From Candidatus Dadabacteria bacterium (GTDB taxonomy: Bacteria; Desulfobacterota_D; UBA1144; Nemesobacterales; Nemesobacteraceae), in NCBI GenBank assembly GCA_022827275.1, contig JAJDTG010000010.1, forward strand, positions 86,968 through 150,967: 64,000 nt of DNA, read 5' to 3'. Below, piece by piece: positions 1 to 64,000 of this stretch. The first letter of the stretch is position 1. Each line of letters begins with the position of its first letter. The notes below the pieces were generated by a model. It made no database searches and was not told the DNA's origin. It saw only the letters and a list, made by a program, of their open reading frames with translations. A program made the translations under genes and the position numbers.

Positions 1-513
1 GGGAGCCTTGGCGATTGTCTCTGCGGTTCTTTCAGACCAGGGCATTTTGACGGAGTAGCAACAGTCGTGCTTAAGCTGTTTAACATTGTCCGGCCGGATT
101 TTGCGGTGTTTGGAAGAAAGGACTACCAACAGCTTAAGATTGTTCAGAAGATGGTACGGGATTTCGATATGGACATTGAGATAGTGGAAATGCCGATAGT
201 ACGGGAACCTGACGGACTTGCCGTGAGTTCAAGAAACGCTTATCTCAGTGCGGAGCAGAGAATCAGGGCGGCTTCGGTGAGCAAAGCCCTGCGGGAGATT
301 GGGAAGAAATTCAAAAACGGTTGCGATGACTGCAAAATTCTGCTTGCTGAGGCGGATAAGGTATTGCGTATGGCTCAAATTAATGATATTGATTATATTG
401 AGATAAGAGACCCGGAAACCCTTGAGTTCCGTCACAGAGCTGTAGAGGGTGACTTAGTGGCGTTGGCCGTGAGGCTGGATGACACCAGGCTTATCGATAA
501 TATTGTGCTTTAA
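1..513 (+). CDS. panC: Pantothenate synthetase, C-terminal part (5' end outside window)
   Basis: Joins pantoate and beta-alanine with ATP to make pantothenate, the coenzyme A precursor. The reading frame is open from the first base, and 170 residues are present of a family normally near 280. Visible family motifs are RPGHFDGVATVV, a KLFN stretch, FGRKDYQQL and SSRNAYLS, which line the ATP and pantoate sites. The N-terminal HIGH-like nucleotide motif lies upstream of the window. panD starts 10 bp after the stop, so the two genes probably form a pantothenate operon with PanD supplying the beta-alanine. The partial state is a window edge, not a pseudogene. Confidence 0.95.
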   Translation, partial: GSLGDCLCGSFRPGHFDGVATVVLKLFNIVRPDFAVFGRKDYQQLKIVQKMVRDFDMDIEIVEMPIVREPDGLAVSSRNAYLSAEQRIRAASVSKALREIGKKFKNGCDDCKILLAEADKVLRMAQINDIDYIEIRDPETLEFRHRAVEGDLVALAVRLDDTRLIDNIVL

Positions 514-523
514 GAGGTTGGTA

Positions 524-916
524 ATGCAGAGAGTGCTCCTGAAATCCAAAATACACAGAATTACCGTAACCGAGGCAGACTTGGATTACGAAGGGAGTCT
601 TACGCTTGATAGAAATCTCATGGACGCGGCGGATCTATTCCCCTATGAAGAGGTTCACATTTTCAATCTGACCAATGGCCACCGTTTTTCAACCTACGTG
701 ATTGAAGGCGCGAGAGGTTCAAACATAGTTTGTGTAAACGGTGCGGCGGCGCATCTTGCGAGAAAAGGCGATTGCCTGATAATAGCCGATTTTGCAATCT
801 ATGATGAAGAACAGAGCAAGACACACAGACCTAGGCTTATATATGTGGATGAGATGAACAATATAAGCAGCATAAAGTCCGGAATTAACGGTCTTAAACT
901 TGCAACCGACGGGTGA
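524..916 (+). CDS. panD: Aspartate 1-decarboxylase
   Basis: Pyruvoyl-dependent enzyme that decarboxylates L-aspartate to beta-alanine for pantothenate synthesis. With the ATG at 524 the protein is 130 residues, and the self-cleavage pair Gly24-Ser25 (context DYEGSLTL) falls at exactly the family position. This is why 524 was preferred over the in-frame start further upstream at 479, inside panC. The N-terminal MQRVLLKSKIHR is typical of the family. Cleavage before Ser25 would create the alpha chain with its pyruvoyl group. It is probably co-transcribed with panC, which supplies the next step. Confidence 0.96.
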   Translation: MQRVLLKSKIHRITVTEADLDYEGSLTLDRNLMDAADLFPYEEVHIFNLTNGHRFSTYVIEGARGSNIVCVNGAAAHLARKGDCLIIADFAIYDEEQSKTHRPRLIYVDEMNNISSIKSGINGLKLATDG

Positions 917-969
917 CTTCCCGTTCTTTCAGCCAAAACCTGCGTAAGACTTGCGGATTAGAGATCTGT

Positions 970-998
970 TTGACAGGGCTTATTCCTATAGTTACATT
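970..998 (+). promoter_or_regulatory. Putative sigma70-type promoter for the nucleotidyltransferase operon
   Basis: TTGACA at 970-975 and TACATT at 993-998 are separated by 17 bp, in the 198-bp gap after panD. It would give a leader of about 110 nt before the gene at 1115. The -35 is a perfect consensus match; the -10 matches four of six. Confidence 0.4.
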
Positions 999-1114
999 AG
1001 GTTTCGGAGGATGTTGAAGAAGTAAGGTGTTATTCCTCATGTTTCTCACGGGGGTTACTGCCTGCTTCTCTTGATTCTACAGATGTATGGCTGTCTATTT
1101 AAGAAATCTGACTT

Positions 1115-1897
1115 ATGAAAGCTATAATACTTGCAGCGGGTAGGGGAACTAGACTATATCCCTACACTCATGACAAGCCCAAGTGTCTTCTTGATATTGG
1201 GAACATATCCATACTCGAACACCAGATAAACCTTATAAGGGATTGCGGCATAAACGAAGTTGTGATCGTCGTGGGTTTTGGTTTTGAGAGAGTGGAGGAT
1301 TTTCTAAGAAGTTACGATGGCTTGGGAATGAGAATCAATACCCTTTACAACCCCTTCTACCAATCTACAAACAGCCTCGTGTCTCTCTGGATAGCTAGAA
1401 GCGAATTTGACGAGGATTTAGTGGTCATGAACGGAGACGATGTCTACGAGATAGGAGTTCTGGACAAGGCGCTTTCGGTCAGAGATGAAAAAATCTGTCT
1501 TCCCATAAAAAAGAGGCCTCGATATGAAAGGGAGGACATGAAAGTTGTTGTCAACGACAGCAGAATCACTAAGATCAGCAAGGAGATCTCAAACGCCGAG
1601 ACCTCCGCTGAATCGGTCGGCATAAGAGTGTTCAGGGATACAGGAGTTGAGCTGCTCAAAAGGGCGGTTGAGGAAGAGATGAGGAATCCCGGCGCCGAAG
1701 GGAAATGGTACATTTCCTCAATACACAGGCTTATAAGCAAGGGGTATAAGATCAAGCCCCTCGATATAGGCGAACTTTACTGGATGGATGTCGACTGTCC
1801 GCTGGATCTTTTCAGGGCGAGAAAACAGGCTGACAGATTCTTGAAAAAGGAATGCCGTGCCCCAAATCTTCTGAGAGTTGTTGACTCCTCTGAATAA
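1115..1897 (+). CDS. Nucleotidyltransferase (NTP_transferase fold, inositol/choline-phosphate cytidylyltransferase-like)
   Basis: A 260-residue protein of the sugar-nucleotidyltransferase fold. The N-terminus carries the nucleotide-binding signature AAGRGTRLYP, followed by DKPKCLL with the usual lysine. A later MNGDD stretch fits the metal-binding aspartates. These enzymes join a phosphorylated sugar or alcohol to NTP. The adjacent gene, 6 bp downstream, is a CDP-alcohol phosphotransferase, so the likely product is a CDP-activated head group (inositol-1-phosphate or a choline-like phosphate). That substrate assignment is inference; glucose-1-phosphate uridylyl/thymidylyltransferase remains possible. 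The tight spacing suggests one operon with 1904-3253. Confidence 0.8.
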   Translation: MKAIILAAGRGTRLYPYTHDKPKCLLDIGNISILEHQINLIRDCGINEVVIVVGFGFERVEDFLRSYDGLGMRINTLYNPFYQSTNSLVSLWIARSEFDEDLVVMNGDDVYEIGVLDKALSVRDEKICLPIKKRPRYEREDMKVVVNDSRITKISKEISNAETSAESVGIRVFRDTGVELLKRAVEEEMRNPGAEGKWYISSIHRLISKGYKIKPLDIGELYWMDVDCPLDLFRARKQADRFLKKECRAPNLLRVVDSSE

Positions 1898-1903
1898 TCT
1901 GCC

Positions 1904-3253
1904 ATGAAAGATGCTATTGTACTTTGTTCTGGCACGGGAACAAATGGCGAGGATCTATCCAGATTTCCAAGCAAATCAGTAGCGCAGGTCCCCCAACTGA
2001 AAAGAATTATAATAAACTGTCAGCGTGCCGGAACTGAGCAGTTCCATATAATTACCGATAACGCTGGTCTTCTCAAAAACCTTCTTATTGATGACCCGAG
2101 AATTACATCGGACATAACTTGGGTACCGCCTGGAGGGTCGGTGTCGATAGATTCGGGCAGGGTTCTTATTATAGAATCCTCCCTGGTTGTCACAAACTCC
2201 AGTTCCCTTGAAAAATTCATTCGTGATTCATCTGATTGCGGCGAGGATGAATTTTCTGTGCTTGTTCAGCAGGATGCTGATCCTGTTGTTGGCATGGATA
2301 GGGAAACCGGTTACGTAAACAAGTATTTCGGTGGAGGAAGCAGTGTCTTTGGCGCCTTTTCCGTAAATTTCACGGAAGTTGCAGCTGTACTTTCGGCTGC
2401 TGGTCTTGATGCTTGGCTTGGTGACGAGGCCACGCGGAACCGCATGAGAATCCTCAGTGCTGACAGCGGGTATTGGTACCGTCTTTCGGATACCAAGGAA
2501 TCTCGAAAAGAAGCGGAAAGAATCATTTTTTCTCACGTAGGTAAAACGGCTACCGGATGGATAGCCAGAAATATAAACGGCCGCATGTCTCTTCCTCTGA
2601 GCAAGCTCCTGATAAAAACATCTCTTACGCCTAACGCTGTTAGCGTTCTGATTAACCTGATAGGAGTGCTCTGCGGACCGTTTTACGCTCTTGGTTATCC
2701 GGTGCTCGGAGCTCTTTTCATGCAGGCGGCAACTGTTTTGGACAGGTGTGACGGAGAAGTTGCGAGAATAAAGCTTATGGAGACGAAAAAAGGGCAGTGG
2801 GTTGATACCATAAGTGACCAGTTCACGGTGCTTTCCTTCCTGATCGGAGTTCCTGTTGGATATTATCTTCAGACCGGAAGTACCGTTGCGGTGATCCTTG
2901 GAAGCTATAATATCATCGTCTTCATCCTGTTTCTGATATGGTCGTTTTACTTTCTAATAAAATACACAAATTCCGGCAGTCTGGTTGCGTACTTTGAAGT
3001 CGATAAGTATATCAATCCCGAGGAGCTTTCCCTCCTTAGGAAACTACTTGCCCGTCTTCGCTTTTTGGGAAGGAGAAATTATTATTCGGCCGGGTTAGTT
3101 CTCATAGCGATAATCGGAGGAAATTCCCTAGTTCTTTTCGCTACGTCTTTTGCTCTTACTCTCTTTTTGATACATCAGCTTGAAGATGTCGTAAAGATTC
3201 TCCGTATTGGAAAACCCAAAGAAGTTCTTCAAGAAGAAACAGAACAGAGCTAA
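1904..3253 (+). CDS. CDP-alcohol phosphotransferase with N-terminal degenerate nucleotidyltransferase-like domain
   Basis: A 449-residue membrane protein. Residues 280-305 hold the full CDP-alcohol phosphotransferase signature, D-x2-DG-x2-AR-x8-G-x3-D-x3-D (Asp280, Asp283, Gly284, Arg288, Gly297, Asp301, Asp305). Hydrophobic helices follow this signature. The first ~205 residues are soluble and look like a decayed nucleotidyltransferase domain: there is no GxGTR motif, only a short SGTGTNG. The architecture recalls the IPCT/DIPPS enzymes that make di-myo-inositol phosphate, where a cytidylyltransferase and a phosphotransferase are fused. Here the active nucleotidyltransferase appears to be the separate upstream gene. 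The product (phosphatidylinositol-type lipid, inositol phosphodiester or other) cannot be decided from sequence. Confidence 0.82.
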   Translation: MKDAIVLCSGTGTNGEDLSRFPSKSVAQVPQLKRIIINCQRAGTEQFHIITDNAGLLKNLLIDDPRITSDITWVPPGGSVSIDSGRVLIIESSLVVTNSSSLEKFIRDSSDCGEDEFSVLVQQDADPVVGMDRETGYVNKYFGGGSSVFGAFSVNFTEVAAVLSAAGLDAWLGDEATRNRMRILSADSGYWYRLSDTKESRKEAERIIFSHVGKTATGWIARNINGRMSLPLSKLLIKTSLTPNAVSVLINLIGVLCGPFYALGYPVLGALFMQAATVLDRCDGEVARIKLMETKKGQWVDTISDQFTVLSFLIGVPVGYYLQTGSTVAVILGSYNIIVFILFLIWSFYFLIKYTNSGSLVAYFEVDKYINPEELSLLRKLLARLRFLGRRNYYSAGLVLIAIIGGNSLVLFATSFALTLFLIHQLEDVVKILRIGKPKEVLQEETEQS

Positions 3254-3414
3254 GCCGGCAATACCTGCTAGTTACCATACAGGGTCGCAGAACATTTTGA
3301 GGTGGTATCGCGGCAGCTATCTGGAGTTTCTGTGGAATTTTATCAGGCAGAAAGAGAGAAGGCTCAAGACGCTTGCCCAAGAGATGAACATGAAGAGTCC
3401 AGCGGCAAAATCCA

Positions 3415-4971
3415 TTATTTCCCCCTCCTACCGGCAATATAAACCATGACTGAAAGGAAAACAAACAACCCCGCAATATAAAGCCTAGCGAACCATATAT
3501 TCCAGCTGGCCTCTCCGATTACCGAAGGCAGACTGGTGTATCCCCACCACGACATGAGAATCAGAAGGAAAAACGGTGTCAGATATTTTAGAATGTAGTA
3601 AAAAACCCGTGGTGCCTTTATAAATCCCCCCGAGTTTATTTCATTCCAAGCTTTATCGGCCCCGAATACCCACATGAACATTACTATTTCAATGAATCCG
3701 AATACGACTAGCATTATGGTGCCAGCCCAGAAATCCCATTCGTCAAGGACTTGGCTTATCAGTATCACCGGCAGCACGCTTACAATTATTATCAGCATGG
3801 TGTATACGACAGCTCTTTGCCTCGAGATGCTGAATTCATCCTGAAGGAAAGTTACTACGGGATATGCTATAGCTACGGATGAGGTCATGCCGGCGAAAAA
3901 CAGGAGAAAAAACCACAAAAATCCGAAGATTCTGCCTGCCTCAATTCCTCCCAAGCTTCCCGAAATACTGCCGAACACTGCGGGGAGGCTTACGAATCCC
4001 AGGCTGAAGGCCCCTGATTGTGCTACGGTGACCACACTTGCGACTCCGAAGAACGCCACCGCCGCCGGAATGGCTATCGAGCCCCCAAGAATCACCTCCA
4101 CTGTTTCGTTAATAGTTGCCGAAGTCAGGCCGCTTAGGGCTACGTCATCATCGATCTTTATGTAAGATGCGTACGCTACTATTGCTCCGAAAGCCAGACT
4201 CAGCGTGAAGAAAATCTGCCCGGCCGCCGCTATCCATACTTTCGGGTTTTTAAGGGCTTCAAAGTCAGGATTCCAAAGAAAGTTAAGTCCCTCTATCGCA
4301 GTTCCGTAATCAGTTTTTAGCGTCAGAGTTTTTACTACGAGTATTATCGCCAGAACAAACAGCATTGGGAGGGCATACTTGACGAATATCTCTATTCCTC
4401 CCGATATTCCTCTCAGCATGATGTAGAAATTTGCAGCGATTGTGATTACAAAGGCGGTAATAGCCATCTTGGAAGGGGTGAGAAACACCCCGTCTCCCAC
4501 ACCGAGATAATTGGCAAGAAAGCTGCTGTAAGGTTTTACGTACTCCGCAGCATTTGAGACTGACCCTGGATCAAGACTGGGATTGCTTCCTAGGAGAAAG
4601 TGCAATGCGTACCCCAAAGTCCAGGATTCAATGTAGACGTAGTAAATTGTTACGACAAGGGGTATCCAGAGCCCTATAACGCCAAGGGTTCTGGAAACGG
4701 GGCTTTTCCAGAAAAGATTGAATATAGCTGGGGTTGTTCCGTGCCCGCGAGACCCTCCATACCTTCCCATTCCCCACTCCATCCACATGATCGGAATTCC
4801 TATCAAGATAAATGCTATGAAATAGGGGATCATAAAGGCGCCGCCGCCGTTTTCCGCAGCCTGCGTTGGGAATCTAAGAAAGTTGCCGAGGCCTATGGCG
4901 TTACCCGCCATGGCTAATATAAGACCTGTTCTGGTCCCCCAAGCATCCCTTTTGTTAGAGCTGTTTTTCAT
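3415..4971 (-). CDS. LeuT-type sodium:amino-acid symporter (neurotransmitter:sodium symporter family)
   Basis: A 12-helix inner-membrane protein of 518 residues that imports an amino acid with sodium. The likeness to Aquifex LeuT is strong along the whole length. The first helix reads [13 protein letters not shown], helix 3 has IYYVYIESW, helix 6 has [10 protein letters not shown] and helix 8 has [10 protein letters not shown]. These four segments provide the Na1, Na2 and leucine contacts in LeuT, including the paired tyrosines, the helix-6 phenylalanines and the helix-8 Thr-Ser. The ATG at 4971 gives an N-terminus close in length to LeuT; a TTG at 4992 is also in frame. No partner gene is adjacent. 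A small hydrophobic amino acid is the likely substrate (inference). Confidence 0.93.
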
Positions 4972-5064
4972 TTTCGGAAGGGTCGCAATCAAAAAAGCTA
5001 TATTATCACCGAGGCGGGGAATATGACAAAATAATAACCACCTAATTGTTGGTAATAACCGGTA

Positions 5065-5092
5065 TTGACAAAAGGAATAATAATTTTATCTT
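5065..5092 (+). promoter_or_regulatory. Putative promoter of the cysteine-poor DksA-like gene
   Basis: TTGACA at 5065-5070 and TATCTT at 5087-5092 with a 16-bp spacer, in the divergent gap between the symporter and the DksA-like gene. The leader would be about 40 nt. Confidence 0.45.
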
Positions 5093-5138
5093 AATTCACC
5101 CTTAGAGAATCTAGACTTTGATTACCAGAGGAGTCAAT

Positions 5139-5597
5139 GTGCCCAGAGTAAAGAAGGAAAAATCTGAAACAAAAACCTCGAAGAAAAGTTCTTTTGCGGC
5201 GACCGGCGCAAAAGTCAAGTCGAGGAGAACTAACCCCAGGAAGTATACAAAAAAATTCCTTAACCAGATGACTGCAATGCTTAAGGAGATGAGAAAGGAA
5301 CTGCTTGAAGATGTAACTCGATCAATGAAAGAGGAATCGGACCATCTGCGTTTCAATGTCGGAGATTTTTATGATCACGCATCCGAAGACAGGCAGAGAG
5401 AACTTGCCCTTACTCTTTCGAACAGGGAGCGCAACAAATTACATCAGATAGATGATGCTCTAAAGAGGATTGAAAGCGGGGAATATGGTTTCTGCGAGGT
5501 TACCGGGGAAAAAATAGGGGAAGAAAGGCTTATGGTCATGCCCTTTACGAAACTGAGTGTTGAAGCCCAGGAAGAAATCGAAAGGGGAGATTACTGA
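5139..5597 (+). CDS. DksA/TraR-family RNA polymerase-binding regulator lacking the zinc cysteines
   Basis: A 152-residue DksA-like protein: a basic Ser/Lys-rich N-terminal tail (~30 residues), a coiled-coil helical region, then the globular zinc-finger module. In that module only the first of four cysteines remains. The family pattern C-x2-C...C-x2-C has become CEVTG...LSVEAQ, as in the 'CxxTG' DksA proteins of alphaproteobacteria. GTG at 5139 was chosen because AGAGGAG lies 5 nt upstream; a TTG at 5118 would add seven residues. It probably modulates transcription initiation with ppGpp. Its stop overlaps that of convergent mtnA by 7 bp. A zinc-containing paralogue lies at 7598. Confidence 0.85.
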   Translation: MPRVKKEKSETKTSKKSSFAATGAKVKSRRTNPRKYTKKFLNQMTAMLKEMRKELLEDVTRSMKEESDHLRFNVGDFYDHASEDRQRELALTLSNRERNKLHQIDDALKRIESGEYGFCEVTGEKIGEERLMVMPFTKLSVEAQEEIERGDY

Positions 5598-6640
5598 TCT
5601 TTCTTTTTAAGCTTGCCGAGAGATTCCCTATAGGGTTTTTTAAATAGCCCGACTTCAGTTATCAGGCATTCGATATTTTCGGCCGGTGTAATATCAAAAG
5701 CGGGATTGATTGCGGTCACTTCTGCACTTATTTGTTTCCCGTCTATATGCGTTACCTCTTCGGGGCCCCTTTGCTCAATTACAATATCCTCTCCGCTTAA
5801 GCACTCGGTATCTATGGTTGAAGTGGGGGCCGCTACGTAAAAGGGAATGCCGTGATACTTGGCCAGAACGGACAGGGAATAGGTTCCTATCTTATTTGCC
5901 GTATCTCCATTTGAAGCTACCCTATCAGCCCCGACCACGACCGAATCCACTACCCCCTTGCTCATAAGATGCCCGGCCATGCTGTCGGTTATCAAACGGA
6001 CCGGGATGCCGTCCCGCTTAAGCTCCCACGTAGTGAGTCTTGCTCCCTGGAGAACAGGTCTTGTCTCTGATGATATTACGCTTATGTCCTTGCCTTGGCT
6101 AAAGGCTGACCTTATTACCCCTAGAGCTGTTCCATAACCGGCGGTGGCGAGCCCTCCGGCGTTGCAGTGCGTTAGGATGACAGAGTTTTCTCTTATGAGG
6201 CTGGATCCGTTCTCTCCGATCCGCATGCATGTTCTAAGGTCTTCTTTCTGTATATTAATTGCCTCGGTTATGAGAAGGTTTTTTATCTCTTTAATTTCTT
6301 TGCCTCTGCACTTGGAAATCAGTCTGTTCATTCTGTCGATAGCCCAAAACAGATTTACGGCTGTCGGTCGCGTCAGGGCCAAGTGCTCCGATATGGCTTT
6401 CATATGCTCTTCGAAATCTTCGTAGGAGCAATCGTTTCTGATACCTGCGGCCCCGAGAGCCATTCCCATGGCGGCCGCTATTCCTATTGCCGGGGCTCCC
6501 CTGATAACTAGCCTCCTTATGCATTCGGCCACCTCTTCAAAAGTGGTGCATTCAACGTAGACTTCCTCCCCTGGAAGCTTTCTCTGGTCAATCATTAAAA
6601 CCCTGTTGTTTTCCCATTCTATGGTTCTAAAGGAGTTCAT
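5591..6640 (-). CDS. mtnA: Methylthioribose-1-phosphate isomerase
   Basis: Isomerises 5-methylthioribose-1-phosphate to the ribulose form in the methionine salvage pathway. The 349-residue protein carries RGAPAIGIAAAMGMAL, THCNAGGLATAGYGTAL with the catalytic cysteine, and VVVGADRVASNGDTANKIGT with the catalytic aspartate. The start at 6640 overlaps the prmA stop as ATGA, so the two are translationally coupled; an upstream in-frame start inside prmA is less likely. No other methionine-salvage gene (mtnP, mtnB, mtnK) is nearby. The related eIF2B-like and ribose-1,5-bisphosphate isomerases share the fold, but these motifs fit MtnA best. Confidence 0.93.
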   Translation of the reverse strand: MNSFRTIEWENNRVLMIDQRKLPGEEVYVECTTFEEVAECIRRLVIRGAPAIGIAAAMGMALGAAGIRNDCSYEDFEEHMKAISEHLALTRPTAVNLFWAIDRMNRLISKCRGKEIKEIKNLLITEAINIQKEDLRTCMRIGENGSSLIRENSVILTHCNAGGLATAGYGTALGVIRSAFSQGKDISVISSETRPVLQGARLTTWELKRDGIPVRLITDSMAGHLMSKGVVDSVVVGADRVASNGDTANKIGTYSLSVLAKYHGIPFYVAAPTSTIDTECLSGEDIVIEQRGPEEVTHIDGKQISAEVTAINPAFDITPAENIECLITEVGLFKKPYRESLGKLKKKDQ

Positions 6641-7524
6641 TCTGCAGGCTTCCTCGTTTTCTTTAACCTCAGGAGCAGTCCGGCCCATCCTCCCTCGATC
6701 TTCCCGCTGACAATATCATAACCCGAGTTTCCGTAAATTTCGGCTACTTCACGTTTCTCGTTTGCCTGTATTCCGGAAACTATCAGGTGTCCCAGAGGGA
6801 GAAGCCTCTCTTTTAGACTTTCCTTCATTGAGATAAGGGTATCCTTTGATGTGTTGGAAACAACCACGTCGAATTTTTTCCTTGTGCAGTCCGCAGAGCC
6901 ACACCAGACTTTCACCTTGTCGGAAGTTGCGTTTCTTGCGGAATTCGAGATGGTTTCTTTTGCCGCTTTGAAATCAATATCTGCGCAGAACGAAATGCAC
7001 GCACCCAGTTTAATTGAGCAGATACCCAGAATGCCGCTTCCGCATCCCACGTCAAAAACGGAGCACCCAGGGAATTTTTCGATAATTTCATCCAGATAAC
7101 TTACGCATATCCTTGTTGTTTCGTGATGTCCCGTGCCAAAAGCATTTCCCGGATTTATTTCAACTACCTTGGTTCCTCGCTCCGCCTTGTATTGTTTCTC
7201 CCATGGAGGCTTGATAACTATTCGACGACTCGCCTTTATCGGTTTCAGATAGGATTTCCAGCCTTCCCAGTCCGCTTGATCAATGTATCGGGTGGTGAAC
7301 CGCACTGCTTCGGGGTTTTCGTCAAAAATCGCGGAGAATTCCCTTACGGTTGTTATGATTCCCGCAATATCTGTTTCTTCCTTAAAATACGCATGAATCA
7401 ATGGTTTTCTGTGTTCTCTTTGCTCCTCGCTTACGGCCCCGGCTCTAAGACCCAAGAGCAGATCCGAAACAAATGCAGCCATTTCCCCTGGCAACTCAAT
7501 CGTGAGTCTCTTCATTCTTTTCAT
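6637..7524 (-). CDS. prmA: Ribosomal protein L11 methyltransferase
   Basis: SAM-dependent enzyme that trimethylates ribosomal protein L11. It is 295 residues, the usual family length. The N-terminal ~100 residues form the substrate-recognition part, then NPGNAFGTGHHETTR, the PrmA hallmark, and the Rossmann motif I DVGCGSGILG. A VVSNTSKD stretch corresponds to the NPPY-like active-site loop (asparagine kept, the rest altered), which is unusual and could reduce or change activity. The gene is the first of a two-gene unit with mtnA (4-bp overlap). Start choice between the two closely spaced ATG codons at 7524 and 7515 is open. Confidence 0.9.
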   Translation of the reverse strand: MKRMKRLTIELPGEMAAFVSDLLLGLRAGAVSEEQREHRKPLIHAYFKEETDIAGIITTVREFSAIFDENPEAVRFTTRYIDQADWEGWKSYLKPIKASRRIVIKPPWEKQYKAERGTKVVEINPGNAFGTGHHETTRICVSYLDEIIEKFPGCSVFDVGCGSGILGICSIKLGACISFCADIDFKAAKETISNSARNATSDKVKVWCGSADCTRKKFDVVVSNTSKDTLISMKESLKERLLPLGHLIVSGIQANEKREVAEIYGNSGYDIVSGKIEGGWAGLLLRLKKTRKPAE

Positions 7525-7597
7525 GGCGGATAATTAATTATATTTGTTGCGTTTCGTCAAATTTACAAAAAAAGCGTGGGTATATATAATATTTCTC

Positions 7598-7957
7598 ATG
7601 AAAGCCGAAACTAGGGAGACGGTAAGAACCATCCTGATTCAGAAGATGTCTGATATACTGGGCATTGCCTATGATACTGTTGATAGGATGAGTAAGGGAT
7701 CCAATTCTTTCCCCGATCCGCTTGACAGGGCGCTATCCGAGTCAAACAGGGTTCTTGAGCTTCGGGAAAGGGACAGGGAAAGAAAACTGCTTCGGAAAAT
7801 ACGCGACGCGCTTACGAGGCTTGAGAATGGTTCTTACGGAATCTGTGAAGTGTGTGAAGAGGAAATCTCGGAGCAGAGACTGATTGCAAGACCGGAGACT
7901 ACTCTTTGCATAGAGTGCAAGGAAGAGCAGGAAGATATTGAAAAGAAATTCGGCTAG
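7598..7957 (+). CDS. DksA/TraR-family regulator with intact zinc finger
   Basis: A 119-residue protein of the DksA/TraR family with an N-terminal coiled-coil and a C-terminal four-cysteine finger, CEVC then 17 residues then CIEC. The family signature YGICEVCEEEIS...RLIARPETTLC is clear. ATG 7598 gives the standard family length; an upstream in-frame start at 7544 would add 18 hydrophobic residues not typical of the family. It is transcribed divergently from prmA. It probably binds the secondary channel of RNA polymerase. Together with the cysteine-poor gene at 5139 it forms a C+/C- pair, as seen in some proteobacteria where the C- form works under zinc limitation (parallel is inference). Confidence 0.88.
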   Translation: MKAETRETVRTILIQKMSDILGIAYDTVDRMSKGSNSFPDPLDRALSESNRVLELRERDRERKLLRKIRDALTRLENGSYGICEVCEEEISEQRLIARPETTLCIECKEEQEDIEKKFG

Positions 7958-7960
7958 TTC

Positions 7961-8419
7961 TTAGTTATCGAGAATCATAGTTCCGCTGAGCAGGTTAAGC
8001 ATAGACTCCTTGGTTATTTTCCACTTTCCCAGTACTTTCGATAAGTTAATAACTTCTTTGGCTTTATAAGTCATTGAATAACTATCTATCTTTACGTCAA
8101 TCGAAGAAAGCATCATTACCCTTGCGTCTGTTCCGGTGATGTATATGTACCTTTCGGATTCACCGAACGATACCGTGTCGATGATGGATGCCTGATCCCT
8201 GAACCTGCTTACCAGTTTGTGCTTGTCAACTACTTCTTCCCCTGAAGTTACTCTGTAATCTTCATGTATGCACTCAGAATATATTTCAGGGTCTTTTAAC
8301 TCAAAGGCGCTGGTCCTCTTGTCTAAAAGTAGATTTATCTCCTCTTCATCAGAAGACCCGCAGGAGGCGAGAAAGATGATCGCAACCAGATATGCAAGCA
8401 GCTTGTATGTCGTCACCAT
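7961..8419 (-). CDS. Lipoprotein with NTF2-like (SnoaL/DUF4440-type) domain
   Basis: A 152-residue predicted lipoprotein. The N-terminal signal peptide ends in a lipobox LASC, with Cys20 as the lipid-attached residue. The mature part starts with INLLLDKRTSAFELKDPEIYSECI and then alternates predicted strands. This is the pattern of NTF2-like domains that act as binding or scaffold modules. The gene ends 3 bp past the convergent DksA-like gene. Function is unknown; the domain call rests on pattern only. It has no close operon partner, bamD lying 150 bp upstream on the same strand. Confidence 0.6.
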   Translation of the reverse strand: MVTTYKLLAYLVAIIFLASCGSSDEEEINLLLDKRTSAFELKDPEIYSECIHEDYRVTSGEEVVDKHKLVSRFRDQASIIDTVSFGESERYIYITGTDARVMMLSSIDVKIDSYSMTYKAKEVINLSKVLGKWKITKESMLNLLSGTMILDN

Positions 8420-8568
8420 GTCCGTTTTTTTGTTTGAGTGGAATTACACCGTTTGATCAATACGCATGTTCCGGATCAACACGCACAGCCGTCCGGCAAA
8501 TTATCGTGTGGTTAAATTCACGTGGCGGATTGCTTGCCCGTAGCTTCGGGGAAAGATTTCTCCTGCTG

Positions 8569-9255
8569 CTAGGATGACTGCTCGGATAATTTCTCCTCAG
8601 TCTCTCTGAGAAGCTCCTTGGCTTTCTCGGCGTATTCGGTATCGGAGTAATTTTCAAGAACATATCTGTACCTTTGCGCCGCCGCCTCGTAGTTCTTTTT
8701 CTTCTGGTAGAATTTCCCTATGTATATCTCTCTTTCCGCGAGCATTCTTCTGGATTCCTCGATCTTATCCTGTATCTGCTCAGCGTACGGGGAATCAGGG
8801 TAGGTTTTCCTAAGCAGTGTAAACCACTTTATTGACTGAAGCCGTTTTGAGTGGTTCCTGTCCTTCCCAGCTTTCATTTTATAGTAGGAGAGCCCAAGGC
8901 GATACATCGCGTAATCAAGTTCTTTGTGACCCGGATGGTTCGTTATGAAATTTTCGTATTCCTCAGCGGCTATAGTGTATTCCTTTTTCTTGAAATAGAC
9001 ATCACCGCTCCTGAGTTCGGCTAGTGCGGCGTATTTGGTATAGGGATAGCGGATCTGTATTTCCTTGAGGATGTCGAACACTTTGTCATAATTTGTTCCG
9101 CCGAATATCCAGGGAAAACCGCCTTCCTTGTTAAGTTCTTCAAGCATTTCGTTGTTAAGCTGCTCCGCTGTTCCTTGGTAAATTGCCTGTTTCCCCCCGC
9201 AGGAAACCGCGAGGAGCAGAGCAATGGTGACTAATAATTTTCTTGGGTTTTTCAT
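8569..9255 (-). CDS. bamD: Outer membrane assembly lipoprotein BamD
   Basis: A 228-residue lipoprotein of the BAM complex, which inserts beta-barrel proteins into the outer membrane. The signal peptide ends in the lipobox AVSC, and the mature protein is a run of TPR-like helix pairs. Recognisable BamD segments include YDKVFDILKEIQIRYPYTKYA, where the first TPR begins, and the repeats with FITNHPGH and RKTYPDSPYA. The length is close to that of E. coli BamD (~245). Its presence shows a Gram-negative envelope. No other bam gene is in the window. Confidence 0.9.
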   Translation of the reverse strand: MKNPRKLLVTIALLLAVSCGGKQAIYQGTAEQLNNEMLEELNKEGGFPWIFGGTNYDKVFDILKEIQIRYPYTKYAALAELRSGDVYFKKKEYTIAAEEYENFITNHPGHKELDYAMYRLGLSYYKMKAGKDRNHSKRLQSIKWFTLLRKTYPDSPYAEQIQDKIEESRRMLAEREIYIGKFYQKKKNYEAAAQRYRYVLENYSDTEYAEKAKELLRETEEKLSEQSS

Positions 9256-9335
9256 AACTCTGTTTTGTGAAGAGGTTTTTCTATAAGGACAAAAAGCTCC
9301 TTTAGTTCCGAAGTAAAAGTTTTCTGCAGATCATG

Positions 9336-10055
9336 TCATGTGATCTGCTGTCCTGGTTCCAAGGCAACCACGCTCAGTGAATCCATATCCTTGGTCAGCG
9401 ACTTCAGTTCATCCGGAGTCCCCACCAGAAGCGGAAAAGTTCCGTAGTGCATGGGGATGACCCATTTCACGTTAAGGAGTCTGCATGCGTACGATGCCTC
9501 AAGCGGAGACATTGTGAAGAGATCTCCGATGGGCAGCATTGCCAGCTGTGGTTTGTATATCTCCGATATAAGTTTCATGTCACCGAAAATGTTGGTATCT
9601 CCGGCATGGTATATTGTGTAGTTATTTTCAAACTTTATTATGTAGCCTGCCGGTTCCCCGCCATAGATAACAGTTCCGTCTTCCTCCTTCATGCTGCTGC
9701 TGTGCTGGGCGTGGGTCATTGTGAACCTTATTCCGTCTATGACAACGTTGCCTCCCTTGTTACACGGCATGCAGTTTTGAACTCCCTTTGAGCCAAGCCA
9801 GTCGCAGATCTCCCAATTTGCCACTACCTTGGGATTGTATTTACTGCATAGAGGAATCACGTCACTTATGTGGTCAAAATGTCCGTGTGTTACTGCTATG
9901 ATGTCGACATGACCGACTTCACGGAGGTGTTCCGGACACGAGGGATTTCCTTCAATCCACGGGTCTATCATCACCGTTTTGCCGACGGGCGATTTTACTG
10001 AGAAAGTGGAATGTCCAAAGTAGGTTATTTCTATTCCATTATTCAGCACTTTCAT
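9336..10055 (-). CDS. UPF0173-family metallo-beta-lactamase-fold hydrolase
   Basis: A 239-residue metal-dependent hydrolase. It contains THGHFDHISD, the HxHxDH zinc-binding motif, an early YFGHSTF, YHAGDTNIFGDM with the bridging aspartate, and MHYGTFP with the last histidine. These are the hallmarks of the UPF0173 group of small metallo-beta-lactamase-fold proteins such as YtkL. The natural substrate of this group is not established. It stands alone on the minus strand between bamD and the divergent serS promoter. Confidence 0.88.
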   Translation of the reverse strand: MKVLNNGIEITYFGHSTFSVKSPVGKTVMIDPWIEGNPSCPEHLREVGHVDIIAVTHGHFDHISDVIPLCSKYNPKVVANWEICDWLGSKGVQNCMPCNKGGNVVIDGIRFTMTHAQHSSSMKEEDGTVIYGGEPAGYIIKFENNYTIYHAGDTNIFGDMKLISEIYKPQLAMLPIGDLFTMSPLEASYACRLLNVKWVIPMHYGTFPLLVGTPDELKSLTKDMDSLSVVALEPGQQIT

Positions 10056-10143
10056 TGCCTACTCCCTTTCTTGACGTTTTTCGAACTTTATATATCTGGT
10101 TATTAAACCCGAAAAGAACCTTTTGTGCAAAGTCTCGGGCTGT

Positions 10144-10171
10144 TTGAAAATATCGGCTGTGAGTGTAAATT
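10144..10171 (+). promoter_or_regulatory. Putative serS promoter
   Basis: TTGAAA at 10144-10149 and TAAATT at 10166-10171 with a 16-bp spacer, 50 bp upstream of the serS start. There is no recognisable T-box in the short leader. Confidence 0.4.
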
Positions 10172-10221
10172 AGAGACCTGACTTTTAGTTTTTTTAAGTT
10201 CTTGCGGAGCGCGTGTTCTAG

Positions 10222-11502
10222 ATGCTAGATCCCAAATTAATTGAGCGAAATATTGATCTTGTGGGTGAAAAACTCGCTACCCGCGGTTTTGAAACCGATC
10301 TCTCGGAGTTTGCCGTACTGAATTCCCGGAGAAAAGAGATAATAAGAAGGGTTGAGACCCTGGAACACCAGAGAAACGAGGGATCAAGAAAGGTAGGTAC
10401 TCTTAAGAGGTCCGGAGATCAGCAGGGACTTTCAGAACTTCTGCCAGAACTGAAGGCTCTCTCCGATGAGGTAAAGGATCTTAACGAGAAGAAAGCGGAG
10501 GTGGAGGGGCTTCTCAGAGACTTCCTCCTGACCATTCCCAACATGCCCGATTCCTCGGTTCCCGAGGGCCCAGACGACACGGCAAACGTCGAGATAAGGA
10601 AGTGGGGAGAACCAAGGAATTTTGACTTCGAGGTAAAGGACCACGTGTTGCTGGGTGCTGAGCTTGACATACTGGATCTTCCGAGGGCGACGAAGATCGC
10701 GGGTGCACGGTTTGCGCTTTACAAAAACGCGGGCGCGCGGCTTGAGAGGGCTCTTATAAATTTCATGCTCGATGTTCATACCAAGCAGCACGGGTACACA
10801 GAGGTCCTCACTCCCTTCGTAGCTAACACGGAGAGCCTTACTGGAACGGGAAATCTCCCCAAATTCGAGGAAGACCTTTTCAAGCTTAGCGATACGGACT
10901 ATTACATGGTTCCCACTGCCGAAGTTCCCGTTACCAACATTCACCGCGACGAGATAATTTCCGCGGAGGACCTCCCGATTAAATACGTGGCTTACAGTCC
11001 GTGCTTCAGAAAGGAAGCGGGTTCTTACGGAAAGGACGTACACGGGATAATCAGGCAGCATCAGTTTAACAAGGTGGAGCTTGTACGCTTCGCCGACCCG
11101 GAGAACTCATACGAGGAACTTGAAATGCTGACTGCTGATGCCGCTAAGATCCTTGAACTTCTGGGTATTCCTTACAGGGTTGTTGTTCTTAGCACGGGAG
11201 ACATGGGATTTTCTTCCGCCAAGACTTATGATCTTGAGGTATGGGTGCCGAGCGAAGGCAGATACAGGGAAATATCATCCTGCAGCAATTTTGAGGCCTT
11301 TCAGGCGAGGCGTGCCAACATAAGATATAGAAAATCAAAAGGCTCCAAGCCAGCCTATCTTCATACTCTCAATGGTTCCGGGGTGGCTGTGGGCAGGGCT
11401 CTGCTGGCGATTGTTGAGAATTTCCAGACCGAAGAGGGAACTGTGGAAGTTCCCGAGGTGCTGGTTCCCTACATGGATGGTATCAGGGTTATCGGCCGGT
11501 AA
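10222..11502 (+). CDS. serS: Seryl-tRNA synthetase
   Basis: Charges tRNA-Ser; class II synthetase of 426 residues, the normal length. The N-terminal ~110 residues form the long helical arm that recognises the tRNA variable loop. Class II motif 2 is seen as [11 protein letters not shown] followed by HQFNKVE, and motif 3 as [29 protein letters not shown] and the TAEVP serine-site motif are also present. Two tRNA-Ser genes (TGA at 20915 and GCT at 51363) lie in the same window. It converges on the frr end, 12 bp away. Confidence 0.97.
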
Positions 11503-11514
11503 TCCGCGCGGTTC

Positions 11515-12839
<1,325 letters not shown>

Positions 12840-13436
12840 TCATTCGCCCAGCTGGTACCTTACGAATCTTTTTACAACTATGTTTTCACCGATCTTGGCT
12901 ATCAGGTTGTTTACGAGATCTACGACTTTTACCTTGGGATCTCTTATGTAGGGCTGCTCAAGAAGGCATATTTCCTCGAAAAACTTGTTTATTCTTCCCG
13001 CAACCATTTTTTCCGCTATATTCTCGGGTTTTCCCGATTCCATAGCCTCTGCCTTGAGAATCCGCCTTTCATTTTCTATTTCTTCTTCCGAGACCTCTTC
13101 CTTTCTTACGTAAATCGGATTGTTTGCCGCTATCTGCATCGCGACTTCCCTGCAGAGATTCTGAAACTCGTCGTTTCTGGCCACAAAATCCGTCTCACAG
13201 TTAACCTCGAGCATTACGCCGATCTTGCCGCCTGCGTGGACGTATGAGGATATCATTCCCTGGTCGGTCTTTCTGGCAGTTTTTTTAGAAGCTTTCGCGA
13301 CGCCCTTTATTCTCAGGACCTCGGAAGCTTTTCCGAAATCCCCGTCGGTCTCCACAAGTGCATTTTTGCAGTCAAGAAAAGGAGCTCCTGTTTGTTCTCT
13401 CAACTCTTTTACCATTGTTGCCTTGATTTCAGCCAT
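12840..13436 (-). CDS. tsf: Elongation factor Ts (short form)
   Basis: Nucleotide exchange factor for EF-Tu. It is 198 residues, near the length of the compact EF-Ts forms of Thermus and organelles and well below the ~280 of E. coli. The N-terminal UBA-like part reads VKELREQTGAPFLDCKNALVE, and the core contains CETDFVARNDEF, which inserts between EF-Tu domains. The second dimerisation subdomain is evidently reduced. It lies 2 bp after rpsB in the same operon. Confidence 0.95.
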   Translation of the reverse strand: MAEIKATMVKELREQTGAPFLDCKNALVETDGDFGKASEVLRIKGVAKASKKTARKTDQGMISSYVHAGGKIGVMLEVNCETDFVARNDEFQNLCREVAMQIAANNPIYVRKEEVSEEEIENERRILKAEAMESGKPENIAEKMVAGRINKFFEEICLLEQPYIRDPKVKVVDLVNNLIAKIGENIVVKRFVRYQLGE

Positions 13437-13438
13437 TT

Positions 13439-14359
13439 TTAATCCTCTTTTTTATCTTCTGTATTCTCTGACATTTCTTTCTGGGCCTGAGCGTCTTCAC
13501 TCTGCGAAGATTCGGAGATCGCTACGGAAACAAAGTTTTCCTCATTTTCATTGGACTCAGCTTCCTTGAAAACAAATACCTTCCTTTCTACCACTACGCC
13601 ATCAAGGCTGTCTTCTTTTGTCTGTTCGACCTCTCCGCTCACCAGTTTTTCCTGGTATATGTGATTTCCTTCGATGCAGGCGTCCGCTATTTTTGAAGTG
13701 AACAGCTTTATCGCCCTTATGGCATCGTCATTACTCGGAATCGGGTAATCCGCATTTGCGGGGTCGCAGTTCGTGTCCACGATCGCTATAACCGGTATCG
13801 AGAGGTTTCTCGCTTCTTTTATTGCTATGTGCTCTTTTTTCGTATCTACGACGAAAACAGCGTCGGGAGCCCGCCTCATGCTTACTATTCCACCCAGAAG
13901 TCCCTCGAGTTTCACTATCTCTCTTCTGAGGTTTTTCGCTTCCCTTTTCGGAAGCATTTCCATCTGCCCGTCTTCCTCAAGTTTCTTCAGTTCCAGCAAG
14001 TAATCAACCCTCGAGCGTATCGTGTTGAAGTTGGTAAGGGTTCCGCCCAGCCAACGCGTGTTTATATAGGGCATGTTGCATCGGACCGATTCTTCTTCGA
14101 TTATTCCCCGGGCCTGTTTCTTGGTTCCCACCAGCAAAACCGTTCCTCCGTCCGCCACCGTGTTTTTCACGAAATTATACGCCCTGTAAAAAAGCGTGAC
14201 GGTCTGTTGAAGATCGATTATGTGAATGCCGTTTCTTGCTCCGAAGATAAAGGATTTCATTTTCGGATTCCAGTGGCTTTTCTGGTGTCCGAAATGTACC
14301 CCCGCCTCGAGCAGGCTTTTCATGCTGAGTTTTTCGCCAGCTACGGCTTCTTCTGTCAT
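13439..14359 (-). CDS. rpsB: 30S ribosomal protein S2 with acidic C-terminal extension
   Basis: Small-subunit ribosomal protein. The body is typical: [19 protein letters not shown], then [25 protein letters not shown] and [16 protein letters not shown] 14359 follows GGAGG by 7 nt, so the upstream in-frame start at 14386 was rejected. The protein has 306 residues against the usual 230-260. The extra ~60 C-terminal residues are rich in Glu, Ser, Asp and Lys and appear disordered. A promoter lies directly upstream. It is the first gene of rpsB-tsf-pyrH-frr. Confidence 0.96.
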
Positions 14360-14394
14360 TGAGTATCCTCCAAATCCCTTTTGCAAATCAGGTT

Positions 14395-14423
14395 TTAATA
14401 CCAGAAAAACAATTATTAATCAA
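14395..14423 (-). promoter_or_regulatory. Promoter of the rpsB-tsf-pyrH-frr operon
   Basis: On the minus strand TTGATT (14423-14418) and TATTAA (14400-14395) are separated by 17 bp. The -10 lies 35 bp upstream of the rpsB ATG, which has its own strong GGAGG. Confidence 0.55.
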
Positions 14424-14481
14424 GTTGTAGGGTATCATAATGTTCCGCAATCCTCGATTTCGAGAGCAAGAAGAAGACAAG

Positions 14482-15363
14482 ATGAAATACCTTGTAGTAG
14501 TAAATCCCAAGGCGGGCAGAAAAGCGTTTGGTCCAACGCTTGAGCAGATCCGCGGTGCTTTTGAAGCAAAAGAAATTATCCACGAGGTGAGACTTACGCA
14601 ATTTCCCGGGCACGCCGCGAAGGTCGCCGCAGAAGGACTTCGTGAAGGCTTTACACACATGATTTCTCTTGGAGGGGACGGTACGTCAAGCGAGATCGTA
14701 AGTTCGATTCACGGAACCGAAGCTGTCTTGGGAATTGTTCCGGGCGGCAGCGGAAACGATTTTTCGAAAGCAGCCGGTATTCCGCTTGATACGCGTGCGG
14801 CGGTTGACAATATTTTTTCCGGCCGAACGAGAAAGGCCGATGTGGCTTTTGTTGACGAAAAATGCTTTATAAACGGTTTCGGGGTGGGTATGGACGGGGC
14901 CGTGGCACACGATTTCGGGGATCTGGGCCTCAGGCGCTTCGGTTCCTTCGGGTACATTGTTGGAGCGGTAATCGAGGCATTCCGGTTCCAGGGGTTTTTC
15001 TCCAAGATGGATGGAGAAATCGGTGCTGCAGGTGAAAGACTGCTTCTCTTCGGCGCTTCAAACGGCCCTTTTCAGGGTGGAAAGTTTAACCTGGCTCCCG
15101 GGGCTGACATATTCGACGGATATCTCGACATCCATATGATAAGTGACATGAGTCCTCTGGGAAGGCTTTTTAAGATACAGAAGGTGCTTGAGGGCCGCCA
15201 CGAGGGACTTCGAGAAGTCCGCATTGTAAGGGCAAAGCAGTTGCGGTTTGAAACCTTTACCGATCTTCCGGCTCATATGGACGGGGAGACATTTCTTCTT
15301 CGCTCCGGAAAACATGACATACGGATCGGGGAGCAGGGAGTAAATATTATAGTTCCCGAGTAG
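14482..15363 (+). CDS. Diacylglycerol kinase-family lipid kinase
   Basis: A 293-residue kinase of the YegS/DgkB type. Motifs are VVNPKAGRKAFG at the N-terminus, GGDGTSSEIVSS as the nucleotide-binding GGDGT, and VPGGSGNDFSKAAGIP. It probably phosphorylates diacylglycerol or a similar lipid at the inner membrane. ATG 14482 is used because homology starts there; the in-frame ATG at 14440 adds 14 charged residues. The neighbour 44 bp downstream is an acyltransferase of phosphatidic acid synthesis, which supports a phospholipid role. Confidence 0.88.
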   Translation: MKYLVVVNPKAGRKAFGPTLEQIRGAFEAKEIIHEVRLTQFPGHAAKVAAEGLREGFTHMISLGGDGTSSEIVSSIHGTEAVLGIVPGGSGNDFSKAAGIPLDTRAAVDNIFSGRTRKADVAFVDEKCFINGFGVGMDGAVAHDFGDLGLRRFGSFGYIVGAVIEAFRFQGFFSKMDGEIGAAGERLLLFGASNGPFQGGKFNLAPGADIFDGYLDIHMISDMSPLGRLFKIQKVLEGRHEGLREVRIVRAKQLRFETFTDLPAHMDGETFLLRSGKHDIRIGEQGVNIIVPE

Positions 15364-15406
15364 TCCGGAATCACGGAAATTCTTTTGGTGGCTCCATGGA
15401 GTAGCG

Positions 15407-16135
15407 GTGATGAACAAAATAAGAAGCATCGTAGCGGTAATCCTTTCGTCCCTGTTTACGGCATTCTGGGGTAGCGTGGGAGTTGTGATGTCACTTCTCG
15501 ACATAAGGCATCTTATAAAGTGCTCCGTTCGGCCTTGGGGAAAGACGGTTCTTTGGGCCTGCGGAGTGAAGCTTGACGTAGAGGGAACTGAAAATTTCCC
15601 CGAAGGTCCCTTCATAGTGATGTTCAACCACCAGAGTTCCCTCGACATACCTGTCTTTTCCGCGGTGCTGCCCTTCGAATGGAGAGCCGTGATGAAGAAT
15701 GAAGTTGCCTCGATTCCTTTTATCGGCTGGGTGTGCGTACTTAGCGGACAGTATTTCGTTGCGAGGGACGGTTCGGTTGGAGATACGAACAGAGTTCGGG
15801 AAATCGTAAGGAAAATAAGAAACGGGCCTTCGGTGGTTATTGCTCCTGAGGGCACAAGAAGCGAAGACGGGGAACTTCTTCCTTTTAAACGGGGCGGTTT
15901 TTTTATGGCCTCGCTTTCAAGAGTGCCGGTTGTGCCGATGATCATATGGGGAGGCAAGGATATAAGAAAAAAGGGTTCCTACGAACTTAATACCGACAGG
16001 GATATTGTAGTCAGAATTCTTCCTCCTATAGACACCTCAAGTTTTCCAAGGGGAAAAGAGGGTGGTGAGAAGCTTGAGGGCGTCGTCCGGGAAGAGATGC
16101 TTCACGAGATTGAAAAAATCCGTAGCAGGCGTTAA
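15407..16135 (+). CDS. plsC: 1-acyl-sn-glycerol-3-phosphate acyltransferase
   Basis: Adds the second acyl chain to lysophosphatidic acid to form phosphatidic acid. The 242-residue protein has an N-terminal membrane helix. It carries acyltransferase motif I as NHQSSLD (the catalytic His-x4-Asp) and motif III as APEGTRSEDG. A FKRGGFFMA segment follows and then VPVVPMII, motif IV. It follows the lipid kinase on the same strand and probably shares its transcript. Substrate choice within the PlsC family is not certain from sequence. Confidence 0.92.
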   Translation: MMNKIRSIVAVILSSLFTAFWGSVGVVMSLLDIRHLIKCSVRPWGKTVLWACGVKLDVEGTENFPEGPFIVMFNHQSSLDIPVFSAVLPFEWRAVMKNEVASIPFIGWVCVLSGQYFVARDGSVGDTNRVREIVRKIRNGPSVVIAPEGTRSEDGELLPFKRGGFFMASLSRVPVVPMIIWGGKDIRKKGSYELNTDRDIVVRILPPIDTSSFPRGKEGGEKLEGVVREEMLHEIEKIRSRR

Positions 16136-16213
16136 ACTCTAGATTGCCCGGGCTTGGTTGGAACTTTCGTTTGCTCTGTTTTGTTTGCCCCTGTACCTGT
16201 ATCCTAATACGGG

Positions 16214-17884
16214 TTGTATGAGGTTCTCTTTCTTATGAATGATTGTCAGGGAATTGCGGATTTAGATCTGCAGACCATAGCGGCGCTTACCGGGATGCCG
16301 AAGATAAAAAACCTGGTTAATCCCAAAAATCCGACTGAGATGTCAGAGCGGGTTGTCGTAACTTTCAAGCCTATTCCGAAAAATTACCCCTATACCGAGA
16401 TAAGCGCTTACAGGGAAAGACTCAGGAACTCACTTCTCCAAAACGGGGTCAACGTGATTCCCTGGGAAGACGCGACAACCGAGGACAGCTCTTACGGAGC
16501 ATTCTCCAAGCTCATGGGTCTTAGATCCGTGAGGAGGAAGGTAAACGCCGTAATAGACGTTAAAAAGAAGCTGTCTCCTCTCAGATGGGTTCTCAGCAAG
16601 GTAGCCGAGAACATCTACAGGATCGTCAGGAAAGACAGCCTATCGGTCAGCAGCATCCTCAAGATAAGCGGCTGGGCGGACGATTTCACGGTGGGATATC
16701 TCCAGGATCCCTATAACACCCAGGTTATAACGATAATGTCCCTTGACCCCGAGTTTGAGAACGAGGATACGACCTATGATGAAAAAATCTCCATAGGGCT
16801 GAAAAACCTGATAACCAACATGTCGGAGATCGTGATAGGTGTTTCGCACAGCAAGTTCGGGATAACAAACATGAATCTCTCCGATTCCATATACGCCCAT
16901 GATCAGCTTGATGATTTCGTGCTCTATTCGCTTATTCCAAAGATATACGCCCCTATAAAACCGCCTGTTCTGACGCGTTTTGCAGTAAGCGAGTACGACC
17001 CGCAGGAATTTGAATATGCCAAGAAGCTGTCTGCCTTGGGCGCGGACCTCAAAAGCACCGACCTTTTTCCCGCGGGGTCAAAGTTTTCAGATGCGATAAA
17101 GCGCCTCTCGCACAGGGACGTGGCGAACAAGATACTTGACGGAAGAACCGGCGTTTCATATGGCTTCATAGCGCTTGCCGAACCTCCCGGATACGACGGG
17201 GAAAAATACATCGACGAGAACAGGTGGAATTCCCTGCAGGAAATTCCGAATTACAACCCTGACGAGGTGCGGGCGGCCTCAAATGACAGGTGGTATGTTA
17301 AGACCCTTCTTGATGACAGGACCGTGTATCAGCAGATTCCGGACATATGGATTGTCACCTCAAGGTCGGGATGCGACAAGACAAACCTGAATCCGGATTC
17401 GGACATAGTCAGAATCGGCCTTGTAAAGGGGAAACTTCATCTTGAGATACCGAGAGGAGTCGATCTGGGGAGAAAGGACATAAGACCGTCTTTTGACACT
17501 TACGTGATACTCGCCCAGGCGCTTTCCTCCGCTCTTTACGCTCCTTCTCTTATCGAGAAGGAAATGTCGATTCTGCATTTCCACGGCTACCCTGACCCAT
17601 GCTGGTTTGGTGTGAGCGAACACCACGCCGGAGCCCGGAATCCCTCTCTTCCCTGCGGCACCGTGGAAGCTGCGCTTCTTAACTATTCCGCGGTTTACGA
17701 GACCGCAACCAAAAACGGCAGCGACATAAAGCTTCTGTGCCTTGTTGAATCGGACCACGGGGTTAACGTTCTCGGGCCAGACAGGGAATATCTCGTGCAA
17801 AGGCTTCTTGCAGGTTCAAGCGAGGGTCATATCCTCCTCGGCGGGAAGTATCTTCCCATGCTTAAGCGACAAGAAGTTGCTTAG
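16214..17884 (+). CDS. Conserved-looking protein of unknown function (556 aa)
   Basis: A large soluble protein that I do not recognise. It has no signal peptide and no membrane segment. Notable local features are a short basic helical stretch near residues 95-135, a histidine-containing patch (SILHFHGYPDPCWFGVSEHH, about residues 453-472) and the segment CLVESDHGVNVLGPDREYLV near the C-terminus. Codon use resembles its neighbours, with no frameshift and a tight fit between plsC and an oxidoreductase 18 bp downstream, so it is very likely a real gene. The first codon given is TTG; an ATG at 16235 is the alternative. The His/Asp/Cys-bearing end could be an active or metal site, which is speculation. 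Confidence 0.7.
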   Translation: MYEVLFLMNDCQGIADLDLQTIAALTGMPKIKNLVNPKNPTEMSERVVVTFKPIPKNYPYTEISAYRERLRNSLLQNGVNVIPWEDATTEDSSYGAFSKLMGLRSVRRKVNAVIDVKKKLSPLRWVLSKVAENIYRIVRKDSLSVSSILKISGWADDFTVGYLQDPYNTQVITIMSLDPEFENEDTTYDEKISIGLKNLITNMSEIVIGVSHSKFGITNMNLSDSIYAHDQLDDFVLYSLIPKIYAPIKPPVLTRFAVSEYDPQEFEYAKKLSALGADLKSTDLFPAGSKFSDAIKRLSHRDVANKILDGRTGVSYGFIALAEPPGYDGEKYIDENRWNSLQEIPNYNPDEVRAASNDRWYVKTLLDDRTVYQQIPDIWIVTSRSGCDKTNLNPDSDIVRIGLVKGKLHLEIPRGVDLGRKDIRPSFDTYVILAQALSSALYAPSLIEKEMSILHFHGYPDPCWFGVSEHHAGARNPSLPCGTVEAALLNYSAVYETATKNGSDIKLLCLVESDHGVNVLGPDREYLVQRLLAGSSEGHILLGGKYLPMLKRQEVA

Positions 17885-17902
17885 CAGTAGTTTTCAACGC
17901 AA

Positions 17903-18811
17903 ATGGATGAAATAAGTCCCGAACAAAGTTCAATAGGGTGGATAGGAACGGGGATTATGGGCACGCCCATGTGCGGACACCTCCTTCGTGCCGGATACCG
18001 CGTTTTTGTCTTTAACAGAACAAAGGAAAAGACGGAAGAACTGCTGAGTGAAGGGGCAATCTGGTGCGACTCTCCCGCAGAGGTTGTCCGCCAGGCCGAT
18101 GTTGTCTTCACGATTGTCGGTTACCCGGATGACGTGAGGGAAGTATATTTCGGTAGCAAGGGCCTTCTTGTTAAGCCTGCGTCAGGTCGTGTCTTTGTTG
18201 ACATGACCACAACCGAGCCGACTCTCGCAAGGGAAATATACGAAAAAGCGGTTGGCTTCGGCTGTGTTTCTCTGGATGCGCCGGTCTCCGGGGGAGACGT
18301 GGGCGCCGTGAAAGGAGAACTTTCAATAATGGTCGGAGGGGATGAGGATGTTTTTGATTCGGTAAAACCGCTTCTTGCGCTTCTTGGAGGGAACATCGTG
18401 TATCAGGGAAAGGCGGGTTCCGGGCAGCACGCGAAGATGTGCAACCAGATCACGGTAGCCGGAGTAATGATAGGAATCTGCGAGAACTTGATCTATTGCA
18501 AGAAGGCGGGGCTCGACCCGCGTACCATGCTTCGCTCGGTGGGAAGCGGCGCGGCCTCGAGCTGGCTTCTAAACAACATGGGCCCAAGAATCATGGATGG
18601 GGATTACGACCCGGGTTTTTTTGTTGAACATTTCATAAAAGACATGGAGATTGCCCTTGGCGAATCCCAGAGAATGGGAATTGATCTTCCCGGGCTTGCC
18701 CTTGTTAAATCTCTTTATGAAAGAGCGAGCGCGCTGGGGCACGGAAAGCTTGGAACGCAGGCGCTTTTGCTCGCGCTTGAGGATCTTTGTGCGGATGGAA
18801 ACCGGAACTGA
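17903..18811 (+). CDS. 3-hydroxyisobutyrate dehydrogenase-type NAD(P)-dependent oxidoreductase
   Basis: A 302-residue beta-hydroxyacid dehydrogenase. The N-terminal Rossmann motif is IGWIGTGIMGTPMCGHLL. The substrate-binding motif is DAPVSGGDVGAVKGELSIMVGG, and the catalytic-lysine region reads GSGQHAKMCNQI. The family oxidises small 3-hydroxyacids (3-hydroxyisobutyrate, tartronate semialdehyde, glyoxylate and succinic semialdehyde as reductive substrates). The exact substrate is not readable. It is followed after 12 bp by a YhdH-type reductase with a strong ribosome-binding site. Confidence 0.88.
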   Translation: MDEISPEQSSIGWIGTGIMGTPMCGHLLRAGYRVFVFNRTKEKTEELLSEGAIWCDSPAEVVRQADVVFTIVGYPDDVREVYFGSKGLLVKPASGRVFVDMTTTEPTLAREIYEKAVGFGCVSLDAPVSGGDVGAVKGELSIMVGGDEDVFDSVKPLLALLGGNIVYQGKAGSGQHAKMCNQITVAGVMIGICENLIYCKKAGLDPRTMLRSVGSGAASSWLLNNMGPRIMDGDYDPGFFVEHFIKDMEIALGESQRMGIDLPGLALVKSLYERASALGHGKLGTQALLLALEDLCADGNRN

Positions 18812-18823
18812 AGGAGGTTTTAA

Positions 18824-19825
18824 ATGAATTCTGACAGCTTTAAGGCAATGGTTGTAAGCAGAACCGAAGATGGGAAATTCACGAGGGAAATCACGACCAG
18901 AGAACTTGACAGCCTGCCTGAGGGGGAAGTGCTCTTAAACGTAAAGTACTCATCCCTGAACTATAAGGACGCACTTTCGGCGATAGGCAACAGGGGTGTT
19001 ACCAGAAATTATCCTCATACGCCGGGCGTTGATGCTGCCGGTGTAGTTGAAGATTCAAAGAGCGAGGGGTTTGAGCCCGGAGATAAGGTAATAGTGCATG
19101 GATACGACCTTGGAATGGATACTTCCGGGGGATTCGGACAATACATCAGGGTTCCGGCTGACTGGGTTGTTAACCTGCCTGAGGGACTTGAGCTAAAAGA
19201 GTCAATGATGTACGGAACCGCGGGTTTTACCGCGGCGCAGTCCGTGCTGAGAATCGTTGAGGGCGGAGTAGGGCCGGGAGACGGGAAGATTCTCGTTACG
19301 GGAGCGACGGGAGGGGTCGGCAGCATGGCCGTCGCTATTCTTGGGAAAGCCGGCTACAGCGTGACGGCTTCCACGGGAAAATCCGACCAAGAGCAGTTCC
19401 TGACGGATTTGGGGGCCGAGGAGGTCATCGGCAGGGAAGATTTAACGGACCCCTCAGGCAAGCTGCTGCTTAGGGGACAGTGGGCCGGGGTGGTTGATAC
19501 CGTGGGTGGAGAGATGCTTGCCACCGCTATTAAGTCCGCGAGGCAGAGAGGCGTTGTGACTACGTGCGGAAATGTCGCCTCTCATGAACTCAACATAAAC
19601 GTCTATCCATTTATATTGAGGGGAGTTACGCTTGTGGGTATAGATTCGGCGAGCTGCCCGATGAAAAGAAGGAGGCTCGTATGGGAAAAGATGTCAGGCG
19701 AGTGGAAGCTTGATACCTTTGAGCAGATGTGCAGGATAGTCTCCCTTGAAGGTCTCGACTCCGAGATAGACATTATACTGAAAGGCGGCCAGGTCGGGAG
19801 AGTTGTGGTTGATCTTTGGAATTAG
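18824..19825 (+). CDS. YhdH/AcuI-family medium-chain NADPH reductase (acrylyl-CoA reductase-like)
   Basis: A 333-residue zinc-free medium-chain dehydrogenase/reductase. Family features are SSLNYKDALSA, HTPGVDAAGVV, VHGYDLGMDTSGGF and GTAGFTAAQS, then the NADPH glycine loop GATGGVGSMAVAIL. YhdH/AcuI enzymes reduce acryloyl-CoA to propionyl-CoA and detoxify acrylate from DMSP or 3-hydroxypropionate. AAGGAGG lies 6-7 nt before the ATG. It probably forms an operon with the dehydrogenase upstream, consistent with handling short branched or C3 acids (inference). The true substrate is untested. Confidence 0.88.
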   Translation: MNSDSFKAMVVSRTEDGKFTREITTRELDSLPEGEVLLNVKYSSLNYKDALSAIGNRGVTRNYPHTPGVDAAGVVEDSKSEGFEPGDKVIVHGYDLGMDTSGGFGQYIRVPADWVVNLPEGLELKESMMYGTAGFTAAQSVLRIVEGGVGPGDGKILVTGATGGVGSMAVAILGKAGYSVTASTGKSDQEQFLTDLGAEEVIGREDLTDPSGKLLLRGQWAGVVDTVGGEMLATAIKSARQRGVVTTCGNVASHELNINVYPFILRGVTLVGIDSASCPMKRRRLVWEKMSGEWKLDTFEQMCRIVSLEGLDSEIDIILKGGQVGRVVVDLWN

Positions 19826-19982
19826 AAATCTTAATATCCCAGATTGAGCCCATTATGGCGCGTCGCTTGGAGAGCCGTTCCAATATTTGAATATCTGCCT
19901 GTTTGAACATATTCTCATATTGTAGATTGTCTTAGAGAGCAGGTGATATGAAGTTTACGGAGAGAGAATAGGTGCTCGCAAG

Positions 19983-20306
19983 ATGCTGTTCAGAAATTTT
20001 TTATGGGCAACGTACATAGTTTTTCTAACTACACTCAGCTTGGTAGCTTGTGGTGGTGAAAACGACTATAACTACGACTACGACGATGCTCATTATGAAA
20101 TCGAGGGCGTAATTTTGACCATTGTTGACTCCCAATCCTTTCTTCTGGGCGATGTCCTGGTAATTCACGATTCTTCAACCCGGTTCGAATACGGCGACGC
20201 CGGCGACTTAGCCGTTGGCAGGCGCGTAGAAGTTGAAGGTACCAGAATAAGCTCGGGAACCGTTGTAGCCAGAGAGATTGAGTTTGAAGATTTGTACTAC
20301 GACTAA
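19983..20306 (+). CDS. Single-domain DUF5666-like lipoprotein
   Basis: A 107-residue exported protein. The signal peptide ends in a lipobox SLVAC; an acidic Tyr/Asp-rich linker follows, then one ~65-residue all-beta domain. Within the domain are VDSQSFLLG, STRFEYGDA, DLAVGRRVEVEG and VAREIEFED. This pattern fits the OB-like DUF5666 repeats found in exported proteins. The two domains of the lipoprotein at 62334-62915 are close copies of it. The function is unknown. It stands alone, 157 bp after the YhdH-type gene. Confidence 0.72.
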   Translation: MLFRNFLWATYIVFLTTLSLVACGGENDYNYDYDDAHYEIEGVILTIVDSQSFLLGDVLVIHDSSTRFEYGDAGDLAVGRRVEVEGTRISSGTVVAREIEFEDLYYD

Positions 20307-20442
20307 CTGCTACGGGCAGAAATCCTCCCACGGCCATTTCTCTCCATACTTTCTTGTATCTTTCCCAAATGACGATTTTGAAAAAAACATGTATTTTAGA
20401 TAAACAGGTGTTTTCACAATTAAGATTTTTGAGACGATAAAA

Positions 20443-20877
20443 ATGAACAGAATATTTCTTTTGTTTTTCATAGCCGTGGCCATGTCATGGAGCACGGCCT
20501 TTGCGGAAGGGCATCTTTCCGAATTTCCTCCCGGCGCCAAGGTGTATATCATTTCCCCGAAGGACGGGGAGGTTGTCGATAAGACTTTCACAGTGAGATT
20601 CGGGCTGGTGAACATGGGAGTCGCTCCGGCCGGGGTCAAGGTTCCAAATACCGGACACCACCATCTTTTAATCGATCTTGAGGGTCTGCCGGACATGGAA
20701 AAACCTCTTGTCTTCAGCGAGAACGTAAGGCACTTCGGAGGCGGACAGACAGAAACGGAGATAACCCTTGCTCCCGGGAAGCATACACTGCGTTTGCTGC
20801 TGGGTAATTATGTGCACATACCTCATAAACCTCCAGTGCTTTCGGAGAAAATAACTGTTACAGTGAAAGATCAGTGA
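20443..20877 (+). CDS. Periplasmic DUF4399-family protein
   Basis: A 144-residue secreted protein with signal peptide (residues 1-21, ending AFA). The mature part holds VYIISPKDGEVVDKTFTVRFG, a GVAPAG, the histidine cluster NTGHHHLLID and a closing PGKHTLRLLLGNYVHIPHKPP. This is the DUF4399 pattern, a beta-sandwich of unknown role whose histidines could bind metal (inference). It sits between the DUF5666-like gene and tRNA-Ser, with no operon partner. Confidence 0.85.
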   Translation: MNRIFLLFFIAVAMSWSTAFAEGHLSEFPPGAKVYIISPKDGEVVDKTFTVRFGLVNMGVAPAGVKVPNTGHHHLLIDLEGLPDMEKPLVFSENVRHFGGGQTETEITLAPGKHTLRLLLGNYVHIPHKPPVLSEKITVTVKDQ

Positions 20878-20914
20878 AGTACGTCTGGTTTATCTGTATA
20901 ATCTGACTTTTGCC

Positions 20915-20997
<83 letters not shown>

Positions 20998-21066
20998 CAG
21001 CAAGCTGTGGAAAACAGGGTTCCTTATCTTGGAAAATAAGGAACACATATAGCAAACCGCTTTTCA

Positions 21067-21945
21067 ATGCCCGGACGTTTACCGAATAACAGTATGTTTG
21101 GAAAACTCTTCGTGGTCTCTACCCCTATAGGAAATCTTGAAGACATAACTTTGCGGGCCGTGAGCGTTCTTAAAGATTGCGACGTTATAGCGTGCGAAGA
21201 TACGAGAACCACAAAAAAACTTCTTGCTCGCTACGAAATCGAAACCAACCTCACAAGCTACCATGAACACAACGAGGTTGAAAAATCACAGAAGCTGCTT
21301 GAAAGACTCAAAGACGGCAAGAACGTAGGGCTTGTTTCCGACGCCGGAACTCCTTCGGTTTCCGACCCAGGGTGGAGGCTTGTAAATCTCTCGATTGAAA
21401 ACAATATAGAAGTAATTCCCGTACCCGGTCCTTCGGCTGTTCTGTCCGCACTTGTTGTTTCGGGACTTCCCACAGACAGTTTTCTCTTTCTCGGTTTCTT
21501 CCCGAAGACCATAGCCAAGAAGAAAGAGCTTCTAAAGTACATAGAACGCCACCCTTATACTCTGGTTTTTTACGAGTCCGCCAAGAGACTTTCACGTACA
21601 TTGAGTCTTATGCTGGAGATTCTCGGCGACAGGAATGTCTGCGTTGCAAGGGAAATGACAAAACTTTATGAAGAAGTACTGAGGGGATCATTGTCCGATG
21701 TGATTTCTGTTCTTTCAGAAAGAGAAACTCTGAAAGGGGAGGTAACGGTAGTTGTGGAAGGGAGCAGGGACGGACACAGCGAGGCGTCTGCCGATGCGGC
21801 TCAGAGAACGCTCCGGCTTCTCAGGGAAAAGGGATTTTCGCTGAGTGAAGCCGTTTCCCTTGTAAGCAGAGCCTTCGGAGTTTCTAAAAACGGAATATAC
21901 AGAGCAGCTCTTGAGATCTGGAACGGCGACGAATCGGTTCCGTGA
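21067..21945 (+). CDS. rsmI: 16S rRNA (cytidine-1402 2'-O) methyltransferase
   Basis: Methylates the ribose of C1402 in the decoding centre of 16S rRNA. The 292-residue tetrapyrrole-methylase-fold protein has STPIGNLEDITLRA at the SAM site, CEDTRTTKKLLARY, SDAGTPSVSDPGWRLV and the PGPSAVLSALVVSGLP loop. All are RsmI hallmarks. An internal ATG at 21094 is an equally possible start, since neither has a clear ribosome-binding site. Its stop overlaps a possible small exported ORF as GTGA. Confidence 0.94.
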   Translation: MPGRLPNNSMFGKLFVVSTPIGNLEDITLRAVSVLKDCDVIACEDTRTTKKLLARYEIETNLTSYHEHNEVEKSQKLLERLKDGKNVGLVSDAGTPSVSDPGWRLVNLSIENNIEVIPVPGPSAVLSALVVSGLPTDSFLFLGFFPKTIAKKKELLKYIERHPYTLVFYESAKRLSRTLSLMLEILGDRNVCVAREMTKLYEEVLRGSLSDVISVLSERETLKGEVTVVVEGSRDGHSEASADAAQRTLRLLREKGFSLSEAVSLVSRAFGVSKNGIYRAALEIWNGDESVP

Positions 21946-22118
21946 AAAAAGGAAAAGAATTTTTTCTCCGGGTTGCTTTCCTGCTGGCTGCTTTATCAAC
22001 TGTCGCCGCAAAGGGCCGTCATAACCGCACCTGCGTCAACGATGTATTTATTATGCAGAAAAACATTATGCTTACCGACATAATAAATTCCGAAGAACTG
22101 CTTCCGACTGATCTCTGA
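21942..22118 (+). CDS. Possible small exported peptide coupled to rsmI
   Basis: A 58-codon frame starting GTG within the rsmI stop (GTGA overlap). Its N-terminus has a lysine-rich start and a hydrophobic core (FFLRVAFLLAALSTVAA), the layout of a signal peptide. The rest is short with one cysteine and no recognised family. Translational coupling is the only supporting context. It could be a chance frame; no homologue is known to me. Confidence 0.3.
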   Translation: MKKGKEFFLRVAFLLAALSTVAAKGRHNRTCVNDVFIMQKNIMLTDIINSEELLPTDL

Positions 22119-22165
22119 TGTATCCGACAAACTGAAACTGAATATAGTCAGAGAAGTCTGATTGA

Positions 22166-22336
22166 TCAGGAACGCTGTTTGGACTGTTCATCGGCCATTT
22201 TCCCGCCGACTTTTACGCTCCTTTCCATTTTCGCTTTTTCCCCGGCGGCTTCGGCCTGAACGCTTGCCTTGCAAGGGTCGCATATGCTATCAGGGGAAGG
22301 CTTGCCGCACATCATGCATTTCTTGTCTTTACTCAC
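22166..22336 (-). CDS. Small zinc-ribbon protein (56 aa)
   Basis: A short gene that starts GTG at 22336 with AAGGAG 8 nt upstream and a TATAAT box further up. The 56-residue product begins MSKDKKCMMCGKPSPDSICD and has two CxxC knuckles, Cys7/Cys10 and Cys19/Cys22, followed by a charged Ala/Glu/Lys-rich helix. The four cysteines could hold one zinc. Very small zinc-ribbon proteins of this layout occur in other bacteria without known function. Promoter, Shine-Dalgarno and paired cysteines together make it a credible gene despite its size. Confidence 0.68.
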   Translation of the reverse strand: MSKDKKCMMCGKPSPDSICDPCKASVQAEAAGEKAKMERSVKVGGKMADEQSKQRS

Positions 22337-22368
22337 GGTTGTTTCTCCTTGTTAAAGACTATACTGTC

Positions 22369-22374
22369 ATTATA
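22369..22374 (-). promoter_or_regulatory. -10 box of the small zinc-ribbon gene
   Basis: A perfect TATAAT on the minus strand, 33 bp before the GTG start at 22336. No good -35 is seen at 17-18 bp. Confidence 0.4.
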
Positions 22375-22544
22375 ACACGTCCGCAGTGAAAATGAGCAGA
22401 CGAATTATGACCACCCGCGGGCTATGTACTGCTTTTCATGGTATCTAGGGCATTCATTCATGAGTTGCCCCGACGTCCCGTGAAAAGAACTTCATGTTTT
22501 CGATAATAACATGTTTTTGGGCCGAGGTGTATGCCGGGTTGCGA

Positions 22545-24008
22545 TTATCCAAGGGGCACTACTTCTTTTTCGTACCACTTCGTGCTTTGCTCGTAAGCGT
22601 ACGCGACGTTGAGCACTGTCTGCTCGTCAAACGGCTTTCCCATTATCTGAAGCCCTATCGGAAGCTTTTCTGAGCTAAATCCGCAGGGGACTGATATTCC
22701 GGGGAGCCCCGCTATGTTGCAGGGAATGGTGAGGATGTCTGAGAGGTACATTTTAAGGGGGTCGTCTGTTTTTTCACCTATTCTGAAAGCGGTTTCAGGG
22801 GAAGTGGCGCTTGCTATGACATCAACTTTTTCCCAGGCCCTGTCAAAATCCCTTATTATAAGTGTTCTTACCTGCTGGGCTTTCAGGTAATAGGCGTCGT
22901 AATAGCCCGTGGAGAGGGCATAGGTCCCGAGCATTATTCTTCTTTTCACTTCGTCTCCGAATCCTTCCGAGCGGCTTCTGAAAAACAGATCTCTCAGGGT
23001 TTCCGGATTTTCGCAGCGATACGTGTATCTTACCCCGTCGTATCTCGCCAGATTCGAGCTTGCTTCAGAAGGGGCTATTATATAGTAGGTTGAAACCGCG
23101 TAGCGGGAGTGAGGAAGCGAAATCTCCACAATCTCCGCTCCCAGGGTTTCAAGTTCGGCGATGGCTTTACGGACGGATTTTTCCACTTCTGGATCCATCC
23201 CCGAAACGAAGTATTCCTTCGGTATCCCTACCCGCAGCCCCTTTATGTCCGCACTGAGGGCGCTTGCGTAGTCAGCGGCTGGAAGGTTTACGGATGTTGA
23301 GTCCATCGGGTCATGGCCCGCTATGGAAGAGAGGATTATGGCCGCGTCCTCCACGGTTTTCGCAAGCGGTCCCGCCTGATCAAGGGAAGAAGCGAATGCG
23401 ATCATGCCGTAACGGCTAACCCTTCCGTAGGTGGGTTTCATTCCCACTACTCCGCAGAGGGAACCGGGCTGTCTTATGGAACCCCCGGTGTCTGTTCCGA
23501 CCGACGCGACGCACAGATTTGCCGCCGTGGCAGCGGCGCTGCCTCCGCTTGATCCCCCCGGAACCCTGTCGGTGTCCCAGGGGTTTTTTACCGGTCCGAA
23601 ATAAGATGTCTCGTTTGAAGATCCCATGGCGAACTCGTCCATGTTGTTTTTCCCGAGTACTACGGAACCGCTTGCCATGAGTTTCCCGGCCACGGTGGAG
23701 TTATAAGGAGCAACGAAATCCCGCAGCATTTTTGATCCGCAGGTGGTTCGCGAGTCCTTTGTTACGAAAATATCCTTAAGTGCTATTGGGACTCCATGAA
23801 GAGGACCCAGATAGTTTCCTTCGGATATCTCCTTTTCTGCTTTTCTGGCCGTCTCCAAAGCTGCTTCTTCCCAGACGGTTATGTAAGAGTTTATTTTTCC
23901 GTCCTCGGAGGATATGCGCTCAAGAAAGAGTTCGGCAAGTTCCACGGGGGAAACCTCTCTTCTCTCTATTAACGCGGCTGCCTCTTTTATGGTTCTTGGA
24001 ATGGACAT
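22545..24008 (-). CDS. gatA: Asp/Glu-tRNA amidotransferase subunit A
   Basis: Glutaminase subunit of GatCAB, which converts Glu-tRNA(Gln) and Asp-tRNA(Asn) to the amidated forms. The 487-residue amidase-signature protein shows [10 protein letters not shown] with the catalytic lysine, [15 protein letters not shown] with the cis-serine, and [16 protein letters not shown] with the nucleophilic serine. It starts 4 bp after gatC. gatB is not in the window, so the complex must be completed from elsewhere. Confidence 0.97.
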
Positions 24009-24012
24009 TGGG

Positions 24013-24309
24013 TTAACTCTGGTCCTCTATGACTTTTGGAACCGTGAAAAAATCGTTTTCTTTGCTTGGTGCGTTGCCGAGGGCTTCTTCAGCCGTTATT
24101 AGCTGATTCACCTTGTCTTTTCGGAAGGGGATTGAGAGTTCAAGCACATGCGATGTGGGTTCCACGTTTTTCGTATCAAGCTCGGCAAGCTCATCTATGT
24201 GGACGAGGATGTCCCCGAGCTGGCGAGTGAACCTCGAAAGTGTCTCGTCATCGAACTCAAGCCTTGCAAGCTCGGCTGTGTTGAGCACGTCTTTCTTTGA
24301 TATTTTCAT
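24013..24309 (-). CDS. gatC: Asp/Glu-tRNA amidotransferase subunit C
   Basis: A 98-residue subunit that ties GatA and GatB together. Typical segments are [20 protein letters not shown] near the N-terminus, [16 protein letters not shown], and the C-terminal FFTVPKVIE. It lies directly upstream of gatA and 36 bp downstream of gshB, in one minus-strand transcript. Confidence 0.94.
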
Positions 24310-24345
24310 GGTCAGAGTCCTGAGTTGGCTTCTTACCCGGGATTT

Positions 24346-25305
24346 CTAATGGCTCTCTGGAGCCCCGCGGATAATACTCTCCGCAAAGTCGACTATCTGC
24401 GATTCAAGCTTTACTCCGCTGAAAAAATTTATTTCCTGAACGCATGTCGGGCTCGTGGTGTTGACTTCGGTCAGATACCCTCCGACTATGTCAATTCCGA
24501 CCAGATAGAGCCGATCCTCTATGAGTTTCTGTCTGAGGCCGCCGCATATTTCCAGATCCCTTTCCGTAAGAGTGGTTTTCTCGGGATGTCCTCCGGAGTG
24601 GAAATTGCTTCTGAATTCCCCTTCTGCGGCTACCCTCATCACGGCTCCTATGGGCTGGCCGTTTAGAATTATAACCCTTTTGTCTCCTTGCGAAACCTCT
24701 TTTATGAATTTCTGGGCCATCACGTAGGTCCGCCCGAAGTCCGTTATGTTCTCGAGTATAACGTTGAGGTTAGGATCATCGGCTCTTACGAGGAAAATTC
24801 CCTCCCCGCCGTAGCCGTCAAGCGGTTTTACCACAATTTCGTTACCGGTTTCGTAAAGAAACCCCTTTAGCTTTTCGATGTCTTTTGAAACCAGGGTAGG
24901 GGGTATGTAGTCGGCGAAGTTAAGGCTGTACATTTTCTCGTTGGATTCTCTTATCCCGGCCGGATGGTTGATCACGTGAGTTGCGGACTCGTCAACCCTG
25001 CTTAGTATGTAGGTTGAGTAGATATAGTCCATGTTGAAAGGAGGATCCTTTCTCATCCACACAACATCGAAATCACCAAGCGGAGAACTCTCCGTGGAAC
25101 CCTTTGAGTAGTAATCGCTTTTTCTCTCGAGGCGAAGCCCCGTTGAATCCGCCCATGCCCTTGAGTCCTTGACGAAAAGATCTTTGAGTTCGCAGTAGCG
25201 GATATCATGTCCCCTGGCTTGGCATTCAAGCATTATGACGAAGGTGGTGTCCTTGTTTATGTTTATGGATTCGATCGGATCCATTACGAAAAGCATTTTC
25301 GGCAT
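24346..25305 (-). CDS. gshB: Glutathione synthetase (prokaryotic type)
   Basis: ATP-grasp ligase that adds glycine to gamma-glutamylcysteine. The 319-residue protein starts LFVMDPIESININKDTTFVI, the characteristic N-terminal motif. It has MRKDPPFNMDYIYSTYIL, a VVKPLDGYGGEGIF nucleotide loop and FNVNTTSPT-like TEVNTTSPTCVQEIN at the metal site. gshA is not in the window. It is the first gene of a gshB-gatC-gatA run. Confidence 0.95.
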   Translation of the reverse strand: MPKMLFVMDPIESININKDTTFVIMLECQARGHDIRYCELKDLFVKDSRAWADSTGLRLERKSDYYSKGSTESSPLGDFDVVWMRKDPPFNMDYIYSTYILSRVDESATHVINHPAGIRESNEKMYSLNFADYIPPTLVSKDIEKLKGFLYETGNEIVVKPLDGYGGEGIFLVRADDPNLNVILENITDFGRTYVMAQKFIKEVSQGDKRVIILNGQPIGAVMRVAAEGEFRSNFHSGGHPEKTTLTERDLEICGGLRQKLIEDRLYLVGIDIVGGYLTEVNTTSPTCVQEINFFSGVKLESQIVDFAESIIRGAPESH

Positions 25306-25402
25306 GGTGATACTCTATACAAAATAGCTTTGGCGGACAATATACCGGCTGGGATTCTCCCTAGGGGATCAAATCTGGTTCAACCGGTTTCTGAGGGATC
25401 CG

Positions 25403-26275
25403 TTATCCGAAAAATGACAGCAGTTCTGCGGAAGTCTCCTGGGGTTTTTCCTCTGGGACAAAATGGCCGCAGTCAAGCGGTTTTCCCGAAACGCTGAGCG
25501 CTTTTTTTCTCCATACGTCAAGCACGTCGTAGGTTCTATTAATGAACCCCCTTGCACCCCAAAGGGCAAGAAGCGGACACGTTATCTTGGAATCCATATC
25601 TTCTTCGTCGTGAACGATATCTATGGAAGCTGCGGCCCTGTAGTCTTCGCAGCTCGCGTGGATTGCGCGCGGGTCGCTGAAACAGCGCACGTACTCTTTT
25701 ACGGCCTCGGGATGAAATTCCGCACCGGGGGCGCTCCAGCGTCTGAGTTTTTCAAGAAGGTAGTACTCCGGATCAGCCCCTATCATTTTTTCTGGAAGTC
25801 CGTCGGGCTGGATAAGAAAAAACCAGTGATAGTAACCCGTGGAGAAGTGCTTGTCCGCGGTCTTGAACATGTAGTGGGTAGGGGCTATGTCCATGACGCA
25901 GGCCTTTAGGACTTTTTCAGGGTGATCAAGACACATGCGGTGAAGCACCCTGCCTCCCCTGTCGTGTCCCGCGGCGTAGAACTCACTAAAACCCAGAGCT
26001 TCCATCACCGAAACCATATCCGCGGCCATGGCTCTTTTTGAATAGTTTGAGTGATCTTTTTTCCCTGCAGGTTTAGAACTGTCTCCGTAACCCCGGAGAT
26101 CAGGGCACACGACCAGAAAATTCGAGGCGAGCGTACGCGCTACCATGTGCCACATAACGTGCGTCTGCGGGTAGCCATGGAGGAGAAGTAGAGGCTCTCC
26201 TTCTCCTCCCCATACGGTGTTTATCTCGACTTCGGGAGTCTGGATTTTCTGCTTTTTGAAGTTTTCGCCGAACAT
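25403..26275 (-). CDS. Fluoroacetate dehalogenase-like alpha/beta hydrolase
   Basis: A 290-residue alpha/beta hydrolase strongly like fluoroacetate dehalogenases. It has the nucleophile elbow GHDRGGRV with Asp105, the acid Asp129 (MDIAPT) and the base His271 (CGHFVPEE). The residues that in the Rhodopseudomonas enzyme bind carboxylate and halide are all present: Arg106 and Arg109, His150-Trp151 (YHWFFLIQP) and Tyr212 (CEDYRA). LLLLHGYPQTHVMW and DLRGYGDSSKP are also shared. This set is the specific signature for C-F or haloacetate hydrolysis rather than epoxide hydrolase. It is a single gene, and activity is inferred from residues only. Confidence 0.82.
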   Translation of the reverse strand: MFGENFKKQKIQTPEVEINTVWGGEGEPLLLLHGYPQTHVMWHMVARTLASNFLVVCPDLRGYGDSSKPAGKKDHSNYSKRAMAADMVSVMEALGFSEFYAAGHDRGGRVLHRMCLDHPEKVLKACVMDIAPTHYMFKTADKHFSTGYYHWFFLIQPDGLPEKMIGADPEYYLLEKLRRWSAPGAEFHPEAVKEYVRCFSDPRAIHASCEDYRAAASIDIVHDEEDMDSKITCPLLALWGARGFINRTYDVLDVWRKKALSVSGKPLDCGHFVPEEKPQETSAELLSFFG

Positions 26276-26377
26276 CCTCTCTGATATTTTAGTCGAAATG
26301 GAGTCCTATTTACAGTAGACAGAAGGTAATATCTTTTACGTGAAGTAAAATAGATTTCTCCTTGTTATTCTGTTGTT

Positions 26378-27088
26378 ATGAGTCCTGCGAACGACTTGGC
26401 AAAAAACCTTGAGGTTCTTTATTCTGGGGAACCTCCGCCTGTTAAGGAAGCTTTTCGTATTCAGAAAGAGCTTTCCCGAAGGGTTGTACAAACTCCTGAT
26501 CCGAAGACTGTTCGTACGATTGCCGGCGCCGATATTGCTATCTGCGTTAAGGAAAAAAAGCTTGTCTGCGGAATGATTCTTTTTTCCTATCCTGAACTGG
26601 AGGAGATCGAAAGGGTATGGACTGTCTCGGATGAAGTGTTCCCTTATGTTCCTGGGCTTCTGGGTTTCAGGGAGGCGCCTTGCGTAATAAGGACCTTCGG
26701 CGAGCTTCGTGAGCGCTGTGACATGATCATGATAGATGGACACGGACTTGCTCATCCAAGAGGCTTTGGCCTTGCTTGTCATGTTGGGGTTCTGCTCGAT
26801 ATTCCGGCTATAGGTGTCGCAAAGAAATGTCTTTACGGGGGTTTCAGCGAACCGGGTCTCAAGAAGGGTGAAAGAGAGTTAATAAGAGGCAAGGACCGTG
26901 AAGTCGTTGGTGCTGCTTTGAGAACCAGAGAAGGCGTTAAACCGGTTTTCGTGTCTATTGGGAACAGAACTGATCTCTATACCGCTGTTATGGTTGCCCT
27001 TGAGTGCTCGCGCGGTTTTAGGGTTCCCGAGCCTACGAGGCTTGCAGATAAATATGTCGCTTCGCTCAAAAAAGATGTGTGCGGATAA
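26378..27088 (+). CDS. nfi: Endonuclease V
   Basis: DNA-repair nuclease that cuts near deoxyinosine. The 236-residue protein shows AGADIAICV with the first catalytic aspartate, FPYVPGLLGFRE (the wedge motif), MIMIDGHGLAHPRGFGLACH with the second aspartate and glycine-rich loop, and GVAKKCLYG. The length is near the family's ~225. It is a single gene between divergent and unrelated neighbours. Confidence 0.94.
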   Translation: MSPANDLAKNLEVLYSGEPPPVKEAFRIQKELSRRVVQTPDPKTVRTIAGADIAICVKEKKLVCGMILFSYPELEEIERVWTVSDEVFPYVPGLLGFREAPCVIRTFGELRERCDMIMIDGHGLAHPRGFGLACHVGVLLDIPAIGVAKKCLYGGFSEPGLKKGERELIRGKDREVVGAALRTREGVKPVFVSIGNRTDLYTAVMVALECSRGFRVPEPTRLADKYVASLKKDVCG

Positions 27089-27159
27089 ATTGCCCCGCAT
27101 ACTCCTAAATGGGAGTATCCGGTCGGTTAAACTCATATTACTCTAGTGAGGGACATAAT

Positions 27160-27330
27160 ATGCAGGAACAGAAGATAAAAACTCCTTCGGACATATATGA
27201 TCGTCTTTACAAGTTGCTGAACGAAAAAATGAAAGAGGAGAGATTTGACGGGCTTGATGAGAGAGCAGAACTTACGTTGCGGACAATAGAATTTCTTGAA
27301 AGGCATCTAGAAAAAAAAGAAATAGGGTAA
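27160..27330 (+). CDS. Small hypothetical protein (56 aa)
   Basis: A short charged, likely helical protein. ATG 27160 lies about 6 nt after GAGGGA, which decides the start over an in-frame ATG 51 bp upstream. The sequence is rich in Glu/Lys/Leu (SDIYDRLYKLLNEKMKEERFD; EFLERHLEKK) with no recognised motif. It sits 21 bp before the next hypothetical gene, so the two probably share a transcript. Confidence 0.55.
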   Translation: MQEQKIKTPSDIYDRLYKLLNEKMKEERFDGLDERAELTLRTIEFLERHLEKKEIG

Positions 27331-27351
27331 TACCCAAGTAATTAAAACCAG

Positions 27352-27816
27352 ATGAGCGGTTCTGTGGATCAGCATATTGCGAATTTCAATAAGGATTTTG
27401 AAACCTGGAGTATCGAGCTTCCGAAAGAGGCCGTCAAAAATCGACAACGGGGCAAGATCGTCAAGAGCGGGTGGACTATCTGGTATTTGTTTGGAACGGA
27501 CGAAGCCGGCGACTACCTTGATTACTACGCGTCTCATCGAATGACAAACGACGGGCATGTCCGTTTGTATGCCAACGGTAGTTTCAAGGTCCTGAATTCG
27601 TATTGCAGCACGCGCAGAGTTTCAGACGACCCGGAAGAGGACAGGCGGCTTGAGAATGAATTCTGGGAACACAACGAGCATGTCTCACGGGAACTTGAAT
27701 CTAAAGGTTTCGGGCTGGAAGGCAATGAACACCCGTCGACTATCATCAACCGCGCTTTGATTTCGTCTCGAGAATCTCATCGGAGAGTGACGAAAGGATC
27801 GGATTCAGAAGATTAA
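27352..27816 (+). CDS. Hypothetical protein (154 aa)
   Basis: A soluble, charged protein of 154 residues with no recognised family, signal peptide or membrane segment. A central stretch (GWTIWYLFGTDEAGDYLDYYASHRM) is aromatic-rich and DGHVRLYANGSFK looks like a beta-hairpin. The C-terminal third is Glu/Ser/Arg-rich and probably helical. It may be co-transcribed with the small gene upstream. Codon use is like the neighbours. I cannot give a function. Confidence 0.55.
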   Translation: MSGSVDQHIANFNKDFETWSIELPKEAVKNRQRGKIVKSGWTIWYLFGTDEAGDYLDYYASHRMTNDGHVRLYANGSFKVLNSYCSTRRVSDDPEEDRRLENEFWEHNEHVSRELESKGFGLEGNEHPSTIINRALISSRESHRRVTKGSDSED

Positions 27817-27874
27817 GCTTAGGGACTCTATTGCATCTTCGGTGCCGAGTATCTGTCGTTTCCTGCGCGAGCGC

Positions 27875-29002
27875 TTACGCCGAAAAATCTTCCATCATCT
27901 TGATGAAGTCTCTGAAAAGATAGGAAGAATCATGCGGCCCCGGCGAGGCTTCAGGATGATACTGGACACAGGAGAGGGGATAGTCCTTGTGTTTCAGTCC
28001 CTCGACGGTCTGATCGTTCAGATTTACGTGGGAGACGGCGACATTGCTTTTAAGCGAATCGGGATCCACGGCAAAGCCGTGATTCTGCGAAGTTATCTCC
28101 ACCTTTCCGGTCGCAAGATTCTTAACCGGCTGGTTTCCTCCGCGATGCCCGAATTTTAGCTTGAAGGTTTTTCCTCCGAGCGCGAGACCCAGTATCTGGT
28201 GTCCCAGGCAGATCCCGAAAATAGGTTTTTTCCCGATAAGTTTTCTTACATTCTTCGAAGCGTATTTAACCGCGGCCGGATCCCCGGGTCCGTTTGAGAG
28301 AAAAATCCCGTCGGGATCGAAATCCAGTATGTCCTTAGAGTCCGTTTTCGACGGAAAAACCGTCGTTTCACATCCAAGATCGTGAAGCTCCCTGAGTATG
28401 TTTCTCTTTATTCCGAAGTCGTAGACGGCGACTTTGAATTTTCTGGAGTGTTCAGAGTTTTTATCTTTGTTGTGGCGCCACTTTCCCGTTCCCTCGTCCC
28501 ATGCGTAAGGCTGCGCGCAGCTTACCTCCGTTACCAGGTCGCGTCCAACTATTCCCGGCGAGGAGTTGACTTTCTCAGCCAGAGCCTCGGGGCTTGTCTC
28601 CACAGTTGAGATAATCCCCTTTATCGCTCCACCGATTCGTATGATCCTCGTAAGTTCCCTGGTGTCGATTCCCTGTATGCCGGGTATTCCATGTCTTGAA
28701 AGAAAACTGTCGAGGCTCTCTTTTGATCTCCAGTTGCTCGGATGATCCCAGTATTCCTTTACGACGAAACCGCTTAGGTGAGGTTTTTCTGATTCAAAAT
28801 CCTCGGGGTTGATTCCGTAGTTGCCTATTTCGGGGTAGGTCATTACGATGATCTGACCGTTATAGGAAGGATCCGTGAGTATTTCCTGGTAACCCGTTAA
28901 GGACGTGTTGAAGACGACTTCCCCAGTCACTTCTCCTTGGGCTCCGAAGCTTGTGCCTTCGAATACTTTTCCGCCTTCGAGTACGAGATATGCTTTTTTC
29001 AT
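27875..29002 (-). CDS. carA: Carbamoyl-phosphate synthase small subunit
   Basis: Glutaminase subunit that feeds ammonia to CarB for pyrimidine and arginine synthesis. The 375-residue protein starts AYLVLEGGKVFEG and has DPSYNGQIIVMTYPEIGNYG. The class I glutamine amidotransferase triad is GICLGHQ with the nucleophilic cysteine and QYHPEASPGP with histidine and glutamate. carB is not adjacent, which is unusual since carAB is normally an operon. Confidence 0.95.
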   Translation of the reverse strand: MKKAYLVLEGGKVFEGTSFGAQGEVTGEVVFNTSLTGYQEILTDPSYNGQIIVMTYPEIGNYGINPEDFESEKPHLSGFVVKEYWDHPSNWRSKESLDSFLSRHGIPGIQGIDTRELTRIIRIGGAIKGIISTVETSPEALAEKVNSSPGIVGRDLVTEVSCAQPYAWDEGTGKWRHNKDKNSEHSRKFKVAVYDFGIKRNILRELHDLGCETTVFPSKTDSKDILDFDPDGIFLSNGPGDPAAVKYASKNVRKLIGKKPIFGICLGHQILGLALGGKTFKLKFGHRGGNQPVKNLATGKVEITSQNHGFAVDPDSLKSNVAVSHVNLNDQTVEGLKHKDYPLSCVQYHPEASPGPHDSSYLFRDFIKMMEDFSA

Positions 29003-29202
29003 TGTTCAGGGGGTTAAAATATATACGCCTGTGGTAATGTCAAATGTTCCTTTGCCGTGTGGATTAACGCTACGGGTCGCAAAATGCTCTCGGCGGGAAC
29101 CCGGCTTATTTCAATTAGCGAATTCTGTTGTATTATTTCTGGTCTTAAGGAGCGATTATATCCAGAAGCCTGCCACTGTTGATGTAGCGCGAAAACACCG
29201 AT

Positions 29203-30993
29203 ATGAACTGGGACCTTACTTCTTATTTCCCCGAATTTCAGGGAGCTGAATATAAGGAATTCAAAGAGAATCTCTCGGGAGACATAAAAAGTCTCGATGG
29301 GAAGGCTTCGGCTTCTGAACCTCTTTGCGGGGAAAATCTTGCGTTCTGGAAAGATGTTTTTCTGGAAACCGAGAGACTCATAAGCCAATATTCCCATATC
29401 CGTTCCTACGTGGGATGTCTAAGCGCTTCGGATTCCAACAGAGAGGATTATCTGCGCGAAGAAGCGGCGATTTCCCTTCTTGGCTCTGATCTCGAAAAAC
29501 TTGAGGTTCAGCTGCAAAGAGCTCTTCGGGATGTAGACGAAGAACTGCTTTCCGAGTTCGTCTCTTCTCCGGATATAGAGTCGGCTTCCTATTACGTGAG
29601 GCGCGTTTGGCGAAATTCCCGGTTCACCATGTCCGCTCCAAAGGAAATTCTGGCCTCGGAGCTGGGAGTTGACGGGATAAGTGCCTGGGGACGGATCTAC
29701 GATACCGTATCTTCCAAGATGACGTTTGAGATGGTTTACCCCGACGGGACGAAAAAAAGGCTTCCAATGTCCCAGAGAAGGTCGCTCATGGAAAGTCCCC
29801 ACAGAGAGATAAGAAAAGCTGCTTTCTCCGGGGGCAATGAGGCCTGGGAGGATTTTGAAGATGTGGCCGCCGGTGCCATAAACGCCATATCGGGAACCAG
29901 GCACACGCTCTACAGACACAGGGAAATCGATCATTTCCTCGATGTAGCGCTCTTTGACGCCGCTGTCTCGAGACAGACTTTGGATTCCATGATGGAGGCG
30001 ATACGGGAAACTGTCGAACTTCCAAGGAGCATCCTCAGGCTCAAGGCCGAGACGCTGGGACTCGATGGGGTGTCGTGGTACGATCTGGGAGCTCCCATGG
30101 ATCTTGGGAAAACCGGCGGGGTTGACTGGAGCGGCGCGAAATCCATGGTTTCCGATTCCTTCTCGGCTGCCTATTTGCGCCTCGGCGGTTTTTTTGACCA
30201 TATGTGCCGAAGCGAGTGGATAGACTGGGAGATAAGGGAAGGAAAAAGACCCGGGGGGTTCTGCACCGGTTCTCTTCTCACAGGGGAGTCAAGGATATTC
30301 ATGACTTATAATGGCGGGGTAGGTGACATACTCACCCTCGCTCACGAGGCGGGCCACGCCTTTCATTCTCACGTGATGAGGGAACTTCGTCCCTATGCGC
30401 AGTTCTACCCCATGACGCTTGCCGAAACCGCCTCGACTTTCGGGGAAATGCTGCTTGCCGAGGGACTGCTGCGAGACCCCTCAACGAGCGTTGAGGACAA
30501 AGTGCTTGTGAGGGACGCGGAAGTAAACCACGGGGCCATATATCTTCTGGATATCCCTGTCAGGTACGAGTTCGAAAAGAAGCTCTACGAACGGCGTGCC
30601 GGAGGGGAACTGACAGTGAGTGAGCTGAAGGAACTTATGACCGAGACACAGAAAGAGGTTTTCGGAGATGTGCTTTTGGAATGCGACCCGTTTTTCTGGG
30701 CTTCAAAGCTTCATTTTTACATAACAGGCGTCAGTTTCTATAATTTCCCCTACACTTTCGGTTATCTGCTGAGCAGGGCGCTTTTCGAGAAATTCAGGCG
30801 GCATGGTAAGGAATTTATTCCGGTTTACGAAGAGTTTCTCTCCCTCACTGGTTCAGACGATGCGGAAGGGGCGGTGAAAAGATCCATCGGGGACGATATA
30901 ACGAGCAAAGATTTCTGGAAAGAGGCGGTTCTTACCCTCTCTCGCCCGCTTGAGGAACTCAAAGAGCTCCTGCCCTCGGTTGCTGCTACATAA
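29203..30993 (+). CDS. pepF: M3-family oligoendopeptidase F
   Basis: Cytoplasmic zinc metallopeptidase that trims oligopeptides. The 596-residue protein has the active-site motif LAHEAGHAFHSH (HEXXH), followed by LAETASTFGEML with the third zinc-ligand glutamate. FHSHVMRELRPYAQFYPM and FYNFPYTFGYLLSRALF are also family segments. The length is that of PepF-type enzymes. It converges with ctaB, the two ends overlapping by 8 bp. Confidence 0.92.
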   Translation: MNWDLTSYFPEFQGAEYKEFKENLSGDIKSLDGKASASEPLCGENLAFWKDVFLETERLISQYSHIRSYVGCLSASDSNREDYLREEAAISLLGSDLEKLEVQLQRALRDVDEELLSEFVSSPDIESASYYVRRVWRNSRFTMSAPKEILASELGVDGISAWGRIYDTVSSKMTFEMVYPDGTKKRLPMSQRRSLMESPHREIRKAAFSGGNEAWEDFEDVAAGAINAISGTRHTLYRHREIDHFLDVALFDAAVSRQTLDSMMEAIRETVELPRSILRLKAETLGLDGVSWYDLGAPMDLGKTGGVDWSGAKSMVSDSFSAAYLRLGGFFDHMCRSEWIDWEIREGKRPGGFCTGSLLTGESRIFMTYNGGVGDILTLAHEAGHAFHSHVMRELRPYAQFYPMTLAETASTFGEMLLAEGLLRDPSTSVEDKVLVRDAEVNHGAIYLLDIPVRYEFEKKLYERRAGGELTVSELKELMTETQKEVFGDVLLECDPFFWASKLHFYITGVSFYNFPYTFGYLLSRALFEKFRRHGKEFIPVYEEFLSLTGSDDAEGAVKRSIGDDITSKDFWKEAVLTLSRPLEELKELLPSVAAT

Positions 30994-31906
30994 GGTTCCC
31001 GATAACCCTTTCCACTGGGGAGAGCGATTTAACCAGTATGTCAACCACTATGCCGAGCATTATGAGAAGCATGTAGATGATTGAAGCCGAAAAGGCCTTT
31101 CCGTAGCCACGGTTGGCGAAAACGCTTCTTACCACCAGGTAGTTAAAGTATATTCCGGATACCGCGGCGAAGGCCGCGAAATAGACGGTGTTTGTTCCCG
31201 TGAGCCAGAGTATGAAAGTCAGGGGTATCAGGGAGAGGGAGTAGATAAGTATCAGCATGTTGGTGTACTTCGTGCCCAAGGCGACCGGAAGAACGTTTAT
31301 CCCGGCTTTTTCATAATCCTTTCTGTATTTCTGCGCAAGCACCCAGAAGTGGGGAGGCTGCCAGAGCATCATGAATATGAATACTATCATCGCGTCAAGC
31401 TGCAGGACGGGTTTTATGGCGGTGTAGCCTATAAGCACTGGAAGTGCGCCCGGTATTCCCCCGAGCACGGTACCGAAAGGGGAAGTTCTTTTAAGGAAAA
31501 GGGTGTAAATAAGCGTGTAGCTTAGAATCGCGAGGAGAATAAGAGCCGCGTTTACATAATTGAAGTAAGAAAGCGAGATGAAGAGAGCCACGACCATCAT
31601 GAGTATCGAGATTACCCACGCGTTTCGGTCTCCGAGAACTCTCAGGGCTTCCACCCTTTTGTTAAGGCGGCTCATCTGCCTGTCGATTTTCTTGTCGAGC
31701 AGGTTGTTCAGAATTGCCGCTCCTCCGGCGCTAAGAAGAAGGGAGGCAACGCATAGAAAGATCGTCTGTGCGGAGGGGAGGGCCCGGCTGGCCACCACCA
31801 TTCCCGCAAGACCCGTAAACGCCACGCTCATTATTATTCCGGGCTTGGAGAGAATAACTGCGGAAACCGCCATGGTTCCCACGGATTTTTTCTGCGCTTC
31901 GCTCAT
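30986..31906 (-). CDS. ctaB: Protoheme IX farnesyltransferase (heme O synthase)
   Basis: Inner-membrane prenyltransferase that adds a farnesyl chain to heme B to give heme O. The 306-residue protein has about nine helices and the first aspartate-rich motif as NNLLDKKIDRQMSRL (N-x3-D-x3-D). MLWQPPHFWVLAQKYRKDYEKAGINVLP is the second signature. It is the last gene of the cytochrome oxidase operon, beginning 2 bp after ctaA. Confidence 0.96.
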   Translation of the reverse strand: MSEAQKKSVGTMAVSAVILSKPGIIMSVAFTGLAGMVVASRALPSAQTIFLCVASLLLSAGGAAILNNLLDKKIDRQMSRLNKRVEALRVLGDRNAWVISILMMVVALFISLSYFNYVNAALILLAILSYTLIYTLFLKRTSPFGTVLGGIPGALPVLIGYTAIKPVLQLDAMIVFIFMMLWQPPHFWVLAQKYRKDYEKAGINVLPVALGTKYTNMLILIYSLSLIPLTFILWLTGTNTVYFAAFAAVSGIYFNYLVVRSVFANRGYGKAFSASIIYMLLIMLGIVVDILVKSLSPVERVIGNLM

Positions 31907-31908
31907 TG

Positions 31909-32778
31909 CTAAAAAGTTCTTTCGGTGACAGTGTCTTTACTTATATACCCGAACCAGGTGAGAAGGCAGAGGGAAAGTATCAGAAGACCGATTGCGAGAT
32001 GAACGGCAGTGACGTAAAAGACAAGTTTTGAGGTTACGACCACAATTCCAAGTCCGATCTGAAGGAAAAGCAGGGCGACAGCCCTAGACATGTTTTTTCG
32101 GGCTTCCTTGAGCCTTTCGGATTTTCTGGAGAGAATCAGGACGAAGATAAATACCACCGTGAGCAGGTAAGCGACCGCTCTGTGCGTAAAGTGTGCCAGC
32201 ACCTTGCCCGAGAGCTCGGGCGGGATCCAGTAGCCTAGACACGTGGGAAAATCAGGGCATGCAAGCCCTGCTCCAAGATGCCTTACGTAAGCTCCCAGAG
32301 AAGCCTGGATGAACACGAGCAGAAAAAGCGCGAAAAAAAGTCCTGCCGGGCCCGAAAAACGGAAACCGGGCTTTCTAATGACGCCGTCGAAATACACCAT
32401 ATAAAGGGTAATTGAAAAGATTATGATGGCGTTTGTGAAATGAATCGTAGTCAGGTCCACGGGGAGTTTAGTGAGAACCACGATTCCTCCAAGCACTATC
32501 TGAAACAAAAGAAGCAGAACCACGAGCAGCGGAAGTATCCTGTAATTCTTTCTGTACGTGCGAAATCTTCTGTAACAGAGGATGAAAAGCACTATGGACG
32601 TTATGCCGCCTATTACGCGGTGGGAGAATTCGACGTATATATCCCACCTGAAAGGCGGGATCACTTCCCCGTGGCAAAGCGGCCAGTCGGGGCATGCAAG
32701 TCCGGCCTTGAGTCCCGATACCGCGTTTCCCCATATAAGAAGTATGAACAGAAGCCCTAGAGCAGTTTTTGCAAGCAT
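31909..32778 (-). CDS. ctaA: Heme A synthase (CtaA/COX15)
   Basis: Eight-helix membrane enzyme that oxidises heme O to heme A for the aa3-type centre. The 289-residue protein shows the paired cysteine loops ACPDWPLCHG and ACPDFPTCLG and the conserved histidines in EFSHRVIGG, VRHLGAG and HFTHRAVAYLL. It precedes ctaB in the operon. Confidence 0.93.
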   Translation of the reverse strand: MLAKTALGLLFILLIWGNAVSGLKAGLACPDWPLCHGEVIPPFRWDIYVEFSHRVIGGITSIVLFILCYRRFRTYRKNYRILPLLVVLLLLFQIVLGGIVVLTKLPVDLTTIHFTNAIIIFSITLYMVYFDGVIRKPGFRFSGPAGLFFALFLLVFIQASLGAYVRHLGAGLACPDFPTCLGYWIPPELSGKVLAHFTHRAVAYLLTVVFIFVLILSRKSERLKEARKNMSRAVALLFLQIGLGIVVVTSKLVFYVTAVHLAIGLLILSLCLLTWFGYISKDTVTERTF

Positions 32779-32794
32779 GCCTGTTTTTGTACGG

Positions 32795-33103
32795 CTACTT
32801 TATTACCGGCACCCTTGTGAAGGTTTCCATCATGGTGAAACCGATGAGAAGGAAAAGCAGGAAAAGAGGATATAGGGCGTATATCCACGTGAGCTTGTCT
32901 TCAAACTTAAGATGCATGAAATAAAGGGCGACGATCGATGCTTTTATCGATGCTATTAGCATTGCTACGACGATATTGAAGTCGCCGAAATCGAATTTCG
33001 CTACATAAACCGTAACTGCCGTCAGGACGAACAGCGCAAGACATACGGCGGTGTATACCCGAAGACCGGTATGATGTTCCTCTGTGTGGTCGTGTGTGCT
33101 CAT
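32795..33103 (-). CDS. Cytochrome c oxidase subunit IV, prokaryotic type
   Basis: A 102-residue protein with three membrane helices. The signature of prokaryotic COX4-type subunits is seen in ASIKASIVALYFMHLKFEDK. The N-terminus is His-rich (STHDHTEEHHTG). It lies between ctaE and ctaA, the usual place for ctaF/coxD, and helps assemble the oxidase. Confidence 0.87.
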   Translation of the reverse strand: MSTHDHTEEHHTGLRVYTAVCLALFVLTAVTVYVAKFDFGDFNIVVAMLIASIKASIVALYFMHLKFEDKLTWIYALYPLFLLFLLIGFTMMETFTRVPVIK

Positions 33104-33116
33104 TTTCTTTCTCCGT

Positions 33117-33734
33117 TTACCCGATTAGATACAATAGCGGGAACAAATATATCCAGATCAGGTCAACCAAATGCCAGTAAAGCCCTCCGACCTCAACCGG
33201 GGTGTACCTGTTTCCTTCTTTGAATCTTCCCTGCTTGGCCATTATTATCAGGGCGAAAATTATGCCCATTCCCACAAACACGTGGAGCATGTGAAGTCCG
33301 GTCATCATGAAGTAAAGGGCGAAGAATATGTTCGTTTCAGGAAATATATGATGATGGAACTTGGCGCTGTACTCAAAGTACTTGTTTACCCCGAAAGCCG
33401 CTCCGCATATGAAAGTTACGGAAAGCAGTATCATCAGCCATTTCCTGTTTCTTTTCTGCGAGGCCGACACCGCGAGAGCCATAGTGAAACTGCTGAATAT
33501 GAGCACTATGGTGTTTATGGCGCCCAGAGTCACGTCCAGCTTCTTGTGCGATTCATAGAAAAGATCCGGGTACTTGGCCCTGAAAAGCGCGTACGCCGCG
33601 AAGAGTCCCCCGAAAAGAAGAATTTCCGTTCCGAGGAAAAGCCACATCCCGAATTTTGCCGCGTTGTGCGTTACGGTTTCTCCGAGCCCGTGTCCGTGCG
33701 CGTGGCTTTCGGCGTGTTCTGCTGTGCTGCTCAT
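33117..33734 (-). CDS. ctaE: Cytochrome c oxidase subunit III
   Basis: A 205-residue inner-membrane subunit of about five helices, the short form usual in caa3-type oxidases. Family segments are GMWLFLGTEILLFGGLFAAY, GLHMLHVFVGMGI and VGGLYWHLVDLIWIYLFPLLYL. The N-terminus is histidine-rich. It follows ctaD by 21 bp. Confidence 0.94.
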   Translation of the reverse strand: MSSTAEHAESHAHGHGLGETVTHNAAKFGMWLFLGTEILLFGGLFAAYALFRAKYPDLFYESHKKLDVTLGAINTIVLIFSSFTMALAVSASQKRNRKWLMILLSVTFICGAAFGVNKYFEYSAKFHHHIFPETNIFFALYFMMTGLHMLHVFVGMGIIFALIIMAKQGRFKEGNRYTPVEVGGLYWHLVDLIWIYLFPLLYLIG

Positions 33735-33755
33735 TTTTTTACGTTAGCCTCCGAT

Positions 33756-35360
33756 CTATTTTTTCCCGTAAGCGTAAGTCCAGTCAGTTACAGTCGGTAT
33801 TTCGTCAAAATTCTCATGTGGGGGCGGAGAAGGAACCTGCCACTCAAGAGAGAGGGATCCGTAGGGATTTGACGATTCAGGCCGACCTTCTTTCCACAGC
33901 GGTATAAGCAGGTTCACGGTCATTATTAAAATCCCGAGCCCGAGTATCCATGATCCGTAGGTCGAAAGGACATGATAGGATATGTACTCTTCGGGATAGG
34001 TCGCATACCTTCTGGGCATCCCCTGGAAACCCATGAAAAACTGCGGGAAGAACGTTACATTGAATCCTACAAAAATCAGGAACCATGAGATTTTTGCGAT
34101 CAGTTCATTGAATACTTTCCCGAACCACTTCTGATACCAGAAGTGAAGGGCCCCGAAAAATCCCATCACGGTTCCGCCTATCATGACATAGTGCATGTGA
34201 GCTACTATGAAGTACGTGTCGTGCAGATGCACGTCAACGGCCAAGGCTCCCAGATAAACACCGGTCAGCCCTCCGACCGTGAAGAGCACTATGAATGACA
34301 GCGCGTATAACATGGATGAGTGAAAATCTATTGACCCCTTGTACAGAGTAGCGGTCCAGTTAAACACTTTTATGGCCGTCGGGATGGCGACAAGCATGGT
34401 CAGAAATGAGAATATTGCCGCTGCCGTTTCCGATATGCCGCTTACGAACATGTGGTGCAGCCAGACGAAGAAGCTTATTATCGCAATTGCGAAGCTTGAA
34501 TACGCGATTGCCTTGTATCCGAAGATGGGTTTTCTCGCAAAGACGGGGATTATCTCTGAAATAATCCCGAAAGCGGGAATAACCATTATGTAAACGGCGG
34601 GATGGGAGTAGAACCAGAAGAAGTTCTGAAAGAGTATTGGATCCCCTCCCTTGGCCGGATCAAAAAAGCCTATGTCAAACGCTCTCTCCGCTATAAGCAG
34701 AAGAAGCGTGATTCCCACAACCGGCGTTGCGAGCAACTGCAGTATGGCGGTCGCGTAGGACGCCCATATGAAAAGCGGCAGCCTTGACCACGTCATTCCG
34801 GGCGCACGAAGCTTGTGGATGGTCACTATGAAGTTCATTCCGGTGAGAATCGATGAGAACCCGAGGACGAAGACTCCCAAGGTTATCATTATTACCTTGG
34901 TGCCCGTCTGAATGCTGTAGGGAGTGTAGAACGTCCAACCCGTGTCAGCCGGCTGCGCAAGCGCGGAAAGCAATATTGCCGTTCCGATAAGATATATCCA
35001 GAAGCTCAGCAGGTTTATTCTGGGAAACGCCACATCCCTGGCCCCGATCATAAGCGGTATCAGGAAATTGCCGAAACTCGCCGCGATTCCCGGGACGATG
35101 AAGAAGAAAACCATCAGGGAACCGTGGAGCGTGAACGCTACATTGTACTCCGTTGCGGTTCTGAAGAAGTCAAGCTCGGGAGTCATAAGCTCGTACCTCA
35201 TTCCCAGAGCCGTCAGACCGGCGATCATGAAGAAAAACGAGATCGTAACGAGATAAAGGATCCCGATGCGTTTGTGATCCGTCGTCAAAATCCACGACTT
35301 TAAACCTTTCTGGGCTAAATACGGTATGTGCTCGGTTTGCGTCATGACTCCGTTTGCCAT
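33756..35360 (-). CDS. ctaD: Cytochrome c oxidase subunit I, A2-type
   Basis: Catalytic subunit of a proton-pumping heme-copper oxidase, 534 residues with 12 helices. The heme and CuB ligands lie in FTLHGSLMVF, YSHPAVYIMVIPAFG, WLHHMFVSG and HDTYFIVAHMHYVM. Helix VI reads YSHPAVY instead of GHPEVY. The D-channel glutamate is therefore missing and the adjacent Tyr-Ser pair is present, which is the mark of the A2 subgroup. ATG 35360 has AAGGAG 7 nt upstream. Its partner subunit II carries a cytochrome c domain, so the enzyme is caa3. Confidence 0.97.
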   Translation of the reverse strand: MANGVMTQTEHIPYLAQKGLKSWILTTDHKRIGILYLVTISFFFMIAGLTALGMRYELMTPELDFFRTATEYNVAFTLHGSLMVFFFIVPGIAASFGNFLIPLMIGARDVAFPRINLLSFWIYLIGTAILLSALAQPADTGWTFYTPYSIQTGTKVIMITLGVFVLGFSSILTGMNFIVTIHKLRAPGMTWSRLPLFIWASYATAILQLLATPVVGITLLLLIAERAFDIGFFDPAKGGDPILFQNFFWFYSHPAVYIMVIPAFGIISEIIPVFARKPIFGYKAIAYSSFAIAIISFFVWLHHMFVSGISETAAAIFSFLTMLVAIPTAIKVFNWTATLYKGSIDFHSSMLYALSFIVLFTVGGLTGVYLGALAVDVHLHDTYFIVAHMHYVMIGGTVMGFFGALHFWYQKWFGKVFNELIAKISWFLIFVGFNVTFFPQFFMGFQGMPRRYATYPEEYISYHVLSTYGSWILGLGILIMTVNLLIPLWKEGRPESSNPYGSLSLEWQVPSPPPHENFDEIPTVTDWTYAYGKK

Positions 35361-35379
35361 CTTTTTCTCCTTGGTATTG

Positions 35380-36327
35380 CTACTTCAACGTTTTTATATA
35401 CTCGATAAGAGCGGTTACTTCATCCTCAGACAGTATACCTTTGAACGAAGGCATCGTTGGCGGGTAGCCCGCCACCATTTTTGCCTGGGGTTCATAAATT
35501 GATTCTCTGAGATAGTTCTCGTCCACAAGGACTGAGGAACCATCTGCAAGACTCTCCGTTTTCCCGTAAAGGTTTTTGAAAGTCGGCCCTATGACTTCCT
35601 TGCCGTCTACGCTGTGGCATGCTAGGCACCCCCTCTGGGAATGCAGCTCTTTTCCTCTCTCCGCCGGGGATACGCTGATTGCCGCCAAGGAGGCTCCGTC
35701 TTCAAGTTCGTCTCCTTTCTCCCATCTCGCGAATGCCTCCGGACTCAGGACGTTTACTTTGGCAAGCATTTGCGAGTGCCCGGAACCGCAGTATTCCGCG
35801 CACAGAAGATCAAAAGTTCCGACCTTGGTCGGAGTGAACCAGAGCTGCTGGTAGCTGCCTGGGAGAATATCCTGTTTTACCCGGAACTGCGGAACGAAGA
35901 AGCTGTGAATAACGTCATCCGATCTCATTATTAATCTTACGGGCTTGTTCTGCTGTACAAAGAGCTCATTCAGCGACTTCTTCCCGGTGAAATACTCAAA
36001 TTCCCAAAGCCACTGCTTTGCCACGACGTTAACTTCGATTGCTTCTGCAGGCGGATTACGAAGTTCCTTGAAAGCTATCCATCCCCACGCGAAGATGACC
36101 ATGAGCAGTATGGTCGGGATTATCGTCCAGATGGTTTCAATGACCGAGTTGTGAGTTATGTAGGCGGTTTCCTGGTCCTCGCTTTTCCTTCTGTACTTGA
36201 TTGAGAAGCCTACGAGTACAGCCGAAATCAGGACGAAGAAGAATACTGATACGATTGTTACGAAAAGGGTTATGTTATCAACGCTTGCTGCGAGATTTGA
36301 AGCCGATTCCGGTATCCAGGTGGACAT
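35380..36327 (-). CDS. ctaC: Cytochrome c oxidase subunit II with fused cytochrome c
   Basis: A 315-residue subunit with two N-terminal membrane helices, a cupredoxin domain and a C-terminal cytochrome c domain. The CuA site is HSFFVPQFRVKQD and CAEYCGSGHSQM. The heme c motif is CLACH near residue 240, with the distal methionine in PTMPSFKGILSEDE. Electrons pass from heme c to CuA to the subunit I hemes. It is the first structural gene after sco. Confidence 0.96.
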   Translation of the reverse strand: MSTWIPESASNLAASVDNITLFVTIVSVFFFVLISAVLVGFSIKYRRKSEDQETAYITHNSVIETIWTIIPTILLMVIFAWGWIAFKELRNPPAEAIEVNVVAKQWLWEFEYFTGKKSLNELFVQQNKPVRLIMRSDDVIHSFFVPQFRVKQDILPGSYQQLWFTPTKVGTFDLLCAEYCGSGHSQMLAKVNVLSPEAFARWEKGDELEDGASLAAISVSPAERGKELHSQRGCLACHSVDGKEVIGPTFKNLYGKTESLADGSSVLVDENYLRESIYEPQAKMVAGYPPTMPSFKGILSEDEVTALIEYIKTLK

Positions 36328-36352
36328 TTATGATTTACAACCTCCGCAATAA

Positions 36353-37252
36353 TTAATGGGTTTTTCTTTCTCTTCTCCACATCAGGCAGAGAAACGCTAC
36401 GAGAACCGTAAGGGTTACCACTCCTCCCGCCTTGACGACGTTAAGAGCGGCAAGCGCATATCTTTTCCCCACAGGGTCAAACTGATAACAGAACATAAGC
36501 ACTTTATTAAGCAGTTCCGAGGAACCTATCTTTCCCTCAGAAGCCTCTATTAGAGATAATCTGAAGTTGCGCGGGTCATACTGAACTCCGTAGAGGTATC
36601 GCGAGATTGTCCCATCCGGCGTGAGTATGATTATTCCCGAAGGATGAGCGAATTCTTCACCATCCTTTTTGAAACGGAATCCCACTGAATCGGTAAGCCT
36701 AAGTATGTTTTCCGCCGTTGCCGTTAGAAAGTACCAGTTTTCGGCTTCCTCAGTTCCGCCTGCAAGCGCTTTTTTGTATCTTGCGGCCTTCTCGCCGATA
36801 GCATCAAGGGATTCCTCCGGGTCAAAGCTTACGGTCACCACTGTGTAGTCCTTGCCTGGCCTGAAGGAGTCTAGCTGGTTTATGACTTCCAGAACTCCGT
36901 CTGTCCCAAGAAGGCAGAGCCTTGGGCATGTGAAGTAGGCAAGACTCAGGACCACCGGTTTGTTCTGCCCGAAAAAAGAGGAGATCCTCACAGTTTCTCC
37001 GCTTTCTCCGCGAAATTCAGTGTCAAGATCTATGGAGGACGCAAGTTTCTCGTCAAAACCTATTTCTTGTACGTCGTTTACGTTCGAAAGTGCCTGGGCG
37101 TCTGATGTGAAGAGAGCCGGAATCGTGCTTAAGATATACATGACACTGAGAAAAATGAAGAACCTCCACATGAAAGGAGCCGTTTTCTGGCTGTTTTTAA
37201 AATGAAAAATGTTTTTTAGGGCTAAAGAGAAAAGAGTTTTTTCCCTTTCCAC
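36353..37252 (-). CDS. SCO1/SenC-type copper chaperone
   Basis: A 299-residue membrane-anchored protein with a thioredoxin fold that delivers copper to CuA of the oxidase. It has an N-terminal membrane segment, YFTCPRLCLLG with the CxxxC copper site, VSFDPEESL, and the distal histidine in EFAHPSGI. A second hydrophobic segment lies at the C-terminus (VVTLTVLVAFLCLMWRRERK). The start is GTG; a later ATG before the membrane segment is possible. It is the first gene of the operon. Confidence 0.9.
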   Translation of the reverse strand: MEREKTLFSLALKNIFHFKNSQKTAPFMWRFFIFLSVMYILSTIPALFTSDAQALSNVNDVQEIGFDEKLASSIDLDTEFRGESGETVRISSFFGQNKPVVLSLAYFTCPRLCLLGTDGVLEVINQLDSFRPGKDYTVVTVSFDPEESLDAIGEKAARYKKALAGGTEEAENWYFLTATAENILRLTDSVGFRFKKDGEEFAHPSGIIILTPDGTISRYLYGVQYDPRNFRLSLIEASEGKIGSSELLNKVLMFCYQFDPVGKRYALAALNVVKAGGVVTLTVLVAFLCLMWRRERKTH

Positions 37253-37340
37253 TCTCTCAAATCGGCGTAGATTGTATCTGATGTTAATTCTCTGTCAAGA
37301 ATTCGTTTTTTTACGCTTATTCGGATTTTCGGGCTCTGCT

Positions 37341-37348
37341 TATTTTTT
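37341..37348 (+). repeat. Left 8-bp target site duplication
   Basis: TATTTTTT immediately outside the left terminal repeat. The identical 8-mer lies immediately outside the right terminal repeat at 40307-40314. Eight base pairs is the duplication length typical of the IS1595 family. Confidence 0.85.
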
Positions 37349-37373
37349 GGGAATTATGTATTTGACTTGACAA
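37349..37373 (+). repeat. Left terminal inverted repeat
   Basis: 25 bp beginning GGGAATTATG and ending TTGACAA; it matches the reverse complement of 40282-40306 without mismatch. It includes a TTGACA (37367-37372) that, with TATAAC at 37388-37393, may serve as a weak promoter for the transposase, although the spacer is only 15 bp. Confidence 0.92.
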
Positions 37374-37429
37374 ACCTTTATTCCCCATATAACCTATTAT
37401 GCAAAACAAGGAGGCAAGACGGATAGGAA

Positions 37430-38368
37430 ATGGGACAGTTAGCCAAGTCAAAAAGAGAAAAAATCAGTTTCTATGATTTCATGGAACTTTTCGATACGGA
37501 AGAAAAGGCCAGAAAACACTTTGAGAAACTAAGATGGGAAAACGGAAGGATCTGCCCCAGGTGTGGGTCCACCGAAACCAAGGAAGCAAGCCACAAGCAA
37601 ATGCCTTTCTGGTGCCCTTCCTGCCGTAAATACTTCAGTGCGAAAACCGGAACACTTATGGAAGAAAGCAAGCTAAGCTATCGTAAATGGTTAATGGCTA
37701 TCTACCTTATGTCCACTTCCTTGAAAGGTGTGTCAAGTACCAAACTGGGTAACGACCTGGGAATACAACAAAGGTCGGCATGGTTTCTAGCCCACCGTAT
37801 CCGCCAAGGGTGGGCCAACAATGCTTCCCGTCTTTTCGGAAGGATTGTCGAAGTTGACGAAGCTTATCTGGGAGGACTTGAGAAAAACAAACACGAGAAA
37901 AAGAAACGCAAGAAAGGGCGTGGGGCAGTAGGGAAAACCCCAGTTGTAGCCATCAAGGAAAGGGAAGGTAAAAAGGTCAGGGCATTAAGAGTGGAAAGTA
38001 CGGACGCTCAAACCCTTCACTGGATAATTCTTAATCATGTGGAAAAAGGCAGTGTGGTATTCACTGATGACTTCAAAAGCTATTCAGGGTTAAAGGAAAA
38101 GGGGTATGAACACGCAACCGTTCATCATTCAATCGGGGAATACGTCAAAGGGGAAGCCCATACAAACGGAGTTGAGAGTTTCTGGGCGTTACTCAAGCGT
38201 GGATACTATGGCATTTATCACAGAATGTCAGTCAAGCACCTTCAGAAGTACATTGACGAGTTTTCCAACCGTAACAATGTCCGTCCTATGGATACTATGG
38301 ATCAGATAAACGCCACGATAAACGGACTTGTCGAGAAAAGGCTTACTTATCAGGATCTGATTAGGTAG
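37430..38368 (+). CDS. IS1595-family transposase
   Basis: A 312-residue DDE-type transposase. Residues 42-65 form a zinc ribbon (Cys42, Cys45, Cys62, Cys65). A helix-turn-helix-like region follows (TSLKGVSSTKLGNDLGIQQR). The catalytic core has Asp143 in EVDEAYLGG, Asp213/214 in VFTDDFKSYSG, and HTNGVESFWALLKRG with Glu249 and the family's neighbouring Asn. It is intact and in frame, so the element may be active. It lies 57 bp inside the left terminal repeat. Confidence 0.94.
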   Translation: MGQLAKSKREKISFYDFMELFDTEEKARKHFEKLRWENGRICPRCGSTETKEASHKQMPFWCPSCRKYFSAKTGTLMEESKLSYRKWLMAIYLMSTSLKGVSSTKLGNDLGIQQRSAWFLAHRIRQGWANNASRLFGRIVEVDEAYLGGLEKNKHEKKKRKKGRGAVGKTPVVAIKEREGKKVRALRVESTDAQTLHWIILNHVEKGSVVFTDDFKSYSGLKEKGYEHATVHHSIGEYVKGEAHTNGVESFWALLKRGYYGIYHRMSVKHLQKYIDEFSNRNNVRPMDTMDQINATINGLVEKRLTYQDLIR

Positions 38369-38395
38369 GAGACCGTTCTGCAAAAAAAAGCAAGC

Positions 38396-38644
38396 TCATT
38401 TCCCCTGGTTATATCTGTCAATAAACTTGATTGCTCCAATGCCTAATATCAGAGTTAATATAAGAGTTGCAACTGACTCCATATTGGGTAGATGGTGAAG
38501 GTAACCCATCCGTGACCGCCAGATTCTACCTATTACTTCACCGGCAATTTCACTACTTATCCCAAAGGATATATACAAAAGAGCTAGCAACAAAGCATAG
38601 GGAACGATTACGGCATGAAGTATTTTAATGATTGTTTTCTTCAC
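38396..38644 (-). CDS. Passenger: small two-helix membrane protein
   Basis: An 82-residue protein with two hydrophobic helices, about residues 8-28 and 58-76, joined by a short basic loop (RIWRSRMGYLHH). Starts with GTG. No family is recognised. It is on the strand opposite to the transposase and 17 bp downstream of the coiled-coil gene, so these likely share a transcript. It could partner the tail-anchored coiled-coil protein (inference). Confidence 0.6.
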   Translation of the reverse strand: MKKTIIKILHAVIVPYALLLALLYISFGISSEIAGEVIGRIWRSRMGYLHHLPNMESVATLILTLILGIGAIKFIDRYNQGK

Positions 38645-38661
38645 ATCCCGTACCCCGACAA

Positions 38662-39033
38662 TTAAGGGGAGATAGGCGGCTTAAAAATAAAAAGCTTGTA
38701 AACAGTAAGACCTATTGAAATTATTGTAACCATACCACCTAATACCCATTTCACTATACTCCATTTTATTTCGGAAATTCCGACTTTCATTTGGCCGATG
38801 GTCGTAGCAATTTCCACCTTCATATCCCCCCTTTCCTTGGCGATAGTTGTTTCCATTTTTCCTACAGCTTGGGCAATCCCTTCTTTCATATCGCCGATTG
38901 CTTTTTCGAGATAGGCTTTTGACACAGCATGCGCAACATCCACTTCTAATTTTGTTAGCCTGAGATTAGTGTGTTCTCTCTCAGATGGGGTTGGATGTTC
39001 GGGCTCAGGTTGATCCGCACCATTTGTAGGCAT
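38662..39033 (-). CDS. Passenger: coiled-coil protein with C-terminal membrane anchor
   Basis: A 123-residue protein. A proline- and acid-rich N-terminus (~20 residues) leads into a long heptad-like helix (about 20-90) with repeats such as DMKEGIAQAVGKMETTIAKE and DMKVEIATTIGQMKV. A single membrane helix (about 93-113) and a short tail end it. The layout resembles DUF1640/CCDC90-type tail-anchored coiled coils. ATG 39033 has AAGGAGG upstream, which rules out the longer start. It lies within the transposon and its role is unknown. Confidence 0.65.
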   Translation of the reverse strand: MPTNGADQPEPEHPTPSEREHTNLRLTKLEVDVAHAVSKAYLEKAIGDMKEGIAQAVGKMETTIAKERGDMKVEIATTIGQMKVGISEIKWSIVKWVLGGMVTIISIGLTVYKLFIFKPPISP

Positions 39034-39047
39034 TACATACTTCCTCC

Positions 39048-39320
39048 TTAGTAGATCACTTCCTTTGTGAGCCATTCCCACAAGGAAGGCGTAAAACGTC
39101 CAGCGTATGATCCCTCTAGCCTAAATGTTACACCGCTCTCAATATAGTCATCATCTCTAATTCCTAGCTCGCTGGCAAGGTCTCTTGTAATGGTATCGGT
39201 TGAAATCAGAAACACATTATTCAAAAGTTTATAATGGTTGCTTGGGTAAATCTGCTTAATTTTTTCTTCTATTTCCTGATTCTCATTACGCAAAACAACA
39301 ATGAAAACACCTCTCGACAT
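39048..39320 (-). CDS. Passenger: small alpha/beta protein, possible ferredoxin-like fold
   Basis: A 90-residue soluble protein starting at ATG 39320 after AGGGGTGA. The order of predicted elements is strand (VFIVVLR), helix (NQEIEEKIKQIYP), strand (KLLNNVFLIS), helix (TITRDLASELG) and strand (SGVTFRLEG), ending in a conserved-looking SLWEWL. This is the order of a ferredoxin-like fold, as in Cas2/SinR-type small proteins, but no catalytic residue is identified and the fold is inference. It starts the run 39320-38396 of three co-directional passengers. Confidence 0.6.
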   Translation of the reverse strand: MSRGVFIVVLRNENQEIEEKIKQIYPSNHYKLLNNVFLISTDTITRDLASELGIRDDDYIESGVTFRLEGSYAGRFTPSLWEWLTKEVIY

Positions 39321-39378
39321 AGCTCACCCCTAGTCTTAATAATACTTCTGTCACAATTAGAAAACAAGGAGGAAGTCC

Positions 39379-39468
39379 TTAATTAACAAGTTCTTTGTAT
39401 CTAAGGCTTTTCCCCTCCAACCCGTCAAAAGTAGTCCTTATTTGCTCTATTGTGTCAAGCGGGCGTGT
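39379..39468 (-). pseudogene. Remnant of a second IS1595-type transposase (C-terminal end)
   Basis: The last 30 codons of a 62-codon minus-strand frame read RPLDTIEQIRTTFDGLEGKS then LRYKELVN. They align with the final 28 residues of the intact transposase (RPMDTMDQINATINGLVEKR then LTYQDLIR), about half identical. Upstream of this the similarity ends. The orientation is opposite to the intact copy. This suggests a decayed, inverted relative of the transposase inside the same element. Confidence 0.6.
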
Positions 39469-39633
39469 TAGGAAAACAAGTAGCAATTTTTCTCGCAGTT
39501 TGTTATAGAGTGCCGCAGGATGTTGCTGAATAACAAGAAAAACAGTGAAGGGAACCAAAAGTTCCATCAGGACCTAGAAAAGCTTAAGCGTTAAATTGAA
39601 ATTATATATAGAATATATACAATTTAGATAGCA

Positions 39634-39774
39634 ATGGCAGAAGAGAAAGAAAACCAGATACCAGATATGTCACAACTGGAATTTGATGATGTAGTCCGTG
39701 TCCTAATGGGTGCTGCCCCAGAAGGGGAAGAAATTGTTATTTATGAAGAGGAAGAAGAGGGCGATCAGAGTTGA
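39634..39774 (+). CDS. Passenger: very acidic small protein (46 aa)
   Basis: A short plus-strand frame encoding MAEEKENQIPDMSQLEFDDV and then a Glu-rich tail (PEGEE ... YEEEEEGDQS). Net charge is strongly negative. There is no clear ribosome-binding site and the upstream DNA is very AT-rich. It is the only passenger on the transposase strand. It may be a real small regulator or a chance frame. Confidence 0.4.
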   Translation: MAEEKENQIPDMSQLEFDDVVRVLMGAAPEGEEIVIYEEEEEGDQS

Positions 39775-39789
39775 ACCCTCATAAACAAG

Positions 39790-40215
39790 TTAACCACAAG
39801 ATCTGATAATAACCACAACAAGTATCGCAAAGACAATCAAAACAAAGTGCGTCATGTTCTTGTCCCGCTTATCCTTTTCAAGTTCAACAGCTTGTTTCGA
39901 ACGCTCCCTCTCAAATTCAAGTAATTGTTCAGGAGAAAGTTTTTCTCTGAGAAACAGGTATTGTTTTGAATCTTCCTCTCTATCTATGTTGGCTTTCCTT
40001 TCAGGCTTCCCCTTTCTATAAGTACTAACATCCATTATTAAAAATACAATCAACATAATAATCCCCAGACCGAAAAGAACATTGTTCAACCATGGCAACT
40101 GTCTCAATGTTTCAAGCCAAGTTGACCATACCTGTAAGTTTTCGAGTGTTTCCGGTAAGCTGATTGCAAGAAACAAAACTGCGGGAAAGTACTTAATATA
40201 CTTTTTATATGCCAT
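39790..40215 (-). CDS. Passenger: membrane protein with three hydrophobic segments
   Basis: A 141-residue protein. Hydrophobic segments lie at about residues 8-20 and 44-62, followed by a long charged helical region (REEDSKQYLFLREKLSPEQL, FERERSKQAVELEKDKRDK) and a C-terminal anchor (FVLIVFAILVVVIIR). ATG 40215 has AGGG 6-7 nt upstream; a GTG one codon earlier is possible. No family is recognised. It is the first minus-strand gene inside the right terminal repeat. Confidence 0.6.
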   Translation of the reverse strand: MAYKKYIKYFPAVLFLAISLPETLENLQVWSTWLETLRQLPWLNNVLFGLGIIMLIVFLIMDVSTYRKGKPERKANIDREEDSKQYLFLREKLSPEQLLEFERERSKQAVELEKDKRDKNMTHFVLIVFAILVVVIIRSCG

Positions 40216-40281
40216 CACAGCCCTAAAAGCATGTCATAAATTGTCAAAAAAGCAAAGCATTCTATCAACCCCCAAACAAAC

Positions 40282-40306
40282 TTGTCAAGTCAAATACATA
40301 ATTCCC
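40282..40306 (-). repeat. Right terminal inverted repeat
   Basis: 25 bp, exact reverse complement of 37349-37373. Its outermost base also supplies the final G of the rodA stop codon TAG on the minus strand. Confidence 0.92.
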
Positions 40307-41388
40307 TATTTTTTTCTCAGGCAAAGAACTATACCGATTCCGATAAAAGCCGTAAGGGTTGAAGAACCGCCGTAACTGATGAAGAAAAGAGGCGTGCCGA
40401 TGATCGGCATAAGTCCTGTTACCATAGCGATGTTTATCACTGCGTGCCAGAAGAACATGGTTGCGATTCCAAAGCATGCTATCGTCGAGAAGCGATCTTC
40501 TAGGGATGTCGAGATATTGAGGATAAAAAGGATTATCGAGAAATACAGAAGAAGAATAAATACCGCCCCCCGAAATCCCCACTCCTCGGAAATCACCGAA
40601 AATGCGAAATCCGTATGGTACGCGGGAAGAAAATTCAAGTTGGACTGCGAACCTAGTGAAAAGCCTTTCCCGTAACCCATGCCGGAACCTATGGCAATCT
40701 GGGACTGAATCGAGTTATAGCTTATACCAAAAGGATCAGAGGAAGTGTCCAAGAAGGAATATATCCTCTCCTTCTGGTAGTCCTTGATCAGAAGATGCCA
40801 GACCGGCACAATGGATATCAGCGCTATGATTATTATTTTAAACAGTGCCTTCTTGCTGATTCCCATAAGCAGAATGATGCTTGAACCTATGAGAAGAATG
40901 GTGATCGCAGTTCCCATGTCGGGCTGAGCAATTACTGCTGCGGTAGGAACAAGGAGAAGAGCTATAGGCTTGAGAAGTTCCGCAGAATTGTAATTTTCCT
41001 TTGCGGCCACCTCGTTTCCGTAATAATTGGCAAGCGCCATTATTATCCCGATTTTAATAAATTCGGAGGGCTGAACGGAGACCGGACCTATCTGGAACCA
41101 GCTTCTGGATCCCGATACCGTTTTTCCGAATACGAAAATCAATGCCAGAAGCACGAGGAAAAACAGGTAGAAGGTAAACGAATGGCTTTCCAACGTCGTA
41201 GGCCTTAAGCGATTAATAACCACCACGGTTAGAATTCCCGCGAGGACCCATATGAGTTGTTTCTTGAATGCACCCAAGCCGGCCAACAAAGAAATGCTGT
41301 AGAGATTGGCGAGTCCCGCCAAGCAAAGCAGAACGGTCAGCATCAACAGCCAGGAGTGTCTACTCAGATTTAGCAACTCGAGCTTCAC
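40306..41388 (-). CDS. rodA: Rod-shape peptidoglycan glycosyltransferase RodA
   Basis: SEDS-family polymerase that works with PBP2 in elongation of the side wall. The 360-residue, ~10-helix protein has family segments SRSWFQIGPVSVQPSEFIKI, PDMGTAITILL, YNSIQSQIAIGSGMGYGKG and FSVISEEWGFRGA. GTG 41388 follows GGAG by 4 nt and overlaps mrdA by 29 bp; the longer start at 41421 lacks this. The 3' end touches the transposon: the stop is TAG with its last base from the terminal repeat, so the protein keeps its length. Confidence 0.95.
   Translation of the reverse strand: MKLELLNLSRHSWLLMLTVLLCLAGLANLYSISLLAGLGAFKKQLIWVLAGILTVVVINRLRPTTLESHSFTFYLFFLVLLALIFVFGKTVSGSRSWFQIGPVSVQPSEFIKIGIIMALANYYGNEVAAKENYNSAELLKPIALLLVPTAAVIAQPDMGTAITILLIGSSIILLMGISKKALFKIIIIALISIVPVWHLLIKDYQKERIYSFLDTSSDPFGISYNSIQSQIAIGSGMGYGKGFSLGSQSNLNFLPAYHTDFAFSVISEEWGFRGAVFILLLYFSIILFILNISTSLEDRFSTIACFGIATMFFWHAVINIAMVTGLMPIIGTPLFFISYGGSSTLTAFIGIGIVLCLRKK
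40307..40314 (+). repeat. Right 8-bp target site duplication
   Basis: TATTTTTT, identical to 37341-37348, at the last codons of rodA. One copy would have been present before insertion. Confidence 0.85.
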
Positions 41389-43159
41389 CTCGCTCCTTTT
41401 TGAGCCTGAAGTAGGTCTCAATGATTTTTTTTGCTATCGGAGCCGCGGCCACGCTTCCGCTTCCCCCGTTTTCAACGAGGACGGTTACGGATATCTCCGG
41501 CGAATCCGACGGCGCGTAGGATGTGAACCAGGCGTGGTCCTGAAACCGTTTTTTTGTCGACTCGAATTTTGCCGACACGACCTGTGCAGTCCCCGTCTTG
41601 CCCGATACGGACGTGATGTTTGATCTTGCGTAAATCCCGGTACCCCGGTGTTCGTTTACGGCACCGTAAAGTGCTTTTTTCAGAAAAGATACCGACTTTG
41701 CGTCAAGCCGCTTACCCGCCCCGGCTATCCGGGGTGATTTTTTTTCATCCGTTTTTCTTATCTTCGGTTTGACTATAAGGCCTCCGTTTGCTATTGCAGA
41801 AGTCATAATATTTACCTGAAGAGGGGTTGTGGTAACGTATCCCTGACCTATTGCCAGAATTGCAGTTTCACCTGGATACCAAGGTTCTTTTAGGTGCTTT
41901 CTTTTCCATGTCTTGGATGGACTCACTCCCCGTTTCTCGGGTAGTGCTATTCCCGTTCTTTCTCCAAGCCTGAATTTCTTGAGGTAGGGGTAAAGGCCGT
42001 CAACACCAAGCTTCAGGGAGAGTTTGTAGAAGTATACGTCACACGATTCGACAATCGCCTTGTAGAGGTCCATGTGCCCATGGCCTTCTTCGCGCCAGCA
42101 GTTAAAGCGTTTGTTGTTTATCAAATAATAACCCGGGCAGTGTACGGACGACTTCGGATCAGCAGTTTTCTCCTCTAGCAACGCAAAGGCCGTGATTATT
42201 TTGAGTACTGACCCGGGCGGATAAGTTCCCTGGGTTGAGCGGTTTAGAAGGGAAAAAGATTCTTTCTTTTCTATTTTTTTCCCAGGGGGAAGCTTCCTCG
42301 ATATCTGCTCGGGACGATAGGATGGACGGCTTACCATCGCCAGGACTTCTCCGCTTCTTACGTCCATTGCGACTATGGCCCCTTTCTCTTTGCCCAAAGC
42401 GTCATAGGCGGTCTTCTGCAGTTGCGCGTCAATGGTGAGATGTATGTCTTTTCCCTGAACTATTTTCCTGCTCTTGCGGGCGGGCAACAGTGCGGCAACA
42501 GAGTCTGAGATCACCTTTCCGTGTGCGTTTACCATGACGTATTCAAGACCGTTTGTTCCTCTGAGTTCGCTGTCAAAGGCCTTTTCAACACCCATTTTCC
42601 CGAGTTCGTTCCCCGCCTTGATCCGACCGTAGGTTCTCACCTCCTGCGCGTTGGCGATTCCCGTGTATCCCAGAAGCACGGCCGCCGCCTCTCCATGCGG
42701 ATAGAATCTTTTGTGCCCCACTTCAAGAAATATGCCCTCTAGCGTTTCCTTGTTTCTTTCCACCAGGAGAAGCTCTTCCCTGCTTATGTCTTTGGCGATT
42801 GTAACGGGATAAAAACTTTTGAGGTCTGCTATTTCCCGAAGTTTTTTCAGAAGTTCTTTCTCCGGAATGTTTATTATCTCCGCGAGTTTTTCCGCGAGAC
42901 CCTCGGCATCTGTTACCTCCCTAGGAAATATTCGTATGTTAAAAGACGGTTTGTTATAGAGAATTTTTTCGCCGTTTCTATCGAAAATGCGTCCTCTAGG
43001 CGCGGGAAGTTCAAGTGCCCTCAGGATATTTCTTTCCGAAAAATTTCTGTATTCCTCGCCCTTGTATATCTGGAGGTAGAACAACCTCGCCGAGAAGACG
43101 AGAAAGAACAGCACAATTAACGAGGAGGCTATTGTGAATCTATGTTTTAGGAATCCCAT
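41360..43159 (-). CDS. mrdA: Penicillin-binding protein 2
   Basis: Transpeptidase that crosslinks side-wall peptidoglycan with RodA. The 599-residue protein has an N-terminal membrane anchor and a dimerisation domain (RGRIFDRNGEKILYNKPSF). The penicillin-binding domain has the active-site PPGSVLK (SxxK), SCD (SxN position, atypical Asp) and SGKTGTAQV (KTG). Its start overlaps mreD by 20 bp. It lies fourth in mreB-mreC-mreD-mrdA-rodA. Confidence 0.95.
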   Translation of the reverse strand: MGFLKHRFTIASSLIVLFFLVFSARLFYLQIYKGEEYRNFSERNILRALELPAPRGRIFDRNGEKILYNKPSFNIRIFPREVTDAEGLAEKLAEIINIPEKELLKKLREIADLKSFYPVTIAKDISREELLLVERNKETLEGIFLEVGHKRFYPHGEAAAVLLGYTGIANAQEVRTYGRIKAGNELGKMGVEKAFDSELRGTNGLEYVMVNAHGKVISDSVAALLPARKSRKIVQGKDIHLTIDAQLQKTAYDALGKEKGAIVAMDVRSGEVLAMVSRPSYRPEQISRKLPPGKKIEKKESFSLLNRSTQGTYPPGSVLKIITAFALLEEKTADPKSSVHCPGYYLINNKRFNCWREEGHGHMDLYKAIVESCDVYFYKLSLKLGVDGLYPYLKKFRLGERTGIALPEKRGVSPSKTWKRKHLKEPWYPGETAILAIGQGYVTTTPLQVNIMTSAIANGGLIVKPKIRKTDEKKSPRIAGAGKRLDAKSVSFLKKALYGAVNEHRGTGIYARSNITSVSGKTGTAQVVSAKFESTKKRFQDHAWFTSYAPSDSPEISVTVLVENGGSGSVAAAPIAKKIIETYFRLKKERGEARVAKSE

Positions 43160-43643
43160 CCAGTTTCCTCAGAAGCATTATTATCGGAACGCCGACCACT
43201 GTATTAATGATAGCTTGATAGAAAGCTAGCTCAACACTGAGAAATGCCGCCTGACCGCTGTCTTGTCTAAACAGAAGCAATATCAGTAGCAGCAAGTGCA
43301 TGAGCAGGGTTCCTATAAAAAGTGCCAGAGGTAGGGAAAGGAGGTTGTTACGGTTGTAATTAAGGTTGTGCATGCCCACTCGCAGAGTTAGAAACACGGC
43401 GAATCTCGTGACCGTATGGAGCCCCAAAGCTCCGGCCGAAAAAACATCCATTAAAAACCCGTTCAGCATGGCAAGTGTGAACAGATAAGGCACTTCGGTC
43501 CTGATTGCCAGGCAGACTATTAAGATCAGATTGAGATCAGGGGTGAATCTGCCCAGAGAAGATGTCGGGATTACTGATGTCTGGATAATGATGAAAAGAA
43601 AGGAGCAGAATAGATAGAAGAAGAAAGAGAAGTTTATTCTCAT
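43140..43643 (-). CDS. mreD: Rod-shape-determining protein MreD
   Basis: A 167-residue membrane protein of five to six helices. Family segments are SLGRFTPDLNLILIVCLAI, NGFLMDVFSAGALGLHTV and YQAIINTVVGVPIIMLL. It links MreC to the RodA-PBP2 machine. It starts 30 bp after mreC and overlaps mrdA by 20 bp. Confidence 0.9.
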   Translation of the reverse strand: MRINFSFFFYLFCSFLFIIIQTSVIPTSSLGRFTPDLNLILIVCLAIRTEVPYLFTLAMLNGFLMDVFSAGALGLHTVTRFAVFLTLRVGMHNLNYNRNNLLSLPLALFIGTLLMHLLLLILLLFRQDSGQAAFLSVELAFYQAIINTVVGVPIIMLLRKLDGIPKT

Positions 43644-43673
43644 CGTATTCCAACTGGGTTCAGTTGGAGAGTG

Positions 43674-44480
43674 TTAATTGAGATGTATGAGCACCTCTTC
43701 AACCCTGCTCACATCGATTACCGGTTTTATGATAGCCTTTTTAAGTCCTCTGTCCGGCTCAATTCTTGTTACGGTTCCTATAACAATATTTTTTGGGAAA
43801 ACATTGTCTTTTCCGGATGATATGATCTTGTCTCCGACTACAATATCATCTTCTTGCTCAATATAATTCATAACGTAGTGGTTCCCCGCTCCAGCGACTA
43901 TGCCTCGCGCACGGCTCCTTTGTACAATTGCATCCGCTACGCTTGAAGGGTTTGTCATTAGCATTACCATGGAGGTTTTTTCACTTACCGAGTGCACGGT
44001 CCCTATAGCGCTGACATTGTTAAGTACCGGGGATCCCTCACTTATCCCGGAAGACGATCCTTTGTCTATTATAAGGAAGCCATGTCCCACCAGCGAAGGG
44101 CTGCTTCCTATGACCTTTGCTCCCACCATTTTCCCCTCAAAGGAGTTCCTATAGTTAAGAAGGCTTCTTAACCTTTCGTTCTCAAGCCTTATTTCCGTTA
44201 GCATCAGCTCCTGTGCTTCCATTTGCTGCAGCTGTGCCTTCAGGCGGGAATTTTCAACGCTTGTATCGACAAGATCAATATAATGGTTCCAGTAGTACCT
44301 TGCGCCATCTTTGACGTAGTTTGCGAAAGCGCCGGAACCGTAGTTAATGCTAAGCATCAACTTTGTCGTATAATTGTTCTCTCTCTTTGCCAGATCAAAA
44401 GTGACGGGCAAAAGATGAATTAGAGCAATTATGAGGATAAAGGACAGAAATAATTGGTTTTTACTAAAAAACTTCTTCAT
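43674..44480 (-). CDS. mreC: Rod-shape-determining protein MreC
   Basis: A 268-residue bitopic protein: an N-terminal membrane helix, a coiled coil (SRLKAQLQQMEAQELMLTEI) and a periplasmic two-beta-barrel domain with GAKVIGSSPSLVGHGFLIID and VVGDKIISSGKDNVFPKNIV. ATG 44480 has GGAAGGGAAG just upstream, so the longer frame to 44525 was not used. It follows mreB at a 286-bp distance that contains a possible promoter. Confidence 0.93.
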   Translation of the reverse strand: MKKFFSKNQLFLSFILIIALIHLLPVTFDLAKRENNYTTKLMLSINYGSGAFANYVKDGARYYWNHYIDLVDTSVENSRLKAQLQQMEAQELMLTEIRLENERLRSLLNYRNSFEGKMVGAKVIGSSPSLVGHGFLIIDKGSSSGISEGSPVLNNVSAIGTVHSVSEKTSMVMLMTNPSSVADAIVQRSRARGIVAGAGNHYVMNYIEQEDDIVVGDKIISSGKDNVFPKNIVIGTVTRIEPDRGLKKAIIKPVIDVSRVEEVLIHLN

Positions 44481-44548
44481 TAAGCTTCCCTTCCGGTCGG
44501 AAATACTTAATTTTGATTCTCGCAACTGGCGGAAAAGTTGTCGTCCAC

Positions 44549-44554
44549 ATTATA
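44549..44554 (-). promoter_or_regulatory. Possible -10 box upstream of mreC
   Basis: Perfect TATAAT on the minus strand within the 286-bp mreB-mreC gap, 69 bp from the mreC start. No convincing -35 is seen. The rest of the gap shows no gene. Confidence 0.3.
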
Positions 44555-44766
44555 CGACAGCCGTTGCAAGAGATTACGAGATACTAAAAAACTTCCACTA
44601 CTTAACGATAACACAAAAGGACTCGGGTTTCAAGGAAAAAATCAAGGATCGATCCATCTTGAAGCCGGATTGTGAAAGCAGGCGCAAATCAAGGCCGAAC
44701 TCGGCACTTGTGACTCAATAATCGAGACATTATGGAATCTGCTTGATATCACTGGCCTTCTATAGT

Positions 44767-45807
44767 TTATATAGCGACGGAGTTTAGAAGATCTATATCT
44801 TCGAGAGCTCTTCCGGAGCCCATAACGACGCAATCGAGGGGCTGCTCGGCCCTTTTTATCCGTATGCCGGTTTTTTGCTCTATGCGGTTGCGCAGCCCTT
44901 TTAGAAGCGAACCGCCCCCGGCTAGCATTATCCCCGATTCAAAAACATCTGCAGAGAGTTCCGGAGGGGTTTTCTCCAAAGTCTGCATGATTGCATCGAC
45001 TATCTGGTTTATGGTTTCTTCTACCGCCTCTCCGATTTCTTCCGCATCAATTGTAAGCATCGAGGGAACGCCGGAAATGTTGTTTCTTCCGGTTACTTTC
45101 ATTTGCATCCTTTTGGGGGTGTTTATTTCCGGGTGTGAAGAGAATTTTTTCTTAAGTTCTTCTGCTGTCCTGTATCCGATTACTATGTTGTGATTTCTTT
45201 TCAGCCACTGCTGTATGGCATCATCCATCTTGTCTCCGCCGATTTTGATTGATTTACTCACAACTATCCCGGACAGTGCTATAACGGCTATTCCCGTGGT
45301 CCCGCCTCCTATATCTACCACCATGTTGCCGGAGGGTCTGTGCACTTCTATCCCGGATCCTATGGCGGCGCACATTGTTTCCTCAATGAGATATACTTTC
45401 CTTGCTCCCGCCGCCTCGGCTGATTCTCTTACGGCTCTTTTCTCCACTTCGGTAATCTCAAGGGGAACCGATATTATTACTCTCGGGCGTACGAAGCTTC
45501 TTTTGTTGCCGTTGGATTTTTTTATGAAGTACTCGATCATTTTCTGAGCCGCTTCAAAATCAGCGATAACACCGTCGCGAAGAGGTCTTATGGCTTTAAT
45601 CGACTCGGGGGTTCTTCCTACCATCTCCCTGGCCTGTTTTCCTACAGCGATGAGTCTTGATTTGTGTCCCGGAATGTGCTGTACCGCTACCACCGACGGT
45701 TCGTTAGACACTATCCCCTGACCTTTGAGATATACAAGAGTGTTCGCAGTTCCGAGATCTATTGCCAGATCGTTTGAAAAATATTCCAGAAGCTTGTCCA
45801 GTATCAT
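44767..45807 (-). CDS. mreB: Rod-shape-determining actin homologue MreB
   Basis: Actin-like filament protein that guides side-wall synthesis. The 346-residue protein shows LAIDLGTANTLVYLKGQGI (phosphate 1), IRPLRDGVIADFEAAQKMI, VDIGGGTTGIAVIALSGIV (phosphate 2) and GIMLAGGGSLLKGL (adenosine). It is the first gene of the cell-shape cluster and full length. Confidence 0.97.
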   Translation of the reverse strand: MILDKLLEYFSNDLAIDLGTANTLVYLKGQGIVSNEPSVVAVQHIPGHKSRLIAVGKQAREMVGRTPESIKAIRPLRDGVIADFEAAQKMIEYFIKKSNGNKRSFVRPRVIISVPLEITEVEKRAVRESAEAAGARKVYLIEETMCAAIGSGIEVHRPSGNMVVDIGGGTTGIAVIALSGIVVSKSIKIGGDKMDDAIQQWLKRNHNIVIGYRTAEELKKKFSSHPEINTPKRMQMKVTGRNNISGVPSMLTIDAEEIGEAVEETINQIVDAIMQTLEKTPPELSADVFESGIMLAGGGSLLKGLRNRIEQKTGIRIKRAEQPLDCVVMGSGRALEDIDLLNSVAI

Positions 45808-45933
45808 TATTTTATAATTACCCCTTCTTTAAGTTAAAACATGATCAAACCCGAAATACTCGCCGTATGCACCTGTAAACGAAACGAGTTTACGGCCAAA
45901 TAGTTAACCCTTAAAATATAGCATTTTTTTTAA

Positions 45934-47025
45934 TTATTCAAAGCGGCTATAAAAGGGTTTTTCCGTTATTTTTACCGTGTTCGGAGTTTTATCGATGTGG
46001 TGTTCCCCGCCGACGTATATCTCTCCCCGAAAGTCGCGGAATTCCCTCCTTATATAGCCGATGGAGATGTTTTTCCCCATGTTGGGAGAGTATGTTGAAG
46101 AGGTTATTCTCCCCACTTTTTTCTCCTTAACCCAGAGAGTGTCTCCCGGTAGTGCGCTGCCGTTTTGCTCGGCCTCGAAATACATGAGGTGCCAGTTCAC
46201 TCTTCCTCTCCACTTTATCCTTGCTATTACTTCTTGTCCCACGTAGCAACCCTTTTCAAAGTCAAGGGCATCCCATATGCCGGCTTCAATTGGTATGGTG
46301 GAGATGTCCATATCCCTTCCATAAACTGGGATTCCGGCTTCTATCCTCAGGGTCTCTAGAGCATCCTGTCCGCAAAGCTCGGGGACCGGCGGATTTTCAA
46401 GAAGAATTCCCCAGATTTCCTGAGCACCGCCGTTTTCAAAAAGAACATCAAAACCGGTTTCCCCCGTTCTGTTGAGCTTAATTGCGGTCGCCTCGCCGCA
46501 AGCCTGATGATCATATTCCTTCATTTGTTTAACGTCGATACCGAGGCGCTTTTCGATTAATTCCCCGGAGCCGGGACCGCACACGTGAAAAACGCAGTAA
46601 TCTTCAGTAACGTCAAGCACCTCGGCTTTGTATGAAAGCCTGAATCTGCGAAGAAGCTCTGCTATGTTCCCGTTCGTGCCGGGTTCTGTATCTATGTAGA
46701 CTGAGTCTTCATTCTTAAAGACTCTCATGTCTGAAATCATCTTTCCCTTGGGGGTGAGTATTGCCGCGTAGACCCCTGTCCCGGGGACTTTTTCCTTTAC
46801 GTCGTTTGTAAGCATCCCTTGGAGAAATTTTATGTGGTCGGCTCCCGACAGCATGAGTTTTCCCCTGCTTGAGATATCTATAACGCCTACAGACTCTCTT
46901 GCGGTTTTTGCTTCTCCTTCCGGGTCACCGTAGTTTTTCGGAAGAAAAAAACCGCCCGTCTCGCCGAATACGGCTCCCCGGGCTGCGTGTCTGTCATAAA
47001 GCGGAGTTTTTTTTGCGGATTCCAT
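45934..47025 (-). CDS. ygfZ: YgfZ/GcvT-fold folate-binding protein
   Basis: A 363-residue protein of the aminomethyltransferase fold that assists iron-sulfur cluster enzymes through a folate-dependent step. The decisive motif is KGCYVGQEVIARI, with the conserved cysteine of YgfZ. True GcvT lacks this K-G-C-Y-x-G-Q-E sequence. The N-terminal region (DISSRGKLMLSGADHIKFLQGMLTNDV) is shared with both. ATG 47025 is used; a GTG four codons upstream is possible. It is transcribed divergently from trxB. Confidence 0.88.
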   Translation of the reverse strand: MESAKKTPLYDRHAARGAVFGETGGFFLPKNYGDPEGEAKTARESVGVIDISSRGKLMLSGADHIKFLQGMLTNDVKEKVPGTGVYAAILTPKGKMISDMRVFKNEDSVYIDTEPGTNGNIAELLRRFRLSYKAEVLDVTEDYCVFHVCGPGSGELIEKRLGIDVKQMKEYDHQACGEATAIKLNRTGETGFDVLFENGGAQEIWGILLENPPVPELCGQDALETLRIEAGIPVYGRDMDISTIPIEAGIWDALDFEKGCYVGQEVIARIKWRGRVNWHLMYFEAEQNGSALPGDTLWVKEKKVGRITSSTYSPNMGKNISIGYIRREFRDFRGEIYVGGEHHIDKTPNTVKITEKPFYSRFE

Positions 47026-47147
47026 TAGCGTAAGCACTTGCGGGGGAGGGCTTTGGCCATCTCCTTCGTTTGTTTTATCTCTTGAAAAACCACTGCCTGA
47101 ATGTAGTATAAAGTCCCTGTTCTAAAAAGAAATTGTAGGGGTGCGAA

Positions 47148-48092
47148 GTGAAAGAATTGAAAGAAAGCTACAATGTGGTCATCATGGGTTCCGGCCCGGC
47201 GGGGCTGACCGCTGCCCTTTACGCCGCACGGGCGAATCTTGAGCCGCTTGTGTTTGAAGGCCCAGAGGCCGGAGGGCAGCTTACCACCACTACCGATGTT
47301 GAGAATTTCCCGGGGTTCCCGGAAGGAATAATGGGTCCTGAACTCATGGATCTTATGAGGGAGCAGTCCGAACGTTTCGGTGCACAGTGCATGCAGAAGG
47401 CCGTAACCGCGGTCGATTTCTCCGAAAGACCGTTTCGTGTATCGACGGGAGACGAGCAGATACTTGCTTCTACATTCATTATTTCTTCGGGCGCAACGGC
47501 GAGAATGCTCGGTTTGCCTTCCGAACGCGAGCTTGTAGGTTACGGGGTTTCCACATGCGCTACATGCGACGGATTTTTCTTCAGAGACAAGGAACTTGTG
47601 GTTGTTGGGGGAGGTGACAGCGCTATGGAGGAGTCCATCTTTCTTACCAAGTTTGCCACCCGGGTTACGGTGGTTCACAGGCGCGACAAGCTCAGGGCGT
47701 CGGTGATAATGCAACAGAGGGCCAAAGAAAACGAAAAAATAGATTTTATATGGAACGGGGTTGTTGAGGATGTGCTGGGCTCAAGGGAGGACGGAGTGAC
47801 TGGGGTGCGGATAAAGGATGTTGTGACCGGGGAGAGTTACGTTAAGGAATGTGAGGGCATGTTCGTAGCGATCGGGCACACTCCTAACAGCGAGATTTTC
47901 AGGGGACAGCTTGATATGGACGATAACGGTTACCTGATTACCAATAACGGCACCTCTGAAACAAGCGTTGCCGGTGTTTTTGCCGCCGGGGACATACAGG
48001 ATACAAGATACAAGCAGGCTATAACGGCGGCGGGAAGCGGGTGCATGGCAGCTATGGACGCGGAGAGGTTCATAGAAGAGCATGGACTTTAA
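47148..48092 (+). CDS. trxB: Thioredoxin reductase
   Basis: NADPH-dependent flavoenzyme that reduces thioredoxin. The 314-residue protein has the FAD loop IMGSGPAGLTAALYAARAN, the redox motif STCATCDGFFF (CxTC), the NADPH loop VVGGGDSAMEE with HRRDKLRA, and the closing GVFAAGDIQDTRYKQAITAAG. Start is GTG. It has no operon partner; tRNA-Val follows 74 bp later. Confidence 0.96.
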   Translation: MKELKESYNVVIMGSGPAGLTAALYAARANLEPLVFEGPEAGGQLTTTTDVENFPGFPEGIMGPELMDLMREQSERFGAQCMQKAVTAVDFSERPFRVSTGDEQILASTFIISSGATARMLGLPSERELVGYGVSTCATCDGFFFRDKELVVVGGGDSAMEESIFLTKFATRVTVVHRRDKLRASVIMQQRAKENEKIDFIWNGVVEDVLGSREDGVTGVRIKDVVTGESYVKECEGMFVAIGHTPNSEIFRGQLDMDDNGYLITNNGTSETSVAGVFAAGDIQDTRYKQAITAAGSGCMAAMDAERFIEEHGL

Positions 48093-48166
48093 CCGTTCCG
48101 TGTCTTAGTCTTGGACAAAAAGTTTTTATTCGGTTATACAGATTGCCTGCTTTTTTGCGTTTTTGC

Positions 48167-48241
48167 GGGCGGTTAGCTCAGCGGGAGAGCACCTGCCTTA
48201 CAAGCAGGGGGTCACAGGTTCAAATCCTGTACCGCCCACCA
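48167..48241 (+). tRNA. tRNA-Val (anticodon TAC)
   Basis: Acceptor GGGCGGT/ACCGCCC, anticodon stem CCTGC/GCAGG with loop CTTACAA (anticodon TAC), T arm AGGTTCAAATCCT, encoded CCA. It is 12 bp before tRNA-Asp, probably one transcript. Confidence 0.96.
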
Positions 48242-48253
48242 TCTGATTTAAAC

Positions 48254-48331
48254 GGGGCCGTAGTTCAGCCTGGTTAGAACGCTGGCCTGTCAAGCCAGAG
48301 GTCGCGGGTTCGAATCCCGTCGGTCCCGCCA
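48254..48331 (+). tRNA. tRNA-Asp (anticodon GTC)
   Basis: Acceptor GGGGCCG/CGGTCCC with one G-U pair, anticodon stem CTGGC/GCCAG with loop CTGTCAA (anticodon GTC), T arm GGGTTCGAATCCC, encoded CCA. Confidence 0.96.
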
Positions 48332-48435
48332 CCCCGATTGAAAAATTGCACGGAATTCCGCTTGGGGACTAGGGGAGTTTTTAGCTTTTTTATGTATAAT
48401 TTTCGTGTCAGAGTCCGTCGCGGGAAATTCCTATC

Positions 48436-49908
48436 TTGGATATTCAAAAACAGATTGAACGCTTCAAAAAGGGTTACCCTTTCCGCAGACTCCTTCGCCC
48501 CGCGACAGTCGGCGACGGCATAAGAAAACTGAAAGAGGATGAGTCCCGGTTACTCCAGCGGCAATACGAGGACTCCCTTCCTGAAATTAGCGTGTGCAAA
48601 TTCGTTCCGGCATCGGGAGCGGCCTCGAGAATGTTCCGGGACCTCGGCATGCTTCGGGAAACTTTTTCCTCGGACGAAGCGGCTTTGGATCCCGAAGAGA
48701 AAAAGATACTTGAGAAATTCCTCTCAAATGCGGCAAGATTTCCTTTTGCGGGTCTCCTTGAGGAGAGGTTGGGGGAAAGGCTTGAAAAGGCTGTCTCTTC
48801 AGGGAATTTCGGACCCATTCTCGAGACCCTTTTGGGAAACGAAGGTCTTGGTTACGGAAACATCCCGAAGGGGCTTGTGCCTTTTCACAGCTACGGCGGG
48901 GAGCGGAGGACAGCTTTTTGCGAGCATTTCAAGGAAGCCCTTGAATATATAAGTTCTCGCAACACAGCCTCCATGCATTTTACTATTCCCCCCGCATTTG
49001 CCGAGGAGTTTGTTCAAGAGGAGGAGAACACAGCCTCTTTTTTCTCCTCCGAGGGAGTTTCGTTTGACGTGACTTACTCGGTTCAGGACCCCGAAACAGA
49101 CACAATCGCGGTTACGATGGACAACACGCCCGTTAAGGATGCTGATGGATCTCTGCTCAGAAGGCCCGCCGGGCACGGAGCGCTGCTTAAAAACCTGAAT
49201 GAACTCTCGTATGACTGTATTTTCGTAAAGAACATAGATAACGTGGCGAAAGAAGGGCTTCTCCCCGATACCGTTAAGTGGAAAAAAACCCTCGGAGGAG
49301 TTCTTCTCTCTATTCAGAAAAGAGTTTTCCTCTATACGGAAGCCCTTTCTTCTTCCTGGACCTCTGAGACACTCGAGCAGGAGATAATTTCCTTTTGCCT
49401 GGAAGAACTTTTCATGGACTTCTCTCGGGAACTCTCGGGGCTGTCTGGAGCCGGCAGGAGGGAATTCCTGTTTCAGGCGCTTCACAGACCTATCAGGGTA
49501 TGCGGCGTCGTAAAGAACACGGGTGAACCGGGCGGTGGTCCGTTCTGGGTGGAAGCAGAAGGGGGGGAATCCCTTCAAATAGTTGAAAGCGCCGAGGTTG
49601 ACCAAGACTCTTCTTCCCAATGGCATATCTGGGAGAGCTCAACCCATTTTAATCCCGTGGATATTGTCTGCGGAGTGAAGGATTTTAGGGGGGAGAAATT
49701 CAACCTGCCCGGATTTGTCAACCCCGAAGCCGGAATTATCACCGAAAAGACCTTAGGTACAAAGAAGATAAAGGCGCTTGAGCTTCCCGGGCTCTGGAAC
49801 GGTTCCATGTCCGGGTGGATAACGATTTTCGTGGAAGTTCCCTCCACGACGTTTAATCCAGTGAAAACCGTATGGGATCTTCTGAAGGAGCCCCATCAGG
49901 TAGAGTAG
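48436..49908 (+). CDS. DUF4301-family protein
   Basis: A 490-residue soluble protein. The conserved segments are KFVPASGAASRMFRDL near residue 55, then FHSYGGERRTAFCEHFKEAL near residue 155, and a later PAGHGALLKNLNEL. These fit the DUF4301 family, which is best known in Bacteroidetes. The SGAASRMF and HGALL pieces resemble parts of nucleotidyltransferase-type folds, and the adjacent manC supports a role with sugar nucleotides, but no reaction is known. Start codon is TTG. It ends 35 bp before manC. Confidence 0.85.
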   Translation: MDIQKQIERFKKGYPFRRLLRPATVGDGIRKLKEDESRLLQRQYEDSLPEISVCKFVPASGAASRMFRDLGMLRETFSSDEAALDPEEKKILEKFLSNAARFPFAGLLEERLGERLEKAVSSGNFGPILETLLGNEGLGYGNIPKGLVPFHSYGGERRTAFCEHFKEALEYISSRNTASMHFTIPPAFAEEFVQEEENTASFFSSEGVSFDVTYSVQDPETDTIAVTMDNTPVKDADGSLLRRPAGHGALLKNLNELSYDCIFVKNIDNVAKEGLLPDTVKWKKTLGGVLLSIQKRVFLYTEALSSSWTSETLEQEIISFCLEELFMDFSRELSGLSGAGRREFLFQALHRPIRVCGVVKNTGEPGGGPFWVEAEGGESLQIVESAEVDQDSSSQWHIWESSTHFNPVDIVCGVKDFRGEKFNLPGFVNPEAGIITEKTLGTKKIKALELPGLWNGSMSGWITIFVEVPSTTFNPVKTVWDLLKEPHQVE

Positions 49909-49943
49909 GACTCAGAACCTGTTCTGCGAACTCGATTCTCAAA

Positions 49944-51296
49944 ATGCCTAAAGAAAATCTTTATTGCCTTATTCTTGCCGGGGGACGGGGAACTAGGCTC
50001 TGGCCCCTCTCAAGGCGGTCGCTGCCCAAGCAGTTCCTCAGCTTAAACGGAAATGAATCGCTTCTGCTTGGGACGCTTAGGCGTGCCGCCCGTCTTGTCG
50101 CTGAAGAAAACATATTGGTTGTGCTTGAGGAAAAACAGCGCTCTCTGATTGAAGACAATCTTCGCTACACGGATTTTTCGGGAAAGATAAAAATTGTGAC
50201 CGAGCCTGTGGGCAGAAACACTGCTCCGGCGATTCTGCTTGGGACGCTCGGGATTGCCTCGGAAGACGAAGACGCGGTGATAATGGTTTTCCCCTCGGAC
50301 CATGTGGTCGGGGACGATGAGAATTTCCGCGATCACGTTCGAAGGGCGGTTTCGCTTGCCGAAGACGGTTACATAGTATGTTTTGGAATCACTCCCTCTG
50401 TCCCCGAGACCGGATACGGCTACATCGAGGGAGGGGGGCTGCTTCGCGACGGCGGGCTTAGAATAAAAAGATTCGTTGAGAAGCCCAGTGCCGAAGTTGC
50501 GAGTGAATACCTGCTTTCAGGAAATTTCTTCTGGAACAGCGGAATGTTCGTTTTCCGGGCCCGGACCATGATCGAGGAATACGCGGCTCTTTGCCCCGAG
50601 GTGTATGAGCCGATATGTGAGACTTCCCACGGGGAAGTCGAAAGGGATGTTTACGCCGGGCTTCCTTCCGTCCCAGTTGACCGTGCGGTGATGGAGAAGA
50701 CCTCGCGCGGAGCTGTGATACCGTCTTCTTTTTCGTGGAGCGACATAGGGTCATGGCGGCTTTTCTACGAGTTTTTCCCGAAAGATTGCGAGGGCAATGT
50801 TCTTGAAGGAGACGTAATCCTGAGGGGCACGGAGGATTCCATTGTAAAAAGCGGTTCGAGGCTTGTCTGCGTATCCGGTCTTCGCAACGTTGCGGTGATT
50901 GAAACTAAGGACGCCGTTTTTATCTCCGATCTTGACCGCTCGAATGAAGCGGGCGAGTTTGCGAAGGAATTAAGAGAGCGGGGGAGGGGTGAGGCGGACC
51001 ATCCTGAAGTAGTTCACTATCCTTGGGGCAGCAGGGAGGAAATTGAGAAAGGAGAATTCTCGAAAGTAATTAAAACAACTGTTTTACCCGGCAAATCCGT
51101 AAGGACGGAAAATATGCCTTCTGAGAATCTACGACTGCTGGTTCTCGAGGGAGAAGCCCTTATAATCAGTGAGGAAGGCAAAGATGAACTTGGCCTTGGA
51201 CAAACCATTCTTTTTGAAGATGGGACAAACTGCGCTGTCGAGAACAAAACAGATGATATCCTGGTCATTCTTGAAGTTTTTTCTGTTATAGATTGA
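49944..51296 (+). CDS. manC: Mannose-1-phosphate guanylyltransferase (type II, with cupin domain)
   Basis: Makes GDP-mannose for polysaccharides. The 450-residue protein has the nucleotidyltransferase motif ILAGGRGTRLWPLSRRSLPKQ and RFVEKPSAEVA, then NFFWNSGMFVF. The last ~95 residues form a cupin-like part (HYPWGSREEI ... VLEGEALIISEEG) that in bifunctional forms carries the mannose-6-phosphate isomerase. The cupin here is short and its activity is uncertain. ATG 49944 fits the family N-terminus; a longer start overlaps DUF4301. Confidence 0.9.
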   Translation: MPKENLYCLILAGGRGTRLWPLSRRSLPKQFLSLNGNESLLLGTLRRAARLVAEENILVVLEEKQRSLIEDNLRYTDFSGKIKIVTEPVGRNTAPAILLGTLGIASEDEDAVIMVFPSDHVVGDDENFRDHVRRAVSLAEDGYIVCFGITPSVPETGYGYIEGGGLLRDGGLRIKRFVEKPSAEVASEYLLSGNFFWNSGMFVFRARTMIEEYAALCPEVYEPICETSHGEVERDVYAGLPSVPVDRAVMEKTSRGAVIPSSFSWSDIGSWRLFYEFFPKDCEGNVLEGDVILRGTEDSIVKSGSRLVCVSGLRNVAVIETKDAVFISDLDRSNEAGEFAKELRERGRGEADHPEVVHYPWGSREEIEKGEFSKVIKTTVLPGKSVRTENMPSENLRLLVLEGEALIISEEGKDELGLGQTILFEDGTNCAVENKTDDILVILEVFSVID

Positions 51297-51362
51297 AAAA
51301 AAACAGGCCGAGCGGGGTTTTGACTCTGCTTTCCGTTGAGTTATCATTTTTTCACCGAGCGG

Positions 51363-51454
51363 GGAGAGGTGGCCGAGTGGTCGAAGGCGCTCGATTGCTA
51401 ATCGAGTAAGGGGTGAAAGCCCCTTCGTGGGTTCGAATCCCACTCTCTCCGCCA
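51363..51454 (+). tRNA. tRNA-Ser (anticodon GCT)
   Basis: Class II tRNA with acceptor GGAGAGG/TCTCTCC, anticodon stem CTCGA/TCGAG with loop TTGCTAA (anticodon GCT), long variable arm (AAGGGGTGAAAGCCCCTT), T arm GGGTTCGAATCCC and encoded CCA. Confidence 0.96.
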
Positions 51455-51617
51455 TTCATTTTCCCAGAATGCATGCATTCTCGGAGATAGACTCCGAATT
51501 TGCAAGGTGTTTCCGCGTAAAAAAATAAAATTCTCATCTTTACTTCTAAATGATGCAGGAAATTTTGTCAGGGATGGGATTAAGGCTCCGGTGGCAGGGT
51601 AGTCTCAGTAAAATCGC

Positions 51618-52907
51618 TCACACTGCTATTGCGTAGGCGACTTCATTCTCTACATTCCTTATCTCTATCTTTACCTCAGTTCCCGTGCTGACCTGGCCTT
51701 CAACAAGCTTCGCGTTTATGTAGTTCCTAGTGGTGCAGTTCGACTTGCCCTCGACAATCGCGTCAAGGGTTTTGCCGATGAATTTCCTGTAGAAGTTCTC
51801 TTTCTTCGTTTTTCCGAGTGCGCGAAGTTCCGCTGCTCTTTCCTTTTTTACCTGCGGGGAGATCTGGTCTTTCATATTCGCCGCCGGGGTCATTTTCCTT
51901 ATTGAGTAAGGGAATACGTGGAAATAAGTGAGTTCCGATGCGGCCGCTACATCGCGGGAATTTTCAAACTGTTCCTGCGTTTCCCCGGGAAATCCGACCA
52001 TTATATCCGTACCGATCGAGGCCTCCGGTAGAACGCTACGTATAGTGTCCGTGCACTCAAGGAACTGCTCGGGACTGTATCTTCTTCTCATTTTTCTAAG
52101 GACATCCCTGTCTCCGCTTTGGAGCGCTACGTGGAAACTCGGACATACGACTTCGGAGTTCAAGACGAAACGGATCAGTTCTTCCGTTGTGTCCGCTGGG
52201 TCAAGGGAACTGAGTCTTATTCTGCTTACGGCCCGGGACTCTTCAATTTTCTGCAGCAGGCTGACAAGATCCGAATCTATGTCCCTTCCGTAACTTGCGA
52301 GGTGAACCCCGGTGAGAACGACTTCCCTGTAACCTGCACGTGCGAGAGTTCTTAACCTCGAGATCACTTCATCTGTCTCCAGGCTCCGGGAGCGCCCGCG
52401 AGCCCTTGGGATCACGCAAAACGTGCAGGCATAATTGCATCCGTCCTGTACCTTGAGGAACGCCCTTGTCCTGTCGGGAAAGAACCTTATGTCCGGGGTA
52501 TCGAATTTCCTCTTCTTTTCCTTGAAGATATCCGATATGAGAACCTTCGGCTCACTCTGAACCTTGCCCCGGCGTATTGCTCCGAGAAGGGATGAGAACT
52601 TATGAGAGTTTCCGATTACGTAGTCGACCTGTTCCATGGCGGAGAGCTGTTCGGGGGAAACCTGGGCGTAACAGCCCGTGACTATTACGATGCCGCGGGG
52701 ATTTGATCTTTTTGCCCTGTATATGTAGTTCCTGGCTTCCGAATCCGCCTTGTGGGTGACGGTGCAGGTGTCTATCACGTACACGTCCGCCGGTTCGTCG
52801 AATTTTTCGTTCTTCACGAACTCTGAGGATGGAAGGTGGTTAAGCAATGCGGCAGTGTCGTACTGGTTAACCTTGCATCCCAGGGTTACAACGGAGATCT
52901 TTCTCAT
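51618..52907 (-). CDS. mtaB: tRNA t6A37 methylthiotransferase
   Basis: Radical-SAM enzyme that adds a methylthio group to t6A at position 37 of tRNAs reading ANN codons. The 429-residue protein has the N-terminal cluster cysteines in TLGCKVNQYDTA, TCTVTHKAD and TGCYAQ, then the radical-SAM motif CNYACTFCVIPRARG. A C-terminal TRAM-like segment ends it. It is coupled to mnmA by a 4-bp ATGA overlap, so two tRNA-anticodon-loop modifiers share a transcript. Confidence 0.93.
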   Translation of the reverse strand: MRKISVVTLGCKVNQYDTAALLNHLPSSEFVKNEKFDEPADVYVIDTCTVTHKADSEARNYIYRAKRSNPRGIVIVTGCYAQVSPEQLSAMEQVDYVIGNSHKFSSLLGAIRRGKVQSEPKVLISDIFKEKKRKFDTPDIRFFPDRTRAFLKVQDGCNYACTFCVIPRARGRSRSLETDEVISRLRTLARAGYREVVLTGVHLASYGRDIDSDLVSLLQKIEESRAVSRIRLSSLDPADTTEELIRFVLNSEVVCPSFHVALQSGDRDVLRKMRRRYSPEQFLECTDTIRSVLPEASIGTDIMVGFPGETQEQFENSRDVAAASELTYFHVFPYSIRKMTPAANMKDQISPQVKKERAAELRALGKTKKENFYRKFIGKTLDAIVEGKSNCTTRNYINAKLVEGQVSTGTEVKIEIRNVENEVAYAIAV

Positions 52908-53977
52908 TGCATGTACGCCTCTTTTATCCAGCCGCCGCCCACTACCGCTTCATCCTTGTAGAAAACAATTGCCTGGCCGGGCGTTACGGCCTTCTGCGGT
53001 TCCGGGAAGCTCACTGTCGCCTCCCCGTCGTCGCTGACCGTTACTCTGCAGGGGACCGCGCCGTGGCGGTACCTTATTTTCGAGCGCACTTCGATCTCTC
53101 CTTGCGGAGGCAGGCTTACCCACGATAGATTTTGTGCCGTAAGGGCGTTGCTGAAGAGATCCTTTTCCTCTCCGACCCTGACCTCGTTTCGCTCGGCATC
53201 GATACCGACGACATACATCGGTTTTCCCTTCGCGAACCCGAGTCCGCGTCTCTGTCCTATGGTAAAAGACGCGATTCCGCGGTGCCTTGCAACGGGGTTT
53301 CCCTCCATGTCCACTATGTCTCCCTCTCTTTTTCCTCTATCCAGGTATGGCTCAAGAAACTCCCTGTAGCTGCTTCCTGTGATGAAGCAGACGCCCATGC
53401 TCTCAGCCTTCGCGGCTACCCTGAGTCCCATGTCTTCGGCAATTTTCCTCACCTCGGTTTTCGTCTTGTCTCCCAGAGGAAAAATGAGCCTTTGAAGTTC
53501 TCTCTGGCCGAGGGTGAAAAGAAAGTAAGACTGGTCCTTGGCGGGATCAACGGCTTGCTCAAGAGAGTACTCGCCGGTTTCTGTGCTTCGGGATATCCTC
53601 GCGTAGTGGCCCGTGGCGAGAAAATCTGCGTCAAGCTCAAGAGCCCGCTTCAAAAGAAAGTCAAACTTCATGAACTGGTTGCAGAGCACGCAGGGTATGG
53701 GTGTTTCCCCGGAATCGTACTTGCTTACGAAATCGGAAACCACGAGTTCCCTGAAGGAATCCATGTAATTCACCACGTAGTGGGGTATGCCTATCTCGTA
53801 TGCGACCCTTCTAGCGTCGCACACCTCGTCTGCGGAGCAGCACCCTCCCTCGCTCTCTCCGTAATCCCAAAGCTGCATGGTCATTCCTATGACTTCATGT
53901 CCCTGGGACTTGAGAAGGGCGGCCGTGGTGGCACTGTCGACCCCTCCGCTCATGGCTACTACGATTCTCTTTCCCAT
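52904..53977 (-). CDS. mnmA: tRNA-specific 2-thiouridylase
   Basis: Puts sulfur on U34 of tRNA-Lys, -Glu and -Gln. The 357-residue protein shows the PP-loop AMSGGVDSATTAALL, then CVLCNQFMKF and GVCFITGSSYREFL with the two catalytic cysteines, and ATGHYARIS. It is the first gene of the mnmA-mtaB pair. Confidence 0.96.
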   Translation of the reverse strand: MGKRIVVAMSGGVDSATTAALLKSQGHEVIGMTMQLWDYGESEGGCCSADEVCDARRVAYEIGIPHYVVNYMDSFRELVVSDFVSKYDSGETPIPCVLCNQFMKFDFLLKRALELDADFLATGHYARISRSTETGEYSLEQAVDPAKDQSYFLFTLGQRELQRLIFPLGDKTKTEVRKIAEDMGLRVAAKAESMGVCFITGSSYREFLEPYLDRGKREGDIVDMEGNPVARHRGIASFTIGQRRGLGFAKGKPMYVVGIDAERNEVRVGEEKDLFSNALTAQNLSWVSLPPQGEIEVRSKIRYRHGAVPCRVTVSDDGEATVSFPEPQKAVTPGQAIVFYKDEAVVGGGWIKEAYMQ

Positions 53978-54099
53978 AACGCAAGGATTCTACCCTAGAA
54001 AAAAAAGCGGACAAACGAAAAAGTTTTTTCTTCTGTTCCGCTGCGGCAAAGAGTGCGGAGCATTCGGTCGGGACTTTGAATTATGTTAGAATTAATAGA

Positions 54100-55104
54100 A
54101 TGAACGAGGCTTCCTGCTGCCACACCCCGCCACCCGGCGAACCTCTCAGAGTCAGCCGGAACCTTAAAATCTCCCTTGCCCTGCTTCTCTGCCTTATTGC
54201 CGTCTCATTCCTGCCGTCGCTTTCGGCCCTTAATGCTTCTCTTCTGGGCTATCTAGGACTGCTCGCCATTCCACTTGCCGTGGGTTTTCTTCTGGGAGGG
54301 GCCGTAGACTACCTGGTTCCCCAGGGGTTTATATACAGATACCTTGGCAAAACGGGCAAGTCATCGCTCCTCTACGCACTTGCGGGAGGTTTTCTCATGT
54401 CTTCCTGTTCCCACGGAATACTTGCCATAGCGATCCAGATCTACAGAAAAGGTGCCAGCATCCCGGCCGTGATAACATTTCTGCTTGCTTCTCCCTGGGC
54501 GAATTTTCCCGTAACCATTCTTCTTATAAGTTTTTTCGGGTGGAAGGGAGTTCTGTTTATAGTTACGGCGGGATTTATTGCCATTATTACCGGCCTTGTA
54601 TTCCAGGCACTTGACCGGGGTGGCTACGTGGAGAAAAACGACGTCACGGGCTTGGAAGAAGAATACGAGTGGGAAAAGATAAAGAGTTTCTCCCTGAGGG
54701 AGAGTGTCCCGGGGGTTCTTAGAGGAAGTCTCGGTCTTTCCAACATGGTCCTCTGGTGGCTTATAATCGGCCTTATAGCGGCAGTTCTGATAGACGTATA
54801 TGTGCCCGGGGAATTTTTTATGCGGTACTTGGGACCGGACGCCGGTGGTCTTCTGCTCACCCTTGCGGGGGCCACGGTGATTGAGGTCTGCAGCGAGGGA
54901 AGTTCGGTTATTGCGTTTGAGATCTATGACAAGGTTCAGGCGTTTGGAAACCCATTTGTTTTCCTGATGGCGGGGGTTGTGACCGACTATACGGAGATCG
55001 GGCTTCTCTGGACTAGCATAGGCAGAAAGACGGCCCTGCTCCTTCCTGTAGTGGCCGTCCCTCAGGTGCTTTTCTTCGGGTTTCTCTATAACGCCTTTCT
55101 TTGA
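54100..55104 (+). CDS. Permease of the DUF318/ArsP type, possible metal efflux
   Basis: A 334-residue protein with about eight to ten helices. Two cysteine motifs lie in corresponding places of the two halves: SSCSHGILAIAIQIYRKG and EVCSEGSSVIAFEIYDK. The N-terminus carries Cys-Cys-His (EASCCHTPP). This is the pattern of the SO_0444/ArsP-like permeases thought to export copper, zinc or organoarsenicals. ATG 54100 is used. tag follows 18 bp downstream, which is probably only read-through. The substrate is unknown. Confidence 0.8.
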   Translation: MNEASCCHTPPPGEPLRVSRNLKISLALLLCLIAVSFLPSLSALNASLLGYLGLLAIPLAVGFLLGGAVDYLVPQGFIYRYLGKTGKSSLLYALAGGFLMSSCSHGILAIAIQIYRKGASIPAVITFLLASPWANFPVTILLISFFGWKGVLFIVTAGFIAIITGLVFQALDRGGYVEKNDVTGLEEEYEWEKIKSFSLRESVPGVLRGSLGLSNMVLWWLIIGLIAAVLIDVYVPGEFFMRYLGPDAGGLLLTLAGATVIEVCSEGSSVIAFEIYDKVQAFGNPFVFLMAGVVTDYTEIGLLWTSIGRKTALLLPVVAVPQVLFFGFLYNAFL

Positions 55105-55122
55105 ACCGTGGGGAGAGATAGA

Positions 55123-55704
55123 ATGCGAAGATGTCCGTGGTGCGAGCGAACTGATCTTGAGAGGGATTACCACGACAACGAATGGGGGGTTCCTGTTTTC
55201 TCCGATGAAAAGCAGTTTGAGTTTCTGGTTCTCGAGTCCGCCCAGGCAGGGCTGAGCTGGCTTACAGTTCTTCGCAAAAGGGAGAACTACAGGCGTCTTT
55301 ACGACGAGTTTGATCCGGAAAAAGTCGCCCGCTACGGGGAGGAAAAGATACGGGAACTCATGTCCGACAGCGGAATAATACGCAATCGAAAGAAGATAGA
55401 GGCTTCTATAAACAACGCCGTGCGGTTCCTTGAGATACGGGATGAGTTCGGAAGCTTCTCCGATTACCTGTGGGGATTTACCGGCGGAGTCCCGGTTATA
55501 AACGCCTGGGAGGAACTCTCGGAAATACCCGCCTCGACGGAACTTTCAGTGACGGTGAGCCGCGACCTCAAAAAACGGGGCTTTCGATTTATGGGCCCCA
55601 TTATCGTCTACTCTCATCTTCAGGCGACGGGGGTGGTGAACGATCACCTGGTCTCTTGTTTTCGCTACGGTGAGATCGTGGGTCTAGGCGAGGGAATCAA
55701 ATAG
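55123..55704 (+). CDS. tag: DNA-3-methyladenine glycosylase I
   Basis: Removes 3-methyladenine from alkylated DNA. The 193-residue protein starts MRRCPWCERT with the zinc cysteine, then YHDNEWGVPVFSDEKQFEFL, ESAQAGLSWLTVLRKRENYR and, near the end, NDHLVSCFRY with the remaining zinc His and Cys. ATG 55123 follows GGGGAGA; the GTG at 55108 is less likely. Its end overlaps the convergent gene by 21 bp. Confidence 0.95.
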   Translation: MRRCPWCERTDLERDYHDNEWGVPVFSDEKQFEFLVLESAQAGLSWLTVLRKRENYRRLYDEFDPEKVARYGEEKIRELMSDSGIIRNRKKIEASINNAVRFLEIRDEFGSFSDYLWGFTGGVPVINAWEELSEIPASTELSVTVSRDLKKRGFRFMGPIIVYSHLQATGVVNDHLVSCFRYGEIVGLGEGIK

Positions 55705-56304
55705 TCGCATGAAGTAATCTCCGCTTTGCCTGCTGAACTGGACAATTTTTTCGATCTTTTCTTTGCCTAGATCTTTTTCAATTTTTCTTACCGTTTTTTT
55801 TATCGCCAGAGAGTGCCCGGGATCTTCTTTGGCGTGAACCTCTATAAAAGTTGAGGGGTCTGGAACCGTCTCGAGTTCAGGGAAAAGAAGCCCCGATACG
55901 TTCTCGAACAGGTAGGAGTGTCCAAGTATCGCGACAGGAAACTGCTCGGCGGCATTCTGCAGAAACTCGTCGTACTCCCTTACGATCTCAAGGCAGAAAG
56001 GATTGACTTCCTTCTCACCGAGGTCCTTTAAGTCACGAAGGGCAATCTCGGCATGTCCGAGTTCTCCCTGTGCGCAGGAATGAAACCTTTTGCTTAGGTA
56101 GGGGTCAGAGTCTTTCGTGTTTATACTTGCCATGTTAACAGCTCTTTGACTGAGGAATTCGATTATATAAAAAGTGAACAGGAATTTTGCGTAGGTTTCC
56201 CGGCTTAGGTTCCCGGAAACAAGATCTTTTATCTCTTGCTTGTCTTTTACCCTGCGAAGGTAGGTTTCGACTTCGATGTCAAGAAGCGCTTCGAGCTTTT
56301 CCAT
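55684..56304 (-). CDS. Heme-oxygenase-like diiron protein (iron-containing redox enzyme type)
   Basis: A 206-residue all-helical protein of the heme-oxygenase/TENA-like fold. The candidate metal ligands are E-x2-H (CAQGELGHAEIAL) and H-x6-H (VHAKEDPGHSLAI) in separate helices, as in the heme-oxygenase-like diiron oxidases. No substrate can be predicted; other members act on fatty acids, amino acids or tailoring substrates. It converges with tag and has no obvious operon partner. Confidence 0.72.
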   Translation of the reverse strand: MEKLEALLDIEVETYLRRVKDKQEIKDLVSGNLSRETYAKFLFTFYIIEFLSQRAVNMASINTKDSDPYLSKRFHSCAQGELGHAEIALRDLKDLGEKEVNPFCLEIVREYDEFLQNAAEQFPVAILGHSYLFENVSGLLFPELETVPDPSTFIEVHAKEDPGHSLAIKKTVRKIEKDLGKEKIEKIVQFSRQSGDYFMRLFDSLA

Positions 56305-56434
56305 TTCGTTTTTCCCGGAATAAAATTCAGAACGACTATTATAATACAGAAATCCGTATTGTTAATTTTTCCTGCCGTTCTCCGGGTTGACTGCGCCACC
56401 TGGCTCAGGAACCATTAGGAAGCGTTGCTTTTCC

Positions 56435-56511
56435 GCGCCCGTAGCCCAACTGGACAGAGCGCTTGACTACGGATCAAGAGGTTGGGGGTTCGAATCCCTC
56501 CGGGCGCGCCA
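56435..56511 (+). tRNA. tRNA-Arg (anticodon ACG)
   Basis: Acceptor GCGCCCG/CGGGCGC, anticodon stem CTTGA/TCAAG with loop CTACGGA (anticodon ACG, presumably deaminated to ICG), T arm GGGTTCGAATCCC and encoded CCA. Confidence 0.96.
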
Positions 56512-56708
56512 TTCTTCAATATTAGAAGCCTTTACGAAGGACCTATCAAGCAGTTTCTTGAAGGGGCGAGGCATAACAAAGGGTTAATCCCTTTAGCTCC
56601 AGGCTCGAAAACACAAAGTTCATCAACCGGCGTCTTTGTTCAGGAGTTCCAGACTTAAGGGCGTCGTATGCGCCAGAAACCACTTCTGCTTACACTAGCC
56701 TTCTGCCT

Positions 56709-56933
56709 CTACCGTAACATGCTCTGGCTTCTGACATGATTCTTGTTAGTGAAATAGTTCGCAATATTAGATACGGTCCACGCGGATGCAGCTAACAATT
56801 GCAGGCAATCACCCAGTTCAAATGATCCGTAAACAATAACGGAAGTGAACCAGGACAAACTGGCGATCAATTGGCATAACCATTGTATGCTTATATTGGT
56901 CTTAACTTCTTTCTGAACCAGTTCTTTTCGCAT
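56709..56933 (-). CDS. Small membrane protein coupled to the flavoprotein
   Basis: A 74-residue protein with two hydrophobic segments (about WLCQLIASLSWFTSVIVYGS and CLQLLAASAWTVSNIANYF) and charged ends. Its ATG overlaps the stop of the flavoprotein gene (TGATG), so it is translated together with it. No family is recognised. It resembles short YgaP/PQ-loop-like helper proteins only in size; a role in anchoring the flavoprotein is speculation. Confidence 0.6.
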   Translation of the reverse strand: MRKELVQKEVKTNISIQWLCQLIASLSWFTSVIVYGSFELGDCLQLLAASAWTVSNIANYFTNKNHVRSQSMLR

Positions 56934-58051
56934 CAGCAAATACACTCTTCTCCGCAGCAGCTCAAGTCATCCAGGTAGAGGCCTTCGTTGTGATATGTCT
57001 CAAGCAGCGCTGTATCCATGCCCATCCGCTCTCCAATTGCGTTGGCGACAACGCCAAACCTCTGCCGATACTTGTAAATGAAACAGAAAATAAGATCATC
57101 ATGGCGAACTTGTGGACCGACGAGAAACAATCCGGGGGTTCTGGTTGATTCATCCTGCTCATTGAGCAAACAGTAATCTTTATTCTTCTCCCAATCAAAC
57201 AACTCTTTAATGACGACTAGGCTGCTTTTAAACCCTGTTGCCAGAATGGGTTGTGCGGCGCTTTTGTAAGGCGATGATCTGCCCCTGACATGAATCAGGT
57301 ACCTGTCCCGTTCCAACCTTACCTCCCTAACCATGGATTTATTAATAAGTTCAATCCTGTTATAAACCATTTCCTGCTTCAACCTCTCCAACGTAAAAGG
57401 CGATAAGTTTTCACTTGGGTCAGTTGTTTGTTTGCTCCAAAGCCCATCGCGGTCTAATACGCGAACTTTTTTGCCCAGTCGACTCAAATGGATGGCTGCA
57501 TCAATGCCGCTCTCATAGCCGCCGATAATATAAATTTCATCGCCTTTAACGTGTTCCCAGCTTTTCACTCGGCTGTTGTGCAGACACAACTCAGCACCTG
57601 GAATAGAATTTGTATTCGGGTATTGAAATTCTCCGCCCGCCCAAATCAAAAAGCGAGACTCTATCGGCTTTCCTTCAGTAATATGAACCTTAAAAGAGCC
57701 TTCAGAGTGAAGCACCTTCTCTACATTTATATGTTCAATAACTGGCAAATCAAAATATTCTGATACTTCTCTTAAATACCGGGCATACTCCTTACCGGTA
57801 GGGTGTTCTTTTTGAAGCATATATGCTGGCGAGGTCCCGGATATAACTGCGTTAAGGTCAAGATGACCATAAAAGTTAGTTGTAAATGAAGGGGTTAGGA
57901 GTTGCATTTCCTTCGGCCATTTATCGAAAGTCGCACCGACTTTTTCTCTCTCAAGAACAATCATTCGCTTTATACCCAAATCCTTGAGCATAGCAGCAAT
58001 TCCTATCCCTGCCGGACCGGCTCCAACAACAACAACATCAAATTGTCTCAT
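56933..58051 (-). CDS. FAD/NAD(P)-dependent oxidoreductase with Cys-rich tail
   Basis: A 372-residue flavoprotein. The N-terminal FAD loop is VVGAGPAGIGIAAML, the second dinucleotide loop is IIGGYESGIDAAIHLSRLG and a TGFKSSL segment follows. This matches the CzcO/flavin-monooxygenase-like group. The last eight residues contain four cysteines (Cys365, 366, 370, 372; CCGEECIC), a likely metal or thiol site. GGAGG lies 8 nt before the ATG. DNA here is more AT-rich than the genes to either side, which hints at transfer. It lies 130 bp downstream of znuB on the same strand, so a metal-linked role is possible but unproven. Confidence 0.78.
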   Translation of the reverse strand: MRQFDVVVVGAGPAGIGIAAMLKDLGIKRMIVLEREKVGATFDKWPKEMQLLTPSFTTNFYGHLDLNAVISGTSPAYMLQKEHPTGKEYARYLREVSEYFDLPVIEHINVEKVLHSEGSFKVHITEGKPIESRFLIWAGGEFQYPNTNSIPGAELCLHNSRVKSWEHVKGDEIYIIGGYESGIDAAIHLSRLGKKVRVLDRDGLWSKQTTDPSENLSPFTLERLKQEMVYNRIELINKSMVREVRLERDRYLIHVRGRSSPYKSAAQPILATGFKSSLVVIKELFDWEKNKDYCLLNEQDESTRTPGLFLVGPQVRHDDLIFCFIYKYRQRFGVVANAIGERMGMDTALLETYHNEGLYLDDLSCCGEECIC

Positions 58052-58181
58052 CTCTCTAACCTCCTAACGTTTCATATCGAAAGGATTTACTTGACGACAG
58101 CTGTTTCATTTAAACATTCTTGATATAGAGCATTGTGCTGGTTCGCAAATTGCTTGCTAGGGCGTGCACAATAAACTCTTC

Positions 58182-58943
58182 TTAAGTTTTCTGATCCCGG
58201 TTTGCCATCCTGACCCCTCGTATAATCAGGGCCGTCGCGGTATATGACAGGATAATAATCGGTCCGGCGGGCATATCGAACGCTACGGCGAAGGCGATGC
58301 CTGACAGAACCGCCGCTACCCCGCAGAGCCATGCGACAAGATGAGGCTGTCTTACGCGTACGGCGGCCAGAGCCGGCAGTATGAGGCTCGCAAAGACTAC
58401 ATAGACGCCGACCAGTTGAACCGACGAAGTGATGGCAAGAGCGAAGAGCAGGTAAAATCCAATGTTGTTTCGCACCTCGGGCCTGAAGAACCAAGCCAGC
58501 AGTATCAACGCGTAAATGGGCGAGTGTTTCGCCACGTCTGTCCATGTCACAAACAGCATCTGTCCCGAAAGCAGGTGCTTTACCTCTTCTCCGCCGTGGG
58601 GGTGATCGGCCAGCAGCAGAAGCGCCAGCGATGCGGCAAGTACGAAAGCGCATCCTATGATCGCTTCCTGTCGCTCGGGCATCGCCGTTTCCACCTTGCG
58701 GAAAAACAGCCCTGCCGCGACCGCGCAGCCAAGCGCCATGAACTGGATCAGCCACGGAGAAGGATCATGGATAAACATGTTGCCGACCACAAGCCCGAGT
58801 CCCGCAATCTGTGCCACCGCAAGATCAATAAAGATGATGCCGCGGCGCAGCACCTCGATGCCCAAGGGAGCGTGGGTAAGTGCGATCATGAGGCCGGCAG
58901 CCACTGCCGGCCCGATGATTTCCAGAAGTTCACCGTTTAACAT
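58182..58943 (-). CDS. Zinc/manganese-type ABC transporter permease (ZnuB family)
   Basis: A 253-residue inner-membrane protein of the ABC-3 family with about eight helices. Family segments are APLGIEVLRRGIIFIDLAVAQ, then LLSGQMLFVTW and VGVYVVFASLILPALAA. It imports a divalent metal delivered by the binding protein. It starts 7 bp after the znuA-like gene. The matching ATPase gene (znuC) is not found in the window. Confidence 0.9.
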   Translation of the reverse strand: MLNGELLEIIGPAVAAGLMIALTHAPLGIEVLRRGIIFIDLAVAQIAGLGLVVGNMFIHDPSPWLIQFMALGCAVAAGLFFRKVETAMPERQEAIIGCAFVLAASLALLLLADHPHGGEEVKHLLSGQMLFVTWTDVAKHSPIYALILLAWFFRPEVRNNIGFYLLFALAITSSVQLVGVYVVFASLILPALAAVRVRQPHLVAWLCGVAAVLSGIAFAVAFDMPAGPIIILSYTATALIIRGVRMANRDQKT

Positions 58944-58950
58944 GATATGT

Positions 58951-59865
58951 CTATTTTAACAAAGCTATAATCCTGTCAAACAGCGCGAACAGATCGCCGC
59001 TTTGGCTGTCACCGCCAATGGTGTAAGGAAGCACGACTGCCCTTGTCCCGGTTTTTTCCGAGAACCATTTGCTAGCTTTATCCGGATCGTAAGGGGTACG
59101 GATAATCACATCCGCCGGGCTGTTCCTTAACTGCTGCAGCAGATTCTTCAGGTGAGAAGTTGTGGGGGGAATTCCGGGCTTCGGTTCAAGCGCCCCCACT
59201 CCTTTCATTCCGAGCCAGTTAATCAGATAACTAAACGATTTGTGATGAACCACCACCGGCTTTCCTTTAAACTCGGCGGCCTCGGATTCCCACCGGGAGA
59301 TGGCCTTTTGCATGCGTGATGAAAAATCCCGGTAACTATCTTTATAAAAAGAGGTGTTTTCAGGGTCGATTCCCGAAAGGCGATCCGCAAGCACTTCGCC
59401 TACAATTATCAGGTTGTACGGATTCAGGTGCACGTGGGGATTACCTTCCGGATGTATATCTCCCATGCTGCGGTCGACCACAACCGGTACTTCGAGCATG
59501 GTGACCAGATTTGAAGCCATAAGGTAACCGACGGAACCGGGCTGGAGATCAGAACTTGCCTTCTTAAGCAGAACCGGAAGCCAGCCTATCTCAAGACTTG
59601 CGCCCGAGCAGATCAGCAAATCGGCTTTGCGCACTTTGGATATCAGGCTTGGGCGTGCCCTTATGTAGTGTGGATTCTGTGTGGCCAAGGTGGCTGCAAA
59701 CGCTTCCACCTTGTCACCGCCGACTTCTTGGGCCAGTGCCGCCCATTCCGGCTCACAGGCAAATACTCTTACCTTCTCCTGATCAGAAGCGGCGAAAGCG
59801 GGGATATGAGAAAACGGCAAGACGGCAAAGAACGCGGTTATAACCGCGAAACGTAATATATTCAT
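58951..59865 (-). CDS. Metal ABC transporter substrate-binding protein (ZnuA family)
   Basis: A 304-residue periplasmic protein of the cluster A-I metal-binding family. It has a signal peptide (residues 1-25, ending AFA), then the metal-ligand candidates in TQNPHYIRARPS, NPHVHLNPYN and VVHHKSFSYL. There is no His-rich loop between them. The first 30 residues and the ribosome-binding site are the same as those of the porin at 60426, because both lie in the repeated cassette. It is followed by the permease at 7 bp. Confidence 0.92.
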   Translation of the reverse strand: MNILRFAVITAFFAVLPFSHIPAFAASDQEKVRVFACEPEWAALAQEVGGDKVEAFAATLATQNPHYIRARPSLISKVRKADLLICSGASLEIGWLPVLLKKASSDLQPGSVGYLMASNLVTMLEVPVVVDRSMGDIHPEGNPHVHLNPYNLIIVGEVLADRLSGIDPENTSFYKDSYRDFSSRMQKAISRWESEAAEFKGKPVVVHHKSFSYLINWLGMKGVGALEPKPGIPPTTSHLKNLLQQLRNSPADVIIRTPYDPDKASKWFSEKTGTRAVVLPYTIGGDSQSGDLFALFDRIIALLK

Positions 59866-59943
59866 TTTTTCCTCCTTAAATTTAAAAAGAAGACTCTGCT
59901 GCCCGCACGTATGCGCGGGGAATATAAAAAGTCTGGTTACAGA

Positions 59944-60228
59944 TTAGGAGGAGATGGGAGGTCCGCGAGTAATTCCCGCTTCGCAAGTGTCCCGAACGAC
60001 GATAACGTCAGCGAGTGGCTGCGGGACGTGCTGTGCGCGGTGAAGAACACGGACTTCACTCGTGGCGCCGGGATCTGTATAGTCCTGATACTTGGCGTTC
60101 AGGCATATCTCGCATTCAGTGCCCTCATGCTTATGCTCCCGGGAGCCGCACTCGGCCGCATGGGCAAAGGAAAGCATCTGCGCCCCCAGAAAGGCGATTG
60201 TAAGCAATAAGGAAAATGTTCTGTTCAT
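59944..60228 (-). CDS. DUF2946-like small periplasmic protein, copy A
   Basis: A 94-residue secreted protein. The signal peptide ends at FAHA (residue 24). The mature part has Cys27, His32, His34, Cys39 and Cys42 (EHKHEGTECEIC), then Cys82 and a Gly-Pro-Pro ending, the layout of DUF2946-type proteins. The His/Cys cluster could hold zinc or another metal (inference). It is upstream of the znuA-like gene by 78 bp. Copy B lies at 61970. Confidence 0.75.
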   Translation of the reverse strand: MNRTFSLLLTIAFLGAQMLSFAHAAECGSREHKHEGTECEICLNAKYQDYTDPGATSEVRVLHRAQHVPQPLADVIVVRDTCEAGITRGPPISS

Positions 60229-60237
60229 CTGTATGGG

Positions 60238-60260
60238 TAAATGAGAAATATTATCATTTA
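60238..60260 (-). promoter_or_regulatory. Zur/Fur-like palindrome, copy A
   Basis: A 23-bp site of form TAAATGA-N9-TCATTTA, 9 of 11 half-site positions symmetric, located 10 bp before the small gene's start and overlapping a GATAAT sequence. This is the size and style of Fur-family operators. The regulator is not in the window. Confidence 0.5.
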
Positions 60261-60425
60261 GCCTACCACACGAGAAAGTACGGTGTCAATGATATATGTA
60301 CTTGAGGCCGCCAGTTCCACCGATTCCTTGGGCCAGTTGCCAAAAAATATGCCGGGGCCACGAAAAGCAGCCCCGGCAGGAGGATGGAGAGAAAAACTAG
60401 GTAGCGTTTCATGCTACTGTTGCTC

Positions 60426-61892
60426 TTAGTATTTATGCGCGGCGTGTGCACCTATGCTCATTATGTACTGGAGCAGAATCTGGTTGTCGCTCAGGTCCTC
60501 TCCTAGTTTTTCATGGTTGTACTGAAGGCGTATGCGCGAGAATTCGCTGTTTGACCAGTCGCCCATGACCGCCACCGCGTAGGGGTCGTGATCTATCCCT
60601 GAATCCTCGGGAGAGTAGATCTGGGAATAACGGGCACCGATTCTCCATTTCGGCGAGAACTTGAAAACCCCCTGTGCGTACCAGCCGTGGCTTCCTCCGT
60701 CGAGGTGCTCTTCGCGGACCTCGCCTCCTTCCTCAAGAGTGTAGTAGCCTTCTTCGTCACGCCAGAAATACTCACCCTGGAGAAGCACCTCCTTCTGGCG
60801 GATGTTTCCGGTGGGGGCCCAGACGTAGCGAAAATCAACCGAGTAAAGCCTCGTGTCGCCCGTAAACATGCCGGCGCTGAAGAACTCCTCATGTCCATGT
60901 TCATCCTCGTGTCCATGTTCATCCTCATGTCCATGTTCATCCTCATGTCCGTTTTCAGCAGCATGCTCGTCTTCATGCCCATGCTCGTCTTCGTGTCCAT
61001 GTCCGTGTCCGCCGCCGCGACCGCTTGCCTCTCCGTCAAGCAGGTAACCTCCGATTCTCCAGGATGAATTCTCTCCTATGTCACCGCCTACCCGCAGGAA
61101 GGCGCTGAATGAGTTTATGTCGCTACCCTCAGCTCCCGCAAACGGGAAATCGTCTCCGCGGAAAATACCGCCTCCCGCTTCGACATAGAAGTCTGTTGGA
61201 AGCACGTATGAAATCTGCGCTCCGGTATCATTAAAGCCCTTGTCGAGGTACACCCTGTAAGGCAGGGAACGATCGGCGAAATCGTCAGCGTGGGCGTGAT
61301 GCTCGTTCAGGTATCCCATGGTCCAGAACGCGCGTCCTATCCTTATCGTCGTTCCCGTTGGAAGCCCGAAACCTGGAAGGGTTTCCACGTATGCCTCCTC
61401 AAGCTCTATCTCAACCCCGTCTCCATGGTCTGCAAGAGCCGTGGTTATGTGTCCGTAAAATTTATCATCGACGCTTGTAGAGAGATTCAACTCGGTTTCT
61501 CCAAGGGAGATTCCTTCCGCTCCCCGTTCTCCCTCGTGTCCCAGGACAAACCCTGGAATCTCGCCCTCGTCAGAAGAGAAGGCGGCGAACCGTCCGCCCA
61601 GTATCGCTCCGATTGAAGGATTAAGGGTGCTGTTGTAAATGGCTCTGCCGGGGTAGACGCTGTCCCTGCTCTTTGAGTAAGTCGTTTTCGTTTTATCCAC
61701 GGTTGCCGCAGTCTTCATCTCGGCAAGTTTTTCCTCCATCTTTAAAATCCGGTTCTCATATTCTGACCTCATTTCCTGTATTTCCTTCTTTAAAGCTTCT
61801 ATCTCCTGATCAGAAGCGGCGAAAGCGGGGATATGAGAAAACGGCAAGACGGCAAAAAACGCAGTTATTACCGCGAAACGCAATATATTCAT
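60426..61892 (-). CDS. Outer-membrane porin-like protein with His-rich loop
   Basis: A 488-residue protein. Signal peptide (1-25), then a coiled coil (IEALKKEIQEMRSEYENRIL), then a beta-rich barrel-like body with alternating aromatic strands. A histidine/glutamate-rich stretch at about residues 290-334 repeats the unit GHEDEH. This layout suggests a trimeric-type or coiled-coil-anchored porin whose extracellular loop binds zinc or a similar metal. ATG 61892 has GGAGG upstream; a longer frame to 62012 runs into the repeat and is not used. The last strand ends near residue 488. The family is not identified more closely. Confidence 0.75.
   Translation of the reverse strand: MNILRFAVITAFFAVLPFSHIPAFAASDQEIEALKKEIQEMRSEYENRILKMEEKLAEMKTAATVDKTKTTYSKSRDSVYPGRAIYNSTLNPSIGAILGGRFAAFSSDEGEIPGFVLGHEGERGAEGISLGETELNLSTSVDDKFYGHITTALADHGDGVEIELEEAYVETLPGFGLPTGTTIRIGRAFWTMGYLNEHHAHADDFADRSLPYRVYLDKGFNDTGAQISYVLPTDFYVEAGGGIFRGDDFPFAGAEGSDINSFSAFLRVGGDIGENSSWRIGGYLLDGEASGRGGGHGHGHEDEHGHEDEHAAENGHEDEHGHEDEHGHEDEHGHEEFFSAGMFTGDTRLYSVDFRYVWAPTGNIRQKEVLLQGEYFWRDEEGYYTLEEGGEVREEHLDGGSHGWYAQGVFKFSPKWRIGARYSQIYSPEDSGIDHDPYAVAVMGDWSNSEFSRIRLQYNHEKLGEDLSDNQILLQYIMSIGAHAAHKY
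60889..61011 (-). repeat. Tandem 18-bp-type repeats encoding the His-rich loop
   Basis: At least three near-perfect 18-bp units (tgtccatgttcatcctca on the plus strand) at 60892-60950, followed by diverged units to about 61011. Each unit encodes six residues of the GHEDEH type. Such repeats are prone to copy-number change. Confidence 0.8.
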
Positions 61893-61969
61893 TTTTTCCT
61901 CCTTAAAGTTTGAAAAGAAAACTCCGCTGCCCGCACGTATGTGCGGGGAATAAACAGTCTGTTTACAGA

Positions 61970-62254
61970 TTAGGAGGAGATGGGAGGTCCGCGGGTAATT
62001 CCCGCTTCGCAAGTGTCCCGAACGACGACAACGTCAGCGGGTGGCTGCGGGACGTGCTGTGCGCGGTGAAGAACACGGACTTCACTCGTGGCACTGGGAC
62101 TTGAGAAGTCCTGATACTTGGCGCTCAGGCAGATTTCGCAGGAAACTCCCTCATGCTCGTGTTCCTGGGAATCGTACTCGGCCGCATGGGCAAAGGAGAG
62201 CATTTGCGCCCCCAGAAAGGCGATTGTAAGCAATAAGGAAAATGTTCTGTTCAT
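61970..62254 (-). CDS. DUF2946-like small periplasmic protein, copy B
   Basis: A 94-residue secreted protein, about 80% identical to copy A at 59944. The signal peptide and the last ~40 residues are nearly unchanged, while the segment around residues 27-55 differs most. It keeps His32, His34, Cys39, Cys42 and Cys82 but lacks Cys27. The conserved His/Cys cluster under a changing surface suggests that metal binding is what is kept. It precedes the porin gene. Confidence 0.75.
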   Translation of the reverse strand: MNRTFSLLLTIAFLGAQMLSFAHAAEYDSQEHEHEGVSCEICLSAKYQDFSSPSATSEVRVLHRAQHVPQPPADVVVVRDTCEAGITRGPPISS

Positions 62255-62263
62255 CTGTATGGG

Positions 62264-62286
62264 TAAATGAGAAATATTATCATTTA
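62264..62286 (-). promoter_or_regulatory. Zur/Fur-like palindrome, copy B
   Basis: Identical 23-bp palindrome to that at 60238-60260, 10 bp before the copy B start codon. Confidence 0.5.

Positions 62287-64000: not shown

Follow-up and report, generated by a model that had tools for sequence, protein, structure and literature searches.

An apparently autonomous IS1595-family transposon with unusual cargo in a Candidatus Dadabacteria genome, and its putative links to a right-end microprotein and to TnpB-only elements

What occupies the rodA-sco interval of this Candidatus Dadabacteria genome, and does it carry what it needs to move? The window, the whole stretch of 64,000 nucleotides that was analysed, had been read from its letters as holding a complete IS1595-family transposon with perfect 25-bp ends, an 8-bp target duplication and passenger genes. 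The analysis bore this out. We consider it very probable that the interval holds an apparently autonomous IS1595-family transposon of 2958 bp, inserted once. An inverted-repeat scan was run for pairs that are bounded by 8-bp duplications and lie around the transposase. The top-ranked pair was the left terminal inverted repeat (TIR) at 37349-37373 on the plus strand and the right TIR at 40282-40306 on the minus strand (24/24, no mismatches in the target site duplication, TSD); the runner-up reached 15/24. Over their 25 bp the two arms are 100% complementary. They are flanked by TATTTTTT at 37341-37348 on the left and at 40307-40314 on the right. TIRs and an 8-bp duplication are both as found in the IS1595 family. 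The 25-bp end did not occur elsewhere in the 1.77-Mb assembly with up to 3 mismatches allowed, and there is one full-length copy of the element in its own genome, which counts against our reading.

The gene between the ends had been called an intact IS1595-type DDE transposase, and domain matches and alignment agree with that call. The 312-aa open reading frame (ORF) at 37430-38368 on the plus strand matched PF12762 (DDE_Tnp_IS1595) at 1.1e-42 and NF033547 at 2.8e-58, both above the curated cut-offs, and its N-terminal Zn ribbon matched PF12760 at 9.6e-9 (35.5 bits against a cut-off of 25.4). The D143, D213 and E249 triad with K256 and the zinc residues Cys42/45/62/65 were unchanged across ten relatives. 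The GGGAATTAT ends and the DDE+K signature are features that we take to point to the ISNwi1 subgroup; the element is probably ISNwi1-like.

The remainder of the element holds four cargo ORFs on the minus strand. These encode p82 (38396-38644, 82 aa, hydrophobic), p139 (38662-39081, 139 aa, with a coiled coil and a hydrophobic segment at its C-terminus; translation more likely starts at a later ATG near 39033), p90 (39048-39320, 90 aa) and p142 (39790-40218, 142 aa, with hydrophobic segments). Two further stretches that had been presumed passengers turned out otherwise. The plus-strand ORF at 39634-39774 encodes p46, a 46-aa microprotein conserved in other IS1595 elements, and is a family-wide right-end gene. 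The minus-strand ORF at 39379-39567 encodes p62, whose C-terminal ~27 residues match the C-termini of IS1595 transposases (67% identical, 1e-8). By this alignment, p62 ends in what appears to be a scar left by another IS1595 transposase copy in inverted orientation.

This scar bears on how the cargo arrived. A composite (two-IS) transposon was rejected, as the repeat search found no internal TIRs inside the element and the second transposase is down to ~27 residues. A pseudo-compound origin, in which two opposed IS1595 copies captured the genes and the second was then deleted save for its transposase C-terminus, leaving the outer ends to move as a unit, is possible though unlikely. It would explain the minus-strand scar at 39379-39567 and the fact that p90, p139 and p82 lie downstream of this scar and are read the same way. 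The missing internal TIRs and the shortness of the remnant speak against it, as do the relatives described below, most of which bear cargo without a second IS1595 copy. In the reading that we prefer, the element would be a mosaic with an ancestral core of TIR, transposase gene, right-end microprotein gene and TIR. The genes for p82, p139, p90 and p142 would have been captured around the microprotein gene, and an inverted second IS1595 copy would have left only the scar of its transposase C-terminus.

Are the cargo ORFs genes at all? No clear homologues of p82, p139 or p142 were found in the libraries searched. This counts against our reading, and some of these ORFs may therefore not be genes. 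It is rather doubtful, however, that most of the cargo is decaying non-coding DNA, with the microprotein and possibly p90 as its only true gene products. The lack of homologues would fit such decay, and the transposase scar shows that decay has happened here, but the four ORFs are intact, closely spaced and hydrophobic or coiled-coil in character. Moreover, p90 has been kept in a congener, G012, where a small coiled-coil/hydrophobic gene lies behind it as in the window. That small gene and p139 showed no sequence homology. p90 is the sole cargo protein with a convincing homologue; it was found in 1 of the 147 other genomes and was absent from the plasmids and viral contigs searched. In an AlphaFold model of p90 built from two sequences, strands and helices follow one another as in a ferredoxin-like fold; such a fold is possible, but the confidence of the model (pLDDT 61) is too low to build on. 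A Cas2/SinR-like identity was considered, and this low-confidence model had no PDB matches at E 0.001 or better.

Empty sites provided the comparison with relatives that the sequence-only reading had proposed, and the result was the expected one. In 11 congeneric genomes sco/cta directly adjoins rodA with a single TATTTTTT, and the two flanks of the element, spliced together at one TATTTTTT, align to these sites with no gap where they meet. The insertion is single-copy and lineage-specific. The proposed recent move holds in that sense, given the perfect ends, the single copy and the absence from the 11 congeners. A twelfth congener, G009, carries an unrelated insert of ~200 bp at the same spot, which by eye resembles a TnpB C-terminal fragment. 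These eleven empty sites, each with the target sequence once, refute an immobile gene block bounded by a chance or unrelated repeat, a reading with no points in its favour and next to no probability, given also that this genome has no other copy of the end and that many related elements share the end type and 8-bp TSDs.

The insertion straddles the rodA stop codon and remakes it, from TAA to TAG; the stop is TAG in the window and TAA in the four relatives checked. The reading frame of rodA is kept because its stop codon takes its final base from the last base of the right TIR, and RodA is therefore unchanged by the insertion. The 8 bp that were duplicated are an AT-rich stretch of the target, and the transposase gene and the perfect ends remain intact. 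An IS1595 transposase, most likely the element's own, would have bound the 25-bp repeats at the two ends and inserted the element into the target with an 8-bp stagger.

The element belongs to a large group of transposons that carry passengers. Its closest named relatives are in metagenome-assembled genomes (MAGs) of Candidatus Dadabacteria, and further relatives were found in MAGs of Chloroflexota, Rhodothermales, Bacteroidetes, Gammaproteobacteria, Acidimicrobiales and others. From their bin names, we take many of these MAGs to be sponge-derived. By script, ~17 more complete elements of 1.8 to 6.4 kb were delimited; most of them have ends of the GGGAATTAT type and are flanked by a perfect 8-bp duplication. 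The elements of sister Dadabacteria and other phyla (L030, L034, L052, L055, L058, L062 and others) are like the window element in end type and 8-bp TSD; their transposases are ~45-70% identical to its own, and most have the right-end microprotein. Many carry restriction-modification genes, which the window element does not. Among the sister Dadabacteria elements, L034 carries a 1094-aa type IIG enzyme (1e-150) and L030 a type II endonuclease and a methylase (7e-135 and 1e-164), while methylase-HNH and methylase-Mrr fusions are cargo in elements of other phyla.

The passengers had been called unlike usual IS cargo. This calls for some qualification: the four proteins of the window element match no known family, sister elements carry complete restriction-modification systems, and two of the presumed passengers are the right-end microprotein gene and the ORF with the transposase scar. 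Because of the sister elements, our most likely guess by analogy is that p82, p139, p90 and p142 form a module for defence, or one of a toxin-like kind. In itself, the window element is an IS1595 transposon of ordinary mechanism with unusual cargo, backed by empty sites. It is a clear instance, from an uncultured lineage, of uncharacterised genes being moved by such a transposon, and its relatives move entire restriction-modification systems in several phyla.

An N-terminal Zn ribbon is found in all groups of the IS1595 family except IS1016. The family was treated by Siguier, Gagnevin and Chandler (2009; cited after PMC8101967), and the eukaryotic Merlin transposons are related to it (PMC8101967). 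Like the family, the window element has the DDE_Tnp_IS1595 and Zn-ribbon domains, 8-bp TSDs, TIRs starting with GGG and a single transposase gene, and passenger-carrying members are known. It departs from known members in that its cargo matches no known family, that it has a conserved gene for a right-end microprotein and that a transposase scar lies inside it. The surprising parts are this microprotein and the link, through shared ends, to elements that carry only TnpB.

Relatives of p46 are present in other Dadabacteria elements. In the elements of other phyla there is a small gene whose product has a similar helix, in many cases with a proline and a basic tail after it. The distance between the microprotein stop codon and the right end is 12-62 bp in at least 11 elements. 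The gene adjoins the end in most relatives, whereas p46 of the window lies ~530 bp from it, which counts against our reading. When the model was built without each element's own group, the microprotein was the top-ranked ORF of its own locus in 16 of 21 cases; these leave-one-out ranks are cleanest for members picked by position, since L049 and L070 were chosen partly by motif. Held-out loci, scored afterwards, are independent support: several, on plasmids, viral contigs and in other genomes, scored E values of 1e-3 to 6e-7 for the microprotein, and others gave no match. On a closed Rhodothermales chromosome, 19 of 22 microprotein matches lay within 3 kb of an IS1595 transposase, where 0.9 were expected. 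These copies are mutually related, and the cross-phylum evidence therefore weighs more. The microprotein gene follows closely behind the transposase gene in these copies, and this points to the space between the transposase and microprotein genes as the place where cargo enters. At several other loci the microprotein gene adjoins a TIR and the transposase was not found there. Pfam, NCBIfam and PADLOC gave no significant model for the microprotein members tested, and no description of a right-end microprotein in IS1595 elements was found. We regard it as a putative accessory of transposition, and it is a testable candidate for such a part of the machinery.

A search with the end sequence within the genus led to an element of 1264 bp (L038) with TIRs that differ from those of the window element at few positions, a TSD of TATATTTA and TnpB as its single gene (PF07282 1.1e-22, PF01385 1.1e-18). 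A TnpB search of the genus with TIR/TSD scans found many more TnpB-only elements of ~1.25 kb, which belong to two TnpB lineages that are ~28% identical. Two Rhodothermaceae MAGs and one Bacteroidetes MAG added 8 more. The TnpB-only elements have IS1595-type TIRs starting GGGA and 8-bp TSDs with an empty site; the TSD is perfect in 21 of 29 and has one mismatch in 4 of 29. In the case of the G008 element, 11 genomes have an empty site, where the flanks abut with a single 8-bp overlap (7 bp in one genome). Shuffled TnpB controls gave no match in the TIR/TSD scan (0/150), and together with the empty sites this ruled out chance ends or TSDs.

Membership of IS200/IS605 was rejected for these elements on account of their TIRs, the 21 of 29 perfect 8-bp TSDs and the lack of TnpA inside. 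There is no room for a transposase within ~1.25 kb. A search for Y1 transposases gave one weak match per Dadabacteria genome and none in G148, G154 and G156. Transposases that recognise window-type ends would instead be expected to move non-autonomous elements with near-identical TIRs, putatively including the TnpB-only ones. The search for an IS1595 transposase gave no match in the present G008 assembly, and mobilisation in trans would there be past, or due to a copy that has since been lost or that the assembly lacks.

TnpB of prokaryotes has been placed in IS200/IS605 and IS607 elements in the literature. The TnpB-only elements resemble these in their structured right end and in a nuclease that has OrfB_IS605 and Cas12f1-like_TNB domains, and differ from them in having TIRs, 8-bp TSDs and no internal TnpA gene. 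TIR/TSD elements with TnpB-type nucleases have been described from eukaryotes and their viruses (PMC10711439, PMC3627910). As with Fanzor1 and Fanzor2* in DDE transposons (PMC3627910, PMC10711439), the nuclease is the sole gene of a non-autonomous TIR/TSD element and the predicted right-end RNA fold takes in the TIR; the Fanzor1 RNA scaffold is predicted to take in both TIR and TSD (PMC10711439). Unlike the Fanzor elements, the TnpB-only elements are bacterial, with IS1595-type ends and a TAM-like G directly outside the duplication. We found no bacterial case of TnpB with IS1595 or DDE ends in the searchable literature, outside which many journals lie, so that priority is uncertain.

We lean towards a bacterial two-part system on window-type IS1595 ends. 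Autonomous elements would carry defence-like cargo, with the microprotein as an undescribed accessory, and TnpB-only elements would borrow their DDE transposase. The right-end RNA would run through the TIR into the duplication, and TnpB would cut the empty site beside (T/G)G and so force the element back, as a prokaryotic counterpart of the Fanzors that ride on DDE transposons. If TnpB does retain elements by cutting empty sites, the union of RNA-guided nuclease and DDE transposase known from eukaryotic Fanzors arose in bacteria too and can be tested there.

If a right-end RNA runs into the flank, the guide would start at or after the duplication, and the motif that TnpB reads in the empty site is expected just left of the duplication. 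With the elements oriented by tnpB, the base at this position was G in 27 of 29 (19 of 21 in Dadabacteria, and 8 of 8 in the other phyla, which were examined afterwards). The mirrored position on the right was C in only 4 of the 29 TnpB-only elements (Fisher p = 7e-10). A symmetric target preference of the transposase was ruled out as the source of this G, since the TnpB elements are one-sided and the transposase-bearing elements symmetric (left G in 10/24, right C in 11/24).

The last ~160 bp of the TnpB elements are conserved despite frame shifts in the ORF. RNAalifold predicted 33 pairs for these right ends, with compensatory changes in 8. In the alignment 98.8% of cells can pair, against 35-43% with the partners slid, and the covariation score exceeded those of all 500 shuffles. 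For the TnpB-only elements this covariation supports an RNA of the right end that folds and takes in the inverted repeat. In one predicted helix, the bases just inside the end pair with the TIR and co-vary in two elements with variant TIRs; with two such elements and shared ancestry, this pairing with the TIR is suggestive rather than proven.

The microprotein encoded at 39634-39774 of the window belongs to a family tied to the right ends of IS1595 elements across phyla. Its other members, found at the right ends of such elements, come from loci L030, L046, L051, L052, L054, L055, L058, L061, L062, L065, L067, L072, L157, and L170. By eye, an AT-hook-like RGRP motif is present in several members. 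A possible 214-bp element (L149, 6073-6286) has two IS1595-type terminal inverted repeats (TIRs) with the microprotein gene alone inside; no matching duplication was found around it.

Restriction-modification cargo, as complete or single-protein systems, was found in the IS1595 elements of L034 (5450-8734), L030 (4865-6870), L051, L052, L055, and L062. The types are type IIG, an endonuclease with a methylase, and methylase-HNH and methylase-Mrr fusions.

IS1595-type TIRs and perfect 8-bp target duplications (TSDs) also bound TnpB-only elements of 1.23-1.41 kb. These were detected in Dadabacteria (L038 4544-5807, L173, L174, L179, L181, L183, L185, L188, L191, L198, L208, L210, L215, and L222) and in Rhodothermaceae and Bacteroidetes MAGs (L238, L242, L246, L250, L251, L256, L259, and L260). 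The base immediately left of the TSD is G in nearly all of them, and in one Dadabacteria lineage the TIR is part of an RNA fold at the right end that shows covariation. Separately, the rodA-sco interval, where the window element sits, holds in genome G009 (L017, about 2694-2923) an unrelated insert of about 200 bp that resembles a TnpB zinc-ribbon remnant.

Because the inner end of the window TIR contains TTGACA, there is an inward sigma-70-like promoter match (11/12; 40288-40259, minus strand) toward the cargo gene p142. A homologue of p90, another cargo gene, is followed in genome G012 (L161, 6386-6995) by a small coiled-coil/hydrophobic gene, possibly as a two-gene module; mnmE-like and pheT-like genes flank the pair.

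The window's own genome carries a second, different IS1595 element (L039, G000:C8:94773-95702) of 1973 bp with TSD GAATGTTT, whose transposase is 69% identical to that of the window. Further along the same contig lies a decayed transposase (G000:C8:147844-148363).
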